Source of the DNA: Rheinheimera sp. 1928-s
GTDB lineage: Bacteria; Pseudomonadota; Gammaproteobacteria; Enterobacterales; Alteromonadaceae
DNA length: 64,000 nucleotides
NCBI RefSeq assembly: GCF_029269265.1
Contig: NZ_JARIXP010000005.1
Coordinates: forward strand, 353,028 to 417,027
Reading direction: 5' to 3'
Positions within the stretch are counted from its first letter, which is position 1. Every line of letters begins with the position of its first letter. Under the pieces are notes generated by a model. It was not told where the DNA came from, searched no databases, and was given only the letters and a program-made list of their open reading frames with translations. Positions 1-64,000 of the stretch are shown here, piece after piece. The position numbers and the translations under genes are program-made.

Positions 1-1
1 G

Positions 2-511
2 GAACCTCAGGCTTATGCCAGCTGGCAGGGTTACACTTTAGGCGCTTTTACTCAAAGTGGTGGACCCGGACCTGCAATGCAGGCCTTTCTGGAAGCGAGT
101 TCCAGCCGGATCAAATCCCGTTTGAGTGGCAAATGCATCGATGTACCAGCACTGAGTCAAAGCTCAGGGGCCATATTGCAGCAATACAGTTGTGGCAGCA
201 CAACCAATCAACAATGGCACACTGAAGCCACAAACAGTGGTTATGTCAGGTTAAAAGTAAACCACAGCGGATTTTGTATGGATCTCGCCAGTCAAAGTAC
301 AGCCAACAATATTAAGCTGGTACAAAACAACTGCAGTAGCTCCAACAGCCAGCAATGGCTGAAAGAAGATATGGGCTCGGGTTATTACCGTTTGCGCTCA
401 CGTTACAGCAACCGCTGTGTTGATGTGACAGCGTCGAGCCTGAATGATCAGGCCGTTCTAATCCAATACAGCTGCCACAACAACAGCAATCAGCAGTGGA
501 TCAATAACTGA
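2..511 (+). CDS. C-terminal part of a secreted protein with a ricin-type beta-trefoil lectin domain (partial)
   Basis: The frame is open to the left window edge, so only the C-terminal part of a larger protein is seen and any catalytic region lies outside. From roughly residue 33 it shows a ricin-type (QxW) carbohydrate-binding beta-trefoil. Three internal repeats each carry a Cys-hydrophobic-Asp core (KCIDV, FCMDL, RCVDV) and end in a Gln-Gln-Trp triplet (NQQWH, SQQWL, NQQWI). Paired cysteines fit an exported protein. In this family the module anchors secreted hydrolases, lyases or proteases to sugars; neither the ligand nor the missing enzyme can be named from here. The stop is at 509-511. 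Confidence 0.8.
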   Translation, partial: EPQAYASWQGYTLGAFTQSGGPGPAMQAFLEASSSRIKSRLSGKCIDVPALSQSSGAILQQYSCGSTTNQQWHTEATNSGYVRLKVNHSGFCMDLASQSTANNIKLVQNNCSSSNSQQWLKEDMGSGYYRLRSRYSNRCVDVTASSLNDQAVLIQYSCHNNSNQQWINN

Positions 512-544
512 TGCCTCTGGTGCCAGTATAAAGAATGACACCAT

Positions 545-569
545 AAAAAAGGGCGGCTAATTGCCGCCC
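545..569 (-). terminator. Rho-independent terminator, minus strand
   Basis: Seven-base stem GGGCGGC/GCCGCCC (551-569) followed on the minus strand by six T (545-550). No T-run follows it on the plus strand, so it terminates leftward transcription. The only leftward candidate beside it is the degraded ORF remnant at 590-939. Confidence 0.6.
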
Positions 570-589
570 AAACCTAACTATATACCAGG

Positions 590-939
590 TTAGTCATCAT
601 AAGCTGTAGTAAACACCTGGCTGTTCGCCTGCGCTATCGGACTGGGATAAAAGGACGGAAAAATGGCCTGACCAAGGACAAAGCCAATCCAGCGGCTTGC
701 GGCAACTTGTTATGCGATTATTCGCCAATTATAAATGCGCCCAGCGAAAACTGAGTAACCAATTCATCTGTGGTTTGAATGGTTGTTCCGCGAGAATCAA
801 CGACCAGTAACCCATCTCTATTGAGTGTTAAAAAAACGAAACAACAGCCGACTTTATCCGGGTAGAGTGCCATTATAATTTTTCTTTCCCGCCCGTCGAT
901 GCCAAAGCTACTGTGGAGGCGATTTTCAAAGCTCTGTAG
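590..939 (-). pseudogene. Degraded minus-strand gene remnants, possibly integron-cassette derived
   Basis: Two minus-strand open frames with protein-like composition lie head to tail. The first (939 to 718, 73 residues, no good start at its left end; the only internal ATG is at 873) contains LYPDKVGCCFVFLTLNRDG and ends GAFIIGE. The second (709 to 590, 39 residues, no start codon) reads SRWIGFVLGQAIFPSFYPSP and ends TTAYDD, directly before a minus-strand terminator. The junction (about 690-720) reads GCATAACAAGTTGCCGCAAG on the minus strand, which resembles one half of a chromosomal-integron attC site; no complete partner arm was found. I recognise neither protein. A frameshifted single gene or cassette debris are both possible. 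Confidence 0.4.
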
Positions 940-960
940 TTTTTAGTGGGCTAACGAACA

Positions 961-995
961 GGACTGAGCGTAGATACTGCACTCAGTCCTTTTTT
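961..995 (+). terminator. Rho-independent terminator, plus strand
   Basis: Perfect eight-base stem GGACTGAG (961-968) / CTCAGTCC (982-989) followed by six T. It stands 17 bases before the DUF6435 start. No plus-strand gene lies directly upstream except the lectin gene ending at 511, so it ends read-through or a short leader transcript. Confidence 0.65.
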
Positions 996-1011
996 ATCCT
1001 AAGAGCCAGCT

Positions 1012-1191
1012 ATGTTTAGTTTTTTAAAGCGCGATCCTGTCAAAAAATTACGTCAGCAATACGATGCCAAAGCTGAACAAGCCATGTTGGCACAGCGAAA
1101 AGGCGATATGCGCTTATTTGCTGATTTAACCGCAGAAGCAGAAGAGTTATGGGCTCAGCTGGAAAAATTGCAGGCTGAAACAACAAAGTAG
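1012..1191 (+). CDS. DUF6435 family small protein (59 aa)
   Basis: A 59-residue protein beginning MFSFLKRDPVKKL and ending LEKLQAETTK. It is predicted to be mostly alpha-helical, strongly charged, without signal peptide or membrane segment. The start MFSF-(L/F)-K-x-DP-x-KKL followed by EQAMLAQRKGD matches my recollection of the short DUF6435 family found in Shewanella, Vibrio and Rheinheimera. No biochemical role is known to me. It is a stand-alone gene following a strong terminator. A purine-rich AAGAG lies about eight bases ahead of the ATG and may serve as ribosome-binding site. Confidence 0.75.
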   Translation: MFSFLKRDPVKKLRQQYDAKAEQAMLAQRKGDMRLFADLTAEAEELWAQLEKLQAETTK

Positions 1192-1215
1192 CGCTTACAA
1201 CTGATAGCTCCCGCT

Positions 1216-1254
1216 GACACTGCTACACAGATTGATAATCTTTGTAGCGGTGTC
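1216..1254. promoter_or_regulatory. Inverted repeat ahead of the parDE pair
   Basis: Twelve-base arms GACACTGCTACA (1216-1227) and TGTAGCGGTGTC (1243-1254), with one G-T mismatch, end 39 bases before parD. There is no T-tract. ParD-family antitoxins bind inverted repeats in their own promoter, so an operator is plausible; a hairpin ending the DUF6435 transcript is the alternative. Confidence 0.4.
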
Positions 1255-1293
1255 TAGCATGATAGATATTCATATTTACCCTTTGAGATCATC

Positions 1294-1551
1294 ATGCATA
1301 TATCTTTGACGACTGAATTAGAGTCCCGGATTAAAGCCAAAGTTGAAAGTGGGTTGTACAATAATGCCAGCGAAGTGATCCGCGAAGCGTTACGTTTTAT
1401 GGATACTCACGAAGACTGGATCCACCAGGTGAAACTCGCTCTCCTGCGCGATCAATTGAAAATTGGTACTAATCAATTGGACAGTGGTGAAGGCATTGCC
1501 ATTGAATCAAAAGCTATGCTGGATTCACTGTTTGACGATATAAAAGGCTGA
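1294..1551 (+). CDS. parD: ParD-family type II antitoxin
   Basis: An 85-residue protein with an N-terminal ribbon-helix-helix DNA-binding fold (MHISLTTELESRIKAKVESG, then YNNASEVIREALRFM) and a charged C-terminal tail that in this family wraps and neutralises the ParE toxin. It normally represses its own operon. The start follows TTGAGATCATC and the stop is four bases ahead of the parE start, the usual translationally coupled arrangement. The antitoxin frame is intact, whereas the partner toxin carries an internal stop codon. Such modules are mobile accessory genes and may stabilise this part of the chromosome. Confidence 0.85.
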   Translation: MHISLTTELESRIKAKVESGLYNNASEVIREALRFMDTHEDWIHQVKLALLRDQLKIGTNQLDSGEGIAIESKAMLDSLFDDIKG

Positions 1552-1555
1552 GCAC

Positions 1556-1855
1556 ATGGCAGCTTATAAGCTCATCATTGCGCCTGCTGCTAAAAATGCT
1601 CTGGAAGATATCTACCCATACGGCCTTCGGCAGTGGGGACAAGCCCAATCCGATAACTACCTGTCTGTCATTAAAAACCAACTTTGGTTGCTTACTGAAC
1701 AACCATTCATTGGCGTCGAGCGTGCGTAAATTTTATCTGATATCAGAAGCTTAGCCATTCAAAGCCACACCTTATTTTATCGGCTGAAAGCGAACCAGAT
1801 TGAAATAATCCGAATACTGCATGGCCGCCAGGAAGCTCTGGGTCACTTAAGATAA
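1556..1855 (+). pseudogene. parE: ParE-family toxin interrupted by one in-frame stop codon
   Basis: The frame encodes a ParE/RelE-fold toxin of 99 codons, but codon 58 (1727-1729) is TAA. Up to it the product reads MAAYKLIIAPAAKNALEDIY... and ends FIGVERA. After it the same frame continues without interruption through SDIRSLAIQSHTLFYRLK and ILHGRQEALGHLR to a TAA at 1853-1855, exactly as a ParE C-terminus should. A single C-to-T change (CAA to TAA) explains this. The truncated product lacks the C-terminal beta-strands and conserved Arg/Tyr residues needed to poison gyrase, so it is probably inactive. A sequencing error or suppression cannot be excluded. Confidence 0.85.
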
Positions 1856-2133
1856 ATGATTAGGTCAGGCGATAGCAGATTTTTGGGGTTGGTTTTGCCC
1901 TGTACTCCACAAATAAAAAACAAAGGTGTTGGTGAAATCGGCTACCTAAAAAGCATATCCAATTCAATAACCAGCCTAAACGGCCACTCAATGAAATATC
2001 TGGACAACGCACAAGACTTACCCCCGAAGTTCGCAAAGTTCCGCTCGATGCTGGCTTAAGGACTCCATAGCTTTGGTGTTGATGAATTTCGGTTTACGTT
2101 GTGCTGGGCGGAATGGCTGGTGTTTTATCCATA
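1856..2133. other. Intergenic stretch with no supported gene
   Basis: A 67-codon plus-strand frame (1856-2059) starts directly at the parE stop, but it has no ribosome-binding site and no family resemblance I can see. I see no RNA gene, repeat or terminator here. Confidence 0.4.
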
Positions 2134-2346
2134 TCAGCCTTTATCGCTATGAGCTCTGCCGGCGAGCCCAACAACACCAACAAACAACAAAATCCCACAG
2201 GCCAAACTATACAATGCGGAATCGAACAAGATTTCAACAAAACTCGTATCTTTTGGGTCCGAAAGCCTTGATTCGTTTATAAAACGACCAAAAAAACCAA
2301 CAAAAGCTCCGATATAAAATCCATTTCGCCTTCTTTGAAATCGCAT
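2134..2346 (-). CDS. Small hypothetical membrane protein (70 aa)
   Basis: A 70-residue protein beginning MRFQRRRNGFYIGAFVGF. A good ribosome-binding site (AGGAG, seven bases before the ATG at 2346) argues that it is real. The N-terminus is Arg-rich and is followed by a first hydrophobic segment (about residues 10-20, YIGAFVGFFGRF). A second, stronger segment (about 44-64) reads LYSLACGILLFVGVVGLAG. This suggests one or two inner-membrane spans with a positive inside N-terminus. I recognise no family. It stands alone in an accessory region between parDE and a GGGGTCAG repeat. Confidence 0.55.
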   Translation of the reverse strand: MRFQRRRNGFYIGAFVGFFGRFINESRLSDPKDTSFVEILFDSALYSLACGILLFVGVVGLAGRAHSDKG

Positions 2347-2770
2347 TCTGTCTCCTAAGTCTGATCAATAAATGGTTGTTCTCTGGGCCTATGCTCAGCG
2401 CTCGCCTGATAATGCTAATTTCACAGCCATCTTTTCGACTCCACAGCACTGTGCGCTGACCATTTGCTGTGCAGGCGTCCAAGCGGGATGCAAAGCAGCG
2501 AACTGGATTGAGCGTTTGGGGTCAGGTCTTGTTCTGTGCTCCATCAAATCAGCAACAGACAAAATACACAAAGAATGTAGACCCTCTATAAACATGGCAT
2601 CACCAATCCGTTTAAAGCTAATGATTTATCTAGCCTCCGAAATACAGGGGCAAGGGGCAAGACCTGACCCCGTGCGTCTTTCCACTCTCTCTTGCCAACA
2701 GCTATTTGCTGGATATAGCAACAGAGGCTGGGAGGGATTATCAATGGAGTTGTCACCAGGTGAAGCCAGC
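2347..2770. other. Intergenic stretch holding a GGGGTCAG inverted repeat only
   Basis: Overlapping open frames on both strands show no family features and translate the repeat arms. Apart from the inverted repeat at 2518-2671 nothing is supported. Confidence 0.4.
2518..2671. repeat. MITE- or REP-like inverted repeat, 14-base GGGGTCAGGTCTTG arms
   Basis: GGGGTCAGGTCTTG (2518-2531) and its exact reverse complement CAAGACCTGACCCC (2658-2671) bound a 154-base non-coding segment. The arms share the GGGGTCAG core with the palindromes at 20156 and 57725. This looks like a non-autonomous repeat unit. No transposase is visible nearby. Confidence 0.6.
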
Positions 2771-3844
2771 TCAAGAAACAGCATCAAGCAGCTGTAGCAA
2801 AATATGTTCAGACCTTCGCTGTCCATAACCTTGCCCGTAAGCCGTTGACGTAACAGCGATCACAAGATCGTATTGAGGCACTATGTAGATTTTATTGCCA
2901 CCGTTGCCCGAAGCAAAATGAACCAGAATAGAGCGCTCAGCTTGCTCGTATTGCTTGCTGTACCACATATAGCCATAGCTATCGGCGTACGGATCATACT
3001 GCGCTATATTGACGATAGGCGACATGGCCTCAGCTACCCAGGCATCAGGTAAGATCTGACGCTGGCCAACCCGTCCTTTGTTCAGCATTAACGAACCTAT
3101 TTTCGTCATATCGCGGGCGCTGATACTCAAATTACCCTGGCCAACACCTTCTCCTTTCGGGCCACGCCGCCAGGAAAAATCTTTAATACCTAAAGGTTCA
3201 AACAAGTGCTGTTGTGCAAAGCTCTGAAGTGGCATGCCCGACACGTGCTCTACAACAGCTCCTGCCAGAAAGGCATTCAGCGACGAATACACATAGCGCT
3301 CGCCTGGCGCATATTTCAGCGGCACTTTATAAGCAAAAGGGATCCAGGCAGAGCTGTTATCCAGCCGGTCTTCATTGCCTTGGCTTTTAGCGTCGTCATC
3401 ATCAGAATCAAGCCCTGAGCGCATGGTCAGGAGATCGCGAATTCGGATCTGTTGTTGTGCCGTCGGCATGCCAGCAGGCAGAAACTTAGCTATGGGCTCA
3501 TCCACACCAGGTAACAGGCGCTGCTCAATCGCAATACCCATCAATACAGCAGTGATACTTTTGGCGGCAGAACGAATATCCCGCAGAGACTCTGGCCCAT
3601 CGCCATTAAAGTATCGTTCCGCTTGAACGCATCCGTGGCGGCTGATCACGACACCTCTCAGATCTCGTGTCGATTCCTGCTCCAGCTCATTAAACAGCAA
3701 CTCAACTTTCACAGTATCGAACCTCCCGCCCGCTACCTCTGCACAAGGCGGCTTGGGCGCATCTACCTTAGCTTGGGAAACGGCATCTGCGGCAGCATAA
3801 AACGGTAGAACTACACAAAGCATGGCTTGCAACAGGTTTTTCAT
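2771..3844 (-). CDS. Serine hydrolase, beta-lactamase / class C (S12, EstB-like) family
   Basis: A 357-residue exported enzyme. The signal peptide spans about residues 1-20 (MKNLLQAMLCVVLPFYAAAD). The penicillin-binding-like fold shows the SxxK nucleophile motif at Ser92-Ala-Ala-Lys95, a Tyr-Ser-Ser second motif at about 186-188 (YVYSSLN) and a late HFASGNGGN loop in the place of the KTG box. The Tyr-Ser-Ser and H-x-S-G pattern is typical of esterase or D-amino-peptidase-like members rather than of true AmpC enzymes, so hydrolysis of esters or small amides in the periplasm is likelier than antibiotic resistance. The gene is single, transcribed leftward, and separate from the efflux operon upstream of it. 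Confidence 0.75.
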   Translation of the reverse strand: MKNLLQAMLCVVLPFYAAADAVSQAKVDAPKPPCAEVAGGRFDTVKVELLFNELEQESTRDLRGVVISRHGCVQAERYFNGDGPESLRDIRSAAKSITAVLMGIAIEQRLLPGVDEPIAKFLPAGMPTAQQQIRIRDLLTMRSGLDSDDDDAKSQGNEDRLDNSSAWIPFAYKVPLKYAPGERYVYSSLNAFLAGAVVEHVSGMPLQSFAQQHLFEPLGIKDFSWRRGPKGEGVGQGNLSISARDMTKIGSLMLNKGRVGQRQILPDAWVAEAMSPIVNIAQYDPYADSYGYMWYSKQYEQAERSILVHFASGNGGNKIYIVPQYDLVIAVTSTAYGQGYGQRRSEHILLQLLDAVS

Positions 3845-3945
3845 ATCGCTCTCATTTTATGCCTCGAAAAAATTGGTGATGCTACGCATATGCGCTGGTT
3901 TTGAGCCCAGCGGAAAACTAGCCTACCAACTGTTCACTTTACGAT

Positions 3946-6900
3946 TTAAGGCGCCGTAATCACCTTACTCGCCAGTACTCTGGCTTTGCCTAAAAAGCCA
4001 GACCAGCGGATGGTAAAGCGTATTAAGCCCCAGTAAGTTAAAGGCACCAGCAGTAAACTGGTTAAGGTAGAAAACACCAGTCCACCTATAATAGCTATGG
4101 CCATAGGCGCATAACTTGGACCATCGCCACCTATGCTGGCATCGCCAAAGGCCAGTGGTAATAAACCCAATACAGTAGTCGAGACTGTCATCAGAATAGG
4201 TCGTAACCGTGCTTCACAGGCTTCAATAATCAAAGGCACCAGCTCTGCATCCGGGCTTTCGTGGCGCAATTGATTAATACGATCCACCAGTACTATACCG
4301 TTATTGACCACTATCCCCATCAGCACCAGCATACCTATCATGCCCATAATGCCCATAGATGTTCCTGTGAATAAAAAGGCCCAAAACACACCAACAAAAG
4401 AGAACAGCAAAGAGCCTATAACTGCTGTTGGCATAATCAGGGACTCAAACAGTGCCGCCATCACCAGATAAATCATCGCCACCGCCAGCAACATATTAAT
4501 TTGCATAATGCCCTGAGCTTCATCCTGATACTGGAAGCTGCCTTCAAATGACCAGGCATAACCTGCAGGTAATTGCAGCTGATTTAAACGGGTTTTCAGC
4601 TCCTCTTTGGCTTTGTCCATCGTCAGTTCCTTGCCCATATTCATACCTATGGCAAGGGTGGTCTGACGGTTAAAGCGGCGTATTTCCGAAAGCAGTGGCG
4701 CTACTTTCAGTTCAGCCACCTGAGCCAAAGTAATCACCACATTGTCTTTCACCAACACAGGAATGGCGGCCAGCTCTGCAGGTGAATGACTGACTTTCTC
4801 GTCATACAACACCCGAAGCTGCACTTCGCCCTGATCTTCTGAACGGAAGGTGCGTAAGTTGGTGCCACGCAGTGCCAAACTCACAGCCTGAGCTACTGAG
4901 CTTGCATCTAAACCCTGACGTTGTAACTCTTCATTGTTCAGCAGAATTTGCATTTCAAACTGACCATCTGATATCTCAGATCGCACATCTTCCAGGCCTT
5001 TGATTTGTGAAATAACAGGCACTATATCTGCGGCCAATTTGGTCAGCATTTCAGTGGATGGGCCAGATAAATGCACCTGCATACCACCGCCACTGTCACT
5101 CCAGCCAAAGGTAGGTTGAGAGCGCACCAGTTGCGGCCAGTTTTTACGGATCTTTTCTTTAATTTCAGCCACAGGTTTGATCAGCGGATCGTTAAACATA
5201 ATGATAGAAATCGCATGATTGGCTCTGTAGTAGCTGTACACAGACTCAATTTCATACTCTTCTTTGTGCTGATACAAGTAGGCTTCCATCCGATCCACTT
5301 CCTCCTCTACCTCGGCCAAACTGTAATTGCCCTGCACGTTGTAATTCAGAAAAGCCCTGCCGCTATCACCACCATCTTCATCACCACCAGAAACAGCTCC
5401 TATCGGAATAGCGATACTGAACAATAATAAAAAGGCGATGCCAGTGGCCGATTTAGGAGAGCGCATCACCCAACGTAAACAGCGGCCATAAAACAGCTCT
5501 AGCTTACTTGGCGCTGCGTTATCACTGCTGTGAATTTGCTTAATTTTTGTGGTCAGGTAAGGAATCAAGGTTAACGCCATCAATAAAGACACACCAAGCG
5601 CTATGGTAATGGCTATGGCGACGTGCTCTAAAAACACAGTCACATCCACTTTCTGCCCAATGATATTGGGCAGAAATACGATAGCTGTAGTGGCTGTACC
5701 AGCCAGTACAGCCAGGCTAACGCGGTGCACACCCCGTTCTGTGGCCCTTTTAGTATCAGGATCGGCAGCGCGTTCACGGAAGATACTTTCGGTGACTACC
5801 ACTGAGTTATCCACCAGCATACCAACGGCCAGCATCAGCCCCATCATACTCAGTATATTTAAGCTGTAACCGAGGAAATACATAGCCCCCAGTGTAATAA
5901 CCAAAGAGACAGGTACGGACAACACCACCACTAAAGTGGTTGGGATATGACGTAAAAATAAATACAACACACCAAAAGATAACAAGGCACCAATAGCACC
6001 TGAACTTAACAGGTTAGATAGAGAGTCCGTCACCCCTTTGGCAGTATCATCCATCAGAAATAAATTAATGCCATTAAAGGCTGGATCTTTACCAGCAGCA
6101 TCGACCACAGCAATAGCCGCGCGGGACACATCCACCAGATTGGCGTTGGATTCTTTAAAGACGTTCATACCTACAGCATAAGTTTGATGTAAATGCCTGC
6201 CTTCAGTACGCTTTGGCAATTCCAGTACCACATCGGCCACAGCGCCTAAGGTTAAACCTGCGCGTATAGGTAAAGCCCGGATTTCATCCAGACTGGTAAA
6301 TTCACCCACAGGTTTCACCAGAATGCTTTCATTGGGATTGCGAAGCTCCCCTGCTGTCATTGCAAAGTTACTTTCCTGTAGCAACTGCACCAGTTGCACC
6401 GGGTCTACCTGCAAATTACGCATACGTTGTGGGTCGAGGCGAATAGTCACCTGACGCTTATCCACGCCATAGAGCTCAACTTTAGACACGCCAGGCACCC
6501 GCTCTAACGGGCGTTTGATCACACGTTCAATCAAGTCATAAGCCATAGCCAGGTCACGATCACTGGAAATACGCAGCTGGAAAATGGGCATATCGGCGGT
6601 ATTAAATTGATACACCATGACCCGCTCGACGTCTCGTGGTAACAAATGGCGCATATTGTCTAAACGTTCGCGCACTTCAATACTTTTGGTATTGATGTCT
6701 TCTTCCCAGTTAAATTCCAGCGAAACACCAGCGCTGTCTTCTCTGGAAAAACTGCGCATTTTTTTAATACCAGTCACAGTGGCCAGCGCTTCTTCCACGG
6801 GTCTGGTGATTAAACGCTCTATTTCACTGGGCGTCGCGTTTGGATATGGCACATCCACATAAATTTCAGGGATGTCGATGCCTGGAAATTTTTCCAGTGG

Positions 6901-7011
6901 TAGCATGCGGCTGGCGATTAAACCAAATACCAGCAAAGACAAAAACAACATACATAAAGTCACAGGCCGGGTTAAGGCAAAACGGGTGATGGCTAAAGGT
7001 TTATGATCCAT
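3946..7011 (-). CDS. RND-family efflux pump inner-membrane subunit (second of two)
   Basis: About 1021 residues from the ATG at 7011, which has AAGGAG seven bases ahead, inside the last codons of the upstream pump gene. Only four bases separate the two genes, so translation is coupled. The architecture is that of hydrophobe/amphiphile RND pumps: TM1 near the N-terminus, a large periplasmic porter domain, a TM2-6 block with GMLVDNSVVVTESIF (proton-relay helix with a single Asp where AcrB has two), a second periplasmic domain, and a TM8-12 block with GIVVNNGIVLVDRIN. It works as a proton-driven exporter together with the adaptor and the other pump. No outer-membrane channel is encoded, so a TolC-like protein from elsewhere is probably used. 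The substrate is unknown. Confidence 0.85.
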   Translation of the reverse strand: MDHKPLAITRFALTRPVTLCMLFLSLLVFGLIASRMLPLEKFPGIDIPEIYVDVPYPNATPSEIERLITRPVEEALATVTGIKKMRSFSREDSAGVSLEFNWEEDINTKSIEVRERLDNMRHLLPRDVERVMVYQFNTADMPIFQLRISSDRDLAMAYDLIERVIKRPLERVPGVSKVELYGVDKRQVTIRLDPQRMRNLQVDPVQLVQLLQESNFAMTAGELRNPNESILVKPVGEFTSLDEIRALPIRAGLTLGAVADVVLELPKRTEGRHLHQTYAVGMNVFKESNANLVDVSRAAIAVVDAAGKDPAFNGINLFLMDDTAKGVTDSLSNLLSSGAIGALLSFGVLYLFLRHIPTTLVVVLSVPVSLVITLGAMYFLGYSLNILSMMGLMLAVGMLVDNSVVVTESIFRERAADPDTKRATERGVHRVSLAVLAGTATTAIVFLPNIIGQKVDVTVFLEHVAIAITIALGVSLLMALTLIPYLTTKIKQIHSSDNAAPSKLELFYGRCLRWVMRSPKSATGIAFLLLFSIAIPIGAVSGGDEDGGDSGRAFLNYNVQGNYSLAEVEEEVDRMEAYLYQHKEEYEIESVYSYYRANHAISIIMFNDPLIKPVAEIKEKIRKNWPQLVRSQPTFGWSDSGGGMQVHLSGPSTEMLTKLAADIVPVISQIKGLEDVRSEISDGQFEMQILLNNEELQRQGLDASSVAQAVSLALRGTNLRTFRSEDQGEVQLRVLYDEKVSHSPAELAAIPVLVKDNVVITLAQVAELKVAPLLSEIRRFNRQTTLAIGMNMGKELTMDKAKEELKTRLNQLQLPAGYAWSFEGSFQYQDEAQGIMQINMLLAVAMIYLVMAALFESLIMPTAVIGSLLFSFVGVFWAFLFTGTSMGIMGMIGMLVLMGIVVNNGIVLVDRINQLRHESPDAELVPLIIEACEARLRPILMTVSTTVLGLLPLAFGDASIGGDGPSYAPMAIAIIGGLVFSTLTSLLLVPLTYWGLIRFTIRWSGFLGKARVLASKVITAP

Positions 7012-7015
7012 GGCG

Positions 7016-10000
7016 CTACTCCTTAGCCGCTTGCACATCACGGGCTGTCAGACGATACAGCACAGGAATAAACACCAGTGTCAGTAAGGTCGACAGGCTT
7101 AAACCCCAAATCACAGTAATAGCCATGGGAGAACGTATTTCCGCGCCATCACTGCTGCCAAGCACCATAGGCAATAACCCCAGCACTGTAGTTAAGGTCG
7201 TCATTAATACAGGGCGTAAACGGGTAGCTCCGGCCTGAACTATCGCATCATTCAACGCCATTCCTTCCGCCCGTAACTGGTTGATGCGGTCTATCAACAC
7301 TATGGCGTTATTGACCACTATACCAGCCAGCATAATCAGACCAATAAAGACGATGACAGAAACCCGGGTACCGGTTAGCCACAAACCAAGCACAGCACCA
7401 GCACCAGCCAAAGGCACAGTAAATAAAATCAGCAAAGGTTGCAGCAGATTTTCAAACTGCGACGCCATCACCAGATACACCAAAAATACCGCCAGCAACA
7501 AAGCCATCATCAAGGAGTTAAATGAACGCTCCATTTCTTCACTTTGCCCGACAATAGTGGCGCCTACGCCATAAGGCAGGCTTAACTGTGCCAATACGTC
7601 TTTAGCTGCGAGAGTGCCTTGCTCCAAGTCACCGTACGCCAAATTCGCGCTGACCAAAGCCACACGCTGCTGGCCAATACGGGTAATTTCGCTTGGGCCA
7701 ATTTCACGTTTAATATCAGCCACAGCAGATAAAGGCAGTGGTCTTTCGCTGTTTGGATTAATGATAATTTGCGACAGCTGCTGCTCTGAATTACGGAAGT
7801 TTTCCGCCAGGCGCACCCGGATATCCACTTTGCGGTCGTTAATCGAATACTGGCCTGCCACTTCACCACCTATATAATTGGCCACACGTTTGGACACATC
7901 AGCCGCAGTTAAACCCAGTTGAGATAATCTGTCGTGGTGGAAATGTAAGGTAAGTTCCGGCTGACCTGAACGTAACGAACTTTTGATATCAGTAAATCTG
8001 TTATTGGCGGCCAACAGCTTTGCCAGTTGATCAGAAGTAGCTTTTAAGCTGTTTAAATCATGGCCTGACAGTTCAATTTCCATCGGAGTACTGAAACTGA
8101 ACAGCTCTGGTCTGTCAATTTTTGCAGTCAGATCCGGCATGGTGCTTACGGTGTCGCGGAACAGTTGAATAAGGCGTTCTTCATCGGTCTTAGTGGCGCT
8201 GTCTTTTAAAATAATATTTAAACGGCCCCAGTGACTGCCACCCACATTTGGATCCACAGTCATCTGCTGCCCTGTACCGGCCTGAGCATAACTGCGATCA
8301 ATTTCAGGTTGCAGTGAAGCTACAGCAGCCAGCTGTTTCAGCACTTTGTCAGTGCGTTCGATGGCACTGCCAACAGGCAACTGCACTTCAACATAAAACT
8401 CGCCCTGACTCATGCTTGGGATCACATCAAAACCTAAACCCGGGATCAGCGAATAAATCAGCGCTGTGATGCCGATAGTAGCGGCCACCACCAAAGCTTT
8501 TACTTTGAGGGCTGCAGTTAATACCGCGCGGTAGCCCGACTCCAACGCTGCTAAAAAAGCATGCACCAAATTAAGCAAAGGGTTAAAGATAAAGCTTAAT
8601 GCTTTAGCCACAACACGGAACAGAATGGTCAGCAAGGTAAACAGACCTAAAAACAAAAAGCGAACACCCAGATACAGCAGATGGAATGGCAACAACGGCC
8701 ATAAATACCAACGAGAAGGTTTAATAGTTATTTTGCTTGTTTCTGCAGCAGTTGCCGAAGCCGAAGCAGAACCTGTACGTTCACGGGCTGCCATAGCCGG
8801 AATAAGTGTTAATGCCACCAATAACGACGCCAGCAAAGCATAAGTGACAGTTAAGGCCTGATCTTTAAACAGTTGCCCTGCCACACCTTCCACAAACACC
8901 AGCGGGAAAAATACCGCCACCGTAGTTAAGGTGGAGGCTGTTATTGCCATGGAGACTTCACTGGCACCTTTTTTCGCCGCCTCCAGAGGTGCCATGCCTT
9001 GCTCTTTATAGCGGGCAATGTTTTCTAGCACCACTATAGCGTTGTCCACCAGCATGCCTATAGCCAGGGCAATACCACCTAAGCTCATAATATTTAAGCT
9101 AATATCCTGCGCATACATCAGATTGAAGGTGGCAATCACCGACAACGGAATAGACACGGAGATCACGAGCGTGGTCCAGACATTACGCAGGAACAAATAC
9201 AACACCAGCATGGCCAGAATACCACCGGCAAAAGCGGCAGATTTCACTTCATCTATGGCTTGTTTGATAAAGGTAGACTGGTCATACACTAAGGTAAGCT
9301 GATAACCGGCTGGCAGATTTTTTTGTAGATCCGCCAGTTTGGCAGTGACCGTTTTTGCCACTTGAACTGTATTGGCGTCGCCTTCTTTATAAATAGAAAT
9401 TTCAATGGCTTCTTTGCCATGCACATAAGTAATACTTTGACGATCAACAAAGGAGTCCCGCACTTCGGCAATATCTGACAAGCGAATTTGGCTTTCACCT
9501 ACTTTGGAGATATATAAGTTGCGAATTTCATCCAGTGAAGCAAACTGGTTAATAGTACGAACTAAATAGTCATTGCTACCGGTTTCTAAACGACCACCAG
9601 CTTGGTTAATGTTTTGCTCTTTTAAACGCTGATTGATAGTGCTGATATCCAGCTTTAACTGGCTAAGTTTTTCATTATCAATGAGGATTTGAATTTCCTG
9701 AGTTAAACCACCATCAGGTCGTACCGCAGCCACGCCAGACAAGGATTCTAAACGACGGCGTAAATCTTCTTCAGCAAAAGTACGCAAGCTCACCAGTTGA
9801 GCTGGGGTTAGATCATTTTTCTCATCCCGGCTTAAAGCCAGACGAACCACAGGATCTAAATTCGGATTAAACCGCAGCAGCAAAGGCTTTTTCACGTCTA
9901 AAGGCAGATACAGCACATCGATTTTCTCGCGTACTTCAAGGCCTGCCAGATCCATATCTGAGCCCCATTCAAATTCCATAATCACATCTGAGCGACCAGC

Positions 10001-10255
10001 ACGGGACACTGAATGTACTTTACGAATGCCTTTAACAATGCCCACGGCTTCTTCAATAGGCTTACTGACCAGTTGCTCGACTTCGGCCGGAGCTGCTCCC
10101 TGGTATTCAGTGCGGATAGTTAAGGTTGGGTAAGACAAATCAGGAAGTAAATTGACGGCCAGTCGCCCCATAGCAACCAGACCAAATAACATAATGCCTA
10201 AAGTGAACATCCACATAGTGACCGGACGTGCAACGGCTGTATCCACTAGTTTCAT
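7016..10255 (-). CDS. RND-family efflux pump inner-membrane subunit (first of two), with an enlarged central loop
   Basis: A 1079-residue RND permease. It carries LAIGMLVDNAIVVLENIA in TM4 and LAGIVVNNAIVLIDRIN in the C-terminal half. It is some 50-60 residues longer than its neighbour. The excess lies between TM6 and TM7, where an alanine/serine-rich linker (GSASASATAAETSK) leads into about 60 strongly hydrophobic residues (WYLWPLLPFHLLYLGVRF onward) before TM7. In AcrB this position holds only one amphipathic surface helix. It is the second gene of a leftward operon: adaptor, this pump, second pump. Pairs of different RND genes behind one adaptor occur in MdtABC-type systems, where they form heterotrimers. 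Whether that holds here is inference. Confidence 0.85.
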   Translation of the reverse strand: MKLVDTAVARPVTMWMFTLGIMLFGLVAMGRLAVNLLPDLSYPTLTIRTEYQGAAPAEVEQLVSKPIEEAVGIVKGIRKVHSVSRAGRSDVIMEFEWGSDMDLAGLEVREKIDVLYLPLDVKKPLLLRFNPNLDPVVRLALSRDEKNDLTPAQLVSLRTFAEEDLRRRLESLSGVAAVRPDGGLTQEIQILIDNEKLSQLKLDISTINQRLKEQNINQAGGRLETGSNDYLVRTINQFASLDEIRNLYISKVGESQIRLSDIAEVRDSFVDRQSITYVHGKEAIEISIYKEGDANTVQVAKTVTAKLADLQKNLPAGYQLTLVYDQSTFIKQAIDEVKSAAFAGGILAMLVLYLFLRNVWTTLVISVSIPLSVIATFNLMYAQDISLNIMSLGGIALAIGMLVDNAIVVLENIARYKEQGMAPLEAAKKGASEVSMAITASTLTTVAVFFPLVFVEGVAGQLFKDQALTVTYALLASLLVALTLIPAMAARERTGSASASATAAETSKITIKPSRWYLWPLLPFHLLYLGVRFLFLGLFTLLTILFRVVAKALSFIFNPLLNLVHAFLAALESGYRAVLTAALKVKALVVAATIGITALIYSLIPGLGFDVIPSMSQGEFYVEVQLPVGSAIERTDKVLKQLAAVASLQPEIDRSYAQAGTGQQMTVDPNVGGSHWGRLNIILKDSATKTDEERLIQLFRDTVSTMPDLTAKIDRPELFSFSTPMEIELSGHDLNSLKATSDQLAKLLAANNRFTDIKSSLRSGQPELTLHFHHDRLSQLGLTAADVSKRVANYIGGEVAGQYSINDRKVDIRVRLAENFRNSEQQLSQIIINPNSERPLPLSAVADIKREIGPSEITRIGQQRVALVSANLAYGDLEQGTLAAKDVLAQLSLPYGVGATIVGQSEEMERSFNSLMMALLLAVFLVYLVMASQFENLLQPLLILFTVPLAGAGAVLGLWLTGTRVSVIVFIGLIMLAGIVVNNAIVLIDRINQLRAEGMALNDAIVQAGATRLRPVLMTTLTTVLGLLPMVLGSSDGAEIRSPMAITVIWGLSLSTLLTLVFIPVLYRLTARDVQAAKE

Positions 10256-10285
10256 AGAAGATCCCTAAATTTTTTTTGTAGTTAG

Positions 10286-10313
10286 TAATGGCAGGATTTT
10301 CGTCCTGCCATTA
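10286..10313 (-). other. Intercistronic hairpin between adaptor and pump genes
   Basis: Eleven-base perfect stem TAATGGCAGGA/TCCTGCCATTA with a six-base loop and no T-run on the minus strand. It sits in the 70-base gap between adaptor and first pump, so it may stabilise the upstream message or reduce read-through. The ATGGCAGG arm recurs in the hairpin at 14799. Confidence 0.5.
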
Positions 10314-10325
10314 AGGGAGATTAGC

Positions 10326-11393
10326 TTAGCTTTTCGCAATGACCTGAACAGGGCTTTGCTCTTTTAAACTGGCTTGACCTGCAGTAACCACCTGGTCACC
10401 TTCAGTTAAACCTTCAACCACTTCAAACATGCTGTCGGATTCATAGCCAGTTGTGATAGCTTTGCGTTCTACTTTGCCGTCTTTATTTACTACAAAGACT
10501 GAACTGCTGTTGTCCATCGCCATCACTGCGCGTTTTGGCACTAATAACGCAGCATCTTTTGCATCGTATTGCACTTCAACCTGAGCAAACATACCGGCTT
10601 TTAAGGTTAGATCGCTGTTATCCACAGCCACTGTGACACGGGCTGTGCCTGTAGCTGCATCTACCACCGGAGAGATACGGATAATTTTGGCTTGTTTGAC
10701 TGGCATAGCGGCAAAGTGCAAGTGAGCAACCTGGCCCACTTTAGCGTTAGGCAGCTGATGCTCAGGTAAGTTGATCACCGCTTCTAAGCGCTCTTGTGAC
10801 ACAATTTCAAACAAAGCTTTGGATGAATACTCAGTGATCAGCTGGCCCACTTTGACATGACGACGAGCGACTACACCACTGATAGGCGCAATGATCTGAG
10901 TTTCTTTTAACGCCAGCTCTGACAAAGCCACAGAAGCTGATAAAGATTCAACCTGCCATTTTAACTTGTCGTACAAGTCAAAACTGACCAGTTTTTTCTG
11001 ATACATGGTTTCTAAACGTGCCAGTTCGCTTTTTAACTGACCTAATTCAGCTTTGCCTTTGGCTAAGTTTAACTGCTGACGTTCAGTATCTAAAATAGCC
11101 AGCACTTGTCCTGCTTTGACCACATCACCTTCTTCAACAAACAGCTGCTGTACTATGCCAGTAGACTTGCTGTTTACTTCAGCGTCCTCTTTGGCTTCGA
11201 GCGTACTGGTGGTGCGGTACAAACTGCTGATCTCACCGCGACTGACTACAGCAGCCTCAACAGGAATACTGATCACAGTGTCTACTTTAGCAGTATCAGC
11301 ACTTCCTTCAGCGCTGCCGCATCCGGTTAATACTAAAGAACTGGCCAATAAGGCAGTGGTTACAGCAGTCGCAAGCAATGAGCGGGTTTTCAT
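10326..11393 (-). CDS. RND efflux periplasmic adaptor (membrane fusion protein), lipoprotein
   Basis: About 355 residues from the ATG at 11393. AAGGA stands a few bases upstream, and the start puts a lipoprotein signal peptide right at the N-terminus with lipobox LTGC. Domains run: lipoyl-like half-motifs (VNSKSTGIVQQLFVEEGDVV and APISGVVARRHVKVGQLI), an alpha-hairpin between them (about 95-155), a beta-barrel (GQVAHLHFAAMPVKQAK), and a membrane-proximal domain (SSVFVVNKDGKVERKAI). It links the two RND pumps to an outer-membrane channel. First gene of the operon. Its 5' flank (11394-11567, AT-rich) must hold the promoter, but I cannot pick one out with confidence. Confidence 0.85.
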   Translation of the reverse strand: MKTRSLLATAVTTALLASSLVLTGCGSAEGSADTAKVDTVISIPVEAAVVSRGEISSLYRTTSTLEAKEDAEVNSKSTGIVQQLFVEEGDVVKAGQVLAILDTERQQLNLAKGKAELGQLKSELARLETMYQKKLVSFDLYDKLKWQVESLSASVALSELALKETQIIAPISGVVARRHVKVGQLITEYSSKALFEIVSQERLEAVINLPEHQLPNAKVGQVAHLHFAAMPVKQAKIIRISPVVDAATGTARVTVAVDNSDLTLKAGMFAQVEVQYDAKDAALLVPKRAVMAMDNSSSVFVVNKDGKVERKAITTGYESDSMFEVVEGLTEGDQVVTAGQASLKEQSPVQVIAKS

Positions 11394-11567
11394 AATTAAT
11401 CCTTGAATAAACAAAATCGAATCAGTTGCAGAGGGGTTGCATCCCTTATGCCATCTCGAAAAAAATAAATAAATCCGTTTAAAAACAACTAGATAAAATA
11501 ATAAAACATAAAATCAGCCTGAGTTCATTTTTAGCCTTTGGTAAATTTCACTACTTTTTAGTCAATC

Positions 11568-11583
11568 AAAGATCCGACCAGTA
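11568..11583 (+). promoter_or_regulatory. FadR-like operator upstream of the FadL-type gene
   Basis: AAAGATCCGACCAGTA matches the reverse complement of the FadR consensus (from memory AACTGGTCNGACNNGTT) at about 13 of 16 positions, including the whole CCGACCAGT half. It lies about 60 bases before the likely transcription start. A second candidate precedes fadE, which supports a shared fatty-acid regulon. Binding is inferred. Confidence 0.45.
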
Positions 11584-11598
11584 GCAGAATTTGCCAGA

Positions 11599-11636
11599 CT
11601 TAGAGCATGTACTCTAAGCCCCTCGCCCTCTATAAT
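11599..11636 (+). promoter_or_regulatory. Promoter and palindrome of the FadL-type gene
   Basis: A perfect -10 box TATAAT lies at 11631-11636, which puts transcription start near 11643, ahead of the chosen ATG at 11668. No good -35 is present. In its place is a palindrome CTTAGAG (11599-11605) / CTCTAAG (11612-11618), which suggests an activator or repressor site. Its right half, TACTCTAAGCCC, recurs before fadE. Confidence 0.5.
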
Positions 11637-11667
11637 GCCGCGAAATTCAATACAGGGTACAAAAACA

Positions 11668-13131
11668 ATGTTACGAAAAGCTTCATTACCATTCGCAATC
11701 AGCCTTGCTTTGGTCAGTCAGTCTGCTTTTGCCGAAGGCTATAAATTATTTGAACAGTCAGTTAGTGCCGCCGGCAACGCTTATGCAGGCCGTGGCGCTC
11801 AGATCACCGACGCTTCTTTGGTCTATTCTAACCCTGCTGCATTAACTGAATTAGAAGGCGCGCAATTTTCCGGCGGTGTAAACCTGATCTATGCAACAAC
11901 CCGTTACAATGACGCCTCGGCCCAAAGCGCCAATGGTATGGCTGTGACTGGCCGTGACTCAGGTAAGTTGACCTTGTCTGAGTTGGTGCCTTTTGCTTTT
12001 TACAGCGACCATATCAGCGATAACTTAAGCTGGGGTATTGGTGTCTATGCGCCTTTTGGTTTGTCATCTGATTACCATGATGATTGGGTCGGCCGTTATT
12101 TTGCTGATGAAACCGCCATCAAAGTGGTGGCCATGCAGCCTACTCTGGCCTATAAACTGAACCAAGCCTGGTCTGTTGGTTTGGGTATCAATATTAATTA
12201 CGCCGAAGGCACTTTATCCAAATACAAAGACCACTCAGGTTTATGTGAACTGGGTACCAACATCAATGGATTATATGGCGCTGATGTTTACAACGCCGCC
12301 TACTGTGACAGTCACTACGAAGTGAATGGTGATGATGTAGCTGCAGGGTACAATTTCGGTATTCATGGTGATTTAGGTTCAACCAAACTGGCGTTGGTAT
12401 ATCACTCTGAAGTGAAATACAACTTAAAAGGTGACTCTGAAATCACCAATACGCCAATTACAGGCGCAAATGTGGCTGGCAATCCTAATTTTATAATCGC
12501 TCGTCCAGAGCTGCCAGCCGTCAGTGTAGCCACGGGCAAACTGGCCGCTAACAGCTATCTGTCAGAGCAAAGCAAGCTGGATTTAACCACTCCGGCAAAC
12601 CTGGCTTTTAGTTTGGATCAAAAAATCACTGATGTGTTATCTGTACAAGGCAGTGTGACCTGGACAGGCTGGAGCAGCTTTGAGTCAATCGATATCGTCA
12701 GCGATGACAGCACTCCAAGTATTTCTTTAAGTACTCAGATGCCACAAAATCTTAATAAAGAAGGTTACATTGGCTATATCCCAGAGCATTGGCATGATAC
12801 CTGGTCGTTCTCTTTAGGTACCACAGTGCACTACAACGACGAACTGACGTTAAGAACTGGTCTGGCTTACGATGAAAACCCTATCACGGCCAGCCATAAA
12901 ACAGCACGGGTGCCAACAGCGGACCGTATTTGGTGGACCTGGGGTGCAACTTGGGCTCTGAGCGCAGCACAAAGTGTCGACTTTGCTTATGGCTATATGT
13001 GGATGAACGAAGTCAATATCGATGAGCATGAATACAACGCCCATGGCGACCGTATTTATAACTCTGGTGTGCAAGCGAATTACCGCAACAATGCGCAAGT
13101 TCTGGCCGTGCAGTGGAACCACAAGTTCTAA
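11668..13131 (+). CDS. fadL: OmpP1/FadL-family outer-membrane long-chain fatty acid transporter
   Basis: About 487 residues from the ATG at 11668. An upstream in-frame ATG at 11635 overlaps the -10 box, so it cannot be used. The signal peptide reads MLRKASLPFAISLALVSQ and is cut after AFA. The mature N-terminus EGYKLFEQSVSAAGNAYAGR and the following SLVYSNPAALTEL are the FadL hatch hallmark (the NPA motif). The C-terminus ends in Phe (VQWNHKF), the outer-membrane beta-barrel insertion signal. It takes up long-chain fatty acids or other hydrophobic molecules across the outer membrane. FadR-like sites here and at fadE fit a link to beta-oxidation. FadL paralogues are common, so a different hydrophobic substrate is possible. 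Confidence 0.8.
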   Translation: MLRKASLPFAISLALVSQSAFAEGYKLFEQSVSAAGNAYAGRGAQITDASLVYSNPAALTELEGAQFSGGVNLIYATTRYNDASAQSANGMAVTGRDSGKLTLSELVPFAFYSDHISDNLSWGIGVYAPFGLSSDYHDDWVGRYFADETAIKVVAMQPTLAYKLNQAWSVGLGININYAEGTLSKYKDHSGLCELGTNINGLYGADVYNAAYCDSHYEVNGDDVAAGYNFGIHGDLGSTKLALVYHSEVKYNLKGDSEITNTPITGANVAGNPNFIIARPELPAVSVATGKLAANSYLSEQSKLDLTTPANLAFSLDQKITDVLSVQGSVTWTGWSSFESIDIVSDDSTPSISLSTQMPQNLNKEGYIGYIPEHWHDTWSFSLGTTVHYNDELTLRTGLAYDENPITASHKTARVPTADRIWWTWGATWALSAAQSVDFAYGYMWMNEVNIDEHEYNAHGDRIYNSGVQANYRNNAQVLAVQWNHKF

Positions 13132-13164
13132 GCCTGCTCAACATAAGCCTTGAACACCTTTGTC

Positions 13165-13193
13165 AAAACCACCGTTTTTACGGTGGTTTTTTT
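13165..13193 (+). terminator. Rho-independent terminator of the FadL-type gene
   Basis: Stem AAACCACCG/CGGTGGTTT with a six-base loop, then a T-run, 34 bases after the stop codon. Confidence 0.8.
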
Positions 13194-13238
13194 GTTTCTG
13201 GCAAAAGCCAGCAGGGTTGGGAGATTATTTTTCGCTAT

Positions 13239-13269
13239 AAAAAATGGCCACGTCCTGTGGCCATTTTTT
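13239..13269. terminator. Bidirectional terminator between convergent genes
   Basis: Seven-base stem TGGCCAC/GTGGCCA with a GTCCT loop, flanked by six A on the left and six T on the right, so it terminates in both directions. It serves the lipoprotein gene ending at 13298 on the minus strand. Confidence 0.75.
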
Positions 13270-13297
13270 GTTTTACAACCTATCACCTACCAGTGAA

Positions 13298-14629
13298 TTA
13301 TTTAACCAGCGTGATTTTGTAACCACTTGGAGCTGTAGCAGATGGTTCTGCTGCCAGGATATAGTTTTTACCCGCTTCCAATTGCTGTGTATCGGTTTTA
13401 TCCAACAAGCTGATGGTGCCGTTGTCTGCTACGTGAACCAGAGAAATAGAATAGAAATCTTTTGGCAAGACTAAACTGGCGTACTTTTTAAATTCCAGTG
13501 CTTTGACATGAAACTTGGCGCTTTCAATAGTTTCGTTCTGACGAACAAAATAGAAATGCAGATTTTTGAAATCAGGCACCAGGTTGGCCACGTTGATTTC
13601 ATGTTCATGAATTTGCGGTAAATTCTTTTCAGTAAAGTTCACTAAGCCTACTTTTTGCTCAGCATCACGGAACAACAACACCGACTTGCTCTGCCCTGCG
13701 TTAATCGTCAGCAACACATTGTTTAATAACAACTGGTTGTTTTCGTTTAACACAGCGATGCTGTAATCGTTTTTGTCTAACTGGATATAATCTGTCAGCG
13801 TATCCTGCACTAGGTCTGCAACAGGTAAATTGTTGATTGCGATTTGACCTTCTTGGTTGTCCAGGCTGTTGTAAATACGCACTTGTCCTTTCGCCAGACG
13901 ATGTTCAAGGGCATCCACAGCGCTTGAGTTGCCAACAATGTCTAAAGACACTTGTTGCTGCAGAGGACCTAACTTGTCACGCACCACCATCACATAGCTG
14001 GCGGTGTATTGGAAGTTATAAGCTGCGGCTTCAAAAAATGGGGTCTTGCTGCCTGCAGCGGTAATATACAGCTTGTACTTACCACGTTTGAGCATTTTAC
14101 CCGTGGTGGTAATGGTTTTAGTAGCCACAGACTCTAACAAAATTGCTTTGCTGAAATCGTCAGCTTCTGCTGCGGTGTAAATATCTACCTTATCGTAGTT
14201 AGACGATAAATTAGCAACAAAAACCCGGAACTGGTCGTCAAATTTTTCCTCACGTGCGTGAGTTAACGACAAAATGCTTGGGTTCGCTGCATCACCAGCC
14301 ATCAGCAACAGAGTTTTGTCGCCTTTATTCAGCGTGATATCCGCTTCCTTAATTAAACTACTGTTGGTTGCGTTTTTCAGCTGATATTTGTAACTGCCAG
14401 GCTCAATAGCAAACATATTAGAAGCATCACCAAAAACAGCAGATCCTGCCGCCTTGTTGTCGACGGTGAACGTACTGTTCGCACTATTGGCAGCACCATT
14501 GTAAAACTGCACATACCCCTGGGTAAAACCTTCTTCCGCTTTATCATCTGAGCCGCCACCGCAGGCGGCCAAAGCGATCAGCGAAAACAAAGGCAAAGCC
14601 AGACGACTGGCGCGCTGTATCATGTTCAT
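13298..14629 (-). CDS. Lipoprotein with DUF4397-like beta repeats
   Basis: A 443-residue exported lipoprotein. The signal peptide ends in lipobox LAAC, followed by a GGGSDD linker typical of surface or periplasmic lipoproteins of this group. The body is beta-rich and built of at least two similar units that begin with a G-x-V-(Q/R)-(F/I)-Y-N pattern (GYVQFYNGAANSA at about 38 and GQVRIYNSLDNQ at about 245), a layout that recalls DUF4397 proteins; I assign that family only tentatively. An AGGAT ribosome-binding site supports the ATG at 14629. It is transcribed alone, leftward, with a terminator on each side. Substrate or partner is unknown. Confidence 0.6.
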   Translation of the reverse strand: MNMIQRASRLALPLFSLIALAACGGGSDDKAEEGFTQGYVQFYNGAANSANSTFTVDNKAAGSAVFGDASNMFAIEPGSYKYQLKNATNSSLIKEADITLNKGDKTLLLMAGDAANPSILSLTHAREEKFDDQFRVFVANLSSNYDKVDIYTAAEADDFSKAILLESVATKTITTTGKMLKRGKYKLYITAAGSKTPFFEAAAYNFQYTASYVMVVRDKLGPLQQQVSLDIVGNSSAVDALEHRLAKGQVRIYNSLDNQEGQIAINNLPVADLVQDTLTDYIQLDKNDYSIAVLNENNQLLLNNVLLTINAGQSKSVLLFRDAEQKVGLVNFTEKNLPQIHEHEINVANLVPDFKNLHFYFVRQNETIESAKFHVKALEFKKYASLVLPKDFYSISLVHVADNGTISLLDKTDTQQLEAGKNYILAAEPSATAPSGYKITLVK

Positions 14630-14798
14630 AAAGCTATCCTGTAACTTGGTTGTTAGTTCGCCAAGAGATTATGTATAGCCTTATGAAAAACCTAGCGTTT
14701 TTACCAACACCAACAGTTAATAACAGCCTTTAACAAATAAAATAAAACTGACTACTATTGAGCTATTGCAAAGTTATATAAAGAGAGTGTTCTAAACT

Positions 14799-14827
14799 AA
14801 GATGGCAGGCTCATGGCCTGCCATCTT
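14799..14827 (-). terminator. Hairpin downstream of the DUF4097 gene
   Basis: Twelve-base perfect stem AAGATGGCAGGC/GCCTGCCATCTT with loop TCATG, four bases after the minus-strand stop. The T-run behind it is weak (TTAGTTT), so termination may be partial. Confidence 0.5.
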
Positions 14828-14831
14828 TGAT

Positions 14832-15797
14832 TTAGTGTGTTTCAAGTTTCAATGAACCGCTGACAGTGCTCATTTCTACACTACCTTCGCCTTTGCCTGT
14901 ACTGAATTCGAGGCTACGACGTGGACCATACTTTGCTTTGTTCGCTGTATGGCTGGTGAGTTCATTTTTAATAGAGCCTCCGGCATTGGCGACCAGATTA
15001 AATTTAGCGCTGATGTTTTTCTCCAGCTTCAGCTTGGCATCCCCACTGACAGTGCTGACTTCTATGCGTGGCATCAAACTGCCTTTGAGTTCAGCATCTA
15101 ATGAACCGTTGACCGAGCTCATGTTCAGTTGCTGCACCTTTGTCAGCTCCAGATCGGCTTCGCCGTTGACCACTGACACAGAAACTTCAGACGCTGAAGA
15201 TTTGGTATCAATACTGCCATTGACGGCATCAATACTCAGCCTGCCTTCTGAACCACTGTCTTCAATTTCACCGTTGACTGTGCTCAACCTAATACGGCCA
15301 TTGTTATTCACACTGGTAATTTCGCCGTTCACGGTTTCCAACTGAATAAACTTTTGCAGTTTTTCAGCATACACAGAACCATTGACCGTACTGATTTTGG
15401 TGCTGCCCTGAACCCCTGACACCCGTACGCTTGAGTTTACGCCCTGAAACTCCAGTTCTGCCCCCAGCGGTACTTCAATTTTTAAACGTGAGCCCTGGTT
15501 ATCTTTATCGTCCCAGTCCCAGCCACTGTGATTACGCATATTGGGCATTTTTACTTTAAAACTGGTAAAGCCATTTTTCGATTCAATGTCATACCCATCG
15601 GCTTTTTCATCCAGAGTCCCTGAGACTTTAAAACGTCCTTCGGATGTTGCTGTTATTTGCACATCACCGCGCATATTTTCAATAAAAATCTTTTCATTGT
15701 TGGCCACTTTCAGATTTTCATTGACAGACTCTGCCGCCGATAAAAACTGGCTGAATACAGATAAGGCGAGGCCTAAAATCAGTTGTTGTTTCATCAT
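14832..15797 (-). CDS. DUF4097-family exported beta-repeat protein
   Basis: A 321-residue protein with a signal peptide (MMKQQLILGLALSVFSQFLSA). GGAG stands four bases before the first of two adjacent ATG codons, so the start is at 15797 or 15794. After an acidic/aromatic stretch (GWDWDDKDNQ) the rest is a right-handed beta-repeat: eight near-regular units carry a V-(N/S)-G core (STVNGS, ETVNGE, STVNGE, DAVNGS, SVVNGE, SSVNGS, STVSGD, STVSGS). DUF4097 proteins often sit behind ECF sigma / anti-sigma pairs, as here. Their function is unsettled; a role in sensing or responding to envelope stress is inference. Third gene of the leftward operon. Confidence 0.75.
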   Translation of the reverse strand: MMKQQLILGLALSVFSQFLSAAESVNENLKVANNEKIFIENMRGDVQITATSEGRFKVSGTLDEKADGYDIESKNGFTSFKVKMPNMRNHSGWDWDDKDNQGSRLKIEVPLGAELEFQGVNSSVRVSGVQGSTKISTVNGSVYAEKLQKFIQLETVNGEITSVNNNGRIRLSTVNGEIEDSGSEGRLSIDAVNGSIDTKSSASEVSVSVVNGEADLELTKVQQLNMSSVNGSLDAELKGSLMPRIEVSTVSGDAKLKLEKNISAKFNLVANAGGSIKNELTSHTANKAKYGPRRSLEFSTGKGEGSVEMSTVSGSLKLETH

Positions 15798-15808
15798 GTT
15801 ACTCCAGA

Positions 15809-16327
15809 TTAAACCAGGCCCGACTGGACCACTTTTTGTAAATAATTCTGCTGTTGGCTATACAATTGTTTTAATTGTTTTAATAACAGCGCTTCATTCG
15901 GATTGTATTTCAATGCCATTTGCACCTGAGCTATCGCCTGTTGCCACTGTGCAAGCTGTTGCTGCCAGTCGGCATACACAGGATCAACCGCTTTCATGCT
16001 GGCCAGTTGCTCTGCTTTGGCTTGCTCGAAGCTGTAAACTATAGCGGTTTCAGCATCCAGCATTTGAGGGTTAAATACCAAAGGTTGCGTAGGTGTCGCT
16101 GGCTGCCAAAATAAGGTAACAGCGAATAACACCGAAGCCGCGCTGGCGACATAAGCGCTGGCAAAAGGTACTGATAACCACTGATTTGGTTTTAACTGCA
16201 CCACTTTTTCCGTCATTGCTTCAGGGTCAGTTAAACGCTGTTCCAGCTCTGGCCATAAATCGCGGGATGGTTTTAGTTCAGCAGATAACCCGGCGATCAA
16301 AGCATCCAATTCATGTTCAGTTTTCAT
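15809..16327 (-). CDS. Anti-sigma factor-like membrane protein
   Basis: A 172-residue protein starting MKTEHELDALIAGLSAELKP. It has a cytoplasmic, acidic N-terminal helix region, one membrane span at about residues 50-72 (LSVPFASAYVASAASVLFAV) and a periplasmic helical tail rich in Gln and Leu (DWQQQLAQWQQAIAQVQMAL). It overlaps the sigma gene by 11 bases, so the two are translationally coupled. Position and layout fit a single-pass anti-sigma factor that holds the ECF sigma until an envelope signal arrives. I see no HxxxCxxC zinc motif, so it is not a ZAS-type anti-sigma. The assignment rests mainly on context. Confidence 0.65.
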   Translation of the reverse strand: MKTEHELDALIAGLSAELKPSRDLWPELEQRLTDPEAMTEKVVQLKPNQWLSVPFASAYVASAASVLFAVTLFWQPATPTQPLVFNPQMLDAETAIVYSFEQAKAEQLASMKAVDPVYADWQQQLAQWQQAIAQVQMALKYNPNEALLLKQLKQLYSQQQNYLQKVVQSGLV

Positions 16328-16853
16328 CTAACCACTCCCGTAATAACTGCCGTGCTCTGTGGTATTGCGATTTTGAACTGCCTTCGGCTATGCCCAACAA
16401 CTCTGCAATTTCCTGATGCTGATAACCTTCTAAGGCAAACAGCACAAACACAGCTCTTGCCTGATGGGGCAAGCGTAAAATTAATTGCTCTAACTCACGA
16501 CTCTGGCCTAATTCAGCTCCAGCCACTTCAGGTAACTCTTCCGTAGCCAGTCGCAGCAGCTTGTCCTGACGCCATACATCGATCGCGGTGCGACTTGCAA
16601 TGCTATGCAGCCAGGTGCTGAAACTGCTGTCACCACGAAACAAGGTCAGTTGCTGCCAGACCTTTACAAATACTTCCTGACAGGCATCTTCTGCTTTACT
16701 GCGATCCGCCAGCAGCCGCAGACAAACCGCATAAACCCGGCCAGAATGCTGCTGATACAGTTGCCTGAACGCCACTCGGTCGCCTTGTTGTGATAAGCGC
16801 ACCAGATCATCCATGGCTAACACTTTCTGTTCCGGACATTCAGACCTTAACAT
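16317..16853 (-). CDS. ECF-type RNA polymerase sigma factor (sigma-70 family)
   Basis: A 178-residue sigma factor. Region 2 (about residues 18-90) includes the core-binding segment LYQQHSGRVYAVCLRLLADR, DACQEVFVKVWQQL and the DNA-melting stretch FSTWLHSIASRTAIDVWR. Region 4 (about 120-175) has the helix-turn-helix LEGYQHQEIAELLGIAEGSS followed by KSQYHRARQLLREWL. The start at 16853 has AGGAA five bases ahead. First gene of an operon with an anti-sigma factor and a DUF4097 protein. An ECF-like promoter just upstream suggests that it activates its own operon. The signal is unknown. Confidence 0.85.
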   Translation of the reverse strand: MLRSECPEQKVLAMDDLVRLSQQGDRVAFRQLYQQHSGRVYAVCLRLLADRSKAEDACQEVFVKVWQQLTLFRGDSSFSTWLHSIASRTAIDVWRQDKLLRLATEELPEVAGAELGQSRELEQLILRLPHQARAVFVLFALEGYQHQEIAELLGIAEGSSKSQYHRARQLLREWLDEN

Positions 16854-16888
16854 CCCGTTCCTGTTATTTTATTGCTATTGTTATCTGT

Positions 16889-16917
16889 TTAGTCGCACGC
16901 ACAGTGGCAAAAGGTTT
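16889..16917 (-). promoter_or_regulatory. Candidate ECF-sigma autoregulatory promoter
   Basis: On the minus strand AAACCTTTTGCC (16917-16906) is followed, ten bases on, by GCGACTAA (16896-16889), similar to AACC-type -35 and CGTC/CGAC-type -10 boxes used by many ECF sigma factors. It would start transcription some 30 bases before the sigma gene. Assigned by eye only. Confidence 0.4.
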
Positions 16918-17065
16918 AAATACAAAAATAAAAAACTTTTAAACTGGTAGAGTTTTCAGCCAATACTATAGCTGAGTGACTGATTTTTAATATGAATTTT
17001 GTTTGGTATCAGACAGGATAATCTGACAGACTAAAGCAATGTTCACAGATAAACAGGAGCAGAAA

Positions 17066-18814
17066 GTGCAGAAGAAGCTTCAAAAATGCAGCTTGTTGTT
17101 CCTTTGCCTGTTTCTGTTTGCGGGCTGCACCAGCCCCCACTTTTTAAAACTTTTACCCTCTACCCAAAAAGCACTGGAAGCGAATCAACTCTTTAATTAT
17201 CAGTATGCCCGTATGCAGCAGATGAGCGCGGAAGAGCTGGCTTTGTATTGCCCGGATTTACTAAATTTACCGGATGAAACCGCCAATAAAAGTCTGCTGC
17301 AACTCAGTTGTGCCCAGTTTTGGCTATCATCGTCTCACTTAGCCAACACAGAACTGCAACAAGCCACCACTTTATACAATCAAAGTCTGACTCATTTTTT
17401 GAGGTTGATGCTACCCAAACAAAAATACCGTCATCCTGCGCTTCGTATCGTATTGGAGCCTCCTTTGGATGAAACCGGCTTGCCATTTGAAGACTTTGTT
17501 CTGGCCAGTGATTTCCAGGCTATTAAAAGTCATCACCAAAAAATAAAAGGAACAGGTTTAGGCGTCAGTCTGGTGGCCGCGCGGGAAAATACAGGCAAAG
17601 GTTGGGATAAAAATTATCCGCCAGAAGGCATTTTCCGCTCTGTGACTGTGACCCTGAAAGAATTGAAATTTACCAAAGAGATGCAAATTCAGCTGACGCT
17701 GCAGGGACATCTGATGCAAAGCGCGGCGCAGCTTCAGTTGACATCAGCGTCTTATCCACTGTTGTACGATGCTGCCAGCAGTTATTTATGGTTGATGCAG
17801 CAGGCCAAGCTGGTGGATTTGGAACTACCGGGCTTATTTAATGCCGAATTAGCTGACAATAAACTGGGGATTTACAGCGTCACGCCACTGCAGAACGACA
17901 AACAACCGCTACTGCTGATCCATGGCTTAAATTCCAGCCCCCTCATTTGGTACGAATTAACCATGGCGGTATTGTTGGATGAAGAACTCAAACAACGTTA
18001 TCAGATTTGGCATGCTTATTACCCTTCCGGGCCTCCGCCTTTTTACAACTCGATGCGTATCCGTAAAAAGCTGGATGAGTTGCATGGCAAGCTCAACGCT
18101 GACGGAGGTACCAAGGAGCTGGATCAGATGCTGGTGGTTGGTCACAGTATGGGCGGTATTATCAGTAAAACTCTGATCCAAAATACAGATTATGTATTGT
18201 GGGATATTAGTTTTACGGAGCGGCCTGAACAGATAGGTTATGCACAAAAAGAACTGGATAACATTCAGGATATTTTTATCTTTAAAGCCAGGCCTTATAT
18301 CGACAAAGTGGTGTTTATCGACACGCCACATGGCGGTTCAGAGTATTCTGAATCGCTTCTGGCCAAAATGGCCAGCTGGTTTATTAACTTACCCAAAAAC
18401 TTCACTCTGCTGATGAGTGATTTTATCCTGAAACTGGGACCGGACAAAATCACTTTGCCTATGCGTGAATACCTGGGTGGTGGCAGTGGCCCGCATTCAG
18501 TGCAAGTACTGTCGCCCCGTCATCCTTTGTTACAGGGCTTAAATAAACTCGATTATCAACGACCTGTGTATTCTATTATTGGCAGCGACGGTGCCTTATC
18601 CTGCAAGGACGAAAAAAGCTGCAGTCAAATCAGTGATGGCGTAGTGCCCTTTTTCAGCGCGCATCAGGCCAAAGCAGTGCAGGAAGTTATAGTGCCTTCG
18701 CGCCATAACTCTTACCAGTCCCCTCAAGCCCTTGAGTTTTTGCTGCAGGTGCTGCATCAACCCGCTGGAGAGGCCAAAATCCTGCCAGTGGCGCCTGACA
18801 AGCCTGACGATTAA
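17066..18814 (+). CDS. Alpha/beta-hydrolase (lipase-like) lipoprotein
   Basis: About 582 residues if the GTG at 17066 is used. It has AGGAG six bases ahead and puts a short Lys-rich n-region before the hydrophobic core and lipobox FAGC. An in-frame ATG at 17039 lacks a ribosome-binding site. The N-terminal half is helical and of unknown role. The C-terminal half is an alpha/beta hydrolase: oxyanion segment LLIHGLNSSPLIWYEL near residue 285, nucleophile elbow VVGHSMGG near 358-363, a following IDTPHGGSEYSES, and a late SRHN that probably holds the catalytic His. As an envelope-anchored enzyme it probably hydrolyses lipid or ester substrates. A 38-base gap separates it from the Hsp70-like gene. 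Confidence 0.75.
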   Translation: MQKKLQKCSLLFLCLFLFAGCTSPHFLKLLPSTQKALEANQLFNYQYARMQQMSAEELALYCPDLLNLPDETANKSLLQLSCAQFWLSSSHLANTELQQATTLYNQSLTHFLRLMLPKQKYRHPALRIVLEPPLDETGLPFEDFVLASDFQAIKSHHQKIKGTGLGVSLVAARENTGKGWDKNYPPEGIFRSVTVTLKELKFTKEMQIQLTLQGHLMQSAAQLQLTSASYPLLYDAASSYLWLMQQAKLVDLELPGLFNAELADNKLGIYSVTPLQNDKQPLLLIHGLNSSPLIWYELTMAVLLDEELKQRYQIWHAYYPSGPPPFYNSMRIRKKLDELHGKLNADGGTKELDQMLVVGHSMGGIISKTLIQNTDYVLWDISFTERPEQIGYAQKELDNIQDIFIFKARPYIDKVVFIDTPHGGSEYSESLLAKMASWFINLPKNFTLLMSDFILKLGPDKITLPMREYLGGGSGPHSVQVLSPRHPLLQGLNKLDYQRPVYSIIGSDGALSCKDEKSCSQISDGVVPFFSAHQAKAVQEVIVPSRHNSYQSPQALEFLLQVLHQPAGEAKILPVAPDKPDD

Positions 18815-18852
18815 AGCTATACTCGCCGCCCTTTTTTCTGACAGGTGATCTT

Positions 18853-20157
18853 ATGTCTGCTCCTTATCTTGCTGTTGATTTTGGTACATCCAACTGTGCC
18901 GCTGGTTTTATGCTGGAGCAACAGCCGCATTTATTAGCTTTGGAGCAGGATGGCAGCCGGTATTTAAGCTCGGCTTTGTATATTGAACGCCAGCGTGACC
19001 CCGAAGATGAAGATGCCTACCTGTCAGCCAGTCTGACCCGTTTATTAGCGCAAAAAAGCACAGTGCTTGTAGGTAAAGCGGCGCACGAACGCTACAGTAT
19101 GGATCCCTTAGGTGGTGTGTTTATTCGCTCACCTAAGTCGATGCTGGGCAGCCGTTTAACGCCCGCTCAAACTGAAATTTATACTCAGGTCGCCACTTTA
19201 TTGTTAGGCCGGATTAAACAAGGCGCCGAGCAAAAATTAGGTCATCAGGTAGAGCGCGTGCTGATTGGCCGCCCTATCCATTTTCAGGGTATAGATTTAG
19301 CTTTGGGCGATGAACGTGCTTTGGCCATTTTAAACCAAGCCGCAAGCCGGGTTGGTTTTAAAGAAGTCGATTTTGCCTATGAGCCGGTCGCAGCGGCTAT
19401 TGAGTACGAGCGGTATTTAACCCGGGAGCAACTGGTGCTGGTGGTGGATATTGGTGGCGGTACCAGCGATATCAGCTTGATTCGTCTGGGGCCAACACAC
19501 AGCCAGAAATTTGATCGCAGCAGCGATTTACTGGGCCACAGCGGTAAACGTATTGGTGGTGTGGATATGGATATCAAACTAACCATTTACGGCTTAATGA
19601 AACTTTTTGGCCGTCAGAGTCTGGCGCTGGATGGCAAACCTCTGCCTGGCGCCTTGTTTAGCGATGCAGTAAATATTATCGACATTCATGCGCAGGAGCG
19701 GTTTTACGCTGAAAAAACCTATGATGAGCTGTTGGATTTAAAAGATTTGGCGGCTGAACCACAACTGTTAAGCCGCTTTGTGCAGGTGTATCAGCAGCAC
19801 TTAAGTTATTACCTGAATCAAAAAGCTGAGCAAGCCAAAATCGGACTGACTGAACATGCCGCAGTGGATGTGGTGCTGGAACGTATTGAGCAAAACCTGG
19901 TGCAAAACCTGTCGCAGCAACAACTGATGGATGCTTTATATCAGGAGTTATCTGGTATCAGTAAGCTTATTCAGCAGTGTTTACAGAGTGCTGGCGTAAA
20001 ACCTGACAGTATTTTTGTCACAGGGGGCGCTTCTGCAGTGCCTGGCGTGCAACAAATGCTGCAGCAGTTATTGCCTGATGTACCTGTGATCCGCGGTGAT
20101 CAGTTTGGCTCTGTCGCTATGGGCTTAAGTAAACTGGCGTCTCTTCGTTTTGGTTAA
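18853..20157 (+). CDS. yegD: Hsp70-family chaperone-like protein (YegD type)
   Basis: 434 residues, holding the actin-like ATPase fold of Hsp70 but no full substrate-binding domain, as in E. coli YegD. Phosphate-1 loop AVDFGTSNCAAGF at the N-terminus, phosphate-2 loop VVDIGGGTSDISLIR near residue 197, GKRIGGVDMDIKL, and the adenosine-binding VTGGASAVPGVQQ near 390. YegD is a poorly studied cytosolic ATPase; no client is known to me. The ATG follows CAGGTGATCTT. The stop codon is embedded in the first bases of a perfect GGGGTCAG palindrome, which probably also terminates the transcript. Confidence 0.8.
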   Translation: MSAPYLAVDFGTSNCAAGFMLEQQPHLLALEQDGSRYLSSALYIERQRDPEDEDAYLSASLTRLLAQKSTVLVGKAAHERYSMDPLGGVFIRSPKSMLGSRLTPAQTEIYTQVATLLLGRIKQGAEQKLGHQVERVLIGRPIHFQGIDLALGDERALAILNQAASRVGFKEVDFAYEPVAAAIEYERYLTREQLVLVVDIGGGTSDISLIRLGPTHSQKFDRSSDLLGHSGKRIGGVDMDIKLTIYGLMKLFGRQSLALDGKPLPGALFSDAVNIIDIHAQERFYAEKTYDELLDLKDLAAEPQLLSRFVQVYQQHLSYYLNQKAEQAKIGLTEHAAVDVVLERIEQNLVQNLSQQQLMDALYQELSGISKLIQQCLQSAGVKPDSIFVTGGASAVPGVQQMLQQLLPDVPVIRGDQFGSVAMGLSKLASLRFG

Positions 20158-20214
20158 AAATGGGGTCAGATCACATTATTTGCCCAACAAATAATGTGAT
20201 CTGACCCCATTTTT
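20156..20214. repeat. Perfect GGGGTCAGA palindrome (REP-like), doubles as terminator
   Basis: Two 27-base arms (20156-20182 and 20188-20214) pair perfectly around a five-base CCCAA loop. Each arm holds TGGGGTCAGA followed by TCACATTATTTG. Flanking A5 and T5 make it a bidirectional terminator. It overlaps the yegD stop. A near-identical unit lies at 57725-57781. Confidence 0.85.
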
Positions 20215-20339
20215 ACTCTCAATTCACTAAACTGCACAAAAAAACAACAATAGCGCTGGTCGCACTGGCGCTTTCCCGTTACAATGCGCGGCTTTTTGCG
20301 TGGGCCAATTGGGGTTCGCGCTTTTATTTGAGAAATTTA

Positions 20340-21791
20340 ATGTCATTTTCTGCTTTGGGTTTAAACCCTGCTTTGGTTGAGGCCGTACATCAGGCCGGTT
20401 ATACCCAACCTACCCCTATTCAACAACAGGCCATTCCTGCTGTGTTACAGCGCCGTGATCTGTTGGCTGCCGCTCAAACCGGCACTGGCAAAACAGCCAG
20501 CTTTGTATTACCTATATTACAAATTTTATCAGCACAGCCCATCCAGAAACCTCGTCCGGTCAAAGCGCTGATTTTAACGCCAACCCGTGAACTGGCGGCG
20601 CAGATTGAAGAACAAATTCAAAAGTACGGTAAAGAGTTAAGCCCTAAATTAAAACACCATGTCGTCTTTGGTGGCGTTAGCATTAACCCACAAATGATGG
20701 CATTACGGGGTGGCGTGGATATTTTAACCGCGACTCCTGGCCGTTTATTGGATCTGTTAAGCCAAAACGCCTTAAAACTGGACCAGGTGCAAATGCTGGT
20801 TCTGGATGAAGCCGACCGTATGCTGGATATGGGTTTTATCCGTGATTTGAAAAAAATTCTGGCCTTGCTGCCAAAGGTTCGTCAAAACTTGTTGTTTTCG
20901 GCAACTTTCAGTAATGAAATTAAAGGCTTAACTCAGGGTTTACTGCAAAATCCGCTGATGATCCAGGTCACACCGGAAAATACCACAGTTGAGAAAATTG
21001 AACAGCAGGTGTACTTGCTGGGTAAAGGCCAGAAAACTGCGGCTTTATGTCAGTTAATCACTGAAAACAAATGGCAACAGGTGCTGGTATTTATGCCAAC
21101 CAAACACGAAGCCAACCGTTTAAGCGAACAGCTGACCTTTGCTGGTATACCTTCTGCAGCTTTGCATGGTAATAAAAGCCAGAATGCCCGCACTAAAGCC
21201 TTGGCTGACTTTAAAGCCAACGAGCTACAAGTGTTAGTGGCCACTGACGTTGCTGCCCGTGGTATTGATATTTCTCAACTGCCTTATGTGGTGAACTTTG
21301 CGTTACCACGTTCACCAGCAGATTACGTACACCGTATAGGTCGTACTGGTCGTGCCGGTAAATCTGGTTTAGCCGTCTCTTTTGTCGCACCTGATGAAGT
21401 GCCACAGTTAAGACAGGTTGAGCGTTTGATTGGTATGAAACTGCCAAGCCAAAGCATGAATCCGGATCCATTACCGGATGCGGTCACTGCTATTGCGAAA
21501 GCACCTCGCCCTCCTCGTCCTGTGCGTAAGCCACAAGGTGAAAGTGCGAGCAGCAATAAACCACGAGCCAATGGCGGACAAAAACCAGCCTCAGGTCAAA
21601 AGCCAGGTCAGAGCCAAGGTCAAAAAACAGCTCAAGCGCCAAAGCCGCCACGCCGTTTTGAAGCACCAAAAACACCTGGTATTCAGACACAAGCAGCCGG
21701 TCATATGGCCACACCTGCGGCTGAACATAACAACGGCAACGGTCAACGTCGTCGTTTTAAACCTAAGCCTAAAGCCACAACAGCGGCTTAA
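20340..21791 (+). CDS. rhlE: DEAD-box ATP-dependent RNA helicase RhlE
   Basis: 483 residues from ATG 20340; the product begins [16 protein letters not shown], the usual RhlE start. Helicase motifs in order: Q motif ([12 protein letters not shown]), motif [12 protein letters not shown], Ia [10 protein letters not shown] and TPGRLLDL, motif [15 protein letters not shown], motif III FSATF, motif [10 protein letters not shown], motif [12 protein letters not shown], motif [12 protein letters not shown]. The C-terminal tail (about residues 395-483) is basic, Pro/Gln/Lys-rich and unstructured, typical of RhlE. It remodels RNA in ribosome assembly and RNA decay and can work beside RNase E. The pseudouridine synthase gene follows after 29 bases. 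Confidence 0.9.
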
Positions 21792-21820
21792 GTGATTTAG
21801 GTATATCAGGTAAAAGGCGG

Positions 21821-22507
21821 ATGAAAATTCGTTTAGCTAAATACCTGGCCGACCATGGCCTTTGTTCAAGACGAGCCGCATCAAGGCTGATTGACGAAGG
21901 CCGGGTTTTGGTAAATCACCGCCCCGCTAATCATATTGACCATGTCGATGCTGACGACCTTATTCTGGTCGATGAGCAACCTTTTGCTGCCATCACTGAA
22001 AAACATTATCTGTTGTACCACAAGCCTGTGGGCATAGACTGTAACCTCAATCCTGAAAAAGCCGACAGCCTGTATCATCTGCTGCAACAATTCCCTATGC
22101 GGTTGTTTCCGGTCGGACGACTGGATAAAGACTCCTGTGGTTTAGTGCTGCTAACCAATGATGGCGAACTGGCACAACGTTTATTACACCCCGATTTTTA
22201 TCATGAAAAAACCTATCAGGTGACCGTAGATAAAACACTGACAACACAGACTTTAGAGCAATTGGCATCCGGTGTCAGTTGGACTGTCGGCACTCATAGC
22301 TATCAATCCCGCCCTTGTCAGGTGACCCAACTTAGCGCTGATAGCTTTGAAATTGTGCTGACCCAGGGCTTAAACCGGCAAATCCGCTATATGTGCCGTA
22401 CGCAAGGCTTTAAAGTGCTGCAACTCAAACGTATTCAACTGGCGGAGTTTAACCTCGCCGATTTAGCTGAAGGTTGTTTTCAAACCGTCAGCCTGAGCGC
22501 CGACTAA
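21821..22507 (+). CDS. rluF: RsuA/RluF-family rRNA pseudouridine synthase
   Basis: 228 residues. An N-terminal S4 RNA-binding domain (about 3-50, RLAKYLADHGLCSRRAASRL) is followed by the synthase domain with the catalytic Asp in VGRLDKDSCGLVLLTNDG. The later HEKTYQVTVDK and LTQGLNRQIRYMC are close to E. coli RluF (23S rRNA U2604). RluF has a long basic C-terminal tail that is missing here, so RluE or a family-level assignment is possible. It lies 29 bases after rhlE in the same direction; both act on ribosomal RNA and are probably co-transcribed. Confidence 0.7.
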   Translation: MKIRLAKYLADHGLCSRRAASRLIDEGRVLVNHRPANHIDHVDADDLILVDEQPFAAITEKHYLLYHKPVGIDCNLNPEKADSLYHLLQQFPMRLFPVGRLDKDSCGLVLLTNDGELAQRLLHPDFYHEKTYQVTVDKTLTTQTLEQLASGVSWTVGTHSYQSRPCQVTQLSADSFEIVLTQGLNRQIRYMCRTQGFKVLQLKRIQLAEFNLADLAEGCFQTVSLSAD

Positions 22508-22577
22508 AGCGGGTTATCAAACTCCATTTTGTGTTGTAGAGTAAGTTTTTGAAAAAATGACTGAAAAAGGAGACAAA

Positions 22578-22991
22578 ATGAAGAACTTAACACTCTGGAT
22601 CTTTACCGCTTTCTGCTGCGTTGCTTTACCCTCAATAGCCTCGGAGCCTGCAACACTGCAAGGCAGCTGGACACTCAAATCTGCGGTTTACACCAAAGCA
22701 GATGGCACTGTGATCACCCTGTCAGGTGACGATTTGAAGTCCGTCAAAATCTTATCTAAAGAACACTTTAGTTTTGTCACAGTCAATAAAGACGGCAGTT
22801 TCAGCAGTGCCTTAACAGGCACTTACCAGTTGAAAGGCAATGACTATCACGAAACTCCACAAACAGGTTCAGTCGCCACCATGCTAAATAAAACCTATGA
22901 ATTTAAAGCTAAAGTTGAAGGCGATCTCTGGCATCACAGTGGTATGGAAGATGGAATGAAAATTGAGGAGGTCTGGCAAAGACTGGATTAG
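22578..22991 (+). CDS. Exported lipocalin-like domain protein (hypothetical)
   Basis: About 137 residues from the ATG at 22578, which has AAGGAG six bases upstream; an ATG at 22557 lacks one. A signal peptide (MKNLTLWIFTAFCCVALPSIA) precedes a single small beta-barrel-like domain. It begins LQGSWTLKSAVYTKADG and has FSFVTVNKDGSF, GTYQLKGNDYHET and a C-terminal EEVWQRLD. This W-x-L ... G-x-Y pattern recalls lipocalin-like or DUF4488-type domains that bind small hydrophobic molecules. The ligand is unknown and the family is assigned by layout only. The 3' end runs into a 10-base tandem repeat shared with the converging ABC-F gene. Confidence 0.6.
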   Translation: MKNLTLWIFTAFCCVALPSIASEPATLQGSWTLKSAVYTKADGTVITLSGDDLKSVKILSKEHFSFVTVNKDGSFSSALTGTYQLKGNDYHETPQTGSVATMLNKTYEFKAKVEGDLWHHSGMEDGMKIEEVWQRLD

Positions 22992-23040
22992 CCTGGAAGA
23001 GACTGGAAGAGACTAGAAGAGACTGGATTAATCCAGTCTT
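22981..23040. repeat. 10-base tandem repeats and palindrome at two convergent gene ends
   Basis: Five consecutive 10-base units related to GACTGGAAGA run from 22981 to 23030; the first lies inside the lipocalin-like gene. They end in a 20-base perfect palindrome (23020-23039) built on AGACTGGATT. The two genes therefore end in inverted copies of the same codons: both proteins end Arg-Leu-Asp-stop. Confidence 0.8.
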
Positions 23041-24608
23041 ACCAAAGCAGAGAAATCAAGCTGCTGCCACTGTGCATCTTGATGGGTCACCAACATAAAA
23101 CCTGCCGGATAATTCTGCAAAAAGCTTTGCAGCATAGCCAAAGCCTGAAAATCCAGGTGATTATCCGGCTCATCCAGCAGCAAAAAAGGCGCATATGGCT
23201 GCAACGCCAAAATCATAAACAACAACTTCATCCGCTCTCCGCCGCTGAGCTGCTGCGTAGGTAAAGTAAGGCGCTGTGCACCAAGTCCTATACCAGACAA
23301 ACAAGTTCGGATCTGCGACTCCTGCTGCGACATCGTAAGAGCTCTGATGGCCTCTACAGCGCCTGGGAAATCATCCAGCAAAGACAAATACTGATCCAGA
23401 TACCACAACCGTTGTTTCACCTGCACTACACCCTGTGTTGGCTGAATAAAACCCGCCAGTACTTTCAGTAAGGTCGACTTACCACTGCCATTGCCTCCAG
23501 TGACAAGGCAGCGCTGCTGCACATCAAGCTGGAAAGATAAAGGCGCTTTTGAACCATAAGGTAAAACCAGACCGTCACAATAAAGCACAGTACCGCTACA
23601 AACTTTTGCTGCAGCAACAGCTGGCAGTTTTGGCAAGTCGCGGTAATCCAGTTGTCGTTGCAGCTGCTGGCGCCTGGCACTTAACTCCTGCTGCTGAGCC
23701 TGCACCTGAAGTTGCAAACGACCATGACTTTGTTCAGCCTGCTGAGCTTTTCTGCCCAGTAAAATTGGCGCCTGATTGGTATGGGTTTTATTCTTTTTAG
23801 CCTGCTGATGTTTTTGCTGTTGTTGTTCAAGCAATAGCTGTTGCTGCTGTCGCTGACGGCTTTGTTGTTTTTTTAACTTGTCATTTTGCTGTTGCAACTG
23901 CTGCTGTTGTTTCTGGCTCTGATGCAAAAAGTCCTGGTAGTTGCCCTGATATTTCTCCAGCCCTAAAGGCGATAACTGGTAAATACAATCTACAGTCGAC
24001 AATAACGCCACATCATGGCTCACCAGCAAATATCCTGCCTGATACTGCTTTAGTTGCTGTTGAAGCCATAAACGAGCGGGTTGATCCAGATGATTTGATA
24101 CTTCATCAAGCAATAAAAACTGCTTTGTTGCAAAAGCCTTCGCCAGACGCAGCTTCATCAACTGACCTCCACTTAAAGCACAAAGTAGCAAAGCAGGATC
24201 TGTGGGCAGATTTAAATCGAGCAACCACTGCGTAAGCTCAGCTTTCGCTAACCAGCGATCGCCAATGCTATCAAAATCAGTTTGGTCCAGACTGCCAGCT
24301 TCCACTCGCTCTAAAGCGTCAAACAAAGCATCTAACCCCAGATAACAGCTGATGCTTTGATTAAGCTCCGGCTCCAGCTGTGACAGGTAATAAAATGGCT
24401 GTTGCCAAAGCAGTTCACCGCTGTAAGCCAAGTCGGTTTCCTGCCCTGCTAAACAGCGTAAAAATAAGGATTTACCACAGCCATTTAACCCGACCAAAGC
24501 CTGAGCTTTGGGCTGAAGTTGCAGATCGATAGCTGGGTGTAAAAACTCCAAGCCCGGATAGGTCCATTGAAATTGGCGACATAATAAAACGGCAGATAAT
24601 TCAGACAT
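23028..24608 (-). CDS. ABC-F family ATPase
   Basis: 526 residues with two ATP-binding cassettes and no membrane segment. Cassette 1 has Walker A GLNGCGKS, signature LSGGQ and Walker B LLLDEVSNHLD (Val where ABC-F proteins nearly always have Pro). Cassette 2 has GGNGSGKST, LSGGE and LLLDEPDNHLD. The linker between them (about 228-330) is extremely Gln/Lys-rich (QKQQQQLQQQNDKLKKQQ). ABC-F proteins bind the ribosomal E site, and some give antibiotic resistance by target protection. This one is shorter than EttA, Uup or YheS and is not one I can name. The ribosome-binding site lies in a small hairpin (24615-24629). Transcribed alone, leftward. Confidence 0.75.
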   Translation of the reverse strand: MSELSAVLLCRQFQWTYPGLEFLHPAIDLQLQPKAQALVGLNGCGKSLFLRCLAGQETDLAYSGELLWQQPFYYLSQLEPELNQSISCYLGLDALFDALERVEAGSLDQTDFDSIGDRWLAKAELTQWLLDLNLPTDPALLLCALSGGQLMKLRLAKAFATKQFLLLDEVSNHLDQPARLWLQQQLKQYQAGYLLVSHDVALLSTVDCIYQLSPLGLEKYQGNYQDFLHQSQKQQQQLQQQNDKLKKQQSRQRQQQQLLLEQQQQKHQQAKKNKTHTNQAPILLGRKAQQAEQSHGRLQLQVQAQQQELSARRQQLQRQLDYRDLPKLPAVAAAKVCSGTVLYCDGLVLPYGSKAPLSFQLDVQQRCLVTGGNGSGKSTLLKVLAGFIQPTQGVVQVKQRLWYLDQYLSLLDDFPGAVEAIRALTMSQQESQIRTCLSGIGLGAQRLTLPTQQLSGGERMKLLFMILALQPYAPFLLLDEPDNHLDFQALAMLQSFLQNYPAGFMLVTHQDAQWQQLDFSALVRLD

Positions 24609-24806
24609 ACAGACTCCTGAAATACAGGACGACTGTGTTCACAGACAAAAAGAAAAAAGCGATCAATACCTGTTAAACAACAGCATTCCTGATGATTTGC
24701 AAAATAACGACTACAAATTTTCGGGAATTTAGTTGTTCATTTCAGCGGTACTCGAAGTGGAAGTAGCGTTATGCTAACAAGCAAAACAAAGTGGACGCAA
24801 GTTATT

Positions 24807-26003
24807 TCACGGTGCTTTTGATGCACAGTGCTTTAGCCACAGACTTAAAACTAAGGTCAGCATAAACATCAGTAAGGAACCTGACACTACCCCATTCCAG
24901 CCCCACTGCTGCCAAAAGGGTGACAGATACAAGCCACCAGTGCTAGCACCCAGATAATAAAACACCAGATACAAAGCACTGGCACTGGCTTTGGCTTTCA
25001 CCGCCTGTTGATTGACCCAGCTGCTGGCCAGCGAATGGCAAAGAAAAAAGCCAAAGGCACTGATAAAAAATCCAAACACAATCAAAGGCAAGGCATTAAA
25101 AACTGTCAGCACTGTGCCCAGCATCATAATGGCAATCCCCAGCGCCATCCCCAAAGCAGGATGAATTCGCTGCCCCACTTTGCCGGATAAAGCAGAACCT
25201 ACAGTGCCGGTTAAATAGGTAATAAATAGCAAACCTATCCAACCGCTTGATAACAAATAGGGCGCATCAGACAAGCGGAAAGCGACAAAAGTGTACTGAT
25301 TTAAAAAGATAAAAAAGTTAAGGCCACCAATCAGATAGGTCAGCAACAAAGTTTTCTGACGCAAATGAAACCAGTTATCCGACATGGCTTGTTTGAGCTG
25401 AAACGGCTGCTTTTGAAAATAGGCGGATTTAGGTAAATAACGCCAGACCAGATAAGTACAAAGCACACTGCCCAACCCCATAGGCCAGAATACCCATTGC
25501 CAGTGATTCATTTCCGCAAACCAGCCTGACAATAAACGCCCGCTAATACCGCCCAACGAATTGGCACTGATGTAATAGCCGACAGCCACCACCATGGCCA
25601 TTTTACTGAACTCTTCGCCCATATAAGCAATAGCAATAGCGGGTAGTCCACCTAAACAAAAACCCTGCAAAGCACGCAGCACTAAAAGTGACTGATAAGA
25701 CTCTACTTGAGTCAGCGCCAGCGTACTGAGCGCCATGCCGCCCAGGCTCCAGAGTAATAAAGTACGCCGCCCATAAGAATCCGACAAAGCCCCATACACT
25801 AATAAAGACAAGCCTAACGCCAGTGTACCTATGGCGTAGCTCCAGCTGGTTTGCAGTGGGGTCAGTTGAAATTCGCGGCTTAACAAAGGCAACAAAGGCT
25901 GCAGCATATGCAGGTTGGCAAACACAAATACAGCGGCCAGACAAAGCGCAAAACTGGCGGCATAAAAAGCGGGTGTGTTTTTTTCAATCATATGGGCAAT
26001 CAT
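24807..26003 (-). CDS. MFS transporter, YnfM/arabinose-efflux type
   Basis: About 398 residues from ATG 26003 (ATG 25991 is an alternative; neither has a clear ribosome-binding site). Twelve predicted membrane spans. The loop 2-3 signature LSDSYGRRTLLLW marks the major facilitator superfamily, and RALQGFCLGGLPAIAIAYM in TM4 together with the overall pattern resembles E. coli YnfM and related drug:H+ antiporters. It exports small molecules with the proton gradient; the substrate is unknown. It lies 198 bases upstream of the ABC-F gene on the same strand; the gap suggests separate promoters. Confidence 0.75.
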   Translation of the reverse strand: MIAHMIEKNTPAFYAASFALCLAAVFVFANLHMLQPLLPLLSREFQLTPLQTSWSYAIGTLALGLSLLVYGALSDSYGRRTLLLWSLGGMALSTLALTQVESYQSLLVLRALQGFCLGGLPAIAIAYMGEEFSKMAMVVAVGYYISANSLGGISGRLLSGWFAEMNHWQWVFWPMGLGSVLCTYLVWRYLPKSAYFQKQPFQLKQAMSDNWFHLRQKTLLLTYLIGGLNFFIFLNQYTFVAFRLSDAPYLLSSGWIGLLFITYLTGTVGSALSGKVGQRIHPALGMALGIAIMMLGTVLTVFNALPLIVFGFFISAFGFFLCHSLASSWVNQQAVKAKASASALYLVFYYLGASTGGLYLSPFWQQWGWNGVVSGSLLMFMLTLVLSLWLKHCASKAP

Positions 26004-26133
26004 CAACACAACTGAGCCCAAAATTCAGGCTCACAAAAGATGGCTCAGTATACAGCTCTTCCTATTACTTTTACTTTGTTTTAATTCAAGAAAGATGGCT
26101 TAAAGCTGTTCTGATAGCAGGGCTGTAGATCAA

Positions 26134-26155
26134 GGTCAGAGCTTAAGCTCTGACC
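26134..26155. repeat. 22-base perfect palindrome at the paeA stop codon
   Basis: GGTCAGAGCTT and its mirror AAGCTCTGACC form an uninterrupted palindrome that contains the paeA stop codon and last codons. The GGTCAGA/TCTGACC core is shared with the palindromes at 20156 and 57725. Confidence 0.7.
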
Positions 26156-27449
26156 CATCTTCTGCGACTTTGACCTTAGTCACCAGCAACTGGTCAATTT
26201 TGTAGCTATCGATATCGACCACTTCAAACTTGTAGCCCTGAAAGATCACAAAGTCGGTGCGTTTCGGAATTTTACGCAGCATATACATCATAAAACCGGC
26301 AATAGTTTCGTAGTTTTCGTCATCCGGAAAGCTGTCGATATCAAAGACCCGCATCACATCATCCAGTGGCGTTAACCCCTCAACCAGCCAGGACGCTTCA
26401 TCACGCTGTACTATTTGTTCTTCATCCGAATTGACCAGCTCACCCATCACAATGCTCATCACATCTTTCAGCGTGACCATACCTACAGTTAAGGCGTATT
26501 CGTTCAGCACTACGGCAAAGTCGATACCGCTGGATTTAAAATGCGCCAGCACTTCGTACAACGATAAGGAATCCGGCACTATTAAAGGCGTATGGATCAT
26601 GCCTTCCTTGAGTAAGTTAATAGGCTGCTGATGTAACACCTGCATCAGAATATCGCGGCTGTCAACATAGCCCACTACTTTATCCAGGCTGTCATCACAG
26701 ACAATAAATTTGGCGTGGGGATGTTCGGCAATTTTGTTTTTAATGCTGTCTGCTGTTTCTTTTAAATTGAAGTAAATTAAGCTTTCGCGTGCTGTCATCG
26801 CTGAGGTGACAGTGCGGGAGTCCATATCAAACACATTTTCCAGCAAGGTACGTTCCTGCTGCTGCAATACGCCCGCCTGAGCGCCTTCATCCATCATGGC
26901 CACTATATCTTCTGGTGTAATTTGATCGATACGCTGCATCGGTACGTTAAAGAGTTTAAATACCAGATTGGCTAAGCTGTTAAAAAACCAGACCAGAGGT
27001 TTAAAAATAACCAGCATCAGTAATACAAGATTCACCACTGAAATGGCGACTTTTTCCGGCGATAACATCGCCAGCCGCTTTGGCATTAAATCGGCAAACA
27101 GAATAAATAATGCAGTAACAAAAAACACCGACAAACCAAAAGCTATACCTTCGTTGGCGGGGCTTTCAAAAAATAAATTCAGGAAACTTAGGATATAAGG
27201 GGTAAACGCAGCCTCACCTAAAATGCCACCTAATATAGCCACCGCATTTAAGCCAATCTGGGCTATGGTGAAAAAGCTACCGGGGTTGGATTGCAACTGC
27301 AATACCAGAGCAGCGCGGGGTTCACCGTCCGACGCCAGTTGTTTTAAACGAATTTTGCGTGAAGCAGCTAAAGCTATTTCGGACATGGAAAAGAAGGCAC
27401 TGGCACTGATCAGTAACAACATAATCAGTAAATTTTCTAGCAGGGACAT
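26136..27449 (-). CDS. paeA: PaeA (YtfL) polyamine export protein, CNNM/CorC family
   Basis: 437 residues closely resembling E. coli YtfL/PaeA from end to end. The N-terminal DUF21 membrane domain (about 1-195) starts with SASAFFSMSEIALAASRKIR and holds NPGSFFTIAQIGLNAVAILG. Then come a CBS pair (about 205-335) with SRTVTSAMTARESL and NEYALTVGMVTLKDVMSIV, and a CorC_HlyC domain ending FEVVDIDSYKIDQLLVTKVK. In enteric bacteria PaeA exports cadaverine and putrescine and protects stationary cells from polyamine stress. Single gene; its end forms a perfect palindrome and the divergent neighbour starts 151 bases upstream. Confidence 0.85.
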   Translation of the reverse strand: MSLLENLLIMLLLISASAFFSMSEIALAASRKIRLKQLASDGEPRAALVLQLQSNPGSFFTIAQIGLNAVAILGGILGEAAFTPYILSFLNLFFESPANEGIAFGLSVFFVTALFILFADLMPKRLAMLSPEKVAISVVNLVLLMLVIFKPLVWFFNSLANLVFKLFNVPMQRIDQITPEDIVAMMDEGAQAGVLQQQERTLLENVFDMDSRTVTSAMTARESLIYFNLKETADSIKNKIAEHPHAKFIVCDDSLDKVVGYVDSRDILMQVLHQQPINLLKEGMIHTPLIVPDSLSLYEVLAHFKSSGIDFAVVLNEYALTVGMVTLKDVMSIVMGELVNSDEEQIVQRDEASWLVEGLTPLDDVMRVFDIDSFPDDENYETIAGFMMYMLRKIPKRTDFVIFQGYKFEVVDIDSYKIDQLLVTKVKVAEDGSELKL

Positions 27450-27599
27450 AAAATCACTCTTTGTTTCAACTGGCTTTACACTATCGAAAAGCCATCAGGT
27501 TTTAATGAAAATCACTATACCGCTTGTCAGTATACGACTTAAACTGTGTTTTCCCAGCATAAGCCTTTAAAAAATGTTTAAATTTGAACCAGTTACCCT

Positions 27600-28385
27600 A
27601 TGTCAGATTTAGTACCACGCATCCAGCACGCTTATTTTCGTAACGGCCCGGAGCATAGATCCGGCGCCGACGTCAGCTTTTTGGACATCGTAAAAATTTT
27701 TGGTTTCCAAAGTATTAAAATCGGCCGCTGGGTCACGGCAGCCGAACAACAATTGGCTGCTAACCTGTTTTTTGACGCCTTATCCGACCTGATGCTGCTG
27801 TTACAGGTGCCAGAGCAAGTGATTTCACTGAATCAAAGCCTGAGCCTGAATTTTGGCATTGGCGGTCAGCAAGGCAGCTGCGCTTTTTATCAGCCGCAAG
27901 GGCGTTTACTGGCTTTGGCTAAAAACGCCGGGGGTGGCAGTTTGGCGCATGAGTGGTTCCATGCCTTTGACCATTATATTTGCAGCAAATTATTCAGCGA
28001 CGAGCTTCCGTCTTCGGCTTTTGCCAGCTCGAGCTGGCTAACAAATGCGGCTGTCGCCCCTCACCCATTGAATCAGTATCTGGATCACAGTTTTGCCACG
28101 CTGTTTTTATCCGCCGACTGCGCTGAATCAAACAGCTATGTCAAAACCTCCGCCGCTTTTGATCAAAGCCATGGCATTTATTATTACGCCAAACCGGAGG
28201 AACTGGCAGCACGGGCTTTTGAACATATGCTGCAACAACAATCATTGAAAAATAGTTTTCTGGTCAGCGGCACCTTAAAAAGCAAAGCGGCTAAAGCGGG
28301 CTTATACCCAAACTCCGCTTTGTCCGCACTATTAGCCCAACACTGGCTTGGCTATTTTTCTTTGCTCGGCCGCGCACTGCGTTAA
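27600..28385 (+). CDS. CLCA_X-type protein with an HExxH metallopeptidase-like motif
   Basis: 261 residues, apparently cytoplasmic (no signal peptide). The N-terminal part reads FRNGPEHRSGADVSFLDIVK, followed by FGFQSIKIGRWVTAAEQQLA. A zinc-binding type motif His117-Glu118-Trp-Phe-His121 (LAHEWFHAFDHY) is the clearest functional sign. A later KPEELAARAFEHML supplies an acidic residue that could be the third metal ligand. The layout matches what I recall as CLCA_X or LPD1-like proteins of Alteromonadales. A peptidase role is inferred from the motif only and no substrate is known. It is divergent from paeA. Confidence 0.6.
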   Translation: MSDLVPRIQHAYFRNGPEHRSGADVSFLDIVKIFGFQSIKIGRWVTAAEQQLAANLFFDALSDLMLLLQVPEQVISLNQSLSLNFGIGGQQGSCAFYQPQGRLLALAKNAGGGSLAHEWFHAFDHYICSKLFSDELPSSAFASSSWLTNAAVAPHPLNQYLDHSFATLFLSADCAESNSYVKTSAAFDQSHGIYYYAKPEELAARAFEHMLQQQSLKNSFLVSGTLKSKAAKAGLYPNSALSALLAQHWLGYFSLLGRALR

Positions 28386-28477
28386 GTTCTGTTGTCCGTA
28401 AAAGCCATGGCACAAAAATTGAAGAGCATCCTGTACTCAGCAAATACTGACAGTATTTTGACCAAAGGAGCGTAACG

Positions 28478-28735
28478 ATGAGCACAACATGGCGCACAGA
28501 GCAACTACGTCGTTTGAATCAGACAATGAAAGCCATAGAGATATTGGCTGAACATCCTGATTTAACGGTAATTTATCAAGGAAAAGCCTGGAGCTATCGT
28601 GATTTACTTGAGCTATCTGTCAGAATATTCAGGCTGGCCAGACAAGAAGGTTTTGATGTGCAGGCCTTTGAATTATGGTTTGCTAAAGATGCGGAACTAT
28701 TTGCACATTATGGTCTGGAATGGCGGGTAGGTTGA
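28478..28735 (+). CDS. Hypothetical 85-aa protein
   Basis: A short protein with a strong ribosome-binding site (AAAGGAG, seven bases before the ATG). It is mainly helical, without signal peptide or membrane span: RRLNQTMKAIEILAEHPDL, then YQGKAWSYRDLLELSVRIF, then a Trp-containing C-terminus (YGLEWRVG). I recognise no family. It stands 92 bases after the metallopeptidase-like gene in the same direction. Function unknown. Confidence 0.65.
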   Translation: MSTTWRTEQLRRLNQTMKAIEILAEHPDLTVIYQGKAWSYRDLLELSVRIFRLARQEGFDVQAFELWFAKDAELFAHYGLEWRVG

Positions 28736-28812
28736 AGCTGTTTAGCGACGAAGATCAGCAAGCCAATTGCTGGCCTGCTGATCATCATTACACAAACAGC
28801 CAGACAGAATCC

Positions 28813-29064
28813 TTATTGATCATTCTTCTCTGCAATTTTCTGCAGGTTTTCATGGATCTTAAATAAAACAATAAGCAGCTCGCACCAAATACGGGCACCA
28901 ACAGCCCCCCCAATCAAAATACCTAATCCAGCCAGAAACCCACCACCATAATCGGAAAACATTGCGCCTAAACCACTGAATACAGCAACAGCCAATAAGA
29001 TCCAATACACCACAGTAATAATTTTTGGCGTTAACATGGCGTCAAAGAAGAATATGTTTTTCAT
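28813..29064 (-). CDS. DUF4282-family small membrane protein
   Basis: 83 residues beginning MKNIFFFDAMLTPKIITVVY. Two membrane spans (about 13-32 and 40-60) are joined by a Gly-rich turn, and an Arg-x-Trp-Cys-Glu-Leu motif (RIWCELLIVLFKIHENLQ) leads into a short cytoplasmic helix. The FFD-x(2)-(L/I)TPKII start and the R-(I)-x-CELLIVLFKI-x-ENL end are the DUF4282 signature. These small inner-membrane proteins have no known function to me. AAAAGGACTTCATA precedes the ATG and supplies a ribosome-binding site. Confidence 0.75.
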   Translation of the reverse strand: MKNIFFFDAMLTPKIITVVYWILLAVAVFSGLGAMFSDYGGGFLAGLGILIGGAVGARIWCELLIVLFKIHENLQKIAEKNDQ

Positions 29065-29335
29065 TATGAAGTCCTTTTATTCATATGTTATCCCGGAATT
29101 CCTGCGGCCATTGCTCAAGCAACATCGGGATCAGATGTCAGTTCCGAATGAACTAACTTGTTTTAAAGTAATAAAAAAGCTGATTTATTTCAATGGCGTT
29201 GTTGGGCAGATGTTTGGATAAGGGCTCAGCACAAACCAGATGCCCTACAGCGATGTTAAGTGAATAAACACGACTCAAAATATTGTATCATCGCTCCTTT
29301 AAAGCATTATTTAACTCTACAAGTGAACCGTCTCA

Positions 29336-30034
29336 ATGTGGCTGAATGAACAGCAAATCACCAGTACTGCGATCCGCGCTTATCGAAAGACTTTATTGCA
29401 CTCCAGTCCCAATCATATCGTGATTGATCATTTATTTGATCACAACAAACTCGCTGAAGTAATTCATGTTTTGCAGCAAGAACAGCATTGGAAAACCCAA
29501 AAACATAGCTACTCTGCTTTATATGTGAATGATGAAAAATGGCAAAAAACTCCCGACACCCAACGTTTTGTGCAGAGAGATCTTTGGGACCGCTCCGCGC
29601 TTTCTGCTGACGAAAGTCCTTCATCAGCTATAGCTCATCAGTTTTTGTCATATATACGTGGCGATGAATTTATGTCTTTGTTATCACGTATCTTTCGTGT
29701 GCAGATAACAGATATAAACGTAGCGAAACCAGAGATTAATACTAATTATTTTCGCTTAAGTGCCAACGATTTTGTCAATCAACACGCGGATGATTCACCG
29801 GGCAGAGAAATTTGTATGCTGCTTTATTTAAATAAAGACTGGCAGCACGATCAGGGTGGTGAACTGGTGTTTATGGGGAAGGATGATACACCCGTGACTA
29901 TAGCGCCTTTATACAACCGCTGCGTGTTGTTTGATCCGTCATCAGAGGGCTCTGAGCACTGGGTAAAGGCCGTGACTAGTGAAGGTGCCACTGCGTATCG
30001 CTATAACGTGACTAGTTGGTATTGGTCTGAGTGA
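29336..30034 (+). CDS. 2-oxoglutarate/Fe(II)-dependent oxygenase (prolyl 4-hydroxylase-like)
   Basis: 232 residues, cytoplasmic. A double-stranded beta-helix core has the iron facial triad His150-x-Asp152 (NQHADDSPGR) and a distal His near 208 (GSEHWVKAV), followed by an Arg near 222 (AYRYNVTSW) that would hold 2-oxoglutarate. MLLYLNKDWQHDQGGELVFM is the usual mid-domain segment of 2OG-Fe(II) prolyl 4-hydroxylase-like enzymes. It presumably hydroxylates a protein or small molecule; the substrate is unknown. Single gene. A dense set of hairpins and tRNA-Ser-like repeats follows 23 bases after its stop. Confidence 0.75.
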   Translation: MWLNEQQITSTAIRAYRKTLLHSSPNHIVIDHLFDHNKLAEVIHVLQQEQHWKTQKHSYSALYVNDEKWQKTPDTQRFVQRDLWDRSALSADESPSSAIAHQFLSYIRGDEFMSLLSRIFRVQITDINVAKPEINTNYFRLSANDFVNQHADDSPGREICMLLYLNKDWQHDQGGELVFMGKDDTPVTIAPLYNRCVLFDPSSEGSEHWVKAVTSEGATAYRYNVTSWYWSE

Positions 30035-30057
30035 TGATTTTGGTTAAACAAAGGAGG

Positions 30058-30261
30058 TCGAACCCAATCCTCGCTCTCCGGTTTAAATGAAAAAGCCCCG
30101 AACTTTCGTTCGTGACAGCAGCACCTCGGGATTATTCCGGGCATCCTGCCCTCCACCCCTTCGGGGCCGCGCTAAAGCGCGTTCCGGTTTGCTCCCGGCA
30201 AACCGGTCGAACTAAGGGTTCGAACCAAATCCTCGCTCTCCGGGTTAAATGAAAAAGGCCC
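30058..30261 (+). repeat. Two direct repeats resembling a tRNA-Ser 3' end plus terminator, with five hairpins between
   Basis: A 42-base unit occurs at 30058-30099 and 30220-30261 with three differences. Each starts TCGAACC, contains ATCCTCGCTCTCCGG and ends TTAAATGAAAAAG plus a C-rich stem. Read on the opposite strand the units resemble the real tRNA-Ser 3' end together with its TTTTTCATTTAA flank. Between them lie consecutive perfect hairpins: CGAAC/GTTCG, GGGC/GCCC, CCCC/GGGG, GCGC/GCGC and CCGGTTTGC/GCAAACCGG. An outer pair GCCCCGAA (30095) / TTCGGGGC (30160) encloses the first three. Confidence 0.7.
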
Positions 30262-30284
30262 ACGCTTTTGGCGTGGGCCTTTTT
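30252..30284. terminator. Bidirectional terminator after tRNA-Ser
   Basis: Stem AAAAAGGCCCACGC/GCGTGGGCCTTTTT around a TTTTG loop. On the minus strand it ends the tRNA-Ser transcript ten bases after CCA; on the plus strand it ends anything reading through from the oxygenase gene. Confidence 0.8.
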
Positions 30285-30293
30285 CATTTAATC

Positions 30294-30383
30294 TGGCGGA
30301 GAGAGAGGGATTCGAACCCTCGTTAGGGATTAACCTAAACACACTTTCCAGGCGTGCGCCTTCAGCCACTCAGCCATCTCTCC
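30294..30383 (-). tRNA. tRNA-Ser (GGA)
   Basis: Ninety bases with encoded CCA. The acceptor stem is GGAGAGA/TCTCTCC, the anticodon stem CACGC/GTGTG carries loop CTGGAAA (anticodon GGA), the long variable arm is typical of serine, and the T arm is GAGGG TTCGAAT CCCTC. Confidence 0.95.
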
Positions 30384-30408
30384 GGGGCTTGCTACAGCAA
30401 GCGCGGCT

Positions 30409-30437
30409 ATCCTATTGAAAATCACCGCGCCGTGCAA
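30409..30437 (-). promoter_or_regulatory. Promoter of tRNA-Ser
   Basis: -35 TTGCAC (30437-30432) and -10 TAGGAT (30414-30409) with a 17-base spacer, followed by the GC-rich stretch GCCGCGC usual for stringently controlled stable-RNA promoters. Confidence 0.7.
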
Positions 30438-30498
30438 CAGTTAAATACATAAGCCTGTTTTTTTGCTGGAATTTTCAGCAACTATGACCAACGAAACC

Positions 30499-31557
30499 TT
30501 AGGCGTTGCCTTTTACCGGCATTTGCGCTGATTTTGCAAAGTTCAGCATTCGATCCAGCGGGATCAACGCCTGCTCGCGTAAATCGGCATCAACAAAAAT
30601 TTCGTGGCCTTCAGATTGCAGCAGAGCGTCCTCAATCGCCTTCAGACCGTTCATCGCCATCCACGGGCAATGAGCGCAGCTGCGGCATGTTGCGCCGTTA
30701 CCGCCCGTTGGGGCTTCGATAAAGGTCTTATCTGGCATAGCCTGTTGCATCTTATAGAAAATGCCCCTGTCTGTTGCCACGATAAAGGTGTCATTTGGCA
30801 TAGTCTGGCTGGCTTTGATCAACTGACTGGTCGAGCCTACTGCATCGGCCAAATCAACCACGTTGGCAGGTGATTCAGGGTGAACCAGCACAGCTGCGTT
30901 TGGATATTGCTTCTTAAGCTCCACCAGCGCTTTGGCTTTAAACTCATCATGCACAATACAGGCGCCCTGCCACAACAGCATGTCGGCTCCGGTTTGTTTT
31001 TGTACATAAGCACCAAGGTGACGATCAGGGCCCCACAGGATCTTTTTACCTTCGCTGTCTAAGTGCTCTACCACATCCAGGGCGATAGACGAGGTCACCA
31101 CCCAATCAGCGCGGGCTTTTACCGCAGCGGAGGTATTGGCGTAGACCACGACAACACGGTCAGGGTGCTCGTCGCAAAAGGCGCTGAAGGCATCAGCGGG
31201 GCAACCTAAGTCCAACGAGCAAGTAGCATCGAGCGTCGGCATTAGTACAGTCTTTTCCGGGTTCAGAATTTTGGCGGTTTCACCCATAAACTTCACACCG
31301 GCCACTATGAGCGTTTTAGCTGAATGCTTATTGCCAAAACGTGCCATCTCCAGCGAGTCAGACACACAACCGCCCGTCTCTTCAGCGAGCGCTTGAATTT
31401 CAGGGTCTGTGTAATAGTGTGCAACTAATACAGCATCACGTTGCTGTAATAAAAGCTTGATACGTTCCTTGTAGGCAGCTTTTTGATCCGCATTTAACGG
31501 CAAAGGTTTTTTCGGGAATACAAAGTCAAGTTCGTTGAAGTGCAGTGCTTGATCCAT
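30499..31557 (-). CDS. nadA: Quinolinate synthase A
   Basis: About 352 residues from ATG 31557 ([14 protein letters not shown]); a GTG nine bases further upstream is also possible. NadA condenses iminoaspartate with dihydroxyacetone phosphate to quinolinate in de novo NAD synthesis, in the cytosol, using a [4Fe-4S] cluster. Visible family segments are [34 protein letters not shown], the cysteine-bearing [24 protein letters not shown], and the C-terminal [14 protein letters not shown]; the cluster is bound by three of these cysteines. Length fits the family. nadB is not in the window. It is transcribed alone between tRNA-Lys and tRNA-Ser genes. Confidence 0.95.
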
Positions 31558-31635
31558 AACGGCCACCCGGTTTTAAAAAGTGCGGCATTATACACAATAA
31601 TGATAGTAGGAAACACAAAGAAGGCGATGATTGCA

Positions 31636-31711
31636 TGGTGGGTCATGATGGATTCGAACCATCGACCAACGGATTAAAAGTCCGCTGCTCTACCAGCTGA
31701 GCTAATGACCC
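31636..31711 (-). tRNA. tRNA-Lys (TTT), copy 4 in transcription order
   Basis: 76 bases with encoded CCA; anticodon loop CTTTTAA. The T arm is the standard GATGG TTCGAAT CCATC. Confidence 0.95.
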
Positions 31712-31732
31712 ATGCAAGGAGAATCGAGAAAG

Positions 31733-31808
31733 TGGTGGGTCATGATGGATTCGAACCATCGACCAACGGATTAAAAGTCCGCTGCTCTACCAGCTGAGCT
31801 AATGACCC
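31733..31808 (-). tRNA. tRNA-Lys (TTT), copy 3 in transcription order
   Basis: 76 bases, identical in sequence to the copy at 31636, with the standard T arm (G53-C61). It is separated from that copy by 21 bases. Confidence 0.95.
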
Positions 31809-31825
31809 AAACAAGGGTATCGAAG

Positions 31826-31901
31826 TGGTGGGTCATGATGAATTCGAATCATCGACCAACGGATTAAAAGTCCGCTGCTCTACCAGCTGAGCTAATGACC
31901 C
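31826..31901 (-). tRNA. tRNA-Lys (TTT), copy 2, variant T stem
   Basis: 76 bases with the same anticodon and body, but the T arm is GATGA TTCGAAT TCATC. The near-invariant G53-C61 pair is replaced by A53-U61. Confidence 0.93.
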
Positions 31902-31928
31902 AGTTCGATACAAAAGTTTGCGCGGGAG

Positions 31929-32004
31929 TGGTGGGTCATGATGAATTCGAATCATCGACCAACGGATTAAAAGTCCGCTGCTCTACCAGCTGAGCTAATG
32001 ACCC
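31929..32004 (-). tRNA. tRNA-Lys (TTT), copy 1, variant T stem
   Basis: 76 bases, identical to the copy at 31826 and with the same A53-U61 T-stem pair. It is the promoter-proximal gene of the four-gene array. Confidence 0.93.
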
Positions 32005-32019
32005 CTGCCGCGGACGCAT

Positions 32020-32047
32020 ATCTTACTTATTTAAATTTCCAGTGCAA
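32020..32047 (-). promoter_or_regulatory. Promoter of the tRNA-Lys array
   Basis: -35 TTGCAC (32047-32042) and -10 TAAGAT (32025-32020) with a 16-base spacer, followed by a GC-rich discriminator (GCGTCCGCGGC). Confidence 0.65.
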
Positions 32048-32303
32048 CCAAAAATTACCAGAAAGGCCATTTTCTTTGTTCAACTGCTTAAAATGCCAGC
32101 ACAAAGCCAACACAAAGCCAACACAAAGAGAGTGGTCTGGTGAAAATAGAAACAGCGGTATTATTTATATACAGCAAAACTCCCGCTATTCGATCACTAC
32201 TGTGACGGCCAACTTTTATGTTTTGTGACATTCGTTAGTTACTTTTTACCAAAACAGAACTTCTGTGCCTGACTTTTTCAGCACCTTTGATTTCAGTATA
32301 AAT
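32048..32303. other. Intergenic stretch between the tRNA-Lys promoter and the cpoB terminator
   Basis: AT-rich, without a supported gene. It holds only the short tandem repeat at 32100-32128. Confidence 0.5.
32100..32128. repeat. 11-base tandem repeat CACAAAGCCAA
   Basis: Two full and one partial exact copies of CACAAAGCCAA in non-coding DNA between the tRNA-Lys promoter and the cpoB terminator. Probably a simple slippage repeat. Confidence 0.8.
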
Positions 32304-32331
32304 AAAAAACCCCGGCACTCTGGCCAGGGTC
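32304..32331 (-). terminator. Terminator of the tol-pal operon
   Basis: On the minus strand the stem CCCTGGC/GCCGGGG (one T-G pair) is followed by six T, 23 bases after the cpoB stop. It ends the ybgC-tolQRAB-pal-cpoB transcript. Confidence 0.7.
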
Positions 32332-32353
32332 TTCATTCAGAATTGCAATTCGC

Positions 32354-33208
32354 TTAGAGAGTCTCTAGCTTCGCCTTGGCTGCTTTTGCAGGTTTAGACT
32401 GAGGGTATTTGCTGACTAAAAGCTGATAAAACTGCTTGGCAGCAGCAACATCACCTTCTCGTTCGGCCAGTTGACCCAATTTAGCTAAAGAATCTGCTGC
32501 TTTAGCAGACTGCGGATACTGTGCCACCACACGTTCAAACTGGGCTTTGGCTTTCAACAGTTCGTTTTTAGTGAAAAACAACTGGCCTAACCAATAGTAA
32601 GAATTAGGAGCATAGCTGGAATCCGGGTAGGAGCGGACGAAATTCTCAAATGCAGGGATAGCTGCATCGTAGGCGCGATCTTTCAGCACCAGATTCACCG
32701 CACTTTCATAAGCATCACTTTCCGACGGGCTGCTCGACGCTGCAGCACTGTCTGTGGTTTCAGCAGTCTGGGTCTCACCACCATTCACTAAAGCAGCAGG
32801 GTTACCTATAGGCACCTGTTCAGTTGGTGTTGTTGGGGTGCTTGGCTGTGTCGGAGTGGCTGAAGTTGAACCAGAAGTGGCACTTGTGCCCAATCTTCGG
32901 TCAATTTCCTGATAAATATTGCGTTGTTGCTGCAATATTTCTTCTAATTTGTAGGAATGCATTTCAGTCACGCCACGCAATTCAGACACTTCGTCTAATA
33001 AAGCGGACACTTGCTGCTGCATCGCAACCTGAGCATTGGCTCTGGCCTCAACAATACGTTCCAGCGCAGCTATACGGTCAGCCGTGGAAGCGTATTTTGG
33101 AGTCTGGATAGCGCCACCGCCAGCGCGGGACAGATCGGCTACAGGAGCCGGATCTGCCCACGAGGCAATGCTGATAACAGAAAGCGCAGTAACTAAATAT
33201 TTTTTCAC
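32354..33208 (-). CDS. cpoB: Cell division coordinator CpoB (YbgF)
   Basis: 284 residues. A signal peptide (about 1-18, cut before DPAPVADLS) is followed by an N-terminal coiled coil that trimerises (about 40-110), a Ser/Thr/Pro-rich linker (about 110-160, TPTQPSTPTTPTEQV) and C-terminal TPR repeats (about 165-284: YESAVNLVLKDRAYDAAIPA, DSSYAPNSYYWLGQLFFTK, AKAADSLAKLGQLAEREGD). In E. coli CpoB links PBP1B/LpoB peptidoglycan synthesis with Tol-Pal constriction at the septum, acting in the periplasm and binding TolA. Last gene of the operon, 21 bases after pal. Confidence 0.95.
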   Translation of the reverse strand: MKKYLVTALSVISIASWADPAPVADLSRAGGGAIQTPKYASTADRIAALERIVEARANAQVAMQQQVSALLDEVSELRGVTEMHSYKLEEILQQQRNIYQEIDRRLGTSATSGSTSATPTQPSTPTTPTEQVPIGNPAALVNGGETQTAETTDSAAASSSPSESDAYESAVNLVLKDRAYDAAIPAFENFVRSYPDSSYAPNSYYWLGQLFFTKNELLKAKAQFERVVAQYPQSAKAADSLAKLGQLAEREGDVAAAKQFYQLLVSKYPQSKPAKAAKAKLETL

Positions 33209-33229
33209 TGCTTTGCTTCGTATCAGTTA

Positions 33230-33736
33230 TTAGTAAACTAAAACAGCGCGACGGTTTTTAGAGAACGCGCTTTCGTCGTTACCTTCAACAGCTGGTTTCT
33301 CTTCACCGTAGCTAACTACTGACATCTGGCCAGCAGAAACGCCCAGGTTAGCTAAGTATTGAGTCACAGACTGACCACGACGCTCACCTAATGCGATGTT
33401 GTACTCTGGAGTACCACGAGCATCAGTGTGACCTTCAACAGTTACAGTGATGTTTGTGCGAGCGCGTAAGAATGCAGCGTGAGCTTCCAGAACAGAAGCG
33501 AATTCTGAACGGATTTCAGACTTGTCGAAGTCGAAGTAAATAGTGTTGTCTTGACGCAGAGCTTCTAATTGCTGACGCAGCAATTCTTCAGCTGACAGGC
33601 CTTGTTCAACTACTTGGTTTGTAGTTACACCAGTGTTTGCATCAGTAGCAGCTACTTCATCAGTTGAGCTACAAGCAGCTAAAGTTAACACTGGCACCGC
33701 AACTAACAAGCCTTTTAAAACTTTGTTTAAGTTCAT
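33230..33736 (-). CDS. pal: Peptidoglycan-associated lipoprotein Pal
   Basis: 168 residues. The lipoprotein signal peptide ends in lipobox LAAC, so the protein is anchored in the outer membrane. A short linker leads to the OmpA-like peptidoglycan-binding domain (about 60-168), with [34 protein letters not shown] and [15 protein letters not shown]; the conserved Asp and Arg there bind diaminopimelate. Pal interacts with TolB and accumulates at the division site to draw the outer membrane inward. Encoded right after tolB in the conserved operon order. Confidence 0.97.
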
Positions 33737-33778
33737 AATTGTTGTCCTTAGTAAATCAATTAACCAAATTTTCGTTTT

Positions 33779-35128
33779 TTATAAAAATGGTGACCATGCC
33801 GGAGATTTAACTCTGCCGTTTGCCGCCGGTAACCGTGCTTTAAAGCGCCCATCCATGGATACCAGTGCCAGTACTTGTGACGAACCGTACAAAGTACTAT
33901 AAATTATCATTGAGCCATTTGGCGCAATGCTTGGTGACTCGTCCAGATAAGTGCGAGTCAACACTTGCATATAGCGACTCTCGACATCCATGCGGGCGAT
34001 ATTATACTGGCCATTTGTTCTATTGACCATAACAATACCACGCCCATCTGGTGTATAAGAGGCAGCTAAATTCATTTCTCCTTCAAATGTTACCCTTTCA
34101 GTAACACCAGAAGCTACATTTACACTGTAAATCTGTGGATTACCACCACGTTCTGAACTAAAAATAATTTTAGAACCATCTGGTGACCATGACGGTTCAG
34201 TATCAATACGTCTGTGATTCGTCAGTTTAGTCAGCGCTTTTGTCGCAATATCCATCACATAAACTTCAGCATTGCCATCTTTTGACAATACCATGGCCAT
34301 CTTACGACCATCCGGAGACCATTTAGGTGCGCCGTTGATACCTTTAAAACTGGTTAATATACTGCGACGGCCAGTGTAGATATCTTGAATATAAATTTGT
34401 GACTGACGTTTCTCGAATGTCACATAAGCCAATTTAGTGCCATCAGGTGACCAGGCCGGAGACATTAAAGGCTCTTTTGCTCTTAATAAAACCTGCTCGT
34501 TTTCACCATCGTAATCTGCTACAACTAATTGATATCTAAAGTCTGCTTTGTCACGTACTAACACATAGGCTATTTTAGTTAAAAAAGCACCACGTTCACC
34601 AGTTAATTTTTCATAGACGATGTCACTGATGCGGTGAGCATATTGTCTGAACTGATCACCACTGATGGTAGTTTCGCGCGCATCCAGCACATGAGTCAGA
34701 CCTGTCGTCAGTTGACCACCGATAATGGCTGAAGACGAACCACCACCTGAAGCCCCTTTAAATACGTCAACTAATTCAAAACGCACAGCGTATCTGTTAA
34801 TTCCTACTTCGCGGATAGTGCCTGTAACTACAGCTTCAACACCTTGTTTCATCCAGCGCTGGTAATCAATCTCTTTGCTGTTGGTCGGCTGCTGCGGCAT
34901 ACGGGTTACTGCGATAGGGTTAAACTTACCGCTACGCATTAAGTCTGCAGACACAATATCAGCAATACGTTGATTTGGCAGTGTAGTGCCTTCAAATTTA
35001 AATGGCACTATCGCAACAGGGCGGGCACTGTCCACACCATCTGTGATGACAATTTCTAAACTGGCATACGATTTTGCACTTAGCACCAGCGCAAACGCCA
35101 CCAGGCTTTTTCCTATCAACTTCAGCAT
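33779..35128 (-). CDS. tolB: Tol-Pal periplasmic protein TolB
   Basis: 449 residues. Signal peptide (about 1-22), an N-terminal alpha/beta domain ([38 protein letters not shown]) and a six-bladed beta-propeller (about 180-449) with repeated WSPDG-type blade signatures ([52 protein letters not shown]). TolB shuttles between Pal and TolA, releasing Pal from TolB when the proton-driven TolQRA motor pulls. Starts four bases after the tolA stop. Confidence 0.97.
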
Positions 35129-35132
35129 ATTG

Positions 35133-36038
35133 TTATCTCAGTTCCGGTTGTAAAATAGTCGTGATGTCTTTTAATGCGTCATATACATCAGGATCTGGCG
35201 ACATTGGGAAGTTGCCCGCCTTTTGTATTGCACGCATCGCCGATTCACAAAGCGCTCTGTCTCCACCTAAGATGGTGCTGGCGGTAACAAAACCATTGCT
35301 GGCCAAACGTATATTTACCCGACACTCTTTGCCACGCATTGTATCGTCTACAAACCAATTTTGTTGGATTTTCGCAACAATCATCGCCAAGTAGCGTTGC
35401 TTCTCGGTCAGGATCTGACCCGCTTTCGCTGCACGGCGTGCTTGTGCTTCTTCTTCCAACTGCTCAGCTAACATTTCTTCCGCAGCTTCACGCTCACGTT
35501 TTTCTTGTTCGGCTTTGGCTTTTTCAGCTTTTTCTTTGGCTGCTTTTTCTTTAGCTGCCTTTTCTTTGGCTGCTTGCTCTTTTTTCTTCTTCTCTATTTC
35601 CTGCTGCTTTTTCTTCTCGTCATCTTTCTTTTTCTTCTCAGCAGCAAGTTTTTGTTGTTTCTCTTTTTCTACAGCCTGTTTTTTCTTTTCTTCAACAGCT
35701 TTTTTTTCTGCTATTTCAGCCTGCTTTTTCTCTTGTTCCTGTTTTTTCAAACGCTGCTCTTCAAGACGTTTATCACGCTCTTCCTGCTGCTTTTTCTTTT
35801 CCAGATCTTTTATACGCTTTTCCTCAGCCTTTTTTTTCTGCTGATTTTTTTCCTTCATGTCATCGAACTGCGACTGATCAACGACAGTTGCATTCAAAGG
35901 CGCACTCAAATCTCCTGGCATTGGTATCACTAAAACTTCTTTGCTTTTAAAGAAGTTAAAATTCGCAAATAAAAGCACAACAACCAAAAGGTGCAAACCA
36001 CCCGAGATGATCAGCGACTTCTTAAACGCTGGTTCCAT
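35133..36038 (-). CDS. tolA: Cell envelope integrity protein TolA
   Basis: About 301 residues from ATG 36038, just after the tolR stop; an ATG at 36056 inside tolR is an alternative. One N-terminal span (about 9-28, [19 protein letters not shown]) anchors it to TolQR. A long Lys/Glu/Gln/Ala helical domain II (about 60-210) includes four near repeats of KEKAA. The C-terminal domain III ([32 protein letters not shown]) reaches TolB/Pal. The extreme codon bias of domain II leaves a long Phe/Leu-rich open frame on the opposite strand that is not a gene. Confidence 0.95.
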
Positions 36039-36039
36039 C

Positions 36040-36471
36040 TTAGTTTTGCTCCACATCGTCAGTCATTAAACCAACGGAAGGAGCACCGGCATCTTTCAGC
36101 AGGTTCAGTAACTGGATAATGGCTGAATAGTTAACGCGACCATCCCCTTTAATAATCACTTGGGTGCCAGGCTCTAACTGCAGAGTGCCCGCCACTTCCA
36201 ATTGCATTTCCTGAGCGTTAAATGGTCCTTTATTGACACCATCTTTCTCAAAATAATACAAACCACCTTCATCTACTGTTGCCACAAGCGGGGTTTTACC
36301 GTCTTTCATTTGCTCTATAGGCTCAGCATCTGATTTAGGTAATTCCACTTTGACACCTTGCGTAATGATAGGCGTCGTCACCATAAAAATGATCAACAGC
36401 ACCAACATCACGTCGATGTAGGGAACTACGTTGATCTCTGCCACCATACGGCGTTTTTTACGGACGTACAT
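36040..36471 (-). CDS. tolR: Tol-Pal inner-membrane protein TolR (ExbD family)
   Basis: 143 residues. A short cytoplasmic N-terminus (RKKRRMVAEINVVPYIDVML) leads into the single membrane helix with the key Asp of the proton channel (YIDVMLVLLIIFMVTTPI), then a periplasmic domain (VKVELPKSDAEP; GDGRVNYSAIIQLLNLLKDA). With TolQ it forms the proton-driven motor that energises TolA. Its start overlaps the tolQ stop (TAATG), a sign of coupled translation. Confidence 0.96.
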   Translation of the reverse strand: MYVRKKRRMVAEINVVPYIDVMLVLLIIFMVTTPIITQGVKVELPKSDAEPIEQMKDGKTPLVATVDEGGLYYFEKDGVNKGPFNAQEMQLEVAGTLQLEPGTQVIIKGDGRVNYSAIIQLLNLLKDAGAPSVGLMTDDVEQN

Positions 36472-37154
36472 TAGTTGTTTTCTCCGTTGGCCATTGCCTG
36501 ACGGTGCAGAATGTTGGCGAACTCTTCAACAAAGTTTGCGTACGCACTTTCTAGCATTTCCACTTTATGAGAAAACTTGTTGTAAGCAATTACAGCCGGG
36601 ATAGCGGCAAATAAGCCTATAGCTGTTGCGATCAACGCTTCAGCTATACCTGGAGCAACCATAGCCAATGTGGCTTGTTGTACAGCACCTAAAGCGATAA
36701 AGGAGTTCATGATACCCCAGACGGTGCCAAACAAGCCGATGTAAGGGCTGATTGACCCCACAGTAGCCAAAAATGGTAAATGCATTTCCAGACGCTCTAC
36801 TTCACGCGACAAACCAACACGCATAGCGCGTTGAGTGCCCTCCATCACAGCACCGGATTGACGGCTGTTTTTATGTAAACGGGCAAACTCTTTAAAGCCT
36901 GCTTTAAACAGAGCTTCCACACCGTTCACTGTGACTTTAGCGCTGACTTCATTGTACAGTTTGGATAAGTCGATACCTGACCAAAACTTGTCTTCAAATT
37001 GTTTTGTCTCTTCAACTGCAATACTCAGAGCTTTGTTGCGTTGAATGATCATCGCCCACGACATCACAGACATGCCCACCAACAGCAACATAACCAGCTG
37101 CACTACTACACTAGCGTGAAGAATTAGATCAATAACTGATAGTCCGCCTGTCAC
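36471..37154 (-). CDS. tolQ: Tol-Pal inner-membrane motor protein TolQ (ExbB/MotA family)
   Basis: 227 residues from a GTG start at 37154 that overlaps the end of ybgC by 26 bases. It has three membrane helices: one near the N-terminus ([20 protein letters not shown]) and two after a large cytoplasmic loop ([20 protein letters not shown] and [19 protein letters not shown]), the latter two bearing the small and polar residues that line the proton path. Five TolQ surround two TolR helices. It powers outer-membrane constriction during division. Confidence 0.96.
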
Positions 37155-37554
37155 CTGATAACACCCCTAAAACGTCGCGAGGTATTGCACTCGCTTTCAT
37201 TAATGATAGTTTTACGCAAGCAATACTAACCTGCGCTGAACAAAGCAATTCTGCATCTGCGTTGTAGATTTCCTGCCAAAATACCAAACTGGCCCTTTTT
37301 AACTGTCTAATCTCACTTTTTACTAACAGAAGCTGATTAAACCTGCCTGGTTTGTGGTTGTCCATCTGCACGCTTTTCACAACAAAACCAATGTCCTGAC
37401 TAAGCAAGAGGTCTTGTTCTATTCCTAAACTTCTAAGCCATTCTGTTCTGGCTCTTTCAAAGAATTTCAGATAGTTAGCATAATATACTACGCCACCCGC
37501 ATCGGTGTCTTCGTAATATACTCTGACCGGAAACTCGAACACCTCAAGCATCAT
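37129..37554 (-). CDS. ybgC: YbgC acyl-CoA thioesterase
   Basis: 141 residues with the hot-dog fold of 4-hydroxybenzoyl-CoA thioesterase-like proteins. The active-site segment [20 protein letters not shown] contains the catalytic Asp, followed by [14 protein letters not shown]. YbgC hydrolyses acyl-CoA or acyl-ACP thioesters in the cytosol and is tied to phospholipid metabolism. It is the first gene of the tol-pal operon in most Gammaproteobacteria, as here. Two adjacent ATG codons exist and the first is used. A good sigma-70 promoter lies 28 bases upstream. Confidence 0.93.
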
Positions 37555-37581
37555 ACTGTTTTGCCATCCAAATTGGTCGCT

Positions 37582-37610
37582 ATGATATTGGAGGCCACTG
37601 CCGAACTCAA
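37582..37610 (-). promoter_or_regulatory. Sigma-70 promoter of the ybgC-tol-pal operon
   Basis: -35 TTGAGT (37610-37605), 17-base spacer, -10 TATCAT (37587-37582). The predicted start lies about 20 bases before ybgC. Confidence 0.6.
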
Positions 37611-37928
37611 CAGGGCGACCCTTACCGGAGTTAAAAATATTTTACTTTTACAGCCATTTTGACTGATTAAAAAAACTCTGGGTCTTATATTCATAAAAAG
37701 TTTCATCTTCACGGCAGAAGGGGAAAAAATAGCGACTAATGACCATTTTACTCAGTCAGATAAATTTTGCTCAAAAAATAGTAATTCGGAGCAAACATTC
37801 ACCCCGTTCAGCGCCCCTTAATTTTCAAGGCCTGGCGATATAGCGACCACAAAATGAGATTAAAATTCACACAAAACCACTATTTATTCAGATTAAAAAA
37901 AGTAATTCGAAATCTCAATTTTTCTAGT
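37611..37928. other. AT-rich gap between divergent ybgC and small-RNA promoters
   Basis: No coding frame supported. It contains poly-A/T stretches and two copies of AGTAATTCG (37780 and 37901) following A-runs. Regulatory sites for either promoter may lie here, but I cannot name any. Confidence 0.5.
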
Positions 37929-37957
37929 TTGAAGTAAATGCACTAACTCCCTAAAAT
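37929..37957 (+). promoter_or_regulatory. Sigma-70 promoter of the candidate small RNA
   Basis: -35 TTGAAG (37929-37934), exact 17-base spacer, -10 TAAAAT (37952-37957). The expected start is near 37964. No plus-strand coding gene follows, only the stem-loop region ending at 38138. Confidence 0.6.
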
Positions 37958-37963
37958 GCCCCG

Positions 37964-38138
37964 GTGTTCTGAGCTAGCGCAAAAGTTTCGGCCCTTGTGC
38001 CCCAACTTTAGTGATGAATACTGGTGATGTGATTATCTGTTCGAAGATGGTCATGTTGCTTCTCAACATGTTCCCTGGATTTTGAAGATTTACTTCAACT
38101 TGTTGCATTCGCCCGCTAATTTAGCGGGCTTTTTTTTT
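37964..38138 (+). ncRNA. Candidate trans-acting small RNA between ybgC and ruvB
   Basis: About 175 bases run from a good promoter to a strong U-tract terminator, on the strand opposite to both neighbours. Four local stem-loops can be read directly: AAAGTT (37982) / AACTTT (38004) with an inner GGC/GCC; CATGTTG (38052) / CAACATG (38064); TTGAAG (38082) / CTTCAA (38093); and the terminator stem. Unpaired stretches such as GTGATGTGATTATCTG could pair with targets. A nine-U tail fits Hfq binding. The only frame of note is 23 codons at 38014 and lacks a ribosome-binding site. It matches none of Spot 42, RyhB, GcvB or 6S that I could recall. Confidence 0.6.
38111..38138 (+). terminator. Strong plus-strand terminator of the small RNA
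   Basis: Nine-base stem GCCCGCTAA/TTAGCGGGC with a one-base centre (four-base loop in practice), then nine T. There is no T-run on the other strand, so it is unidirectional. Confidence 0.85.
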
Positions 38139-38201
38139 CGGTAAAATCCAAAGTCTAAGTCTGCCAGCAGACTTCCCCACTGGCAGCAAGCCAAGGTATC
38201 G

Positions 38202-39212
38202 TTAATTCGACTCTGGTAAATCAAAACCAAAATGTTTATAGGCTGCTGGTGAGACGATGCGGCCTCGTGGTGTGCGCTGGATAAAACCTTGTTGGATTAA
38301 AAAAGGTTCTATTACATCTTCGATGGTTTCTTTCTCTTCACCTATAGCGGCAGCCAGGTTATCCAGTCCGACAGGACCGCCACCGAACTTTTCGATAATA
38401 CTCAGCATTAACTTTCTGTCCATATAGTCAAAACCACTGGCGTCGACATCCACCATATGTAAAGCGGCTGAGGCAATTTCAACAGGTACCAAACCACTGG
38501 ACTTCACCTGTGCATAATCACGCACCCGTCTTAAAAGACGGTTAGCAATACGAGGTGTACCACGGGAACGTCGGGCAATTTCTGTTGCTGCAGGCAGTTC
38601 CAGCTCTAAATTCAGATAGTGCGCTGAGCGTAAAATAATTTGTGCCAGTTCATCAACTTTATAAAACTCCAGTCGTTGCACTATGCCAAAGCGGTCACGT
38701 AGTGGCGAAGTTAAAGCGCCAGCTCTGGTGGTTGCGCCTATTAAGGTGAAAGGCGGTAACTCCAGCTTGATAGAACGGGCAGCAGGCCCCTCGCCTATCA
38801 TAATATCCAGCTGATAGTCTTCCATCGCCGGGTATAAAATCTCTTCCACTACAGGGCTTAAGCGGTGAATTTCATCAATAAAAAGTACATCGTTGGGTTC
38901 GAGGTTGGTTAGAAGCGCCGCTAAATCACCGGCTTTTTCAAGCACAGGACCTGAGGTGTTTTTAATATTCACACCCATTTCATTGGCAACCACCATCGCA
39001 AGGGTGGTTTTACCTAAACCCGGCGGACCAAAAATGAGCAGATGATCCAAAGGCTCACCACGACCGCGGGCCGCTTCAATAAAAATAGCCATTTGCTCTT
39101 TCACATGACTCTGGCCTGTGTAATCGGCCAGTGATTTTGGCCGAATGGCGCGGTCAATCAGCTCATCTTCGCGACTGGCTTTGGTATCGATCAGACGATC
39201 GGCTTCTATCAT
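38202..39212 (-). CDS. ruvB: Holliday junction branch migration helicase RuvB
   Basis: 336 residues, the usual length. AAA+ core with Walker [10 protein letters not shown], Walker B FIDEIHRL, sensor-1 [18 protein letters not shown] and arginine-finger region, then a C-terminal winged helix ([20 protein letters not shown]). Two RuvB hexamers pump DNA through the RuvA-bound junction during recombination repair. Downstream of ruvC and ruvA in one leftward cluster. A LexA box was not seen. Confidence 0.97.
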
Positions 39213-39257
39213 GAGTTTTCCCGGTTAAATCTGTTTTAAATGTGGGCTAAATCTGGT

Positions 39258-39887
39258 TTAAATCATACTGCGCAGAGCGAGTTTGATCAGCTGTTCGCTG
39301 CTCATATCGGCCTGCTTAATTTTTTGTACTGCTTTGCTGGCTTGCAACTGACTATACCCCAAAGCTACCAATGCACTGATCGCATCCTGCTCTGCACTTT
39401 CAACCAGTTCAAACGAATCGACTTCATCGCCGGCAAGCACTAAATGGTCAGTGACAGGAGTGCTGATATTCAAGCCCCAGTCTTTTAAGCGATCACGCAT
39501 TTCAATCAATAAACGCTCTGCGGTTTTTTTACCAACGCCGGGTAACTTCACCAGGGTGCTGATATCGTCGTGTTGTACACAACGGACAAACTGCTGGGCT
39601 GAAAGGCCGGATAAGATAGTAAGAGCTAACTTCGGTCCTATGCCATTGGCTTTTATCAGTTGACGAAATAAAGCACGTTCTGTGCTGGTGTGAAAACCAT
39701 AGAGAAGTTGTGCATCTTCACGCACCACAAAGTGGGTGTAGATCACGGCTTCTTTGCCAACTTCCGGCAATTTATAAAAGCTGGTTAAAGGCAGTTGCAC
39801 TTCGTAACCCACACCTGCCACATCAATGAGTAAATCCGGCGCCTGCTTTTCTAAAATAACACCACGTAATAATCCAATCACAGTCAA
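39258..39887 (-). CDS. ruvA: Holliday junction-binding protein RuvA
   Basis: 209 residues. N-terminal OB-fold ([20 protein letters not shown]), two helix-hairpin-helix motifs ([19 protein letters not shown] and [19 protein letters not shown]) that hold junction DNA, a flexible linker, and a C-terminal domain III that contacts RuvB ([19 protein letters not shown]). Tetramers bind the four-way junction and recruit RuvB. It lies 22 bases after ruvC and 45 bases before ruvB. Confidence 0.97.
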
Positions 39888-39909
39888 AAGCTCCGGTATT
39901 CAGAAAAAA

Positions 39910-40431
39910 TCAGCGCAGGCGACCACGCACTGTTTTGGTGGCCTGCCCTGCCATATGCAATAAACTTTGGTGAGTATGCCCGTGACACATAGCCACAGCA
40001 AGAGCGTCGGCAGCATCAGCTTGTGGATTGCCGGGTAATTTCAGTAAGGTGCGGATCATATGCTGCACCTGAGTTTTATCCGCAGCACCAGTACCGACTA
40101 CAGCTTGTTTGACCTGACGGGCTGAGTATTCAAAGACTTCAAGACCCGCATTTTTTGCAGCCACTATAGCGGCACCACGAGCTTGCCCGAGTTTTAAAGC
40201 CGAGTCAGGATTGCGCGCCATAAACACCTGCTCTATCGCAAATACATCAGGCTGGGTTTGCTGAATAATTTCACTGACACCATCAAAAATTTGTTTCAAC
40301 CGATCAGGAATATCGTTTAGCGTTAAACGAATACAACCACTGGCAATGTACTCAAATTTCTGACCTGTCTGGCGCACAACCCCGTAACCTGTTAAACGGC
40401 TGCCGGGGTCAATGCCAAGGATGATAGCCAT
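39910..40431 (-). CDS. ruvC: Crossover junction endodeoxyribonuclease RuvC
   Basis: 173 residues with the RNase H-like fold. The first catalytic Asp is in [16 protein letters not shown], Glu in [20 protein letters not shown], and the C-terminal acidic pair in [18 protein letters not shown]. It resolves Holliday junctions by paired nicks after RuvAB branch migration. Its start overlaps the yebC stop (TAATG). Confidence 0.97.
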
Positions 40432-41171
40432 TAAGGCACTAACGCCATCACGTCTTCCGCAATCTCTGCATTGTGGTAGACGTTTTGCACATCGTCGAAG
40501 TCTTCAAGCATGTCAATGAGCTTAAAAAACTTCAGTACATGCTCTGCATCCACTTCAGCTTTGACGGAAGGTACCATGGTAATTTCAGCGTCATCCGCCA
40601 CTAACTTAGCGGCCTCCAAGGCTTCACATACATCGTTAAAGCTGTCAGGGCTAGTGATCACTTCAATACTGCCATCCTCGTGACTAACCACATCTTCAGC
40701 GCCCGCCTCTAATGCGATGTCCAGCACCTGATCTTCCGACAAACCCGGTGCAAAAGAGATAATGCCTTTTTTACTGAATAAATAGCTGACAGAACCTGCT
40801 GTGCCCATATTGCCGTATTTGGTAAAAGCACTGCGCACATCAGCTACAGTGCGTTTATGGTTATCGGTCAGGGTTTCCACCACTATAGCCACACCACAAG
40901 GGCCATAACCTTCGTACACCAGCTCTTCGTAATTACTGCCATCCTGCTCACCAGCGCCCCGTTTAATAGCTCTGTCTATTGCATCACGGGTCATATTATT
41001 CAGCAGTGCTTTGGCGACAGCAGTACGTAAACGTGGATTAGCATCCACATCGGCACTGATGCGGGCAGACACAGTCAGCTCACGAATAAGTTTGGTGAAA
41101 ATCTTGACCCGCTTGGCATCCTGACGAGCCTTGCGGTGCTTCATGTTAGCCCATTTACTATGACCAGCCAT
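40431..41171 (-). CDS. yebC: YebC/PmpR-family protein
   Basis: About 246 residues from ATG 41171, which gives the conserved family start [18 protein letters not shown]. Upstream in-frame ATG (41177) and TTG (41180) are nearer to the GGAG. YebC proteins were described as DNA-binding regulators, and recent work gives family members a role in relieving ribosome stalling at proline-rich stretches. Family segments [38 protein letters not shown] and [15 protein letters not shown] are present. The classic yebC-ruvC linkage is conserved. Confidence 0.93.
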
Positions 41172-41202
41172 GTGCATCAAACTCCATTGTAATTATAAAA
41201 GT

Positions 41203-41222
41203 GAAGCGGCCTTAGCCGCTTC
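41203..41222 (-). other. Hairpin between aspS and yebC
   Basis: Perfect eight-base stem GAAGCGGC/GCCGCTTC with a four-base loop in the gap after aspS. Only a short CACTTTTAT follows on the minus strand, so it is a weak terminator or a message-stabilising hairpin. Confidence 0.4.
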
Positions 41223-41271
41223 AACATAGTTCATCAAAAGCGCGCAATAACGGGTTGCGGCACTTCGTCAG

Positions 41272-43047
41272 TTATTGTTTTTTTACCACTTGAATACCCA
41301 GCTCAGCCAGTTGAGCCGGATTGGCTTCACCTGGTGCATCGGTCAAAGGGCAAGCAGCAGTGGCTGTTTTTGGGAAAGCCATGACATCACGAATGGACGT
41401 GGCGCCAGTCATTAACATCACCAAACGGTCTAGGCCAAAAGCTAAACCTGCATGCGGAGGCGCACCATAACGTAAGGCTTCCAGTAAGAAACCAAACTTC
41501 TCAGCCGCTTCTTCATCACTGATCCCCAGTAACTGGAATACTTTGGCCTGCACATCTGGGGTGTGGATACGTACTGAACCACCACCTAACTCAGTACCAT
41601 TTAATACCATATCGTAGGCGTTGGATAACAGCGCTCTGTGATCCAGCTTATCCATTTCGGTAGCCAAAAATTCAGCTGTATCCAAAGGTGAAGTAAAGGG
41701 ATGGTGTACCGCAGAGAAACTGCCATCATCGTTTTCTTCAAACATTGGGAAGTCCACTACCCACAATGGTTTCCAGCCCTGCACCGTTAAGCCTAAATCT
41801 TCACCTAACTTCAGCCGCAAAGCGCCCATCGCTTCACAGACTACTTTGTAGCTATCAGCGCCGAAGAAAATTAAGTCGCCTGTAGTCGCTTCAGTGCGGC
41901 TTAAAATTTCGCTGATAATTTCAGGCGTTAAAAACTTGGCAACAGGAGACTGGATACCTTCAGCGCCTGCGTTGATATCGTTCACTTTTAACCAGGCCAA
42001 ACCTTTAGCGCCGTAAATGCCGACAAATGCTGTGTAATTATCGATGTCTTTACGTGAGACTTTTTCCGCAGCGCCAGGCACTTTTAACGCAACAACACGA
42101 CCTTTGTTATCGTTGGCTGGGCCTGAGAATACTTTAAACTCCACGTCTTTTAAAAGGTCTGCCACATCGACAAACTGCATTGGGTTACGCAAGTCTGGTT
42201 TGTCTGAACCATATAAGCGCATGGCTTCGTTGTAGGTCATGCGAGGCATTTTACCTAAATCGACATCCAAAAGCTGCAGGAACATCTGGTGCACCATCTG
42301 CTCTGTCACTTCCATCACCTGCTCTGAGGTCATGAACGAAGTTTCGATATCAATCTGCGTAAATTCCGGCTGACGGTCAGCACGCAAATCTTCGTCACGG
42401 AAACATTTCACGATTTGGTAATAGCGATCCAGGCCCGCCATCATCAGCAATTGTTTAAACAACTGTGGTGATTGTGGCAAAGCGAAAAACTGACCTTTGT
42501 GTGTACGGCTCGGTACTAAATAGTCACGGGCACCTTCAGGAGTTGCTTTGGTCAGGATTGGCGTTTCAACGTCTAAAAAGCCATGGCTGTCCATAAAGTT
42601 ACGCACGAAGCTGGTGACTTTAGCGCGGAACTTTAAGCGATCGCTCATCAGAGGACGGCGTAAATCGATGTAGCGGTACTTTAAACGCTGTTCTTCGCTG
42701 TTATTTTGGTTTGAATCTAAAGGCAAAGGTGCAGATTTATTCAAAATAGTCAGGCTGGAAGCGTAGACTTCTACTTCACCTGTGGCCATCTCACTGTTGA
42801 CCTGAGATTCAGGACGAGCGCGCACAGTGCCTGTCAATTGCACACAAAATTCATTACGTAAATCTGCAGCCTGAGAGAATAAGTCAGTTAAGTCCGGATC
42901 AAAAAATACCTGAACCAGGCCTTCGCGGTCGCGCAGGTCAATAAAAATCAAACCACCTAAGTCACGACGACGGTTTACCCAACCACATAATGAAACCTGT
43001 TGACCAATGTTTTCTGCCTTTAATGAACCGCAATAATGGCTACGCAT
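41272..43047 (-). CDS. aspS: Aspartate-tRNA ligase
   Basis: 591 residues, bacterial-type length. N-terminal OB-fold anticodon-binding domain ([40 protein letters not shown]), class II catalytic core with motif 2 ([20 protein letters not shown]) and motif 3 ([15 protein letters not shown]), and the bacterial GAD insertion between them (about 290-420). It charges tRNA-Asp in the cytosol. First gene of the leftward aspS-yebC-ruvCAB cluster, separated from yebC by 100 bases with a hairpin. Confidence 0.97.
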
Positions 43048-43199
43048 TAACTTATCCTTTCAGTCGAACTTTAATCTGCCTGTGAAAATGAGCGCTAATT
43101 ATATAGAAAAGACGCTTAATGTCACTGCTCTTAAGGCCTGTTGAGGTTTGGAAATTGAATTTTGTTCGTCTGAGCAGAGCTTTGACCGCAAAACGAGGA

Positions 43200-46019
43200 T
43201 TAGCGGCTAAACCGATATTGGCTTTTACCTTGCTGCTTGACCTGATACATCAATTTGTCGGCAGATTTTAATAAAGTCGCAGCGTCTGTGCCGTCATGCG
43301 GGTAAATAGCAATGCCAATACTGGCTCCGACGCTGGCCTGACACACCGACAAAGCCAGTGGTTCCTGCAGGTAAAGCAGTATTTTTTCAGCCACTATGGC
43401 CGCATCATCTTTATCAACCAGGCCTGTTAATAAAATTACAAACTCATCTCCGCCAAAACGGGCCACTGTATCGGTTTTTCGTACGCAGTGACTTAATAAG
43501 GCGGACAACTTCACCAGCATTTCATCGCCAACATCATGCCCATACTGATCATTCACCAGCTTAAAGCCATCCAAATCAATAAACATCAGCGCCAGCATTT
43601 CGTTATGGCGGGCGTGCTGATGCAATGCTGTTTGCAGGCGTTCAATCAGCAGACTGCGGTTGGGCAACTGAGTTAAATCATCGTGACCTGCCATAAAGCG
43701 CATTTTTTCTTCCACTTTACGGCGTAAATTCACTTCCCGGCGTAAGGAAAAGTTCCAAATCAAAAAGCCAACAATAACCGCCATGGATACCGCAGCAATT
43801 TGCAGTACCAGCGTCATCACCCTGCTTTGATCCAGGCCTTGTTTAATCTCCAGATTCAGCCATTTATCCTGTAGACTTTTTCTGTCTGCTTCATTGATGG
43901 TTTTTATACCTTTGTTCAGGATCACCAATAATTCAGGCAAATTTTTATGCACACCGAAATAAGAAGGATAAACAGGTAAATCTGTTGGCAAATAAGCACG
44001 TAAATTGACATAACGGGGATCCCGCATCGCCACACCAGACGCTACCACAGTGTCCAGTACAAAGTCGGCCTGCCCAGCGACCACCATCTCCAGGCCATCA
44101 TTTAAACTATCGACTTCAATCACCTGATGTTTTGGAAAATCTGTTTTGAGTTGCTGTACAAACTGGTACTCACGCATTATGGCAATTCGCTGGCCTGGCA
44201 TTTGCGCCAGCTTGCTGTCGAATGACGCATCGTGTTTACCTATCATAATCCATTGTAAAGTCCAGTAATCCAGGCTGAAGTTACTGAAACTGCGCCGTTC
44301 TGGTAAGTCGGAGATATTCGCTACCATCTGCAGTTTTCCGGCTTTAAAGTCCTTCAATAACAGATCCCAATCACTGTAGGGCTGAGGCACGAACTGCACA
44401 TCTAAACGTTGGTTCAATAACTTCAATATATCGCTGGTAATACCCTGGGCTTCACCTTTTTCATCAACAAACTCAATCGGTCGCCAGTCACTCATCACGC
44501 CAACCCGGATCTGCTGATGTTGATTTAACCACTGCCGTTCTGCATCAGTTAAAGGCACTTTGTCGCGAAATGTCTGAAAGTAGCCACCCGCCTCTTTGTC
44601 CAGCCAGCGATTTTCAATTGCAACCATTTCATCCAGACTGATCTGTGAAAAACCGTGCTGAATAGTTTGATACAACTCCTCGTTCTCGGTGCGGATCAGG
44701 GAGTAAACAGCAGATTCATAACGGATTCCGGGAAACATTTTAAGACTGTTCTGACTGCTGTTTTGTAATAAACGGCTGCGAACTATGACATCAGAGGCTA
44801 AAAAGCCAGTTAATTGCTTGCTTAACACGGCCTCAATCATCTGATCAACGGTATCAAACACCTTCAGTTTTGCATCCGGGAATTGTTGCTGGACCTGAGG
44901 ACCAAAACTGGCGGTATGCAATAACCCCAGTGTCGCATCTTTGAGCTGCTGTGGATCTGTCAGCTCTGATTCACTGCTATAAAACAACGAGGAATAAATA
45001 TTGTACAAGTGGTAAGCCGGTTTTAAACCGGTAAATTTTTCCTTGTTTTCAACCTGCGCCATTTGTACGTCAATACGGCCTTTACGCAAATAGGCTAATG
45101 AATCTTCTGACTGATTTGGTACAAAACTGATGTCAATACCGGTATTTTTTGACCATAAACGCCATAAATCAACAAAAACACCTTGCACATCACCAACAGG
45201 ACTGACGTGCATAAAAGGTTGATTGCCAATAGACACGCCGATCAGCAAAGTGTTTGGGTCGGTATCCACACTGAGCCATTTCCGCTCTAATTGATCTCTG
45301 AACGCCAGATCCACAGTAGCGGTCGCTTCTTTTAACTGTTGCAGTAATACCACCTGATCTTGCCTGACCGCAAAGGTCAGCTCTATTTTCCGCACTGGTA
45401 CTTTTTTATACACAGGATAAAACGTCATCAGCTCCCGATAGCGTGCATAACGTGGCGGCAATCGATCAAGACCGGTAAAGGCTTTAATTTCGCCTCTTAA
45501 GGCGGAATCGTACATTTGTGATACCGAATCGTAATGCTTTAATACCAGATCAGGTTGTTGGTGGCTCAGGCTGTCAATATGAGTGGAACGTTCAACCACC
45601 CCAACCAGATGGGGCTTTAAATCGATCAGATTATGCACCCCGCCCAAATCTCTGTGCACAAACACATTACTGAAAATATCCAGATAACTCAGGCCTAGTA
45701 AATAGTGTTGTTCCCGCTCTGTAGTTCGTCCCAGGCCACCATGTAAATCGATGACTCCTGAGTCCAGCATACTTAACGTATCAGCCCAGTCAGCGGCGAC
45801 AAACTCTACTTTGATGCCTTGTTGCCTGGCGACTTCCTGCCAATAATCCACCACTAAACCTGCAGCCTGACCTTGCTCATTGACAAACATATAAGGATAA
45901 GTATCGCTGGATATACCTATTTTCAGTGATGTCGGAAGTTCACTTATGACTGCAGAGCTCTGAGCCTGCAGAGTAAAACCTGTAAGTAGCACAAACAACA
46001 GCAGCACGTTTTTCATCAT
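43200..46019 (-). CDS. Diguanylate cyclase with three periplasmic solute-binding (SBP_bac_3) sensor domains
   Basis: About 939 residues from ATG 46019 (46016 also possible), chosen because it places a signal peptide (MMKNVLLLFVLLTGFTLQAQ) at the start. Three consecutive periplasmic SBP_bac_3 domains follow, beginning at SLKIGISSDTYPYMFVNEQG, NTLLIGVSIGNQPFMHVSP and QIRVGVMSDWRPIEFVDEKG, each ending in a (D/N)-(R/K)-W-L type helix. One membrane span (VLQIAAVSMAVIVGFLIWNF) leads to a GGDEF domain with intact RFGGDEF. An RKTD sits five residues ahead, the RxxD inhibitory site. It probably makes cyclic di-GMP in response to bound amino acids or similar ligands. Divergent from the DUF72 gene. Confidence 0.85.
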   Translation of the reverse strand: MMKNVLLLFVLLTGFTLQAQSSAVISELPTSLKIGISSDTYPYMFVNEQGQAAGLVVDYWQEVARQQGIKVEFVAADWADTLSMLDSGVIDLHGGLGRTTEREQHYLLGLSYLDIFSNVFVHRDLGGVHNLIDLKPHLVGVVERSTHIDSLSHQQPDLVLKHYDSVSQMYDSALRGEIKAFTGLDRLPPRYARYRELMTFYPVYKKVPVRKIELTFAVRQDQVVLLQQLKEATATVDLAFRDQLERKWLSVDTDPNTLLIGVSIGNQPFMHVSPVGDVQGVFVDLWRLWSKNTGIDISFVPNQSEDSLAYLRKGRIDVQMAQVENKEKFTGLKPAYHLYNIYSSLFYSSESELTDPQQLKDATLGLLHTASFGPQVQQQFPDAKLKVFDTVDQMIEAVLSKQLTGFLASDVIVRSRLLQNSSQNSLKMFPGIRYESAVYSLIRTENEELYQTIQHGFSQISLDEMVAIENRWLDKEAGGYFQTFRDKVPLTDAERQWLNQHQQIRVGVMSDWRPIEFVDEKGEAQGITSDILKLLNQRLDVQFVPQPYSDWDLLLKDFKAGKLQMVANISDLPERRSFSNFSLDYWTLQWIMIGKHDASFDSKLAQMPGQRIAIMREYQFVQQLKTDFPKHQVIEVDSLNDGLEMVVAGQADFVLDTVVASGVAMRDPRYVNLRAYLPTDLPVYPSYFGVHKNLPELLVILNKGIKTINEADRKSLQDKWLNLEIKQGLDQSRVMTLVLQIAAVSMAVIVGFLIWNFSLRREVNLRRKVEEKMRFMAGHDDLTQLPNRSLLIERLQTALHQHARHNEMLALMFIDLDGFKLVNDQYGHDVGDEMLVKLSALLSHCVRKTDTVARFGGDEFVILLTGLVDKDDAAIVAEKILLYLQEPLALSVCQASVGASIGIAIYPHDGTDAATLLKSADKLMYQVKQQGKSQYRFSR

Positions 46020-46115
46020 AATAGGGATAGAATCTTTACCTTGGTTTAACAGCTCGAATACAGCGATAATAGGCGCCTTATTGATTATGAAACTTTCTAA
46101 CAACGGGAATCGCGG

Positions 46116-46955
46116 ATGCTTTATCTTGGCTGCCCGGTCTGGGCTAACCCTCAGTGGAAAAACCTGATATTTAACAGCAAGCTGGATCCGTCTGACTTTC
46201 TTGCTAACTATAGTAGGTATTTCAACTCTGTAGAGGGCAACACCAGTTTTTATGCTGATCCGTCACCACAGACGGTAAATCGCTGGAAAGAGCAAAGCGA
46301 TGAAGCGTTCCGTTTTACCTTAAAAGTCCCCAAGCGATTAAGCCATCAGTTTCAACAATTCCAGCATGCCGAGTTACAACTCTGGCAGGATCTGATAGCG
46401 CCGCTGGCAGCAAAACTGGCTTTGGTGCATTTACAGCTACCCGCTTATTTTTCACCAGAGCATTTAAGCTGGCTTAAACAAATGCTCAATAGCTTATGTT
46501 CATCCTTTTCTGTCGCTGTTGAGGTGCGCCATCCGGTGTTTTTTGATAAAGCAGAGCATGAAATTACCTTGAACCGTTTATTGCGTGATTTTGAGGCAGA
46601 GCGGGTGATATTTGACAGCAGAGCTTTATTCTCAGTGCCAGCTACAACCGCAGCATTGCTGGACGCGCAGCGGAAAAAACCTTATTTACCTGTGCATGCA
46701 GTGGCCTTGACCAAACAGCCGATGCTGCGTTTTGTCGGCACTGACGATATGACCATCAATCAGCATTATTATCAGCCCTGGCTGGGGAAAGTCCGGCAAT
46801 GGCTGGATGAGGGGAAAACGCCTTTTTGTTTTTTCCACAGCCCGGATAATTTAACAGCCCCACAGCTGGCACGGCAGTTTGTGATGGATCTGGGTATAGA
46901 GCATCCGATACTGGCACCCTGGCCAGAAAATCAGAGCCAACTGAGTCTGCTTTGA
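46116..46955 (+). CDS. DUF72 domain protein (YecE-like)
   Basis: 279 residues with the TIM-barrel-like DUF72 fold. It starts [18 protein letters not shown] and has [34 protein letters not shown] and [17 protein letters not shown]; the conserved E-x-N and E-V-R-H segments are family marks. The biochemical role is not known; a structural link to sugar-phosphate isomerases has been suggested. Its start lies 96 bases from that of the divergent cyclase gene, and cmoA follows 64 bases downstream. Confidence 0.8.
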
Positions 46956-47019
46956 TTTCGCCCCCAAGCCAAAATACGTTAAACTGTCCGCCAATTACAG
47001 GTATGAAGTAGTTCGACTG

Positions 47020-47760
47020 ATGCAAAAAGATCATATTTACGCTGACCCTCTGGGCCATATTCAGGATTTTTGTTTTGACTCTGCCGTCGTGGATGTGTTT
47101 CCGGACATGATCCAACGCTCTGTGCCTGGCTATCAAACCATTATTCAGACCATAGGCAAGCTGACGCAACGTTATCAACAAGCCAACAGCAACTATTACG
47201 ATTTGGGCTGCTCTTTAGGAGCGGCTAGTTTAGCCATGCGCCGTCAGATCACTGAACCAGGTTGTCAGTTAATAGGCGTGGATAACAGCGCGGCTATGGT
47301 GGAACGTTGTACCAGCCATTTACAGGCCTTTCGTTCTGACGTGCCAGCTACGGTATTGCTTGCCGATATTCGCGATATTCCGATGGAAAATGCCGCTGTG
47401 GTTGTCAGTAATTTCACCTTGCAGTTTCTGGCGAAAGAAGACAGAGCCCGCCTGATTGAGCGTATCTATAAAGCACTTAAACCTGGTGGCATTTTTGTAT
47501 TGTCGGAAAAAATCATCGAAACTGATGCTACCACGCACGAATTACTGATTGATTTACACCACGACTTCAAACGCGCTAATGGCTATAGCGAGCTGGAAAT
47601 CAGCCAAAAACGTACTGCGCTTGAAAATGTGATGCGCCCAGACAGTCTGGCAGAACATAAAGCACGACTGTCCGCTGCAGGTTTTGAACATATCAGTTTG
47701 TGGTTCCAGTGTTTTAACTTCTGCTCTATGGTGGCCATTAAAGCCGAGGCGCAGCAATGA
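47020..47760 (+). CDS. cmoA: Carboxy-S-adenosyl-L-methionine synthase CmoA
   Basis: 246 residues. Class I methyltransferase fold with SAM motif [17 protein letters not shown] and the CmoA-specific [17 protein letters not shown] and [19 protein letters not shown]. It converts SAM and prephenate into carboxy-SAM, the donor for 5-carboxymethoxyuridine at position 34 of several tRNAs. It overlaps cmoB by four bases (ATGA), so the two are translationally coupled. Confidence 0.95.
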
Positions 47761-48722
47761 GCCGTTTTCAGAGTTTTTATCAGCAAATAGCAGGCAATAA
47801 ACTACTGCACTGGCTGGAGACCCTGCCGGCTCAATTAAAAAGCTGGGAGCAAGAGGCTTTGCATGGTGACTTTAAGCAATGGCAAAAAGTACTGGACCAT
47901 TTACCTGTTGCAGCGAAGAGCTGCATCGAATTAAAAACTAAAGTCGAATTTGGCCAGCCAGAAGATTTAAACCATGGACAAAAACAGCGACTTGAAGTGC
48001 TGTTGCGTCAACTGATGCCATGGCGCAAAGGCCCTTTTACTGTGCATGGTTTAACCATTGATACCGAATGGCGCTCTGACTGGAAATGGGACAGAGTTCT
48101 GCCCCATATCAGCCCACTTCAACACAGAACTGTGCTGGATGTGGGGTGTGGCAGTGGCTATCACTTATGGCGAATGAAAGGTGAAGGCGCAGAATTTGTT
48201 GTAGGAATTGACCCTTCGCAGCTGTTTTATTGTCAGTTTGAAGCCATCAAACATTTTAATCCCGACCCGACAGTGCATTTATTGCCGGTCGGCATCGACG
48301 ATATGCCGGAACTGAAAGCTTTTGATACCGTATTTTCTATGGGCGTGTTGTATCACCGCCGCTCCCCTATCGATTTTTTGGCTCAATTAAAACAGCAACT
48401 GCGCCCTGGTGGCGAGTTGGTGCTGGAAACCTTAGTGATTGAAGGTGATGAGCAGGCCGTGTTAGTGCCCACTGACCGCTACGCTAAAATGCGTAATGTC
48501 TGGTTTATCCCAAGCACGGCAGCTCTGTTGTTGTGGATGCAACGCGTTGGCTTTAAAAATGCAAAAGTAGTGGATTTATCTGTCACCAGTCTGGCTGAAC
48601 AACGTAAAACCAGCTGGATGGAAAATGAAAGTCTGATTGATTTTCTTGACCCAACTGATCATAGTAAAACCATTGAAGGCTATCCGGCACCGCTACGGGC
48701 TGTGATAGTAGCTCAGGCTTAG
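47757..48722 (+). CDS. cmoB: tRNA U34 carboxymethyltransferase CmoB
   Basis: 321 residues, typical length. The N-terminal helical domain includes [16 protein letters not shown]; the catalytic domain has the nucleotide-binding [15 protein letters not shown] and [17 protein letters not shown]. CmoB transfers the carboxymethyl group from carboxy-SAM to 5-hydroxyuridine at the wobble position, widening codon reading by tRNAs such as Pro(TGG) and Ala. The tRNA-Pro(TGG) genes at 56239 and 56545 are among the likely substrates. Confidence 0.95.
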
Positions 48723-48737
48723 AATAAAGGAACCTTG

Positions 48738-49631
48738 ATGCCATACCGCCCTAAATCAACCATGGAACAATGGCGCATACTACAAGCTGTGGTCGATGCG
48801 GGGGGTTATGCGCAGGCCGCTGATTTACTGAATAAAAGTCAGTCTTCACTGAATCATGCAGTCGCGAAATTGCAGTATCAGCTGGGTGTGGAACTACTGG
48901 AAGTCAAAGGCCGTAAAGCCTTTTTAACACCGGCTGGTGAAGTCATGTTGCGTCGCTCTCGTTTATTGACCCAACAAATTGAAGATTTAGAGCTGTTGGC
49001 ATCCAATATTAACGTAGGCTGGGAGCCTGAAATTCGCATAGCAGTGGAATTGATTTACCCGAAAAAATATCTGTATCAGGCATTGGCCAAGTTCCACCCG
49101 GTTTCCCGTGGCAGCCGTATTCAGATTATAGATACTGTGATCACTGGCTCCACCGAAATGATTATTGAACACAAGGCAGATTTAGTCATAGCCGCGTCCC
49201 CCAGTGTGCCTAAAGGTTATATAGGTGAACCTTTAACGGTGACGCAAATGGTCCCGGTGGTGGGGCAAGCTCATGTGTTGGCACAGCATCCAGAACTGGA
49301 TTTAAATGAGCTGAGTCAACATTTACAAATAGTGATCAGAGATACAGCCAGCAAACCTAAAGATGTAGGCTGGCTGCGGGCGGAACAACGCTGGACTGTA
49401 AATAATTTTTTTGAAGCTATAGATATACTGAAAAGCGGTATTGGGTTTTGTTGGTTACCTGAATTTCTAATCGATGATTTGGTAAAAACCGGCGTTCTGG
49501 TCTGCCTTAGTATTCCATTAAGTTCAGCCCGTGTTGTGCCTTTAGCTTTAATTACACCCAAAGAAGAAACTCTGGGGCCTGGCAGCCGTCAGTTACGAGA
49601 GCTGTTATTAGCCGAACATAAAAACTACTAA
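48738..49631 (+). CDS. LysR-family transcriptional regulator
   Basis: About 297 residues from ATG 48738, seven bases after AAGGA. The N-terminal winged helix-turn-helix (about 8-68) reads WRILQAVVDAGGYAQAADLL and KSQSSLNHAVAKLQYQLG. The effector-binding domain (about 90-290) starts EIRIAVELIYPKKYLYQALA. It follows cmoB by 15 bases, and a small unknown gene follows it by 13, so all three may share a transcript. The target genes and the ligand are unknown; regulators of this type usually act on a neighbouring operon, but no divergent partner exists here. Confidence 0.85.
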   Translation: MPYRPKSTMEQWRILQAVVDAGGYAQAADLLNKSQSSLNHAVAKLQYQLGVELLEVKGRKAFLTPAGEVMLRRSRLLTQQIEDLELLASNINVGWEPEIRIAVELIYPKKYLYQALAKFHPVSRGSRIQIIDTVITGSTEMIIEHKADLVIAASPSVPKGYIGEPLTVTQMVPVVGQAHVLAQHPELDLNELSQHLQIVIRDTASKPKDVGWLRAEQRWTVNNFFEAIDILKSGIGFCWLPEFLIDDLVKTGVLVCLSIPLSSARVVPLALITPKEETLGPGSRQLRELLLAEHKNY

Positions 49632-49644
49632 TCAGGGGATAATA

Positions 49645-50052
49645 ATGAATCACCAAGAAGTGACTGAATTAATGAAAGTGACAGCACAGGATGCTGTTGT
49701 ATACGCAGCGGAAGAGCACCAGGTGTTATTAGATTTTAGTCTGGACAGCTTAACTAAAGTCGACGAAATACTCAGCGAACTGTTTTTACGTCAACAGGAA
49801 CAACGCCACGCTGATGAGGTTTTATTCACTTTATCTAATGTATTTGGTGCTTATACAGGTGAAGTTTTTATTCATCATGTCGGCGGCCAGTGGTATTACG
49901 ATGAATCGGCCCCCGAAGCACCTTACATTTGTGTGCGCTACAACGGTAAAGAATTTCCTTTTGCCTCTTTGGTTTATCATCAGATTGCCAAAACCCCAAG
50001 CGCCAGTCTGCGCAATTATGTGGCTCAGGCCATGAGCAATGTGATGCAATAA
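49645..50052 (+). CDS. Hypothetical 135-aa protein
   Basis: A cytoplasmic-looking, acidic protein preceded by a GGGGAT ribosome-binding site. The first half is helical (QEVTELMKVTAQDAVVYAAE; KVDEILSELFLRQQEQRHAD). The second half, LSNVFGAYTGEVFIHHVGG, WYYDESAPEAPYICVRYNGK and EFPFASLVYHQIAK, has the alternating pattern of a small alpha/beta fold with aromatic residues. The shape loosely recalls DUF3806- or immunity-type proteins, but I cannot assign a family. It lies 13 bases after the LysR gene. Function unknown. Confidence 0.65.
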   Translation: MNHQEVTELMKVTAQDAVVYAAEEHQVLLDFSLDSLTKVDEILSELFLRQQEQRHADEVLFTLSNVFGAYTGEVFIHHVGGQWYYDESAPEAPYICVRYNGKEFPFASLVYHQIAKTPSASLRNYVAQAMSNVMQ

Positions 50053-50126
50053 CAGGACTTTGGCACAAAGTTCTGCAGCGGTTTCATCCGCATTCACAGA
50101 ATGCTGTGCAGTAAATCCTTTTGTCT

Positions 50127-50162
50127 GGCGGCTTTACAAGGTAAAATGCCGCCAATTTTTTT
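50127..50162 (+). terminator. Terminator between the hypothetical gene and purM
   Basis: GGCGGC (50127) pairs with GCCGCC (50148), and inside it TTTAC pairs with GTAAA with a two-base bulge; AATTTTTTT follows. It ends the upstream transcript about 35 bases before purM and could also act as an attenuator for it. Confidence 0.65.
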
Positions 50163-50195
50163 GGACCTTCACTTTTTAGCCATTTGGGGATTGCC

Positions 50196-51239
50196 GTGAG
50201 CGAGCAAAAAACGTCGTTAAGTTACAAAGACGCTGGTGTGGATATTGATGCCGGTGAGGCCTTGGTTGACCGTATTAAAGGTGCGGTAAAACGCACAACC
50301 CGTAAAGAAGTAATGGGCGGTTTAGGCGGCTTTGGTGCTTTGTGTCAAATCCCTGCGGGCTATAAAGAGCCGGTACTCGTATCTGGCACTGACGGTGTGG
50401 GTACTAAACTGCGTCTGGCTATGGATTTAAAACGCCATGACAGCGTAGGTATCGACTTAGTGGCCATGTGTGTCAACGACATAGTGGTTTCAGGTGCTGA
50501 ACCTTTATTTTTCCTCGACTACTACGCCACTGGCAAACTGGATGTAAATACTGCTGCTACTGTAGTAGAAGGCATAGCCAAAGGCTGTGAGCTGGCAGGT
50601 TGTGCTCTGGTCGGTGGTGAAACTGCTGAAATGCCAGGTATGTATCACGGTGAAGACTACGACATCGCAGGTTTTAGCGTAGGTGTGGTTGAGAAGTCTG
50701 AAATCATCGATGGCAGCAAAGTCAAAGCTGGCGATCAGCTCATTGCATTAGCGGCTTCAGGTCCTCACTCCAACGGTTTTTCGTTAATTCGTAAAGTGCT
50801 GGAAGTCAGTGGCCAGGATCCTCAAACCATGCTGGAAGGCAAAACTATTGCTGACCACCTGTTAGAGCCGACCCGCATTTATGTAAAAAACCTGCTGGCG
50901 TTGATTAAATCTATGCCTGTACATGCCTTGTGCCATATCACGGGTGGCGGTTTCTGGGAAAATATCCCACGTGTACTGCCAGAAAACACTCAGGCAAAAA
51001 TCATCGAGAGCAGCTGGCAGTGGCCTGCTATTTTCAGTTGGTTACAACAGCAAGGTAACGTCGAACGTCACGAAATGTACCGCACCTTCAACTGTGGTGT
51101 AGGCATGATCGTCGTAGTTCCTGCCACTCACTTAGATGCGGCTTTAGCCCAGTTAAAAGCAGCTGGCGAAAACGCCTGGCACTTAGGTGAAATCAATCAG
51201 GTTGCTGCCGACCAGGCTCAAGTTGTGATTGAAGGCTAA
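50196..51239 (+). CDS. purM: Phosphoribosylformylglycinamidine cyclo-ligase
   Basis: About 347 residues from the GTG at 50196 (product start [20 protein letters not shown], the usual PurM start); a TTG at 50184 is less likely. GGGGA lies six bases upstream. PurM closes the imidazole ring to form AIR in purine synthesis. Family segments [47 protein letters not shown] and [11 protein letters not shown] are intact. purN follows after eight bases, the usual operon. No convincing PurR box was seen. Confidence 0.97.
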
Positions 51240-51247
51240 ACCCAACC

Positions 51248-51898
51248 ATGAAATCTATTGTGGTACTGATTTCAGGTAGTGGCTCCAATCTGCAGGCTAT
51301 TTTAGATGCCTGCAGTGCTGGTTTTATCGCGGGTAAAGTCACAGCTGTTGTATCAAACAAAGCCAAAGCTTATGGTTTGGAACGGGCAAAAAAAGCCGGA
51401 GCTAAAGCTCTAGTGCTTGATCATAAAGCCTATGCCGACCGTGCTTCTTATGACAAAGCTTTGATTGAAACTATTGATCAGCATCAGCCTGATTTGGTGG
51501 TGCTTGCTGGTTTTATGCGTATTTTAACGCCTGAATTTGTCCAGCATTATCAAGGCCGCTTACTGAATATTCATCCTTCGTTATTGCCGAAATATCAAGG
51601 CTTGAATACCCATCAGCGCGCTATTGATGCAGGGGACACTGAACATGGCTGCTCAGTGCATTTTGTCACTGCAGAGCTAGACGGCGGTCCTGTCATTTTA
51701 CAAGCCAAGGTTCCGGTTTTTCCGGGCGATGATGCGGATGCAGTGGCACAACGTGTACACGAGCAGGAACATCGTATTTATCCATTAGTTGTACGCTGGT
51801 TTTGTCAGAACCGTTTACAACAGCAGTCAGATAAGGCATTGTTAGATGGCCTTTTATTGTCTGACCATGGATATGCAAATGACCAGGATGACGAATAA
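51248..51898 (+). CDS. purN: Phosphoribosylglycinamide formyltransferase
   Basis: 216 residues. N-terminal MKSIVVLISGSGSNLQAILD, and the folate-binding/active site with Asn and His in GRLLNIHPSLLPKYQG and the catalytic Asp in GCSVHFVTAELDGGPVIL. It transfers a formyl group from 10-formyl-THF to GAR, the third step of purine synthesis; folD in this window supplies that folate. The end overlaps the start of the DUF3108 gene. Confidence 0.97.
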   Translation: MKSIVVLISGSGSNLQAILDACSAGFIAGKVTAVVSNKAKAYGLERAKKAGAKALVLDHKAYADRASYDKALIETIDQHQPDLVVLAGFMRILTPEFVQHYQGRLLNIHPSLLPKYQGLNTHQRAIDAGDTEHGCSVHFVTAELDGGPVILQAKVPVFPGDDADAVAQRVHEQEHRIYPLVVRWFCQNRLQQQSDKALLDGLLLSDHGYANDQDDE

Positions 51899-52610
51899 AT
51901 GGCGCCTTAGTGCGTCATTTTTTTTACTCTTTTCAAGTCTTTTATCAGCTGAAGAACCTGCAGCTGTGCCTTTAGCACAGTTATCAACTTTTGAAGCCAG
52001 TTACAATGTATTGCGTTCCGACAAAAAACACGGTGAAGCCAAACGTTATGTCAAAGTCACTGAACAAGGTTACGAGTTGGGCTACAGCAGTGATATCAGT
52101 TGGCTGATTTTCACAGATAAACGCTCTGAACAGTCTTTTTTCAGTGTCAAAGATGGCCGTATTCAACCAAACCGTTATGTGATGAAGCGCACTGGCTCAG
52201 GCCCGAACCGTTATTACGAGTTAAACCTGAACTGGGAAAACAAAGAGCTAAGGGTTGGAAAATCTAAAAAGACCAAAGCTGTGCAATGGAACGAGCAATG
52301 GCTTGACCCTTTGAGTTACCACGGCCAGCTGGCTTTGGATTTAAAAGCCGGGAAAACTGAATTTGTTTATCAGGTACTGAACCGTCATGGTGAAGAACGT
52401 AAGTACAGCTTTAAAGTGGCTGGCGAAGAATGGTTGTCCCTGCCCTACGGTAAAGTAAAAGCGATACGGATTGAACGCACTGGCACTGGTCCAGACAAAC
52501 AAGTATTAGCCTGGGTAGCACCGGAGCTGGATTATTTATTGGTCCGTTTATGGCAGGCAGAAGACAATGTCGAGCAGTTTGATATTCAGCTGGCAACGTT
52601 CAAACCTTAA
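51888..52610 (+). CDS. DUF3108-family exported protein
   Basis: About 240 residues if the ATG at 51888 is used (MTNKWRLSASFFLLFSSLLS, a clean signal peptide); ATG codons at 51867-51879 are alternatives, all inside purN. The mature part is beta-rich, with FEASYNVLRSDKKHGEAKRY, YVMKRTGSGPNRYYELNLNW and GKVKAIRIERTGTGPDKQVL, followed by AWVAPELDYLLVRLWQ; this is the DUF3108 pattern, a periplasmic family often found next to purN. The function is unknown. The overlap with purN implies co-transcription with purine genes without an evident link. Confidence 0.8.
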   Translation: MTNKWRLSASFFLLFSSLLSAEEPAAVPLAQLSTFEASYNVLRSDKKHGEAKRYVKVTEQGYELGYSSDISWLIFTDKRSEQSFFSVKDGRIQPNRYVMKRTGSGPNRYYELNLNWENKELRVGKSKKTKAVQWNEQWLDPLSYHGQLALDLKAGKTEFVYQVLNRHGEERKYSFKVAGEEWLSLPYGKVKAIRIERTGTGPDKQVLAWVAPELDYLLVRLWQAEDNVEQFDIQLATFKP

Positions 52611-52625
52611 ACTTTTCTCTTATAA

Positions 52626-52642
52626 AGCCGCTTATTGCGGCT
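52626..52642. terminator. Hairpin at the convergent ends of the DUF3108 and amidotransferase genes
   Basis: Perfect stem AGCCGC/GCGGCT with loop TTATT and only partial T-richness on either side. Position suggests a weak bidirectional terminator. Confidence 0.4.
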
Positions 52643-53396
52643 CTCCTGCTTTAAACAACTGTGCTTGTCCCGACGTCATCACCTGCCATTGTTCGTTACA
52701 GGTCAGCGGCAAAGTCGCAATAATAGTCACTACATCCTTTTCAGTGGTTTCTTTTGAAAAATCAATATCTACATCCATATCAGACAGCAGTGCCACACCA
52801 AAAGGCGCTCTTCTGGTGATCCAATGCAGTTTGGTGCTGCAATACGCCAGCAAGTAATCGCCATCTGATATCAACAAATTAAACACACCTAACTGCTGCA
52901 AAGCCGGACACAAGCTAGCAAGGTAATCGAAAGCCTGCTTCATATCTGCAGGTGGTGTAGGGAACTGTTGTTCGAGCGCATTGAGCAGATAACAAAACGC
53001 ATGTTCGCTGTCGGTTTGCCCTACCACAAGATGTTTGCCGGTCGCTAAAGCTTCGAAACCATGCAACTGACCATTGTGGGCATAAGTCCAGTAACGCCCC
53101 CATAAAGTACGGGTAAAAGGATGGGTATTTTCAAGCCCCACTCCCCCACTGTTGGCCTGACGGATATGCGCCACCACAGCTGTACTTTTAATGGGGTAGT
53201 CACTGATAAGCCGCGCAATTTCAGACTGATAACTCGGATCGGCATCTTTAAAAGTACTAACCCCTTTACCCTGATAAAAAGCCACACCCCAGCCATCTTT
53301 ATGCGGACCCGTCTTGCCACCCCGCTCTCTTAAGCCTTTAAAGCTAAAACAGATGTCGGTCGGCACATTGGCTGACATTCCTAATAACTCACACAT
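52632..53396 (-). CDS. yafJ: Class II glutamine amidotransferase-like protein (YafJ type)
   Basis: 254 residues. The catalytic Cys is residue 2 (MCELLGMSANVP), exposed after Met removal as in Ntn hydrolases. GWGVAFYQGKG, VVAHIRQANSGGVGLENTHP and TYAHNGQLHGFE form the glutaminase site, and VGQTDSEHAFCYLLNAL follows. No synthetase domain is attached. YafJ-like proteins are stand-alone glutaminase-type domains whose acceptor substrate is unknown. Convergent with the DUF3108 gene. Confidence 0.85.
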   Translation of the reverse strand: MCELLGMSANVPTDICFSFKGLRERGGKTGPHKDGWGVAFYQGKGVSTFKDADPSYQSEIARLISDYPIKSTAVVAHIRQANSGGVGLENTHPFTRTLWGRYWTYAHNGQLHGFEALATGKHLVVGQTDSEHAFCYLLNALEQQFPTPPADMKQAFDYLASLCPALQQLGVFNLLISDGDYLLAYCSTKLHWITRRAPFGVALLSDMDVDIDFSKETTEKDVVTIIATLPLTCNEQWQVMTSGQAQLFKAGEPQ

Positions 53397-53522
53397 AAAT
53401 CAGATAGCTTCCTATACTTGGTAACACGACACACTGAAGCTGCAACAAAAGTTGACAGTAAACCAAGCTGCAAAGTAAGGAATTACTTGCATCTTTGCAA
53501 CAGGCACACTACTCTAAGCCCA

Positions 53523-53539
53523 CAGTGGTCTGACCTCTA
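53523..53539 (+). promoter_or_regulatory. FadR-like operator before fadE
   Basis: The TGGTCTGACCT core within 53523-53539 agrees with the FadR consensus at about 12 of 16 fixed positions. It lies just upstream of the ribosome-binding site (CAGGAG), probably downstream of the transcription start. It pairs with the candidate at 11568 before the FadL-type gene. Confidence 0.5.
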
Positions 53540-53556
53540 GTTCTCAGGAGTAAATT

Positions 53557-56019
53557 ATGGATGTGTTATTTTTTTGGGTAGCCTTGCTTGGCATAGTCGC
53601 CGTGCTCGCCTACCACAGAGCAAGTTTAACTATGTTTACAGCAGTCATCGCTGCTTTATTAGCTGTTGCGACCTTCACTGATACAGTGGGTGTCGTCAGT
53701 TGGGTGCTGTTTTTAATAGTCGCAGTACCATTAAATGTAGCCAGTATACGTCAACAGTACTTAACCAAGCCGCTGTTGAAAATGTACCGCAAGATTATGC
53801 CGGAAATGTCGACCACAGAAAAAGAAGCTATTGATGCCGGCACCACCTGGTGGGAAGGCGATCTATTCCGTGGCACGCCAGACTGGCACAAACTGCACAA
53901 CTATCCGAAACCGCGTTTAAGTGCAGAAGAACAGGCGTTTTTAGATGGCCCATGTGAAGAATTACTGGCCATAGTAGATGACTGGCACACCACACACGAG
54001 CGTGCTGACTTATCACCAGAAGTGTATCAGTACCTGAAAGACCATGGCTTCTTCGCGATGATCATCAAAAAGCAATACGGTGGTCTGGAGTTTTCTGCTT
54101 ATGCCCAGTCTTGTGTACTACAAAAATTAACCAGCAAAAGCATGGTGTTATCCAGCGTAGTTGGTGTACCTAACTCGTTAGGCCCAGGCGAGCTGTTACA
54201 ACATTATGGTACCAAAGAGCAGCAGGACCACTACCTGCCTCGTTTGGCCAAAGGTTTAGAAATTCCTTGTTTTGCCTTAACCAGCCCTGAAGCTGGCTCT
54301 GATGCCGGCGCTATCCCGGACTTGGGTATAGTGTGTAAAGGCGAATGGGAAGGCCAGGAAATTATTGGTATGCGCCTGACCTGGAACAAGCGTTATATCA
54401 CGCTGGCTCCTATAGCTACTGTATTGGGTTTAGCATTCAAAATGCAGGATCCGGACGGTTTATTAGGCGATAAAAAAGATTTAGGCATCACTTGTGCTTT
54501 GATCCCTGTCTCTACACCAGGCGTCAAAATTGGCCGTCGTCACTTCCCGCTGAACGTACCATTCCAGAATGGCCCTACTCAGGGTGAAGAAGTTTTTGTG
54601 CCGCTGGATTACATCATCGGTGGTCCAAAAATGGCTGGTCAGGGCTGGCGTATGCTGGTGGAATGTTTGTCAGTAGGCCGTGCTATTACTCTGCCGTCAA
54701 ACAGCACTGGTGGTATCAAAGCTGCAGCCCTACTGACAGGTGCTTATGCCCGTATTCGTCGTCAGTTCAAACTGCCTATAGGTAAAATGGAAGGTATTGA
54801 AGAAGCCTTAGCCCGTATTGGCGGATACGCCTATATGGCAGAAGCTTCTACTACTATGTCGGTAGGCTCTATCGATTTAGGCGAAAAGCCATCTGTTATT
54901 TCCGCTATCACTAAATACCATATGACAGAGCGTATGCGTCAGGTGACTATTGATGCGATGGATATTCATGGTGGTAAAGGCATTTGTATGGGCCCGAACA
55001 ACTATTTAGCCCGCGGTTATCAGGGCGCGCCTGTTGCCATCACAGTGGAAGGCGCCAATATTCTGACCCGTAATATGATTATCTATGGTCAGGGTGCAAT
55101 TCGTTGCCATCCATTTGTATTGGCTGAATTACAGGCTGCTGGTTTAGAAGATGAACGTGCTGCAGTGACAGCTTTTGATCATGCGTTGTTTGGTCATATT
55201 GGTTTTAGCATCAGCAACTTCTTCCGTGCTTTATGGTTAGGGGTAAGCAATTCAGCCTTCTCTTCAAGCCCGTATTCGGATGCAACAGCTAAGTACTACA
55301 AACAAATGAACAGATACAGTGCTGCGTTGGCACTTATGTCTGATGTCGCTATGGGTACCATGGGTGGTGACTTAAAACGCCGCGAACGTATTTCCGCCCG
55401 TTTAGGCGATATATTATCCATGTTGTATCTGACGTCTACCGTACTGAAGCGTTATAACGACGATGGCCGTCCGGCGCAGGATCTACCTTTAGTGCAATGG
55501 GCTTGTGAAGACAATATGTACAAAGCTCAGATAGCACTGGATGAAATGCTGGATAACTTCCCGAATCGTATCGTAGGTTCAGTGTTAGGCAAGCTGTTAT
55601 TCCCTTGGGGTCGTACTTTACGTAAACCTTCAGATCAGCTGGATCATCAGGTGTCGCGTATTATGCAAACACCTTGTGAAGCCCGCAGCCGCTTAGCGAC
55701 CAACGTCTATCTGACGCTGGAGCCAAACAACCAGATCGGTTTAATTGAAAAAGCCCTGACTGATATTCTGGCGGCTGAGCCTATCTTCGACAAAGTGGTG
55801 CATGCAGCGAATAAACGTCTGCCATTCTTCCGCTTACACGAAGTCGCAGCTTTGGGTTTAGAACTAGGTGTGATCACCGAAGCTGAAGCAGAGAAGCTGC
55901 GAGTGGCTGAACAAGGCCGTCTGCACACCATTAACGTGGATGATTTTGATCCACTGGAACTGGCTGCTGATAAATCATTGTTTGATAAAAAGCCAAAAGC
56001 TAAATCTGTTGCCGCTTAA
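53557..56019 (+). CDS. fadE: Acyl-CoA dehydrogenase FadE
   Basis: 820 residues, close to the E. coli FadE length of about 814. Two N-terminal membrane spans (about 5-20 and 25-50) anchor it to the inner membrane; then come the acyl-CoA dehydrogenase domains: [37 protein letters not shown] (flavin/substrate loop), [38 protein letters not shown], and a C-terminal extension particular to FadE. It performs the first FAD-linked step of beta-oxidation on long and medium acyl-CoA. Upstream lies a FadR-like operator, in keeping with induction by fatty acids. Confidence 0.95.
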
Positions 56020-56038
56020 GCTACGATAACCGACAAAG

Positions 56039-56066
56039 AAGCCTGCCCTGTGCAGGCTTTTTTTTT
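56039..56066 (+). terminator. Terminator of fadE
   Basis: Stem AAGCCTGC/GCAGGCTT with a CCTGT loop, then a run of nine T starting at 56058, twenty bases after the stop codon. Confidence 0.85.
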
Positions 56067-56197
56067 GCCTGTAAAAATACATGGTTCAGAGATTTAGATA
56101 AGGAGAAAGGTAAAGCTTAAGAGGAGCATTGAACAGGAAGAAAAGCATGTGGAGGTTTTTGTTTGTAGTAGTGCAGATTTTCAGAACGTCAGAAAGC

Positions 56198-56219
56198 AAA
56201 AAACAGCATTGCTGCTGTT
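56198..56219 (-). terminator. Terminator of the Pro-Arg-His-Pro tRNA operon
   Basis: On the minus strand AACAGC/GCTGTT pair around AGCAAT and run into T-rich sequence (six T counting stem bases), 20 bases after the last tRNA. Confidence 0.6.
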
Positions 56220-56238
56220 ATTGTTTTGACCGGGAGAA

Positions 56239-56315
56239 TGGTCGGTGATGCAAGATTCGAACTTGCGACCCCTTGGACCCAAACCAAGTGCGCTACCAAG
56301 CTGCGCTAATCACCG
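56239..56315 (-). tRNA. tRNA-Pro (TGG), second copy
   Basis: 77 bases with CCA encoded; acceptor CGGTGAT/ATCACCG, anticodon arm CTTGG TTTGGGT CCAAG (anticodon TGG). Identical to the copy at 56545. Confidence 0.95.
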
Positions 56316-56335
56316 ACATATAAACCAGTCTAAAA

Positions 56336-56412
56336 TGGGGTGGCTGATGGGGCTCGAACCCACGACAACCGGAATCACAATCCGGGACTCTACCAACTGA
56401 GCTACAGCCACC
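56336..56412 (-). tRNA. tRNA-His (GTG)
   Basis: Acceptor GTGGCTG/CAGCCAC, anticodon arm CCGGA TTGTGAT TCCGG (anticodon GTG), encoded CCA. The base before position 1 is G and pairs with C73, giving the G-1 identity element of histidine tRNA. Confidence 0.95.
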
Positions 56413-56438
56413 ACGGTAGAACTTTCTTCATGTTGCAA

Positions 56439-56515
<77 letters not shown>

Positions 56516-56544
56516 CAAATTCGAGGCCGTTAGGCTCTCTTAAA

Positions 56545-56621
56545 TGGTCGGTGATGCAAGATTCGAACTTGCGACCCCTTGGACCCAAACCAAGTGCGCT
56601 ACCAAGCTGCGCTAATCACCG
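56545..56621 (-). tRNA. tRNA-Pro (TGG), first copy
   Basis: 77 bases, identical to the copy at 56239. It is the promoter-proximal gene. Its TGG anticodon is an expected target of the CmoAB modification encoded at 47020-48722. Confidence 0.95.
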
Positions 56622-56650
56622 ACTTCGCTACACTACTGCAACGGGGCGGA

Positions 56651-56679
56651 ATATTACAGCCCAACCCTTGGAGCGTCAA
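56651..56679 (-). promoter_or_regulatory. Promoter of the Pro-Arg-His-Pro tRNA operon
   Basis: -35 TTGACG (56679-56674), 17-base spacer, -10 TAATAT (56656-56651), then GC-rich discriminator TCCGCCCCG, typical of a strong stable-RNA promoter. Confidence 0.75.
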
Positions 56680-56864
56680 ACCTTTTTTGCAGCTAAAAAA
56701 CTGATTGCTTAATATTTGAACCCATTTGCTGTAAAAGGCATCAATAGCGCGAAAATATGCTGATTTTTTAACTTTTTACGCCAGTTAAACTGATCTGCTT
56801 GGCCTCTTTGACGTAGCTGTGCGAAAATACAAATCCTCAGGTTTCAGGTCAACAGAGCAGTTTT

Positions 56865-57722
56865 ATGGCAGCACAAATCATAGATGGCAAAGCGGTAGCT
56901 CAATCTACCCGTCAACAGGTCGCATTAAGAGTTCAGCAACGCCTTGCAGCAGGAAAAAGAGCTCCGGGCCTTGCGGTAGTACTGGTAGGTATGGATGCAG
57001 CCTCTCAGGTCTATGTAGGCAGTAAACGTAAAGCCTGTGAAGAAGTAGGTTTTGAATCTTTTTCTTACGATTTGCCGTCTAGCACAACACAGCAAGAGCT
57101 ATTTGATTTAATCGACAGTTTAAATGCTGATAAAAAAGTAGACGGCATTCTGGTGCAATTGCCTTTACCTGCAGGTTTAGACGCTTCGGCTATTCTGGAA
57201 CGCATTCATCCACTGAAAGATGTCGATGGTTTTCACCCCTACAATATAGGCCGTTTAGCACAACGTATGCCTGCCCTGCGCCCTTGTACGCCAAAAGGCA
57301 TCATTAAGCTGCTGCAAAGCACGGGCATTCAAATCCGTGGTATGGATGCAGTAGTGGTAGGCGCGTCCAATATTGTAGGCCGCCCTATGGCGCTGGAGCT
57401 GTTATTAGCAGGTTGCACGACCACTGTCTGCCATAAGTTCACCAAACAGCTTGAGCAGCATGTACGCCGTGCTGATTTAGTGGTGGTGGCCGTAGGCAAG
57501 CCTGAATTTATTCCAGGCGACTGGATTAAGCCTGGTGCGCTGGTGATTGATGTCGGTATTAACCGTTTGGAATCCGGCAAACTGGTCGGTGACGTTGAAT
57601 TTGATAAAGCCAAAGAGCACGCACGTTTTATTACGCCAGTGCCTGGTGGTGTAGGCCCTATGACAGTGGCCTGCCTGATTGAAAATACTTTAGAAGCTTG
57701 CGAGCAGTTCCACGACCAGTAG
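56865..57722 (+). CDS. folD: Methylenetetrahydrofolate dehydrogenase/cyclohydrolase FolD
   Basis: 285 residues. N-terminal catalytic half with [15 protein letters not shown] (the active-site Lys in SKRK) and [14 protein letters not shown]-terminal Rossmann half with [20 protein letters not shown] binding NADP and [19 protein letters not shown]. It interconverts 5,10-methylene- and 10-formyl-THF, feeding PurN among others. It faces cysS, and the two ends are separated by a perfect palindrome that acts as shared terminator. Confidence 0.96.
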
Positions 57723-57724
57723 TT

Positions 57725-57781
57725 AAAATGGGGTCAGAACACATTATTTGCCATGCAAATAATGTGTTCTGACCCCATTTT
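57725..57781. repeat. Perfect GGGGTCAGA palindrome (REP-like), bidirectional terminator
   Basis: Two 27-base arms (57725-57751 and 57755-57781) pair perfectly around a three-base CAT loop; each arm holds TGGGGTCAGA followed by ACACATTATTTGC. A4 and T4 at the ends let it terminate folD and cysS transcripts from both sides. The arm differs from the unit at 20156 at only one position in the shared part. Confidence 0.9.
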
Positions 57782-57784
57782 TAG

Positions 57785-59164
57785 CTAACCCCGACGCCAG
57801 GTGGTCACACCTGCTTTATCTTCCAGAATAATCCCCTTCGCCACCAAAGCGTCACGGGCAGCATCAGCTGCAGCCCAGTCTTTGTTAGCTCGTGCTGTAT
57901 TACGCTCTGTAATTAAAGCTTCAATTTCAGCAACATCATCTGAATCCGTGCCCGACTGTAAAAAAGTCTCTGCATCCCCCTGCAAAATACCCATCACACT
58001 GCCGAGTTTAATTAACAAGCCCGCAAGCTGTGAGGCTTTGGCCGGATCTGTAGCTTTTTCTTTGTTGATATCACGCGCCAGTTCAAATAACACAGGCAAA
58101 GCCAGAGCTGTATTGAAATCGTCATCCATAGCGGCACGGAAGGTTTTAACGTAGTCATTGTTCATATCAACATCTGTCGCAGGGCTGACTTCACGCAAGG
58201 CTGTGTACAAACGGCCTAAAGCGGAATGCGCCTGCAGTAAGTTTTCAGCCGAGTAGTTCAGCTGGCTGCGGTAATGACTGGAAATCAGGAAATAACGCAC
58301 AGCTTCAGCGTTGTACTCTGCCAGCACATCTTTCACAGTAAAGAAGTTGCCTAAAGATTTAGACATTTTTTCTTTATCCACCTGCACCATACCTGTATGG
58401 ATCCAGGTATTGACGTACGGTGTGTCATGAGCGCAGCAGGATTGAGCAATTTCGTTTTCATGGTGCGGGAACTGTAAATCTGAACCACCGCCGTGAATGT
58501 CAAAATGTTTGCCTAAATGCTTTGCACTCATGGCCGAACATTCGATGTGCCAGCCTGGACGCCCTTCGCCCCATGGCGATGACCAGCTTGGCTCATTTGG
58601 TTTGGCCATTTTCCATAGTACAAAATCCAGCGGGTCGTCTTTGGCCTGGTCAATTTCCACCCGGGCACCAGATTGCAACATATCCAGGTTCTGGTGACTG
58701 AGCTGACCATAAGCTTCATATTTACTGACATCAAACAACACATCACCGTCAGAAGCTATATAGGCATACCCTTTAGCCACCAAAGTTTCTATCAGCTCAA
58801 TAATTTCAGCCATATGAGTGGTGACGCGAGGTTCAATATCGGCAGGCATTAAACCTAATGCTTTAAAATCATCGTGCATAGCGACCGTATAACGAGCCGT
58901 TAAAGCATCGCAGCTTTCACCGTTTTCATTGGCACGTTTGATTATCTTGTCGTCAACATCTGTGATGTTACGCACATAAGTGACGTCATAACCGCTGAAG
59001 CGTAAGTAACGGTTCATTACATCAAAAGCAACATAAGTACGGGCGTGACCAACATGACAGAAATCATAAATAGTGATGCCGCAGACATACATAGAAACTT
59101 TGCCAGGCACTAAAGGCACAAAGGACTCTTTTTTACGGGTCAGGGTATTAAAAATCTGCAGCAT
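57785..59164 (-). CDS. cysS: Cysteine-tRNA ligase
   Basis: 459 residues, usual length. Class I synthetase with the zinc-binding Cys in [20 protein letters not shown] (the HIGH motif appears as HVGH), [35 protein letters not shown] and the KMSKS loop [13 protein letters not shown]. The C-terminal DALR helical domain is present. It charges tRNA-Cys in the cytosol. Transcribed leftward; ppiB starts on the other strand 182 bases away. Confidence 0.97.
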
Positions 59165-59345
59165 GGGCTCCTCGGGAAATCATCAAATCATAGGTCACAA
59201 AGCGCAACAGTGTAACATTAGCAAATGTCTTGAGCTATCCTCGCTTTCTTGCTTTGTTCTATCTGAATTCTGCATCTTGAAGTTACTTGGGTATATACGA
59301 CAGCTGCGGTACACTATCGCCGTTTTTAAGCCATAGGAGATGATC

Positions 59346-59840
59346 ATGGTTAGCTTACATACCAATTTTGGTGTTATTAAACTGGCATTATTTGCCGACA
59401 AAGCCCCTGTAACAGTCGAAAACTTTCTGAACTACGTCAAAGAAGGTTTTTATGACAACACCATTTTTCACCGTGTGATCAATGGCTTTATGATCCAGGG
59501 CGGCGGTTTTACTCCTGACATGGAACAAAAAGAGCCGGGCAAACCAATCAAAAACGAAGCGAATAATAAAGTGGCTAACAAAGCAGGTACTGTGGCCATG
59601 GCCCGCACCAGCGACCCGCATTCAGCCACCTGCCAGTTTTTTATTAACGTAGCCAACAACGACTTCTTAGATTTCAGCTCAGAAACTTCTCAGGGCTGGG
59701 GTTACTGTGTATTTGGTGAAGTGGTCGAAGGTATGGATGTGATCAACAAAATCAAAACTGTGTCTACAGGACGCAAGTTTGGCCATGCTGATGTACCAAA
59801 CGATGCTGTGATCATCGAAAAAGCAGAAATCCATGGCTAA
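59346..59840 (+). CDS. ppiB: Peptidyl-prolyl cis-trans isomerase B (cytosolic cyclophilin)
   Basis: 164 residues from ATG 59346; the ATG six bases earlier abuts AGGAG and is too close. The cyclophilin fold has the active-site Arg/Phe segment [39 protein letters not shown] and [16 protein letters not shown]. No signal peptide, so it acts in the cytosol and helps proline-limited folding. lpxH begins inside its last codons (8-base overlap), a conserved cysS-ppiB-lpxH neighbourhood. Confidence 0.95.
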
Positions 59841-60576
59841 AGGCCACAGCCTTTTTATTGCCGATCTGCATTTAAGCGAACAACGCCCGGATATTTCCGC
59901 GGCGTTTTTGCTTTTTTTACAGCAAAAAGCAGCAGAGGCTGATGCGCTTTATATTCTCGGCGATTTGTTTGAAGTCTGGATTGGTGATGATAACCCCTCG
60001 CCATTGGTGGCTGAAGTCGCTGGCGCTATCAAGGCCCTATCCGCTAAATCTGTGCCCGTCTATTTTTGCCACGGCAACCGCGACTTTTTGCTTGGCCAAA
60101 AATTCGCAAAGCGCTCTGGCATGCAGTTGCTTGATCCTCTGACTGTGGTCGATTTATATGGTACTCCTACTTTATTGATGCATGGAGATTCGCTCTGCAC
60201 TCTGGATATTGGTTATCAGAAGTTTCGGGCCTGGTGGGATCAGAAATGGTGGCAAAAGCTGATTTTGTCTTTACCGCTGTGGTACCGTCAACATCTGGCG
60301 CGCAAAGCCCGTCGTGTCAGTGCTATGGATAAAAAAGGTAAAACATCCGAAATTATGGATGTCACGCCGGATGAAGTCCCTAAAGTGATGGCGCAGTATC
60401 AGGTGCAGCATTTGATCCATGGTCATACCCACAGACCTGCAGTGCATCAATTGCAAGGTAACGATGGCAGCACAGCTCAACGTTATGTGTTAGGTGACTG
60501 GTACAGTCAGAGTTCTTATCTGGATGTGTCAACGGACGGCTGGCAACTGCACTTCAACCCCTTGTCCCAGGCTTAA
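59833..60576 (+). CDS. lpxH: UDP-2,3-diacylglucosamine pyrophosphatase LpxH
   Basis: 247 residues with a calcineurin-like metallophosphatase fold: metal ligands in [38 protein letters not shown] and [11 protein letters not shown]. It removes UMP from UDP-2,3-diacylglucosamine to give lipid X, the fourth step of lipid A synthesis, at the inner face of the membrane. Its start overlaps ppiB by eight bases and miaE follows after 13 bases, so the three form one transcript. Confidence 0.96.
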
Positions 60577-60589
60577 TGCTGAGATTTTT

Positions 60590-61357
60590 ATGAGCTTTAC
60601 CGAATTACTTCAGCCTATACATCAATTTTTACAGTGTGAAACGCCGGACAGCTGGTTAGTGGAAGCACAAAAGCCAGAGCGTTTGGCTGTGTTATTACAG
60701 GACCATTTGATCTGTGAATTAAAAGCGGCTCAAACCGCTATGTATCTGTTGCGCCGTTATGCTTGTGATAAAGACAGCTCTTTAACTTTACTGAACTGGC
60801 TAAAGCCTTTTGAAGATTTTGCTTATCGTTTTGATGGGGATATTCAAAGTTTAAAGCAGGCTGAAAAACTGAATAAAAGCATTATAGGCCGTTCTGATTT
60901 TGCGCACTCTGATCGTATTATCGATCGCATGGTGCTGTTAATTCGCGAAGAGTTGCATCATTTTTGTCAGGTGCTGGAGATTATGCAGGCGCGTGGCATT
61001 CCTTACGAAAATATTAGCGCCAGTCGTTACGCCAAAACCCTGATCCAAAACTGCAAAACCCATGAACCACAAATTCTGATCGATAAACTGATATGTGGTG
61101 CTTATATCGAAGCCCGCTCCTGTGAGCGTTTCGCCAAGCTGGCAGAATTTGTTGACCCGGAGTTAGCCAGCTTTTATACCTCTTTACTTCGCTCAGAAGC
61201 ACGGCATTTTGCCGATTATCTGGAATTGGCTCAGGTGATCTCCAAATCTGATATTACCGAACGGGTTCGCTTTTTTGGCAAACTGGAAGCAGAGCTGATT
61301 TCAAGCCCGGATGCGGATTTTAAGTTCCATAGCGGTGCCCCCATTACGGCCATTTAA
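60590..61357 (+). CDS. miaE: tRNA-(ms2io6A37) hydroxylase MiaE
   Basis: About 255 residues from ATG 60590 (MSFTELLQPIHQFLQCETPD). A ferritin-like di-iron four-helix bundle with carboxylate/His ligands in DHLICELKAAQTAMYLLRR, LLIREELHHFCQVLEIM and ARSCERFAKLAEFVDPELA, then LRSEARHFADYLELA. MiaE hydroxylates the isopentenyl group of ms2i6A37 in tRNAs that read U-starting codons, using O2. With cmoAB it is the second tRNA anticodon-loop modification function in the window. Last gene of ppiB-lpxH-miaE. Confidence 0.92.
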   Translation: MSFTELLQPIHQFLQCETPDSWLVEAQKPERLAVLLQDHLICELKAAQTAMYLLRRYACDKDSSLTLLNWLKPFEDFAYRFDGDIQSLKQAEKLNKSIIGRSDFAHSDRIIDRMVLLIREELHHFCQVLEIMQARGIPYENISASRYAKTLIQNCKTHEPQILIDKLICGAYIEARSCERFAKLAEFVDPELASFYTSLLRSEARHFADYLELAQVISKSDITERVRFFGKLEAELISSPDADFKFHSGAPITAI

Positions 61358-61532
61358 GGTCGTTATTTCTCGCCATTTAAACCTCTGTATATGCTGCTCT
61401 GATCCAGCTTTGCTCTGCTTACTACAGATTTTCTGCTTTAAACTTGACGAACCTCGTTCTATTAGCCATAACAAAGGTAAGGGTTTGTGCTATACCCTGT
61501 AATGAACAACGTAGTAGCCAAGGATAACAACT

Positions 61533-62132
61533 ATGATTTTAAATCACTTATGGGGACTGTATGCCCATCCTAAAGAAGAATGGCATACGATAGACGCTCG
61601 TCACGAAAGTTTCAGATACAGTTTAATTCACATCCTGCTTATTGCCTTAATTCCTTCTCTTTGCGCTTATTATTCAGCAGTGCACATCGGCTGGAGCATT
61701 GGTGTGGGTGAACCTATACGTTTAACCGCAGAAAGCGCCATGATGCTTTCTGTCGCTATGTATATTGCTTTAATAGGTGGGGTGTTCGCACTGGCTTACC
61801 TGGCGCACTGGATGGCTCACACTTTTGGTTCCGAACCTACCTATACTCAGACACTGGAATTAGCCTCTTACACCTCCACTCCACTTTTTATGGTAGGTTT
61901 TGCCGCTTTATTCCCTGAGCTTTGGTTTGTGATGCTAGTGGGTTTGGCAGGCTTAACCTATTCAGTGTATTTGTTGTATGTGGGTGTGCCTATTCTGATG
62001 CATATTCCTGAAGAACGTGGTTTTATCTACGCCAGCTCGGTCGTAACCACAGGTTTAATTCTGCTGGTTTGTGTAATGACTGCTACCGCTATTTTATGGA
62101 GTTCAGGTTTCGGTCCGGCTTTTACGCATTAA
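61533..62132 (+). CDS. Yip1-family inner-membrane protein
   Basis: 199 residues with five predicted membrane spans, a Yip1 layout similar to E. coli YohC. It starts MILNHLWGLYAHPKEEWHTI, where the W-x-L-x-x-x-P-x-x-x-W pattern is the usual cytoplasmic lead of this family, and has SLIHILLIALIPSLCAYYSA, then YIALIGGVFALAYLAHWMA, TLELASYTSTPLFMVGFAAL and YSVYLLYVGVPILMHIPEE. The function of bacterial Yip1 proteins is not established. Stand-alone gene; it shares a bidirectional terminator with purF. Confidence 0.8.
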   Translation: MILNHLWGLYAHPKEEWHTIDARHESFRYSLIHILLIALIPSLCAYYSAVHIGWSIGVGEPIRLTAESAMMLSVAMYIALIGGVFALAYLAHWMAHTFGSEPTYTQTLELASYTSTPLFMVGFAALFPELWFVMLVGLAGLTYSVYLLYVGVPILMHIPEERGFIYASSVVTTGLILLVCVMTATAILWSSGFGPAFTH

Positions 62133-62176
62133 CTTATTTTAAGATAGCATTCTCAAATCGCGGATTTCACAAAAGC

Positions 62177-62207
62177 AAAAAGGGCCAGTTAAAAACTGGC
62201 CCTTTTT
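62177..62207. terminator. Bidirectional terminator between the Yip1 gene and purF
   Basis: Fourteen-base perfect arms AAAAAGGGCCAGTT/AACTGGCCCTTTTT with a three-base loop; A and T runs allow termination in both directions. Confidence 0.85.
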
Positions 62208-62232
62208 AATTCACAAGATTAGCTCTGACCGA

Positions 62233-63747
62233 TCAGTTGCCTTCGTTATGCAAATCTAAACTTGCAGATAACTCGGCTTCTTTTTTGCGTTTGGACGCTT
62301 CATTGCGCTGTGCATCCAAACGATTCAGATATGCCTGATCTATGTCATTTGTCACATAAACACCGTCAAAGACTGAAGTTTCAAAACGTTTTAACTCAGG
62401 GTTTTCAGAACGGACTGCGTCGACCAAATCCTCTAATGACTGGAAAATCAAACCATCAGCACCAATGATTTTGCAGATACTGTCCACATCGTGACCATGA
62501 GCTATCAGCTCGTTGGCTGATGGCATATCAATACCATAGACGTTCGGGAAACGAATTTCCGGAGCAGCAGAGGCGAAATACACTTTTTTAGCGCCCGCTT
62601 CACGCGCCATATCGATGATTTGCTCTGAGGTAGTACCGCGAACTATAGAGTCATCCACCAGCAAGACGTTTTTGCCTTTGAATTCCTGCCAAATAGCATT
62701 CAGCTTACGTTTGACGGACTTTTTACGCTCCCCTTGTCCAGGCATAATAAAAGTACGGCCAATGTAACGGTTTTTCACATAACCCTGACGGTAAGGTAAA
62801 CCTAACTCATGTGCAATTTGCAAAGCTGCATCGTTACTGGTTTCAGGGATTGGGATCACTACATCAATATCTAAATGCGCCCATTCTCTTTTGATTTTTT
62901 CACCGAGCTTTTTACCCATGGCAACACGAGAGGCATACACAGACACATTGTCTATGGTGGAGTCCGGGCGGGCAAAATACACGTATTCAAAAATACATGG
63001 CGCATAACTTGGGTTTTCAGCACATTGCTGGCTGAACAGTTCACCGTCTTCAGTGATATAGACAGCTTCACCTGGTGCCACATCACGCAGCACAGTAAAA
63101 CCGTCAGCATCTAAAGCTACACTCTCTGAAGCCACCATATACTCTGTGCCAAGTGCAGTTTCACGTTTCCCCATCACCAGAGGACGAATACCGTTAGGAT
63201 CGCGAAACGCCACTAAACCATGGCCAATGACCACAGCCACCACGGCGTAACCACCACGAATTTTACGGTGTAAATTGGCAACAGCACGGAAAATATGGTC
63301 AGGATTGACGTGCATATCGGCATGAATATCCAGCTCATGAGCAAAAGCGTTTAATAGCGCTTCTGAGTCTGAGTTGGTGTTGACATGACGACGGGCTGTA
63401 CGGAATAGCTCGTCTTTTAACTCTTCAGAGTTCGTCAGATTACCGTTGTGCGCCAGCGCTATACCAAAAGGGCTATTGGTATAAAAGGGCTGAGCTTCGG
63501 CCGTACTGGCAGAACCCGCTGTTGGGTAACGCACATGGCCTATGCCCATATTGCCAGACAAACGCTGCATATGGCGGGCTTCAAATACGTCTTTCACTAA
63601 GCCATTGGCTTTGCGTAAGCGTAAGGTTTTGTTGTCTACTGTCACTATGCCGGCGGCATCCTGACCACGGTGCTGCAACACAGTTAAACCGTCGTACAAC
63701 GCCTGATTGACCGGATACTTACCTACGATTCCAACAATACCACACAT
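62233..63747 (-). CDS. purF: Amidophosphoribosyltransferase
   Basis: 504 residues. Catalytic Cys at residue 2 ([17 protein letters not shown]) of the N-terminal Ntn glutaminase domain, with [19 protein letters not shown] and [12 protein letters not shown]. The C-terminal phosphoribosyltransferase domain has the PRPP loop [18 protein letters not shown] and [20 protein letters not shown]. It makes 5-phosphoribosylamine, the committed step of purine synthesis, in the cytosol. It lies 20 bases after cvpA, as in E. coli. Confidence 0.97.
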
Positions 63748-63767
63748 CGATTATTTCCTCGCCACGC

Positions 63768-64000
63768 TTAGGGTCGCTGCATAAAACTGGAATGGGCTTT
63801 GATATATTCAAAAAACCATTCAATGATAAAACCAAATTCGGGTATTAGTTTGGACGCTTGCCACCAGTCGGTTTGATCTGCGCTGGTAAAAGCATCCAGG
63901 AAAAATAACAACGCGCTGACCACCAGAACACCACGCAGGGCGCCAAAGATCAGGCCAAGTAATCTGTCTGTGCCGGATAAACCTGTAGATTCAACCAAAC
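63768..64000 (-). CDS. cvpA: Colicin V production protein CvpA (C-terminal part, cut by window edge)
   Basis: The frame is open to the right window edge, so only about the last 77 residues are present. [20 protein letters not shown] is the conserved CvpA segment with Gly-rich membrane helices, followed by a span ([11 protein letters not shown]) and a charged end. CvpA is an inner-membrane protein needed for colicin V secretion in E. coli and linked to envelope homeostasis. The cvpA-purF pair is conserved in Gammaproteobacteria. Confidence 0.85.

Follow-up and report, generated by a model that had tools for sequence, protein, structure and literature searches.

A small RNA (sRNA) gene of about 175 nt lies between ybgC and ruvB in Rheinheimera sp. 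1928-s, and the sequences of this gene and its relatives make it likely that the product is a trans-acting pairing RNA, controlled by GcvA and probably dependent on Hfq, in the network position of GcvB. Few bacterial small RNAs have been studied as thoroughly as GcvB. We read the gene as a GcvA-controlled sRNA in place of GcvB, its descent being unsettled. The window, that is, the whole stretch of DNA that was analyzed, comprises 64,000 nt, and coordinates refer to it.

An sRNA gene between ybgC and ruvB

The locus contains the following features:

37129..37554, minus strand: ybgC, neighbor, encoding a tol-pal associated thioesterase (NCBIfam TIGR02799, 155.6 bits; cut-off, 141.35)
37892..37906, plus strand: GcvA-type box ATTAAAAAAAGTAAT (ATTA-N7-TAAT, 8/8), centered ~65 nt upstream of the inferred start
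37929..37957, plus strand: σ70-type promoter, TTGAAG (37929-37934), 17-nt spacer, TAAAAT (37952-37957); kept in the genus
37964..38138, plus strand: sRNA gene, ~175 nt; start inferred from −10 spacing and the onset of conservation
37964..37981, plus strand: conserved 5′ block GTGTTCTGAGCTAGCGCA (genus alignment)
38023..38060, plus strand: central hairpin, strong in this species; sequence not conserved genus-wide
38066..38079, plus strand: conserved core ACATGTTCCCTGGA, a likely (predicted) pairing site
38093..38106, plus strand: conserved block CTTCAACTTGTTGC just before the terminator (alignments of relatives)
38111..38138, plus strand: intrinsic terminator, GC-rich stem GCCCGCTAATTTAGCGGGC (38111-38129) followed by nine T (38130-38138)
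38202..39212, minus strand: ruvB, neighbor (NCBIfam TIGR00635, 479.9 bits; cut-off, 299.05)

The first-pass annotation of this DNA had proposed an sRNA gene here, and both the sequence and our scans agree with its promoter (TTGAAG-17-TAAAAT), its ~175 noncoding nt, and its nine-T terminator. It had also put the nearest upstream plus-strand gene almost 8 kb away; the closest such open reading frame (ORF) of at least 90 amino acids (aa) does end at 30034, 7.9 kb off. By consensus alone the promoter is unremarkable and near chance: 3 kb held 9 promoter-like sites versus 5.0 (standard deviation [SD], 2.5) in shuffled sequence, and 5 terminator-like sites versus 2.9 (SD, 1.9). The 175-nt RNA has a folding energy of −52.6 kcal/mol (z = −3.5), and none of 200 shuffles was equally stable. 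Although promoter consensus alone is near chance, the sRNA gene is real because it is conserved across relatives: promoter, inner blocks, and terminator are kept across the family, which bears out the proposal of an sRNA gene.

Short open frames are present at the locus, for example one from an ATG within the core, and these would be the basis for regarding it as a small protein gene or a dual-function RNA. We consider that very improbable: no ribosome-binding sequence was seen ahead of the core ATG frame, the frame after ATGTTCCCTGGA is disrupted by 1-nt differences among relatives that retain the bases themselves, and the run of T after TTCCCTGGA is 4, 5, or 6 long among relatives, which breaks the reading frame. 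An ORF listing down to 30 aa showed none of at least 60 aa in the ybgC-ruvB gap.

Rfam at gathering score returned nine tRNAs over the window and nothing else, and the earlier statement that the RNA matches no known small RNA family is true at those scores; a weak match to GcvB (RF00022; 21.7 bits at the locus, below the gathering cut-off of 42 bits) became our lead. Two clusters of four tRNA genes each lie on the minus strand at 31639-32004 and 56242-56621, and their repeated scores suggest a recent duplication.

Conservation across the family

With 37900-38150 as the blastn query, the element was found in all 22 same-genus genomes, its own included, and four further genera of the family matched through the 3′ part (E < 0.001); two near relatives are 97% identical over the element. 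Among genus copies, GTGTTCTGAGCTAGCGCA, ACATGTTCCCTGGA, and CTTCAACTTGTTGC stand near-invariant inside a drifting background. The 5′ block GTGTTCTGAGCTAGCGCA starts 7 nt past the −10 hexamer (some genus copies have CA for AG), and we did not see it in certain genera (L067 and L070-L073 are examples).

A covariance search had been proposed by the first-pass annotation, and a custom model of the 3′ domain (model R1) matched 166 of 196 family genomes, in 48 of 52 genera, at E ≤ 0.01, the weakest of these family matches overlapping the 28 to 37 bits reached by unrelated genomes; 132 family genomes score at least 37 bits. Order-wide, 113 of 394 genomes matched, those outside the family mostly at 28 to 37 bits, which we read as terminators. 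The exception is one genome (G114, 45.2 bits, L083) whose locus also has a GcvA box. A search for both inner blocks as a DNA pattern gave at least 119 stretches; carriers among the matches listed include Rheinheimera, Alishewanella, Arsukibacterium, Alkalimonas, Alteromonas, Salinimonas, Bowmanella, Lacimicrobium, Aestuariibacter, Marisediminitalea, and Pseudoalteromonas, and 6 of the at least 119 stretches, named outside the group, are probably chance matches.

The structure is conserved as well, in an alignment of 68 distinct sequences that was fitted to the structure and so favors it. Standard pairs fill 93.5% of pair cells, 14 of 19 pairs are changed on both sides, and none of 500 shuffles equals the alignment on any one of five structure measures; sliding the partner by 1 to 3 columns drops pairing to 37 to 44%. 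Most covariation sits in the terminator helix (7 of 8 pairs changed on both sides); the outer stem, which would display the TTCCCTGGA core, pairs less well (84%). Of the stems and terminator named in the first-pass annotation, the terminator helix shows many compensatory changes among relatives; the sequence of the central hairpin drifts within the genus.

The place of the gene is also kept. We examined 197 loci, counting duplicates: ybgC and ruvB flank the sRNA in 91 and tolQ and ruvB in 50, and it always lies on the strand opposite both; 39 more have one such neighbor within 700 nt, the other side being too short in 15 and unrecognized in 24. In 12 loci the core was not recognized by our script, and 5 have neither neighbor. 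The core was located in 185 of the 197 loci, and at no such locus is gcvA the nearest recognized neighbor within 700 nt; the host's own gcvA sits on another contig. In a distant clade of the genus (L013-L022) no ybgC match was found and tolQ is the sRNA's nearest recognized neighbor.

The sRNA gene is antisense to both ybgC and ruvB, an arrangement that could allow cis-antisense control of either gene through read-through or overlap. We give this hardly any weight: coding overlap is lacking at both ends, since the strong terminator ends the sRNA 63 nt short of the ruvB ORF and its start lies 409 nt from the ybgC start codon, and extra sequence sets the sRNA farther from ruvB in several relatives. 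Among near relatives (L002-L012), several of which have this longer sRNA-ruvB gap, differing short repeat-like, partly palindromic sequences start exactly at the end of the T-run; they may be REP-type or MITE insertions at terminators.

A GcvA box upstream of the sRNA gene

GcvA is a LysR-type, glycine-responsive regulator. Published accounts give its site as ATTA-n7-TAAT and ATTAG-n5-CTAAT (PMC5002191) or as T-N11-A with CTAAT (PMC3658693), predict that GcvA binds E. coli gcvB at positions −65 and −43, and describe gcvB as activated by GcvA with glycine (PMC5002191). In E. coli MG1655, we find the box ATTAGTTTTTTTAAT centered at −65 of annotated gcvB.

All 61 nonredundant promoters of the sRNA have the box, always at −65 to −68 (8/8 in 53 and 7/8 in 8); this set holds only copies having the 5′ block, and its reference base is the second of GTGTTCTG, the inferred start. 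In 72 loci selected only through their 3′ domain, whether or not the 5′ block is present (72 of 74 matches, the duplicates L137 and L199 being left out), the best box 70 to 260 nt upstream was 8/8 in 61 and 7/8 in 11; by background, 190 nt would hold an 8/8 box in 3.8% of cases and one of at least 7/8 in 16.9%. A −10-like hexamer lies 51 to 55 nt from the box center in 71 of the 72. Because the same box also precedes the gcvA loci of the family (8/8 within 150 nt upstream in 25 of 29; the 30th, L316, was left out as too short), as well as the host's own gcvA and gcvT (8/8 in both, and ~220 nt upstream of gcvT), ATTA-N7-TAAT very likely serves these bacteria as the GcvA box and is not a mere AT-rich palindrome. 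It is position and conservation that carry weight here: three genomes contain 4, 6, and 2 exact matches to ATTAG-N5-CTAAT, against 2, 4, and 10 for the pattern read backwards, so that genome-wide counts prove nothing.

The host protein (L303) is 68% identical to E. coli GcvA and scores 459.7 bits against NF008352 (cut-off, 288), and we take it to be a true GcvA. GcvA over the cut-off was present in 20 of 20 genomes with a match to the 3′ model and in 16 of 20 without one, the latter drawn from the 30 that lack a model R1 match; co-occurrence of the sRNA with GcvA is weak. Two near-complete family genomes (G225 and G376) have neither a GcvA match at E ≤ 1e−60 nor a match to the sRNA model.

The first-pass annotation had guessed from the place beside tol-pal that the RNA acts in envelope control. 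That place beside ybgC or tolQ is indeed conserved, as counted above, but the promoter evidence ties the sRNA to GcvA: the gene carries a separate promoter and terminator, on the strand opposite its neighbors, the regulator box before it is that of GcvA, and our analysis found no link to envelope stress. An envelope regulator linked to tol-pal therefore seems improbable to us.

Relationship to GcvB

A permissive Rfam scan of the region gave 20 weak matches, many to terminator-bearing families, with the best E-value for anti-hemB (0.0014) and the next for GcvB (0.012). At two homologous loci the GcvB model scored 29.7 and 20.2 bits, again below cut-off. Searched anywhere in the genome, GcvB over the cut-off was found in 0 of 98 family genomes; in a draw of 197 genomes of the order it was found in 45, and in 0 of the 14 family genomes of that draw. 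In one family genome, a locus (L248, G435:C6:1589707-1590338) has three weak GcvB-model matches in tandem (31 to 38 bits).

The core TGTTGTGTTTG, which we take to be the R1 seed of GcvB, occurs without mismatch in all 30 GcvB loci that score over the cut-off. None of the 59 full-length sRNA copies, counted only among those with the 5′ block, has it within 1 mismatch; all show 2 to 4 mismatches. Because it is without this seed, the sRNA is, on its sequence, not filed as GcvB.

The sRNA and GcvB share several features. Both have ATTA-N7-TAAT at equal distance from the start, a similar spacer, and the first bases TTC(C)TGAGC; size is comparable, and each has stem-loops and a strong terminator. 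The Rfam alignment of one copy sets TTCCTGGA against the CTTCCTGTA block of GcvB. The sRNA differs in that it lacks the GU-rich R1 seed, scores below gathering, does not sit beside gcvA, and has 3′ blocks of its own.

To compare promoters, we took a profile of the sRNA promoter from −90 to +18 and searched 45 loci that match the GcvB model, namely E. coli and 44 loci of other families, of which four (L298-L301) are doubtful. In the window, the profile found the sRNA gene at E = 1.1e−23, the next match being at 3.2. Its top 28 matches among the GcvB loci are all gcvB promoters on the correct strand, 17 within 3 nt of the GcvB-model start and the other 11 no more than 56 nt from it (where the model begins differs from family to family); the best E-value was 1.2e−6, and that of E. 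coli was 0.0054. In all, 41 of the 45 loci were found, many only at E-values of 0.1 to 1.5 among other matches, and none of the promoters at L298-L301, where the GcvB matches are weak, is among the profile's best 46 matches. The reversed profile gave nothing below E = 4.8 on the GcvB loci. With the box removed, the first four matches were still gcvB promoters (E = 0.016, 0.019, 0.062, and 0.55). The best alignment, with GcvB of another family (L280), shares AAATCCCTA before the −10 hexamer and TCTGAGC at the 5′ end.

The profile is not specific to gcvB, because family promoters divergent from gcvA, which drive small protein genes, also score (best E = 5.8e−5): what it recognizes is GcvA-type promoters, not gcvB alone. 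These matches beside family gcvA make descent from gcvB less likely and convergence more likely.

In E. coli, gcvB sits divergent from gcvA. At this position several family genomes have a GcvA-box promoter followed by a gene for a small, apparently secreted protein (L314, L318, L319, L321, L323, L325, L328, L336, and L340), 86 to 100 aa long in 9 of the 10 read. The leader of these genes contains ATAGATGAAGGAC...GTCC...CATCTAT; none of seven such loci matched Rfam at gathering score, and ten leaders together gave a weak consensus fold (a single 5-bp hairpin, −2.4 kcal/mol).

Two accounts of the sRNA's origin have to be weighed, each of which we hold only tentatively. In the first, the sRNA may be a true but strongly diverged GcvB: gcvB would have left its place next to gcvA for the ruvB-ybgC gap in an ancestor of the family, keeping its promoter and first bases and losing the R1 seed. 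The alignment of promoter and 5′ end with gcvB, including the motifs shared with L280, argues for descent, as do weak GcvB-model matches of 20 to 30 bits on the sRNA locus in four family genomes (G459, G191, G465, and G022). Its probability, which we put somewhat short of even, is held down by the 2 to 4 seed mismatches in every copy, by model scores under gathering, by the fact that most weak GcvB-model matches fall elsewhere, both in the window's own genome included, and by a promoter profile that fits other GcvA-controlled promoters too.

In the second account, a new RNA, not descended from gcvB, would have independently acquired a GcvA-type promoter. No clear sequence is common to the two RNA bodies, the genomic place differs from that of gcvB, much of the profile match comes from the box (best E without it, 0.016), and other family genes also have GcvA-box promoters, all of which is consistent with convergence; yet the likeness extends beyond the box to the spacer and the first RNA bases, and this account, too, strikes us as plausible but short of probable. 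Should descent be correct, a relocated gcvB could have kept its GcvA-controlled promoter and 5′ end, with its main seed lost and replaced to give a different target set. That fuller scenario we regard as rather doubtful; if true, it would mean that a conserved sRNA was rewired in nature while its promoter stayed the same.

Predicted regulation and network position

In the reading that we favor, in which the sRNA takes the place of GcvB whatever its descent, LysR-type GcvA would bind ATTA-N7-TAAT ~65 nt upstream of the start, as at E. coli gcvB, and plentiful glycine would lead it to turn on transcription, which would end at the intrinsic terminator. Hfq would probably bind the U-tail, and ACAUGUUCCCUGGA and CUUCAACUUGUUGC would pair with mRNA ribosome-binding sites, mostly repressing; the sRNA would thus fill the network position held by GcvB in enterobacteria and vibrios. 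GcvA activation, the glycine response, Hfq binding, and mRNA pairing are steps that we infer. Since E. coli GcvA represses as well as activates, according to one account (PMC5002191), the sign of control at the sRNA is judged from box position and is most likely activation.

An Hfq-dependent regulator is plausible given the U-tail, the conserved pyrimidine-rich blocks, and the presence of an hfq gene. By its sequence the unit has its own promoter and a Rho-independent terminator with a long U-tail; the host's Hfq scores 102.4 bits (cut-off, 61.7), and the conserved blocks ACAUGUUCCCUGGA and CUUCAACUUGUUGC are both able to pair with a Shine-Dalgarno-like sequence.

We found no standard GcvB in these aquatic bacteria, and our findings suggest that the sRNA serves them in place of GcvB. 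The result for 98 genomes of the Alteromonas/Pseudoalteromonas/Rheinheimera family raises the question of how amino acid uptake is matched to supply there, and the sRNA offers a candidate across the family whose regulator (GcvA) and signal (glycine) can be tested, as well as a case for asking how small RNAs switch targets yet keep their control.

Other RNAs and candidate pairing sites

The sequences TTCCCTGG and ACTTGTTG, presumably the seeds of ArcZ and GlmZ, respectively, resemble two conserved blocks of the sRNA. We regard this as chance likeness: neither RNA is among the 20 matches of the permissive scan, and place and promoter differ. Pf1 to Pf3, the Csr RNAs of Pseudoalteromonas, are likewise intergenic RNAs from bacteria of the same family and carry 9 to 25 GGA motifs (PMC11882849). 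A CsrB-type RNA requires many such motifs, whereas the sRNA has one GGA in 175 nt, and we rejected this assignment. The literature on Pseudoalteromonas, Alteromonas, Rheinheimera, and GcvB, represented mostly by titles and abstract openings, included no account that we recognized of an sRNA of the ybgC-ruvB gap.

GcvB represses amino acid and peptide transporter mRNAs. When an SBP_bac_5 gene was paired with the sRNA in 10 genomes (10 of 11 matches, start codons guessed), it gave no signal and did no better than shuffles (z from −0.72 to +1.92); the test is weak because the shuffles were mononucleotide, the duplexes long, and the start codons guessed.

We also searched 22 genomes for complements of the core with up to 2 mismatches and read eight listed stretches of four recurrent kinds, among which there was no shared 5′ untranslated region (UTR) site complementary to the core. 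Three stretches lie inside one ORF, one inside a clpX-like ORF, two at codons 6 to 10 of a murD-like gene, and two between converging ORFs, the clpX-like and murD-like names having been assigned by reading the sequence; we put forward none of these stretches as a target. The complement at codons 6 to 10 of the murD-like gene (G000:C12:528599-528612, L306) is nine bases long and occurs in near relatives.
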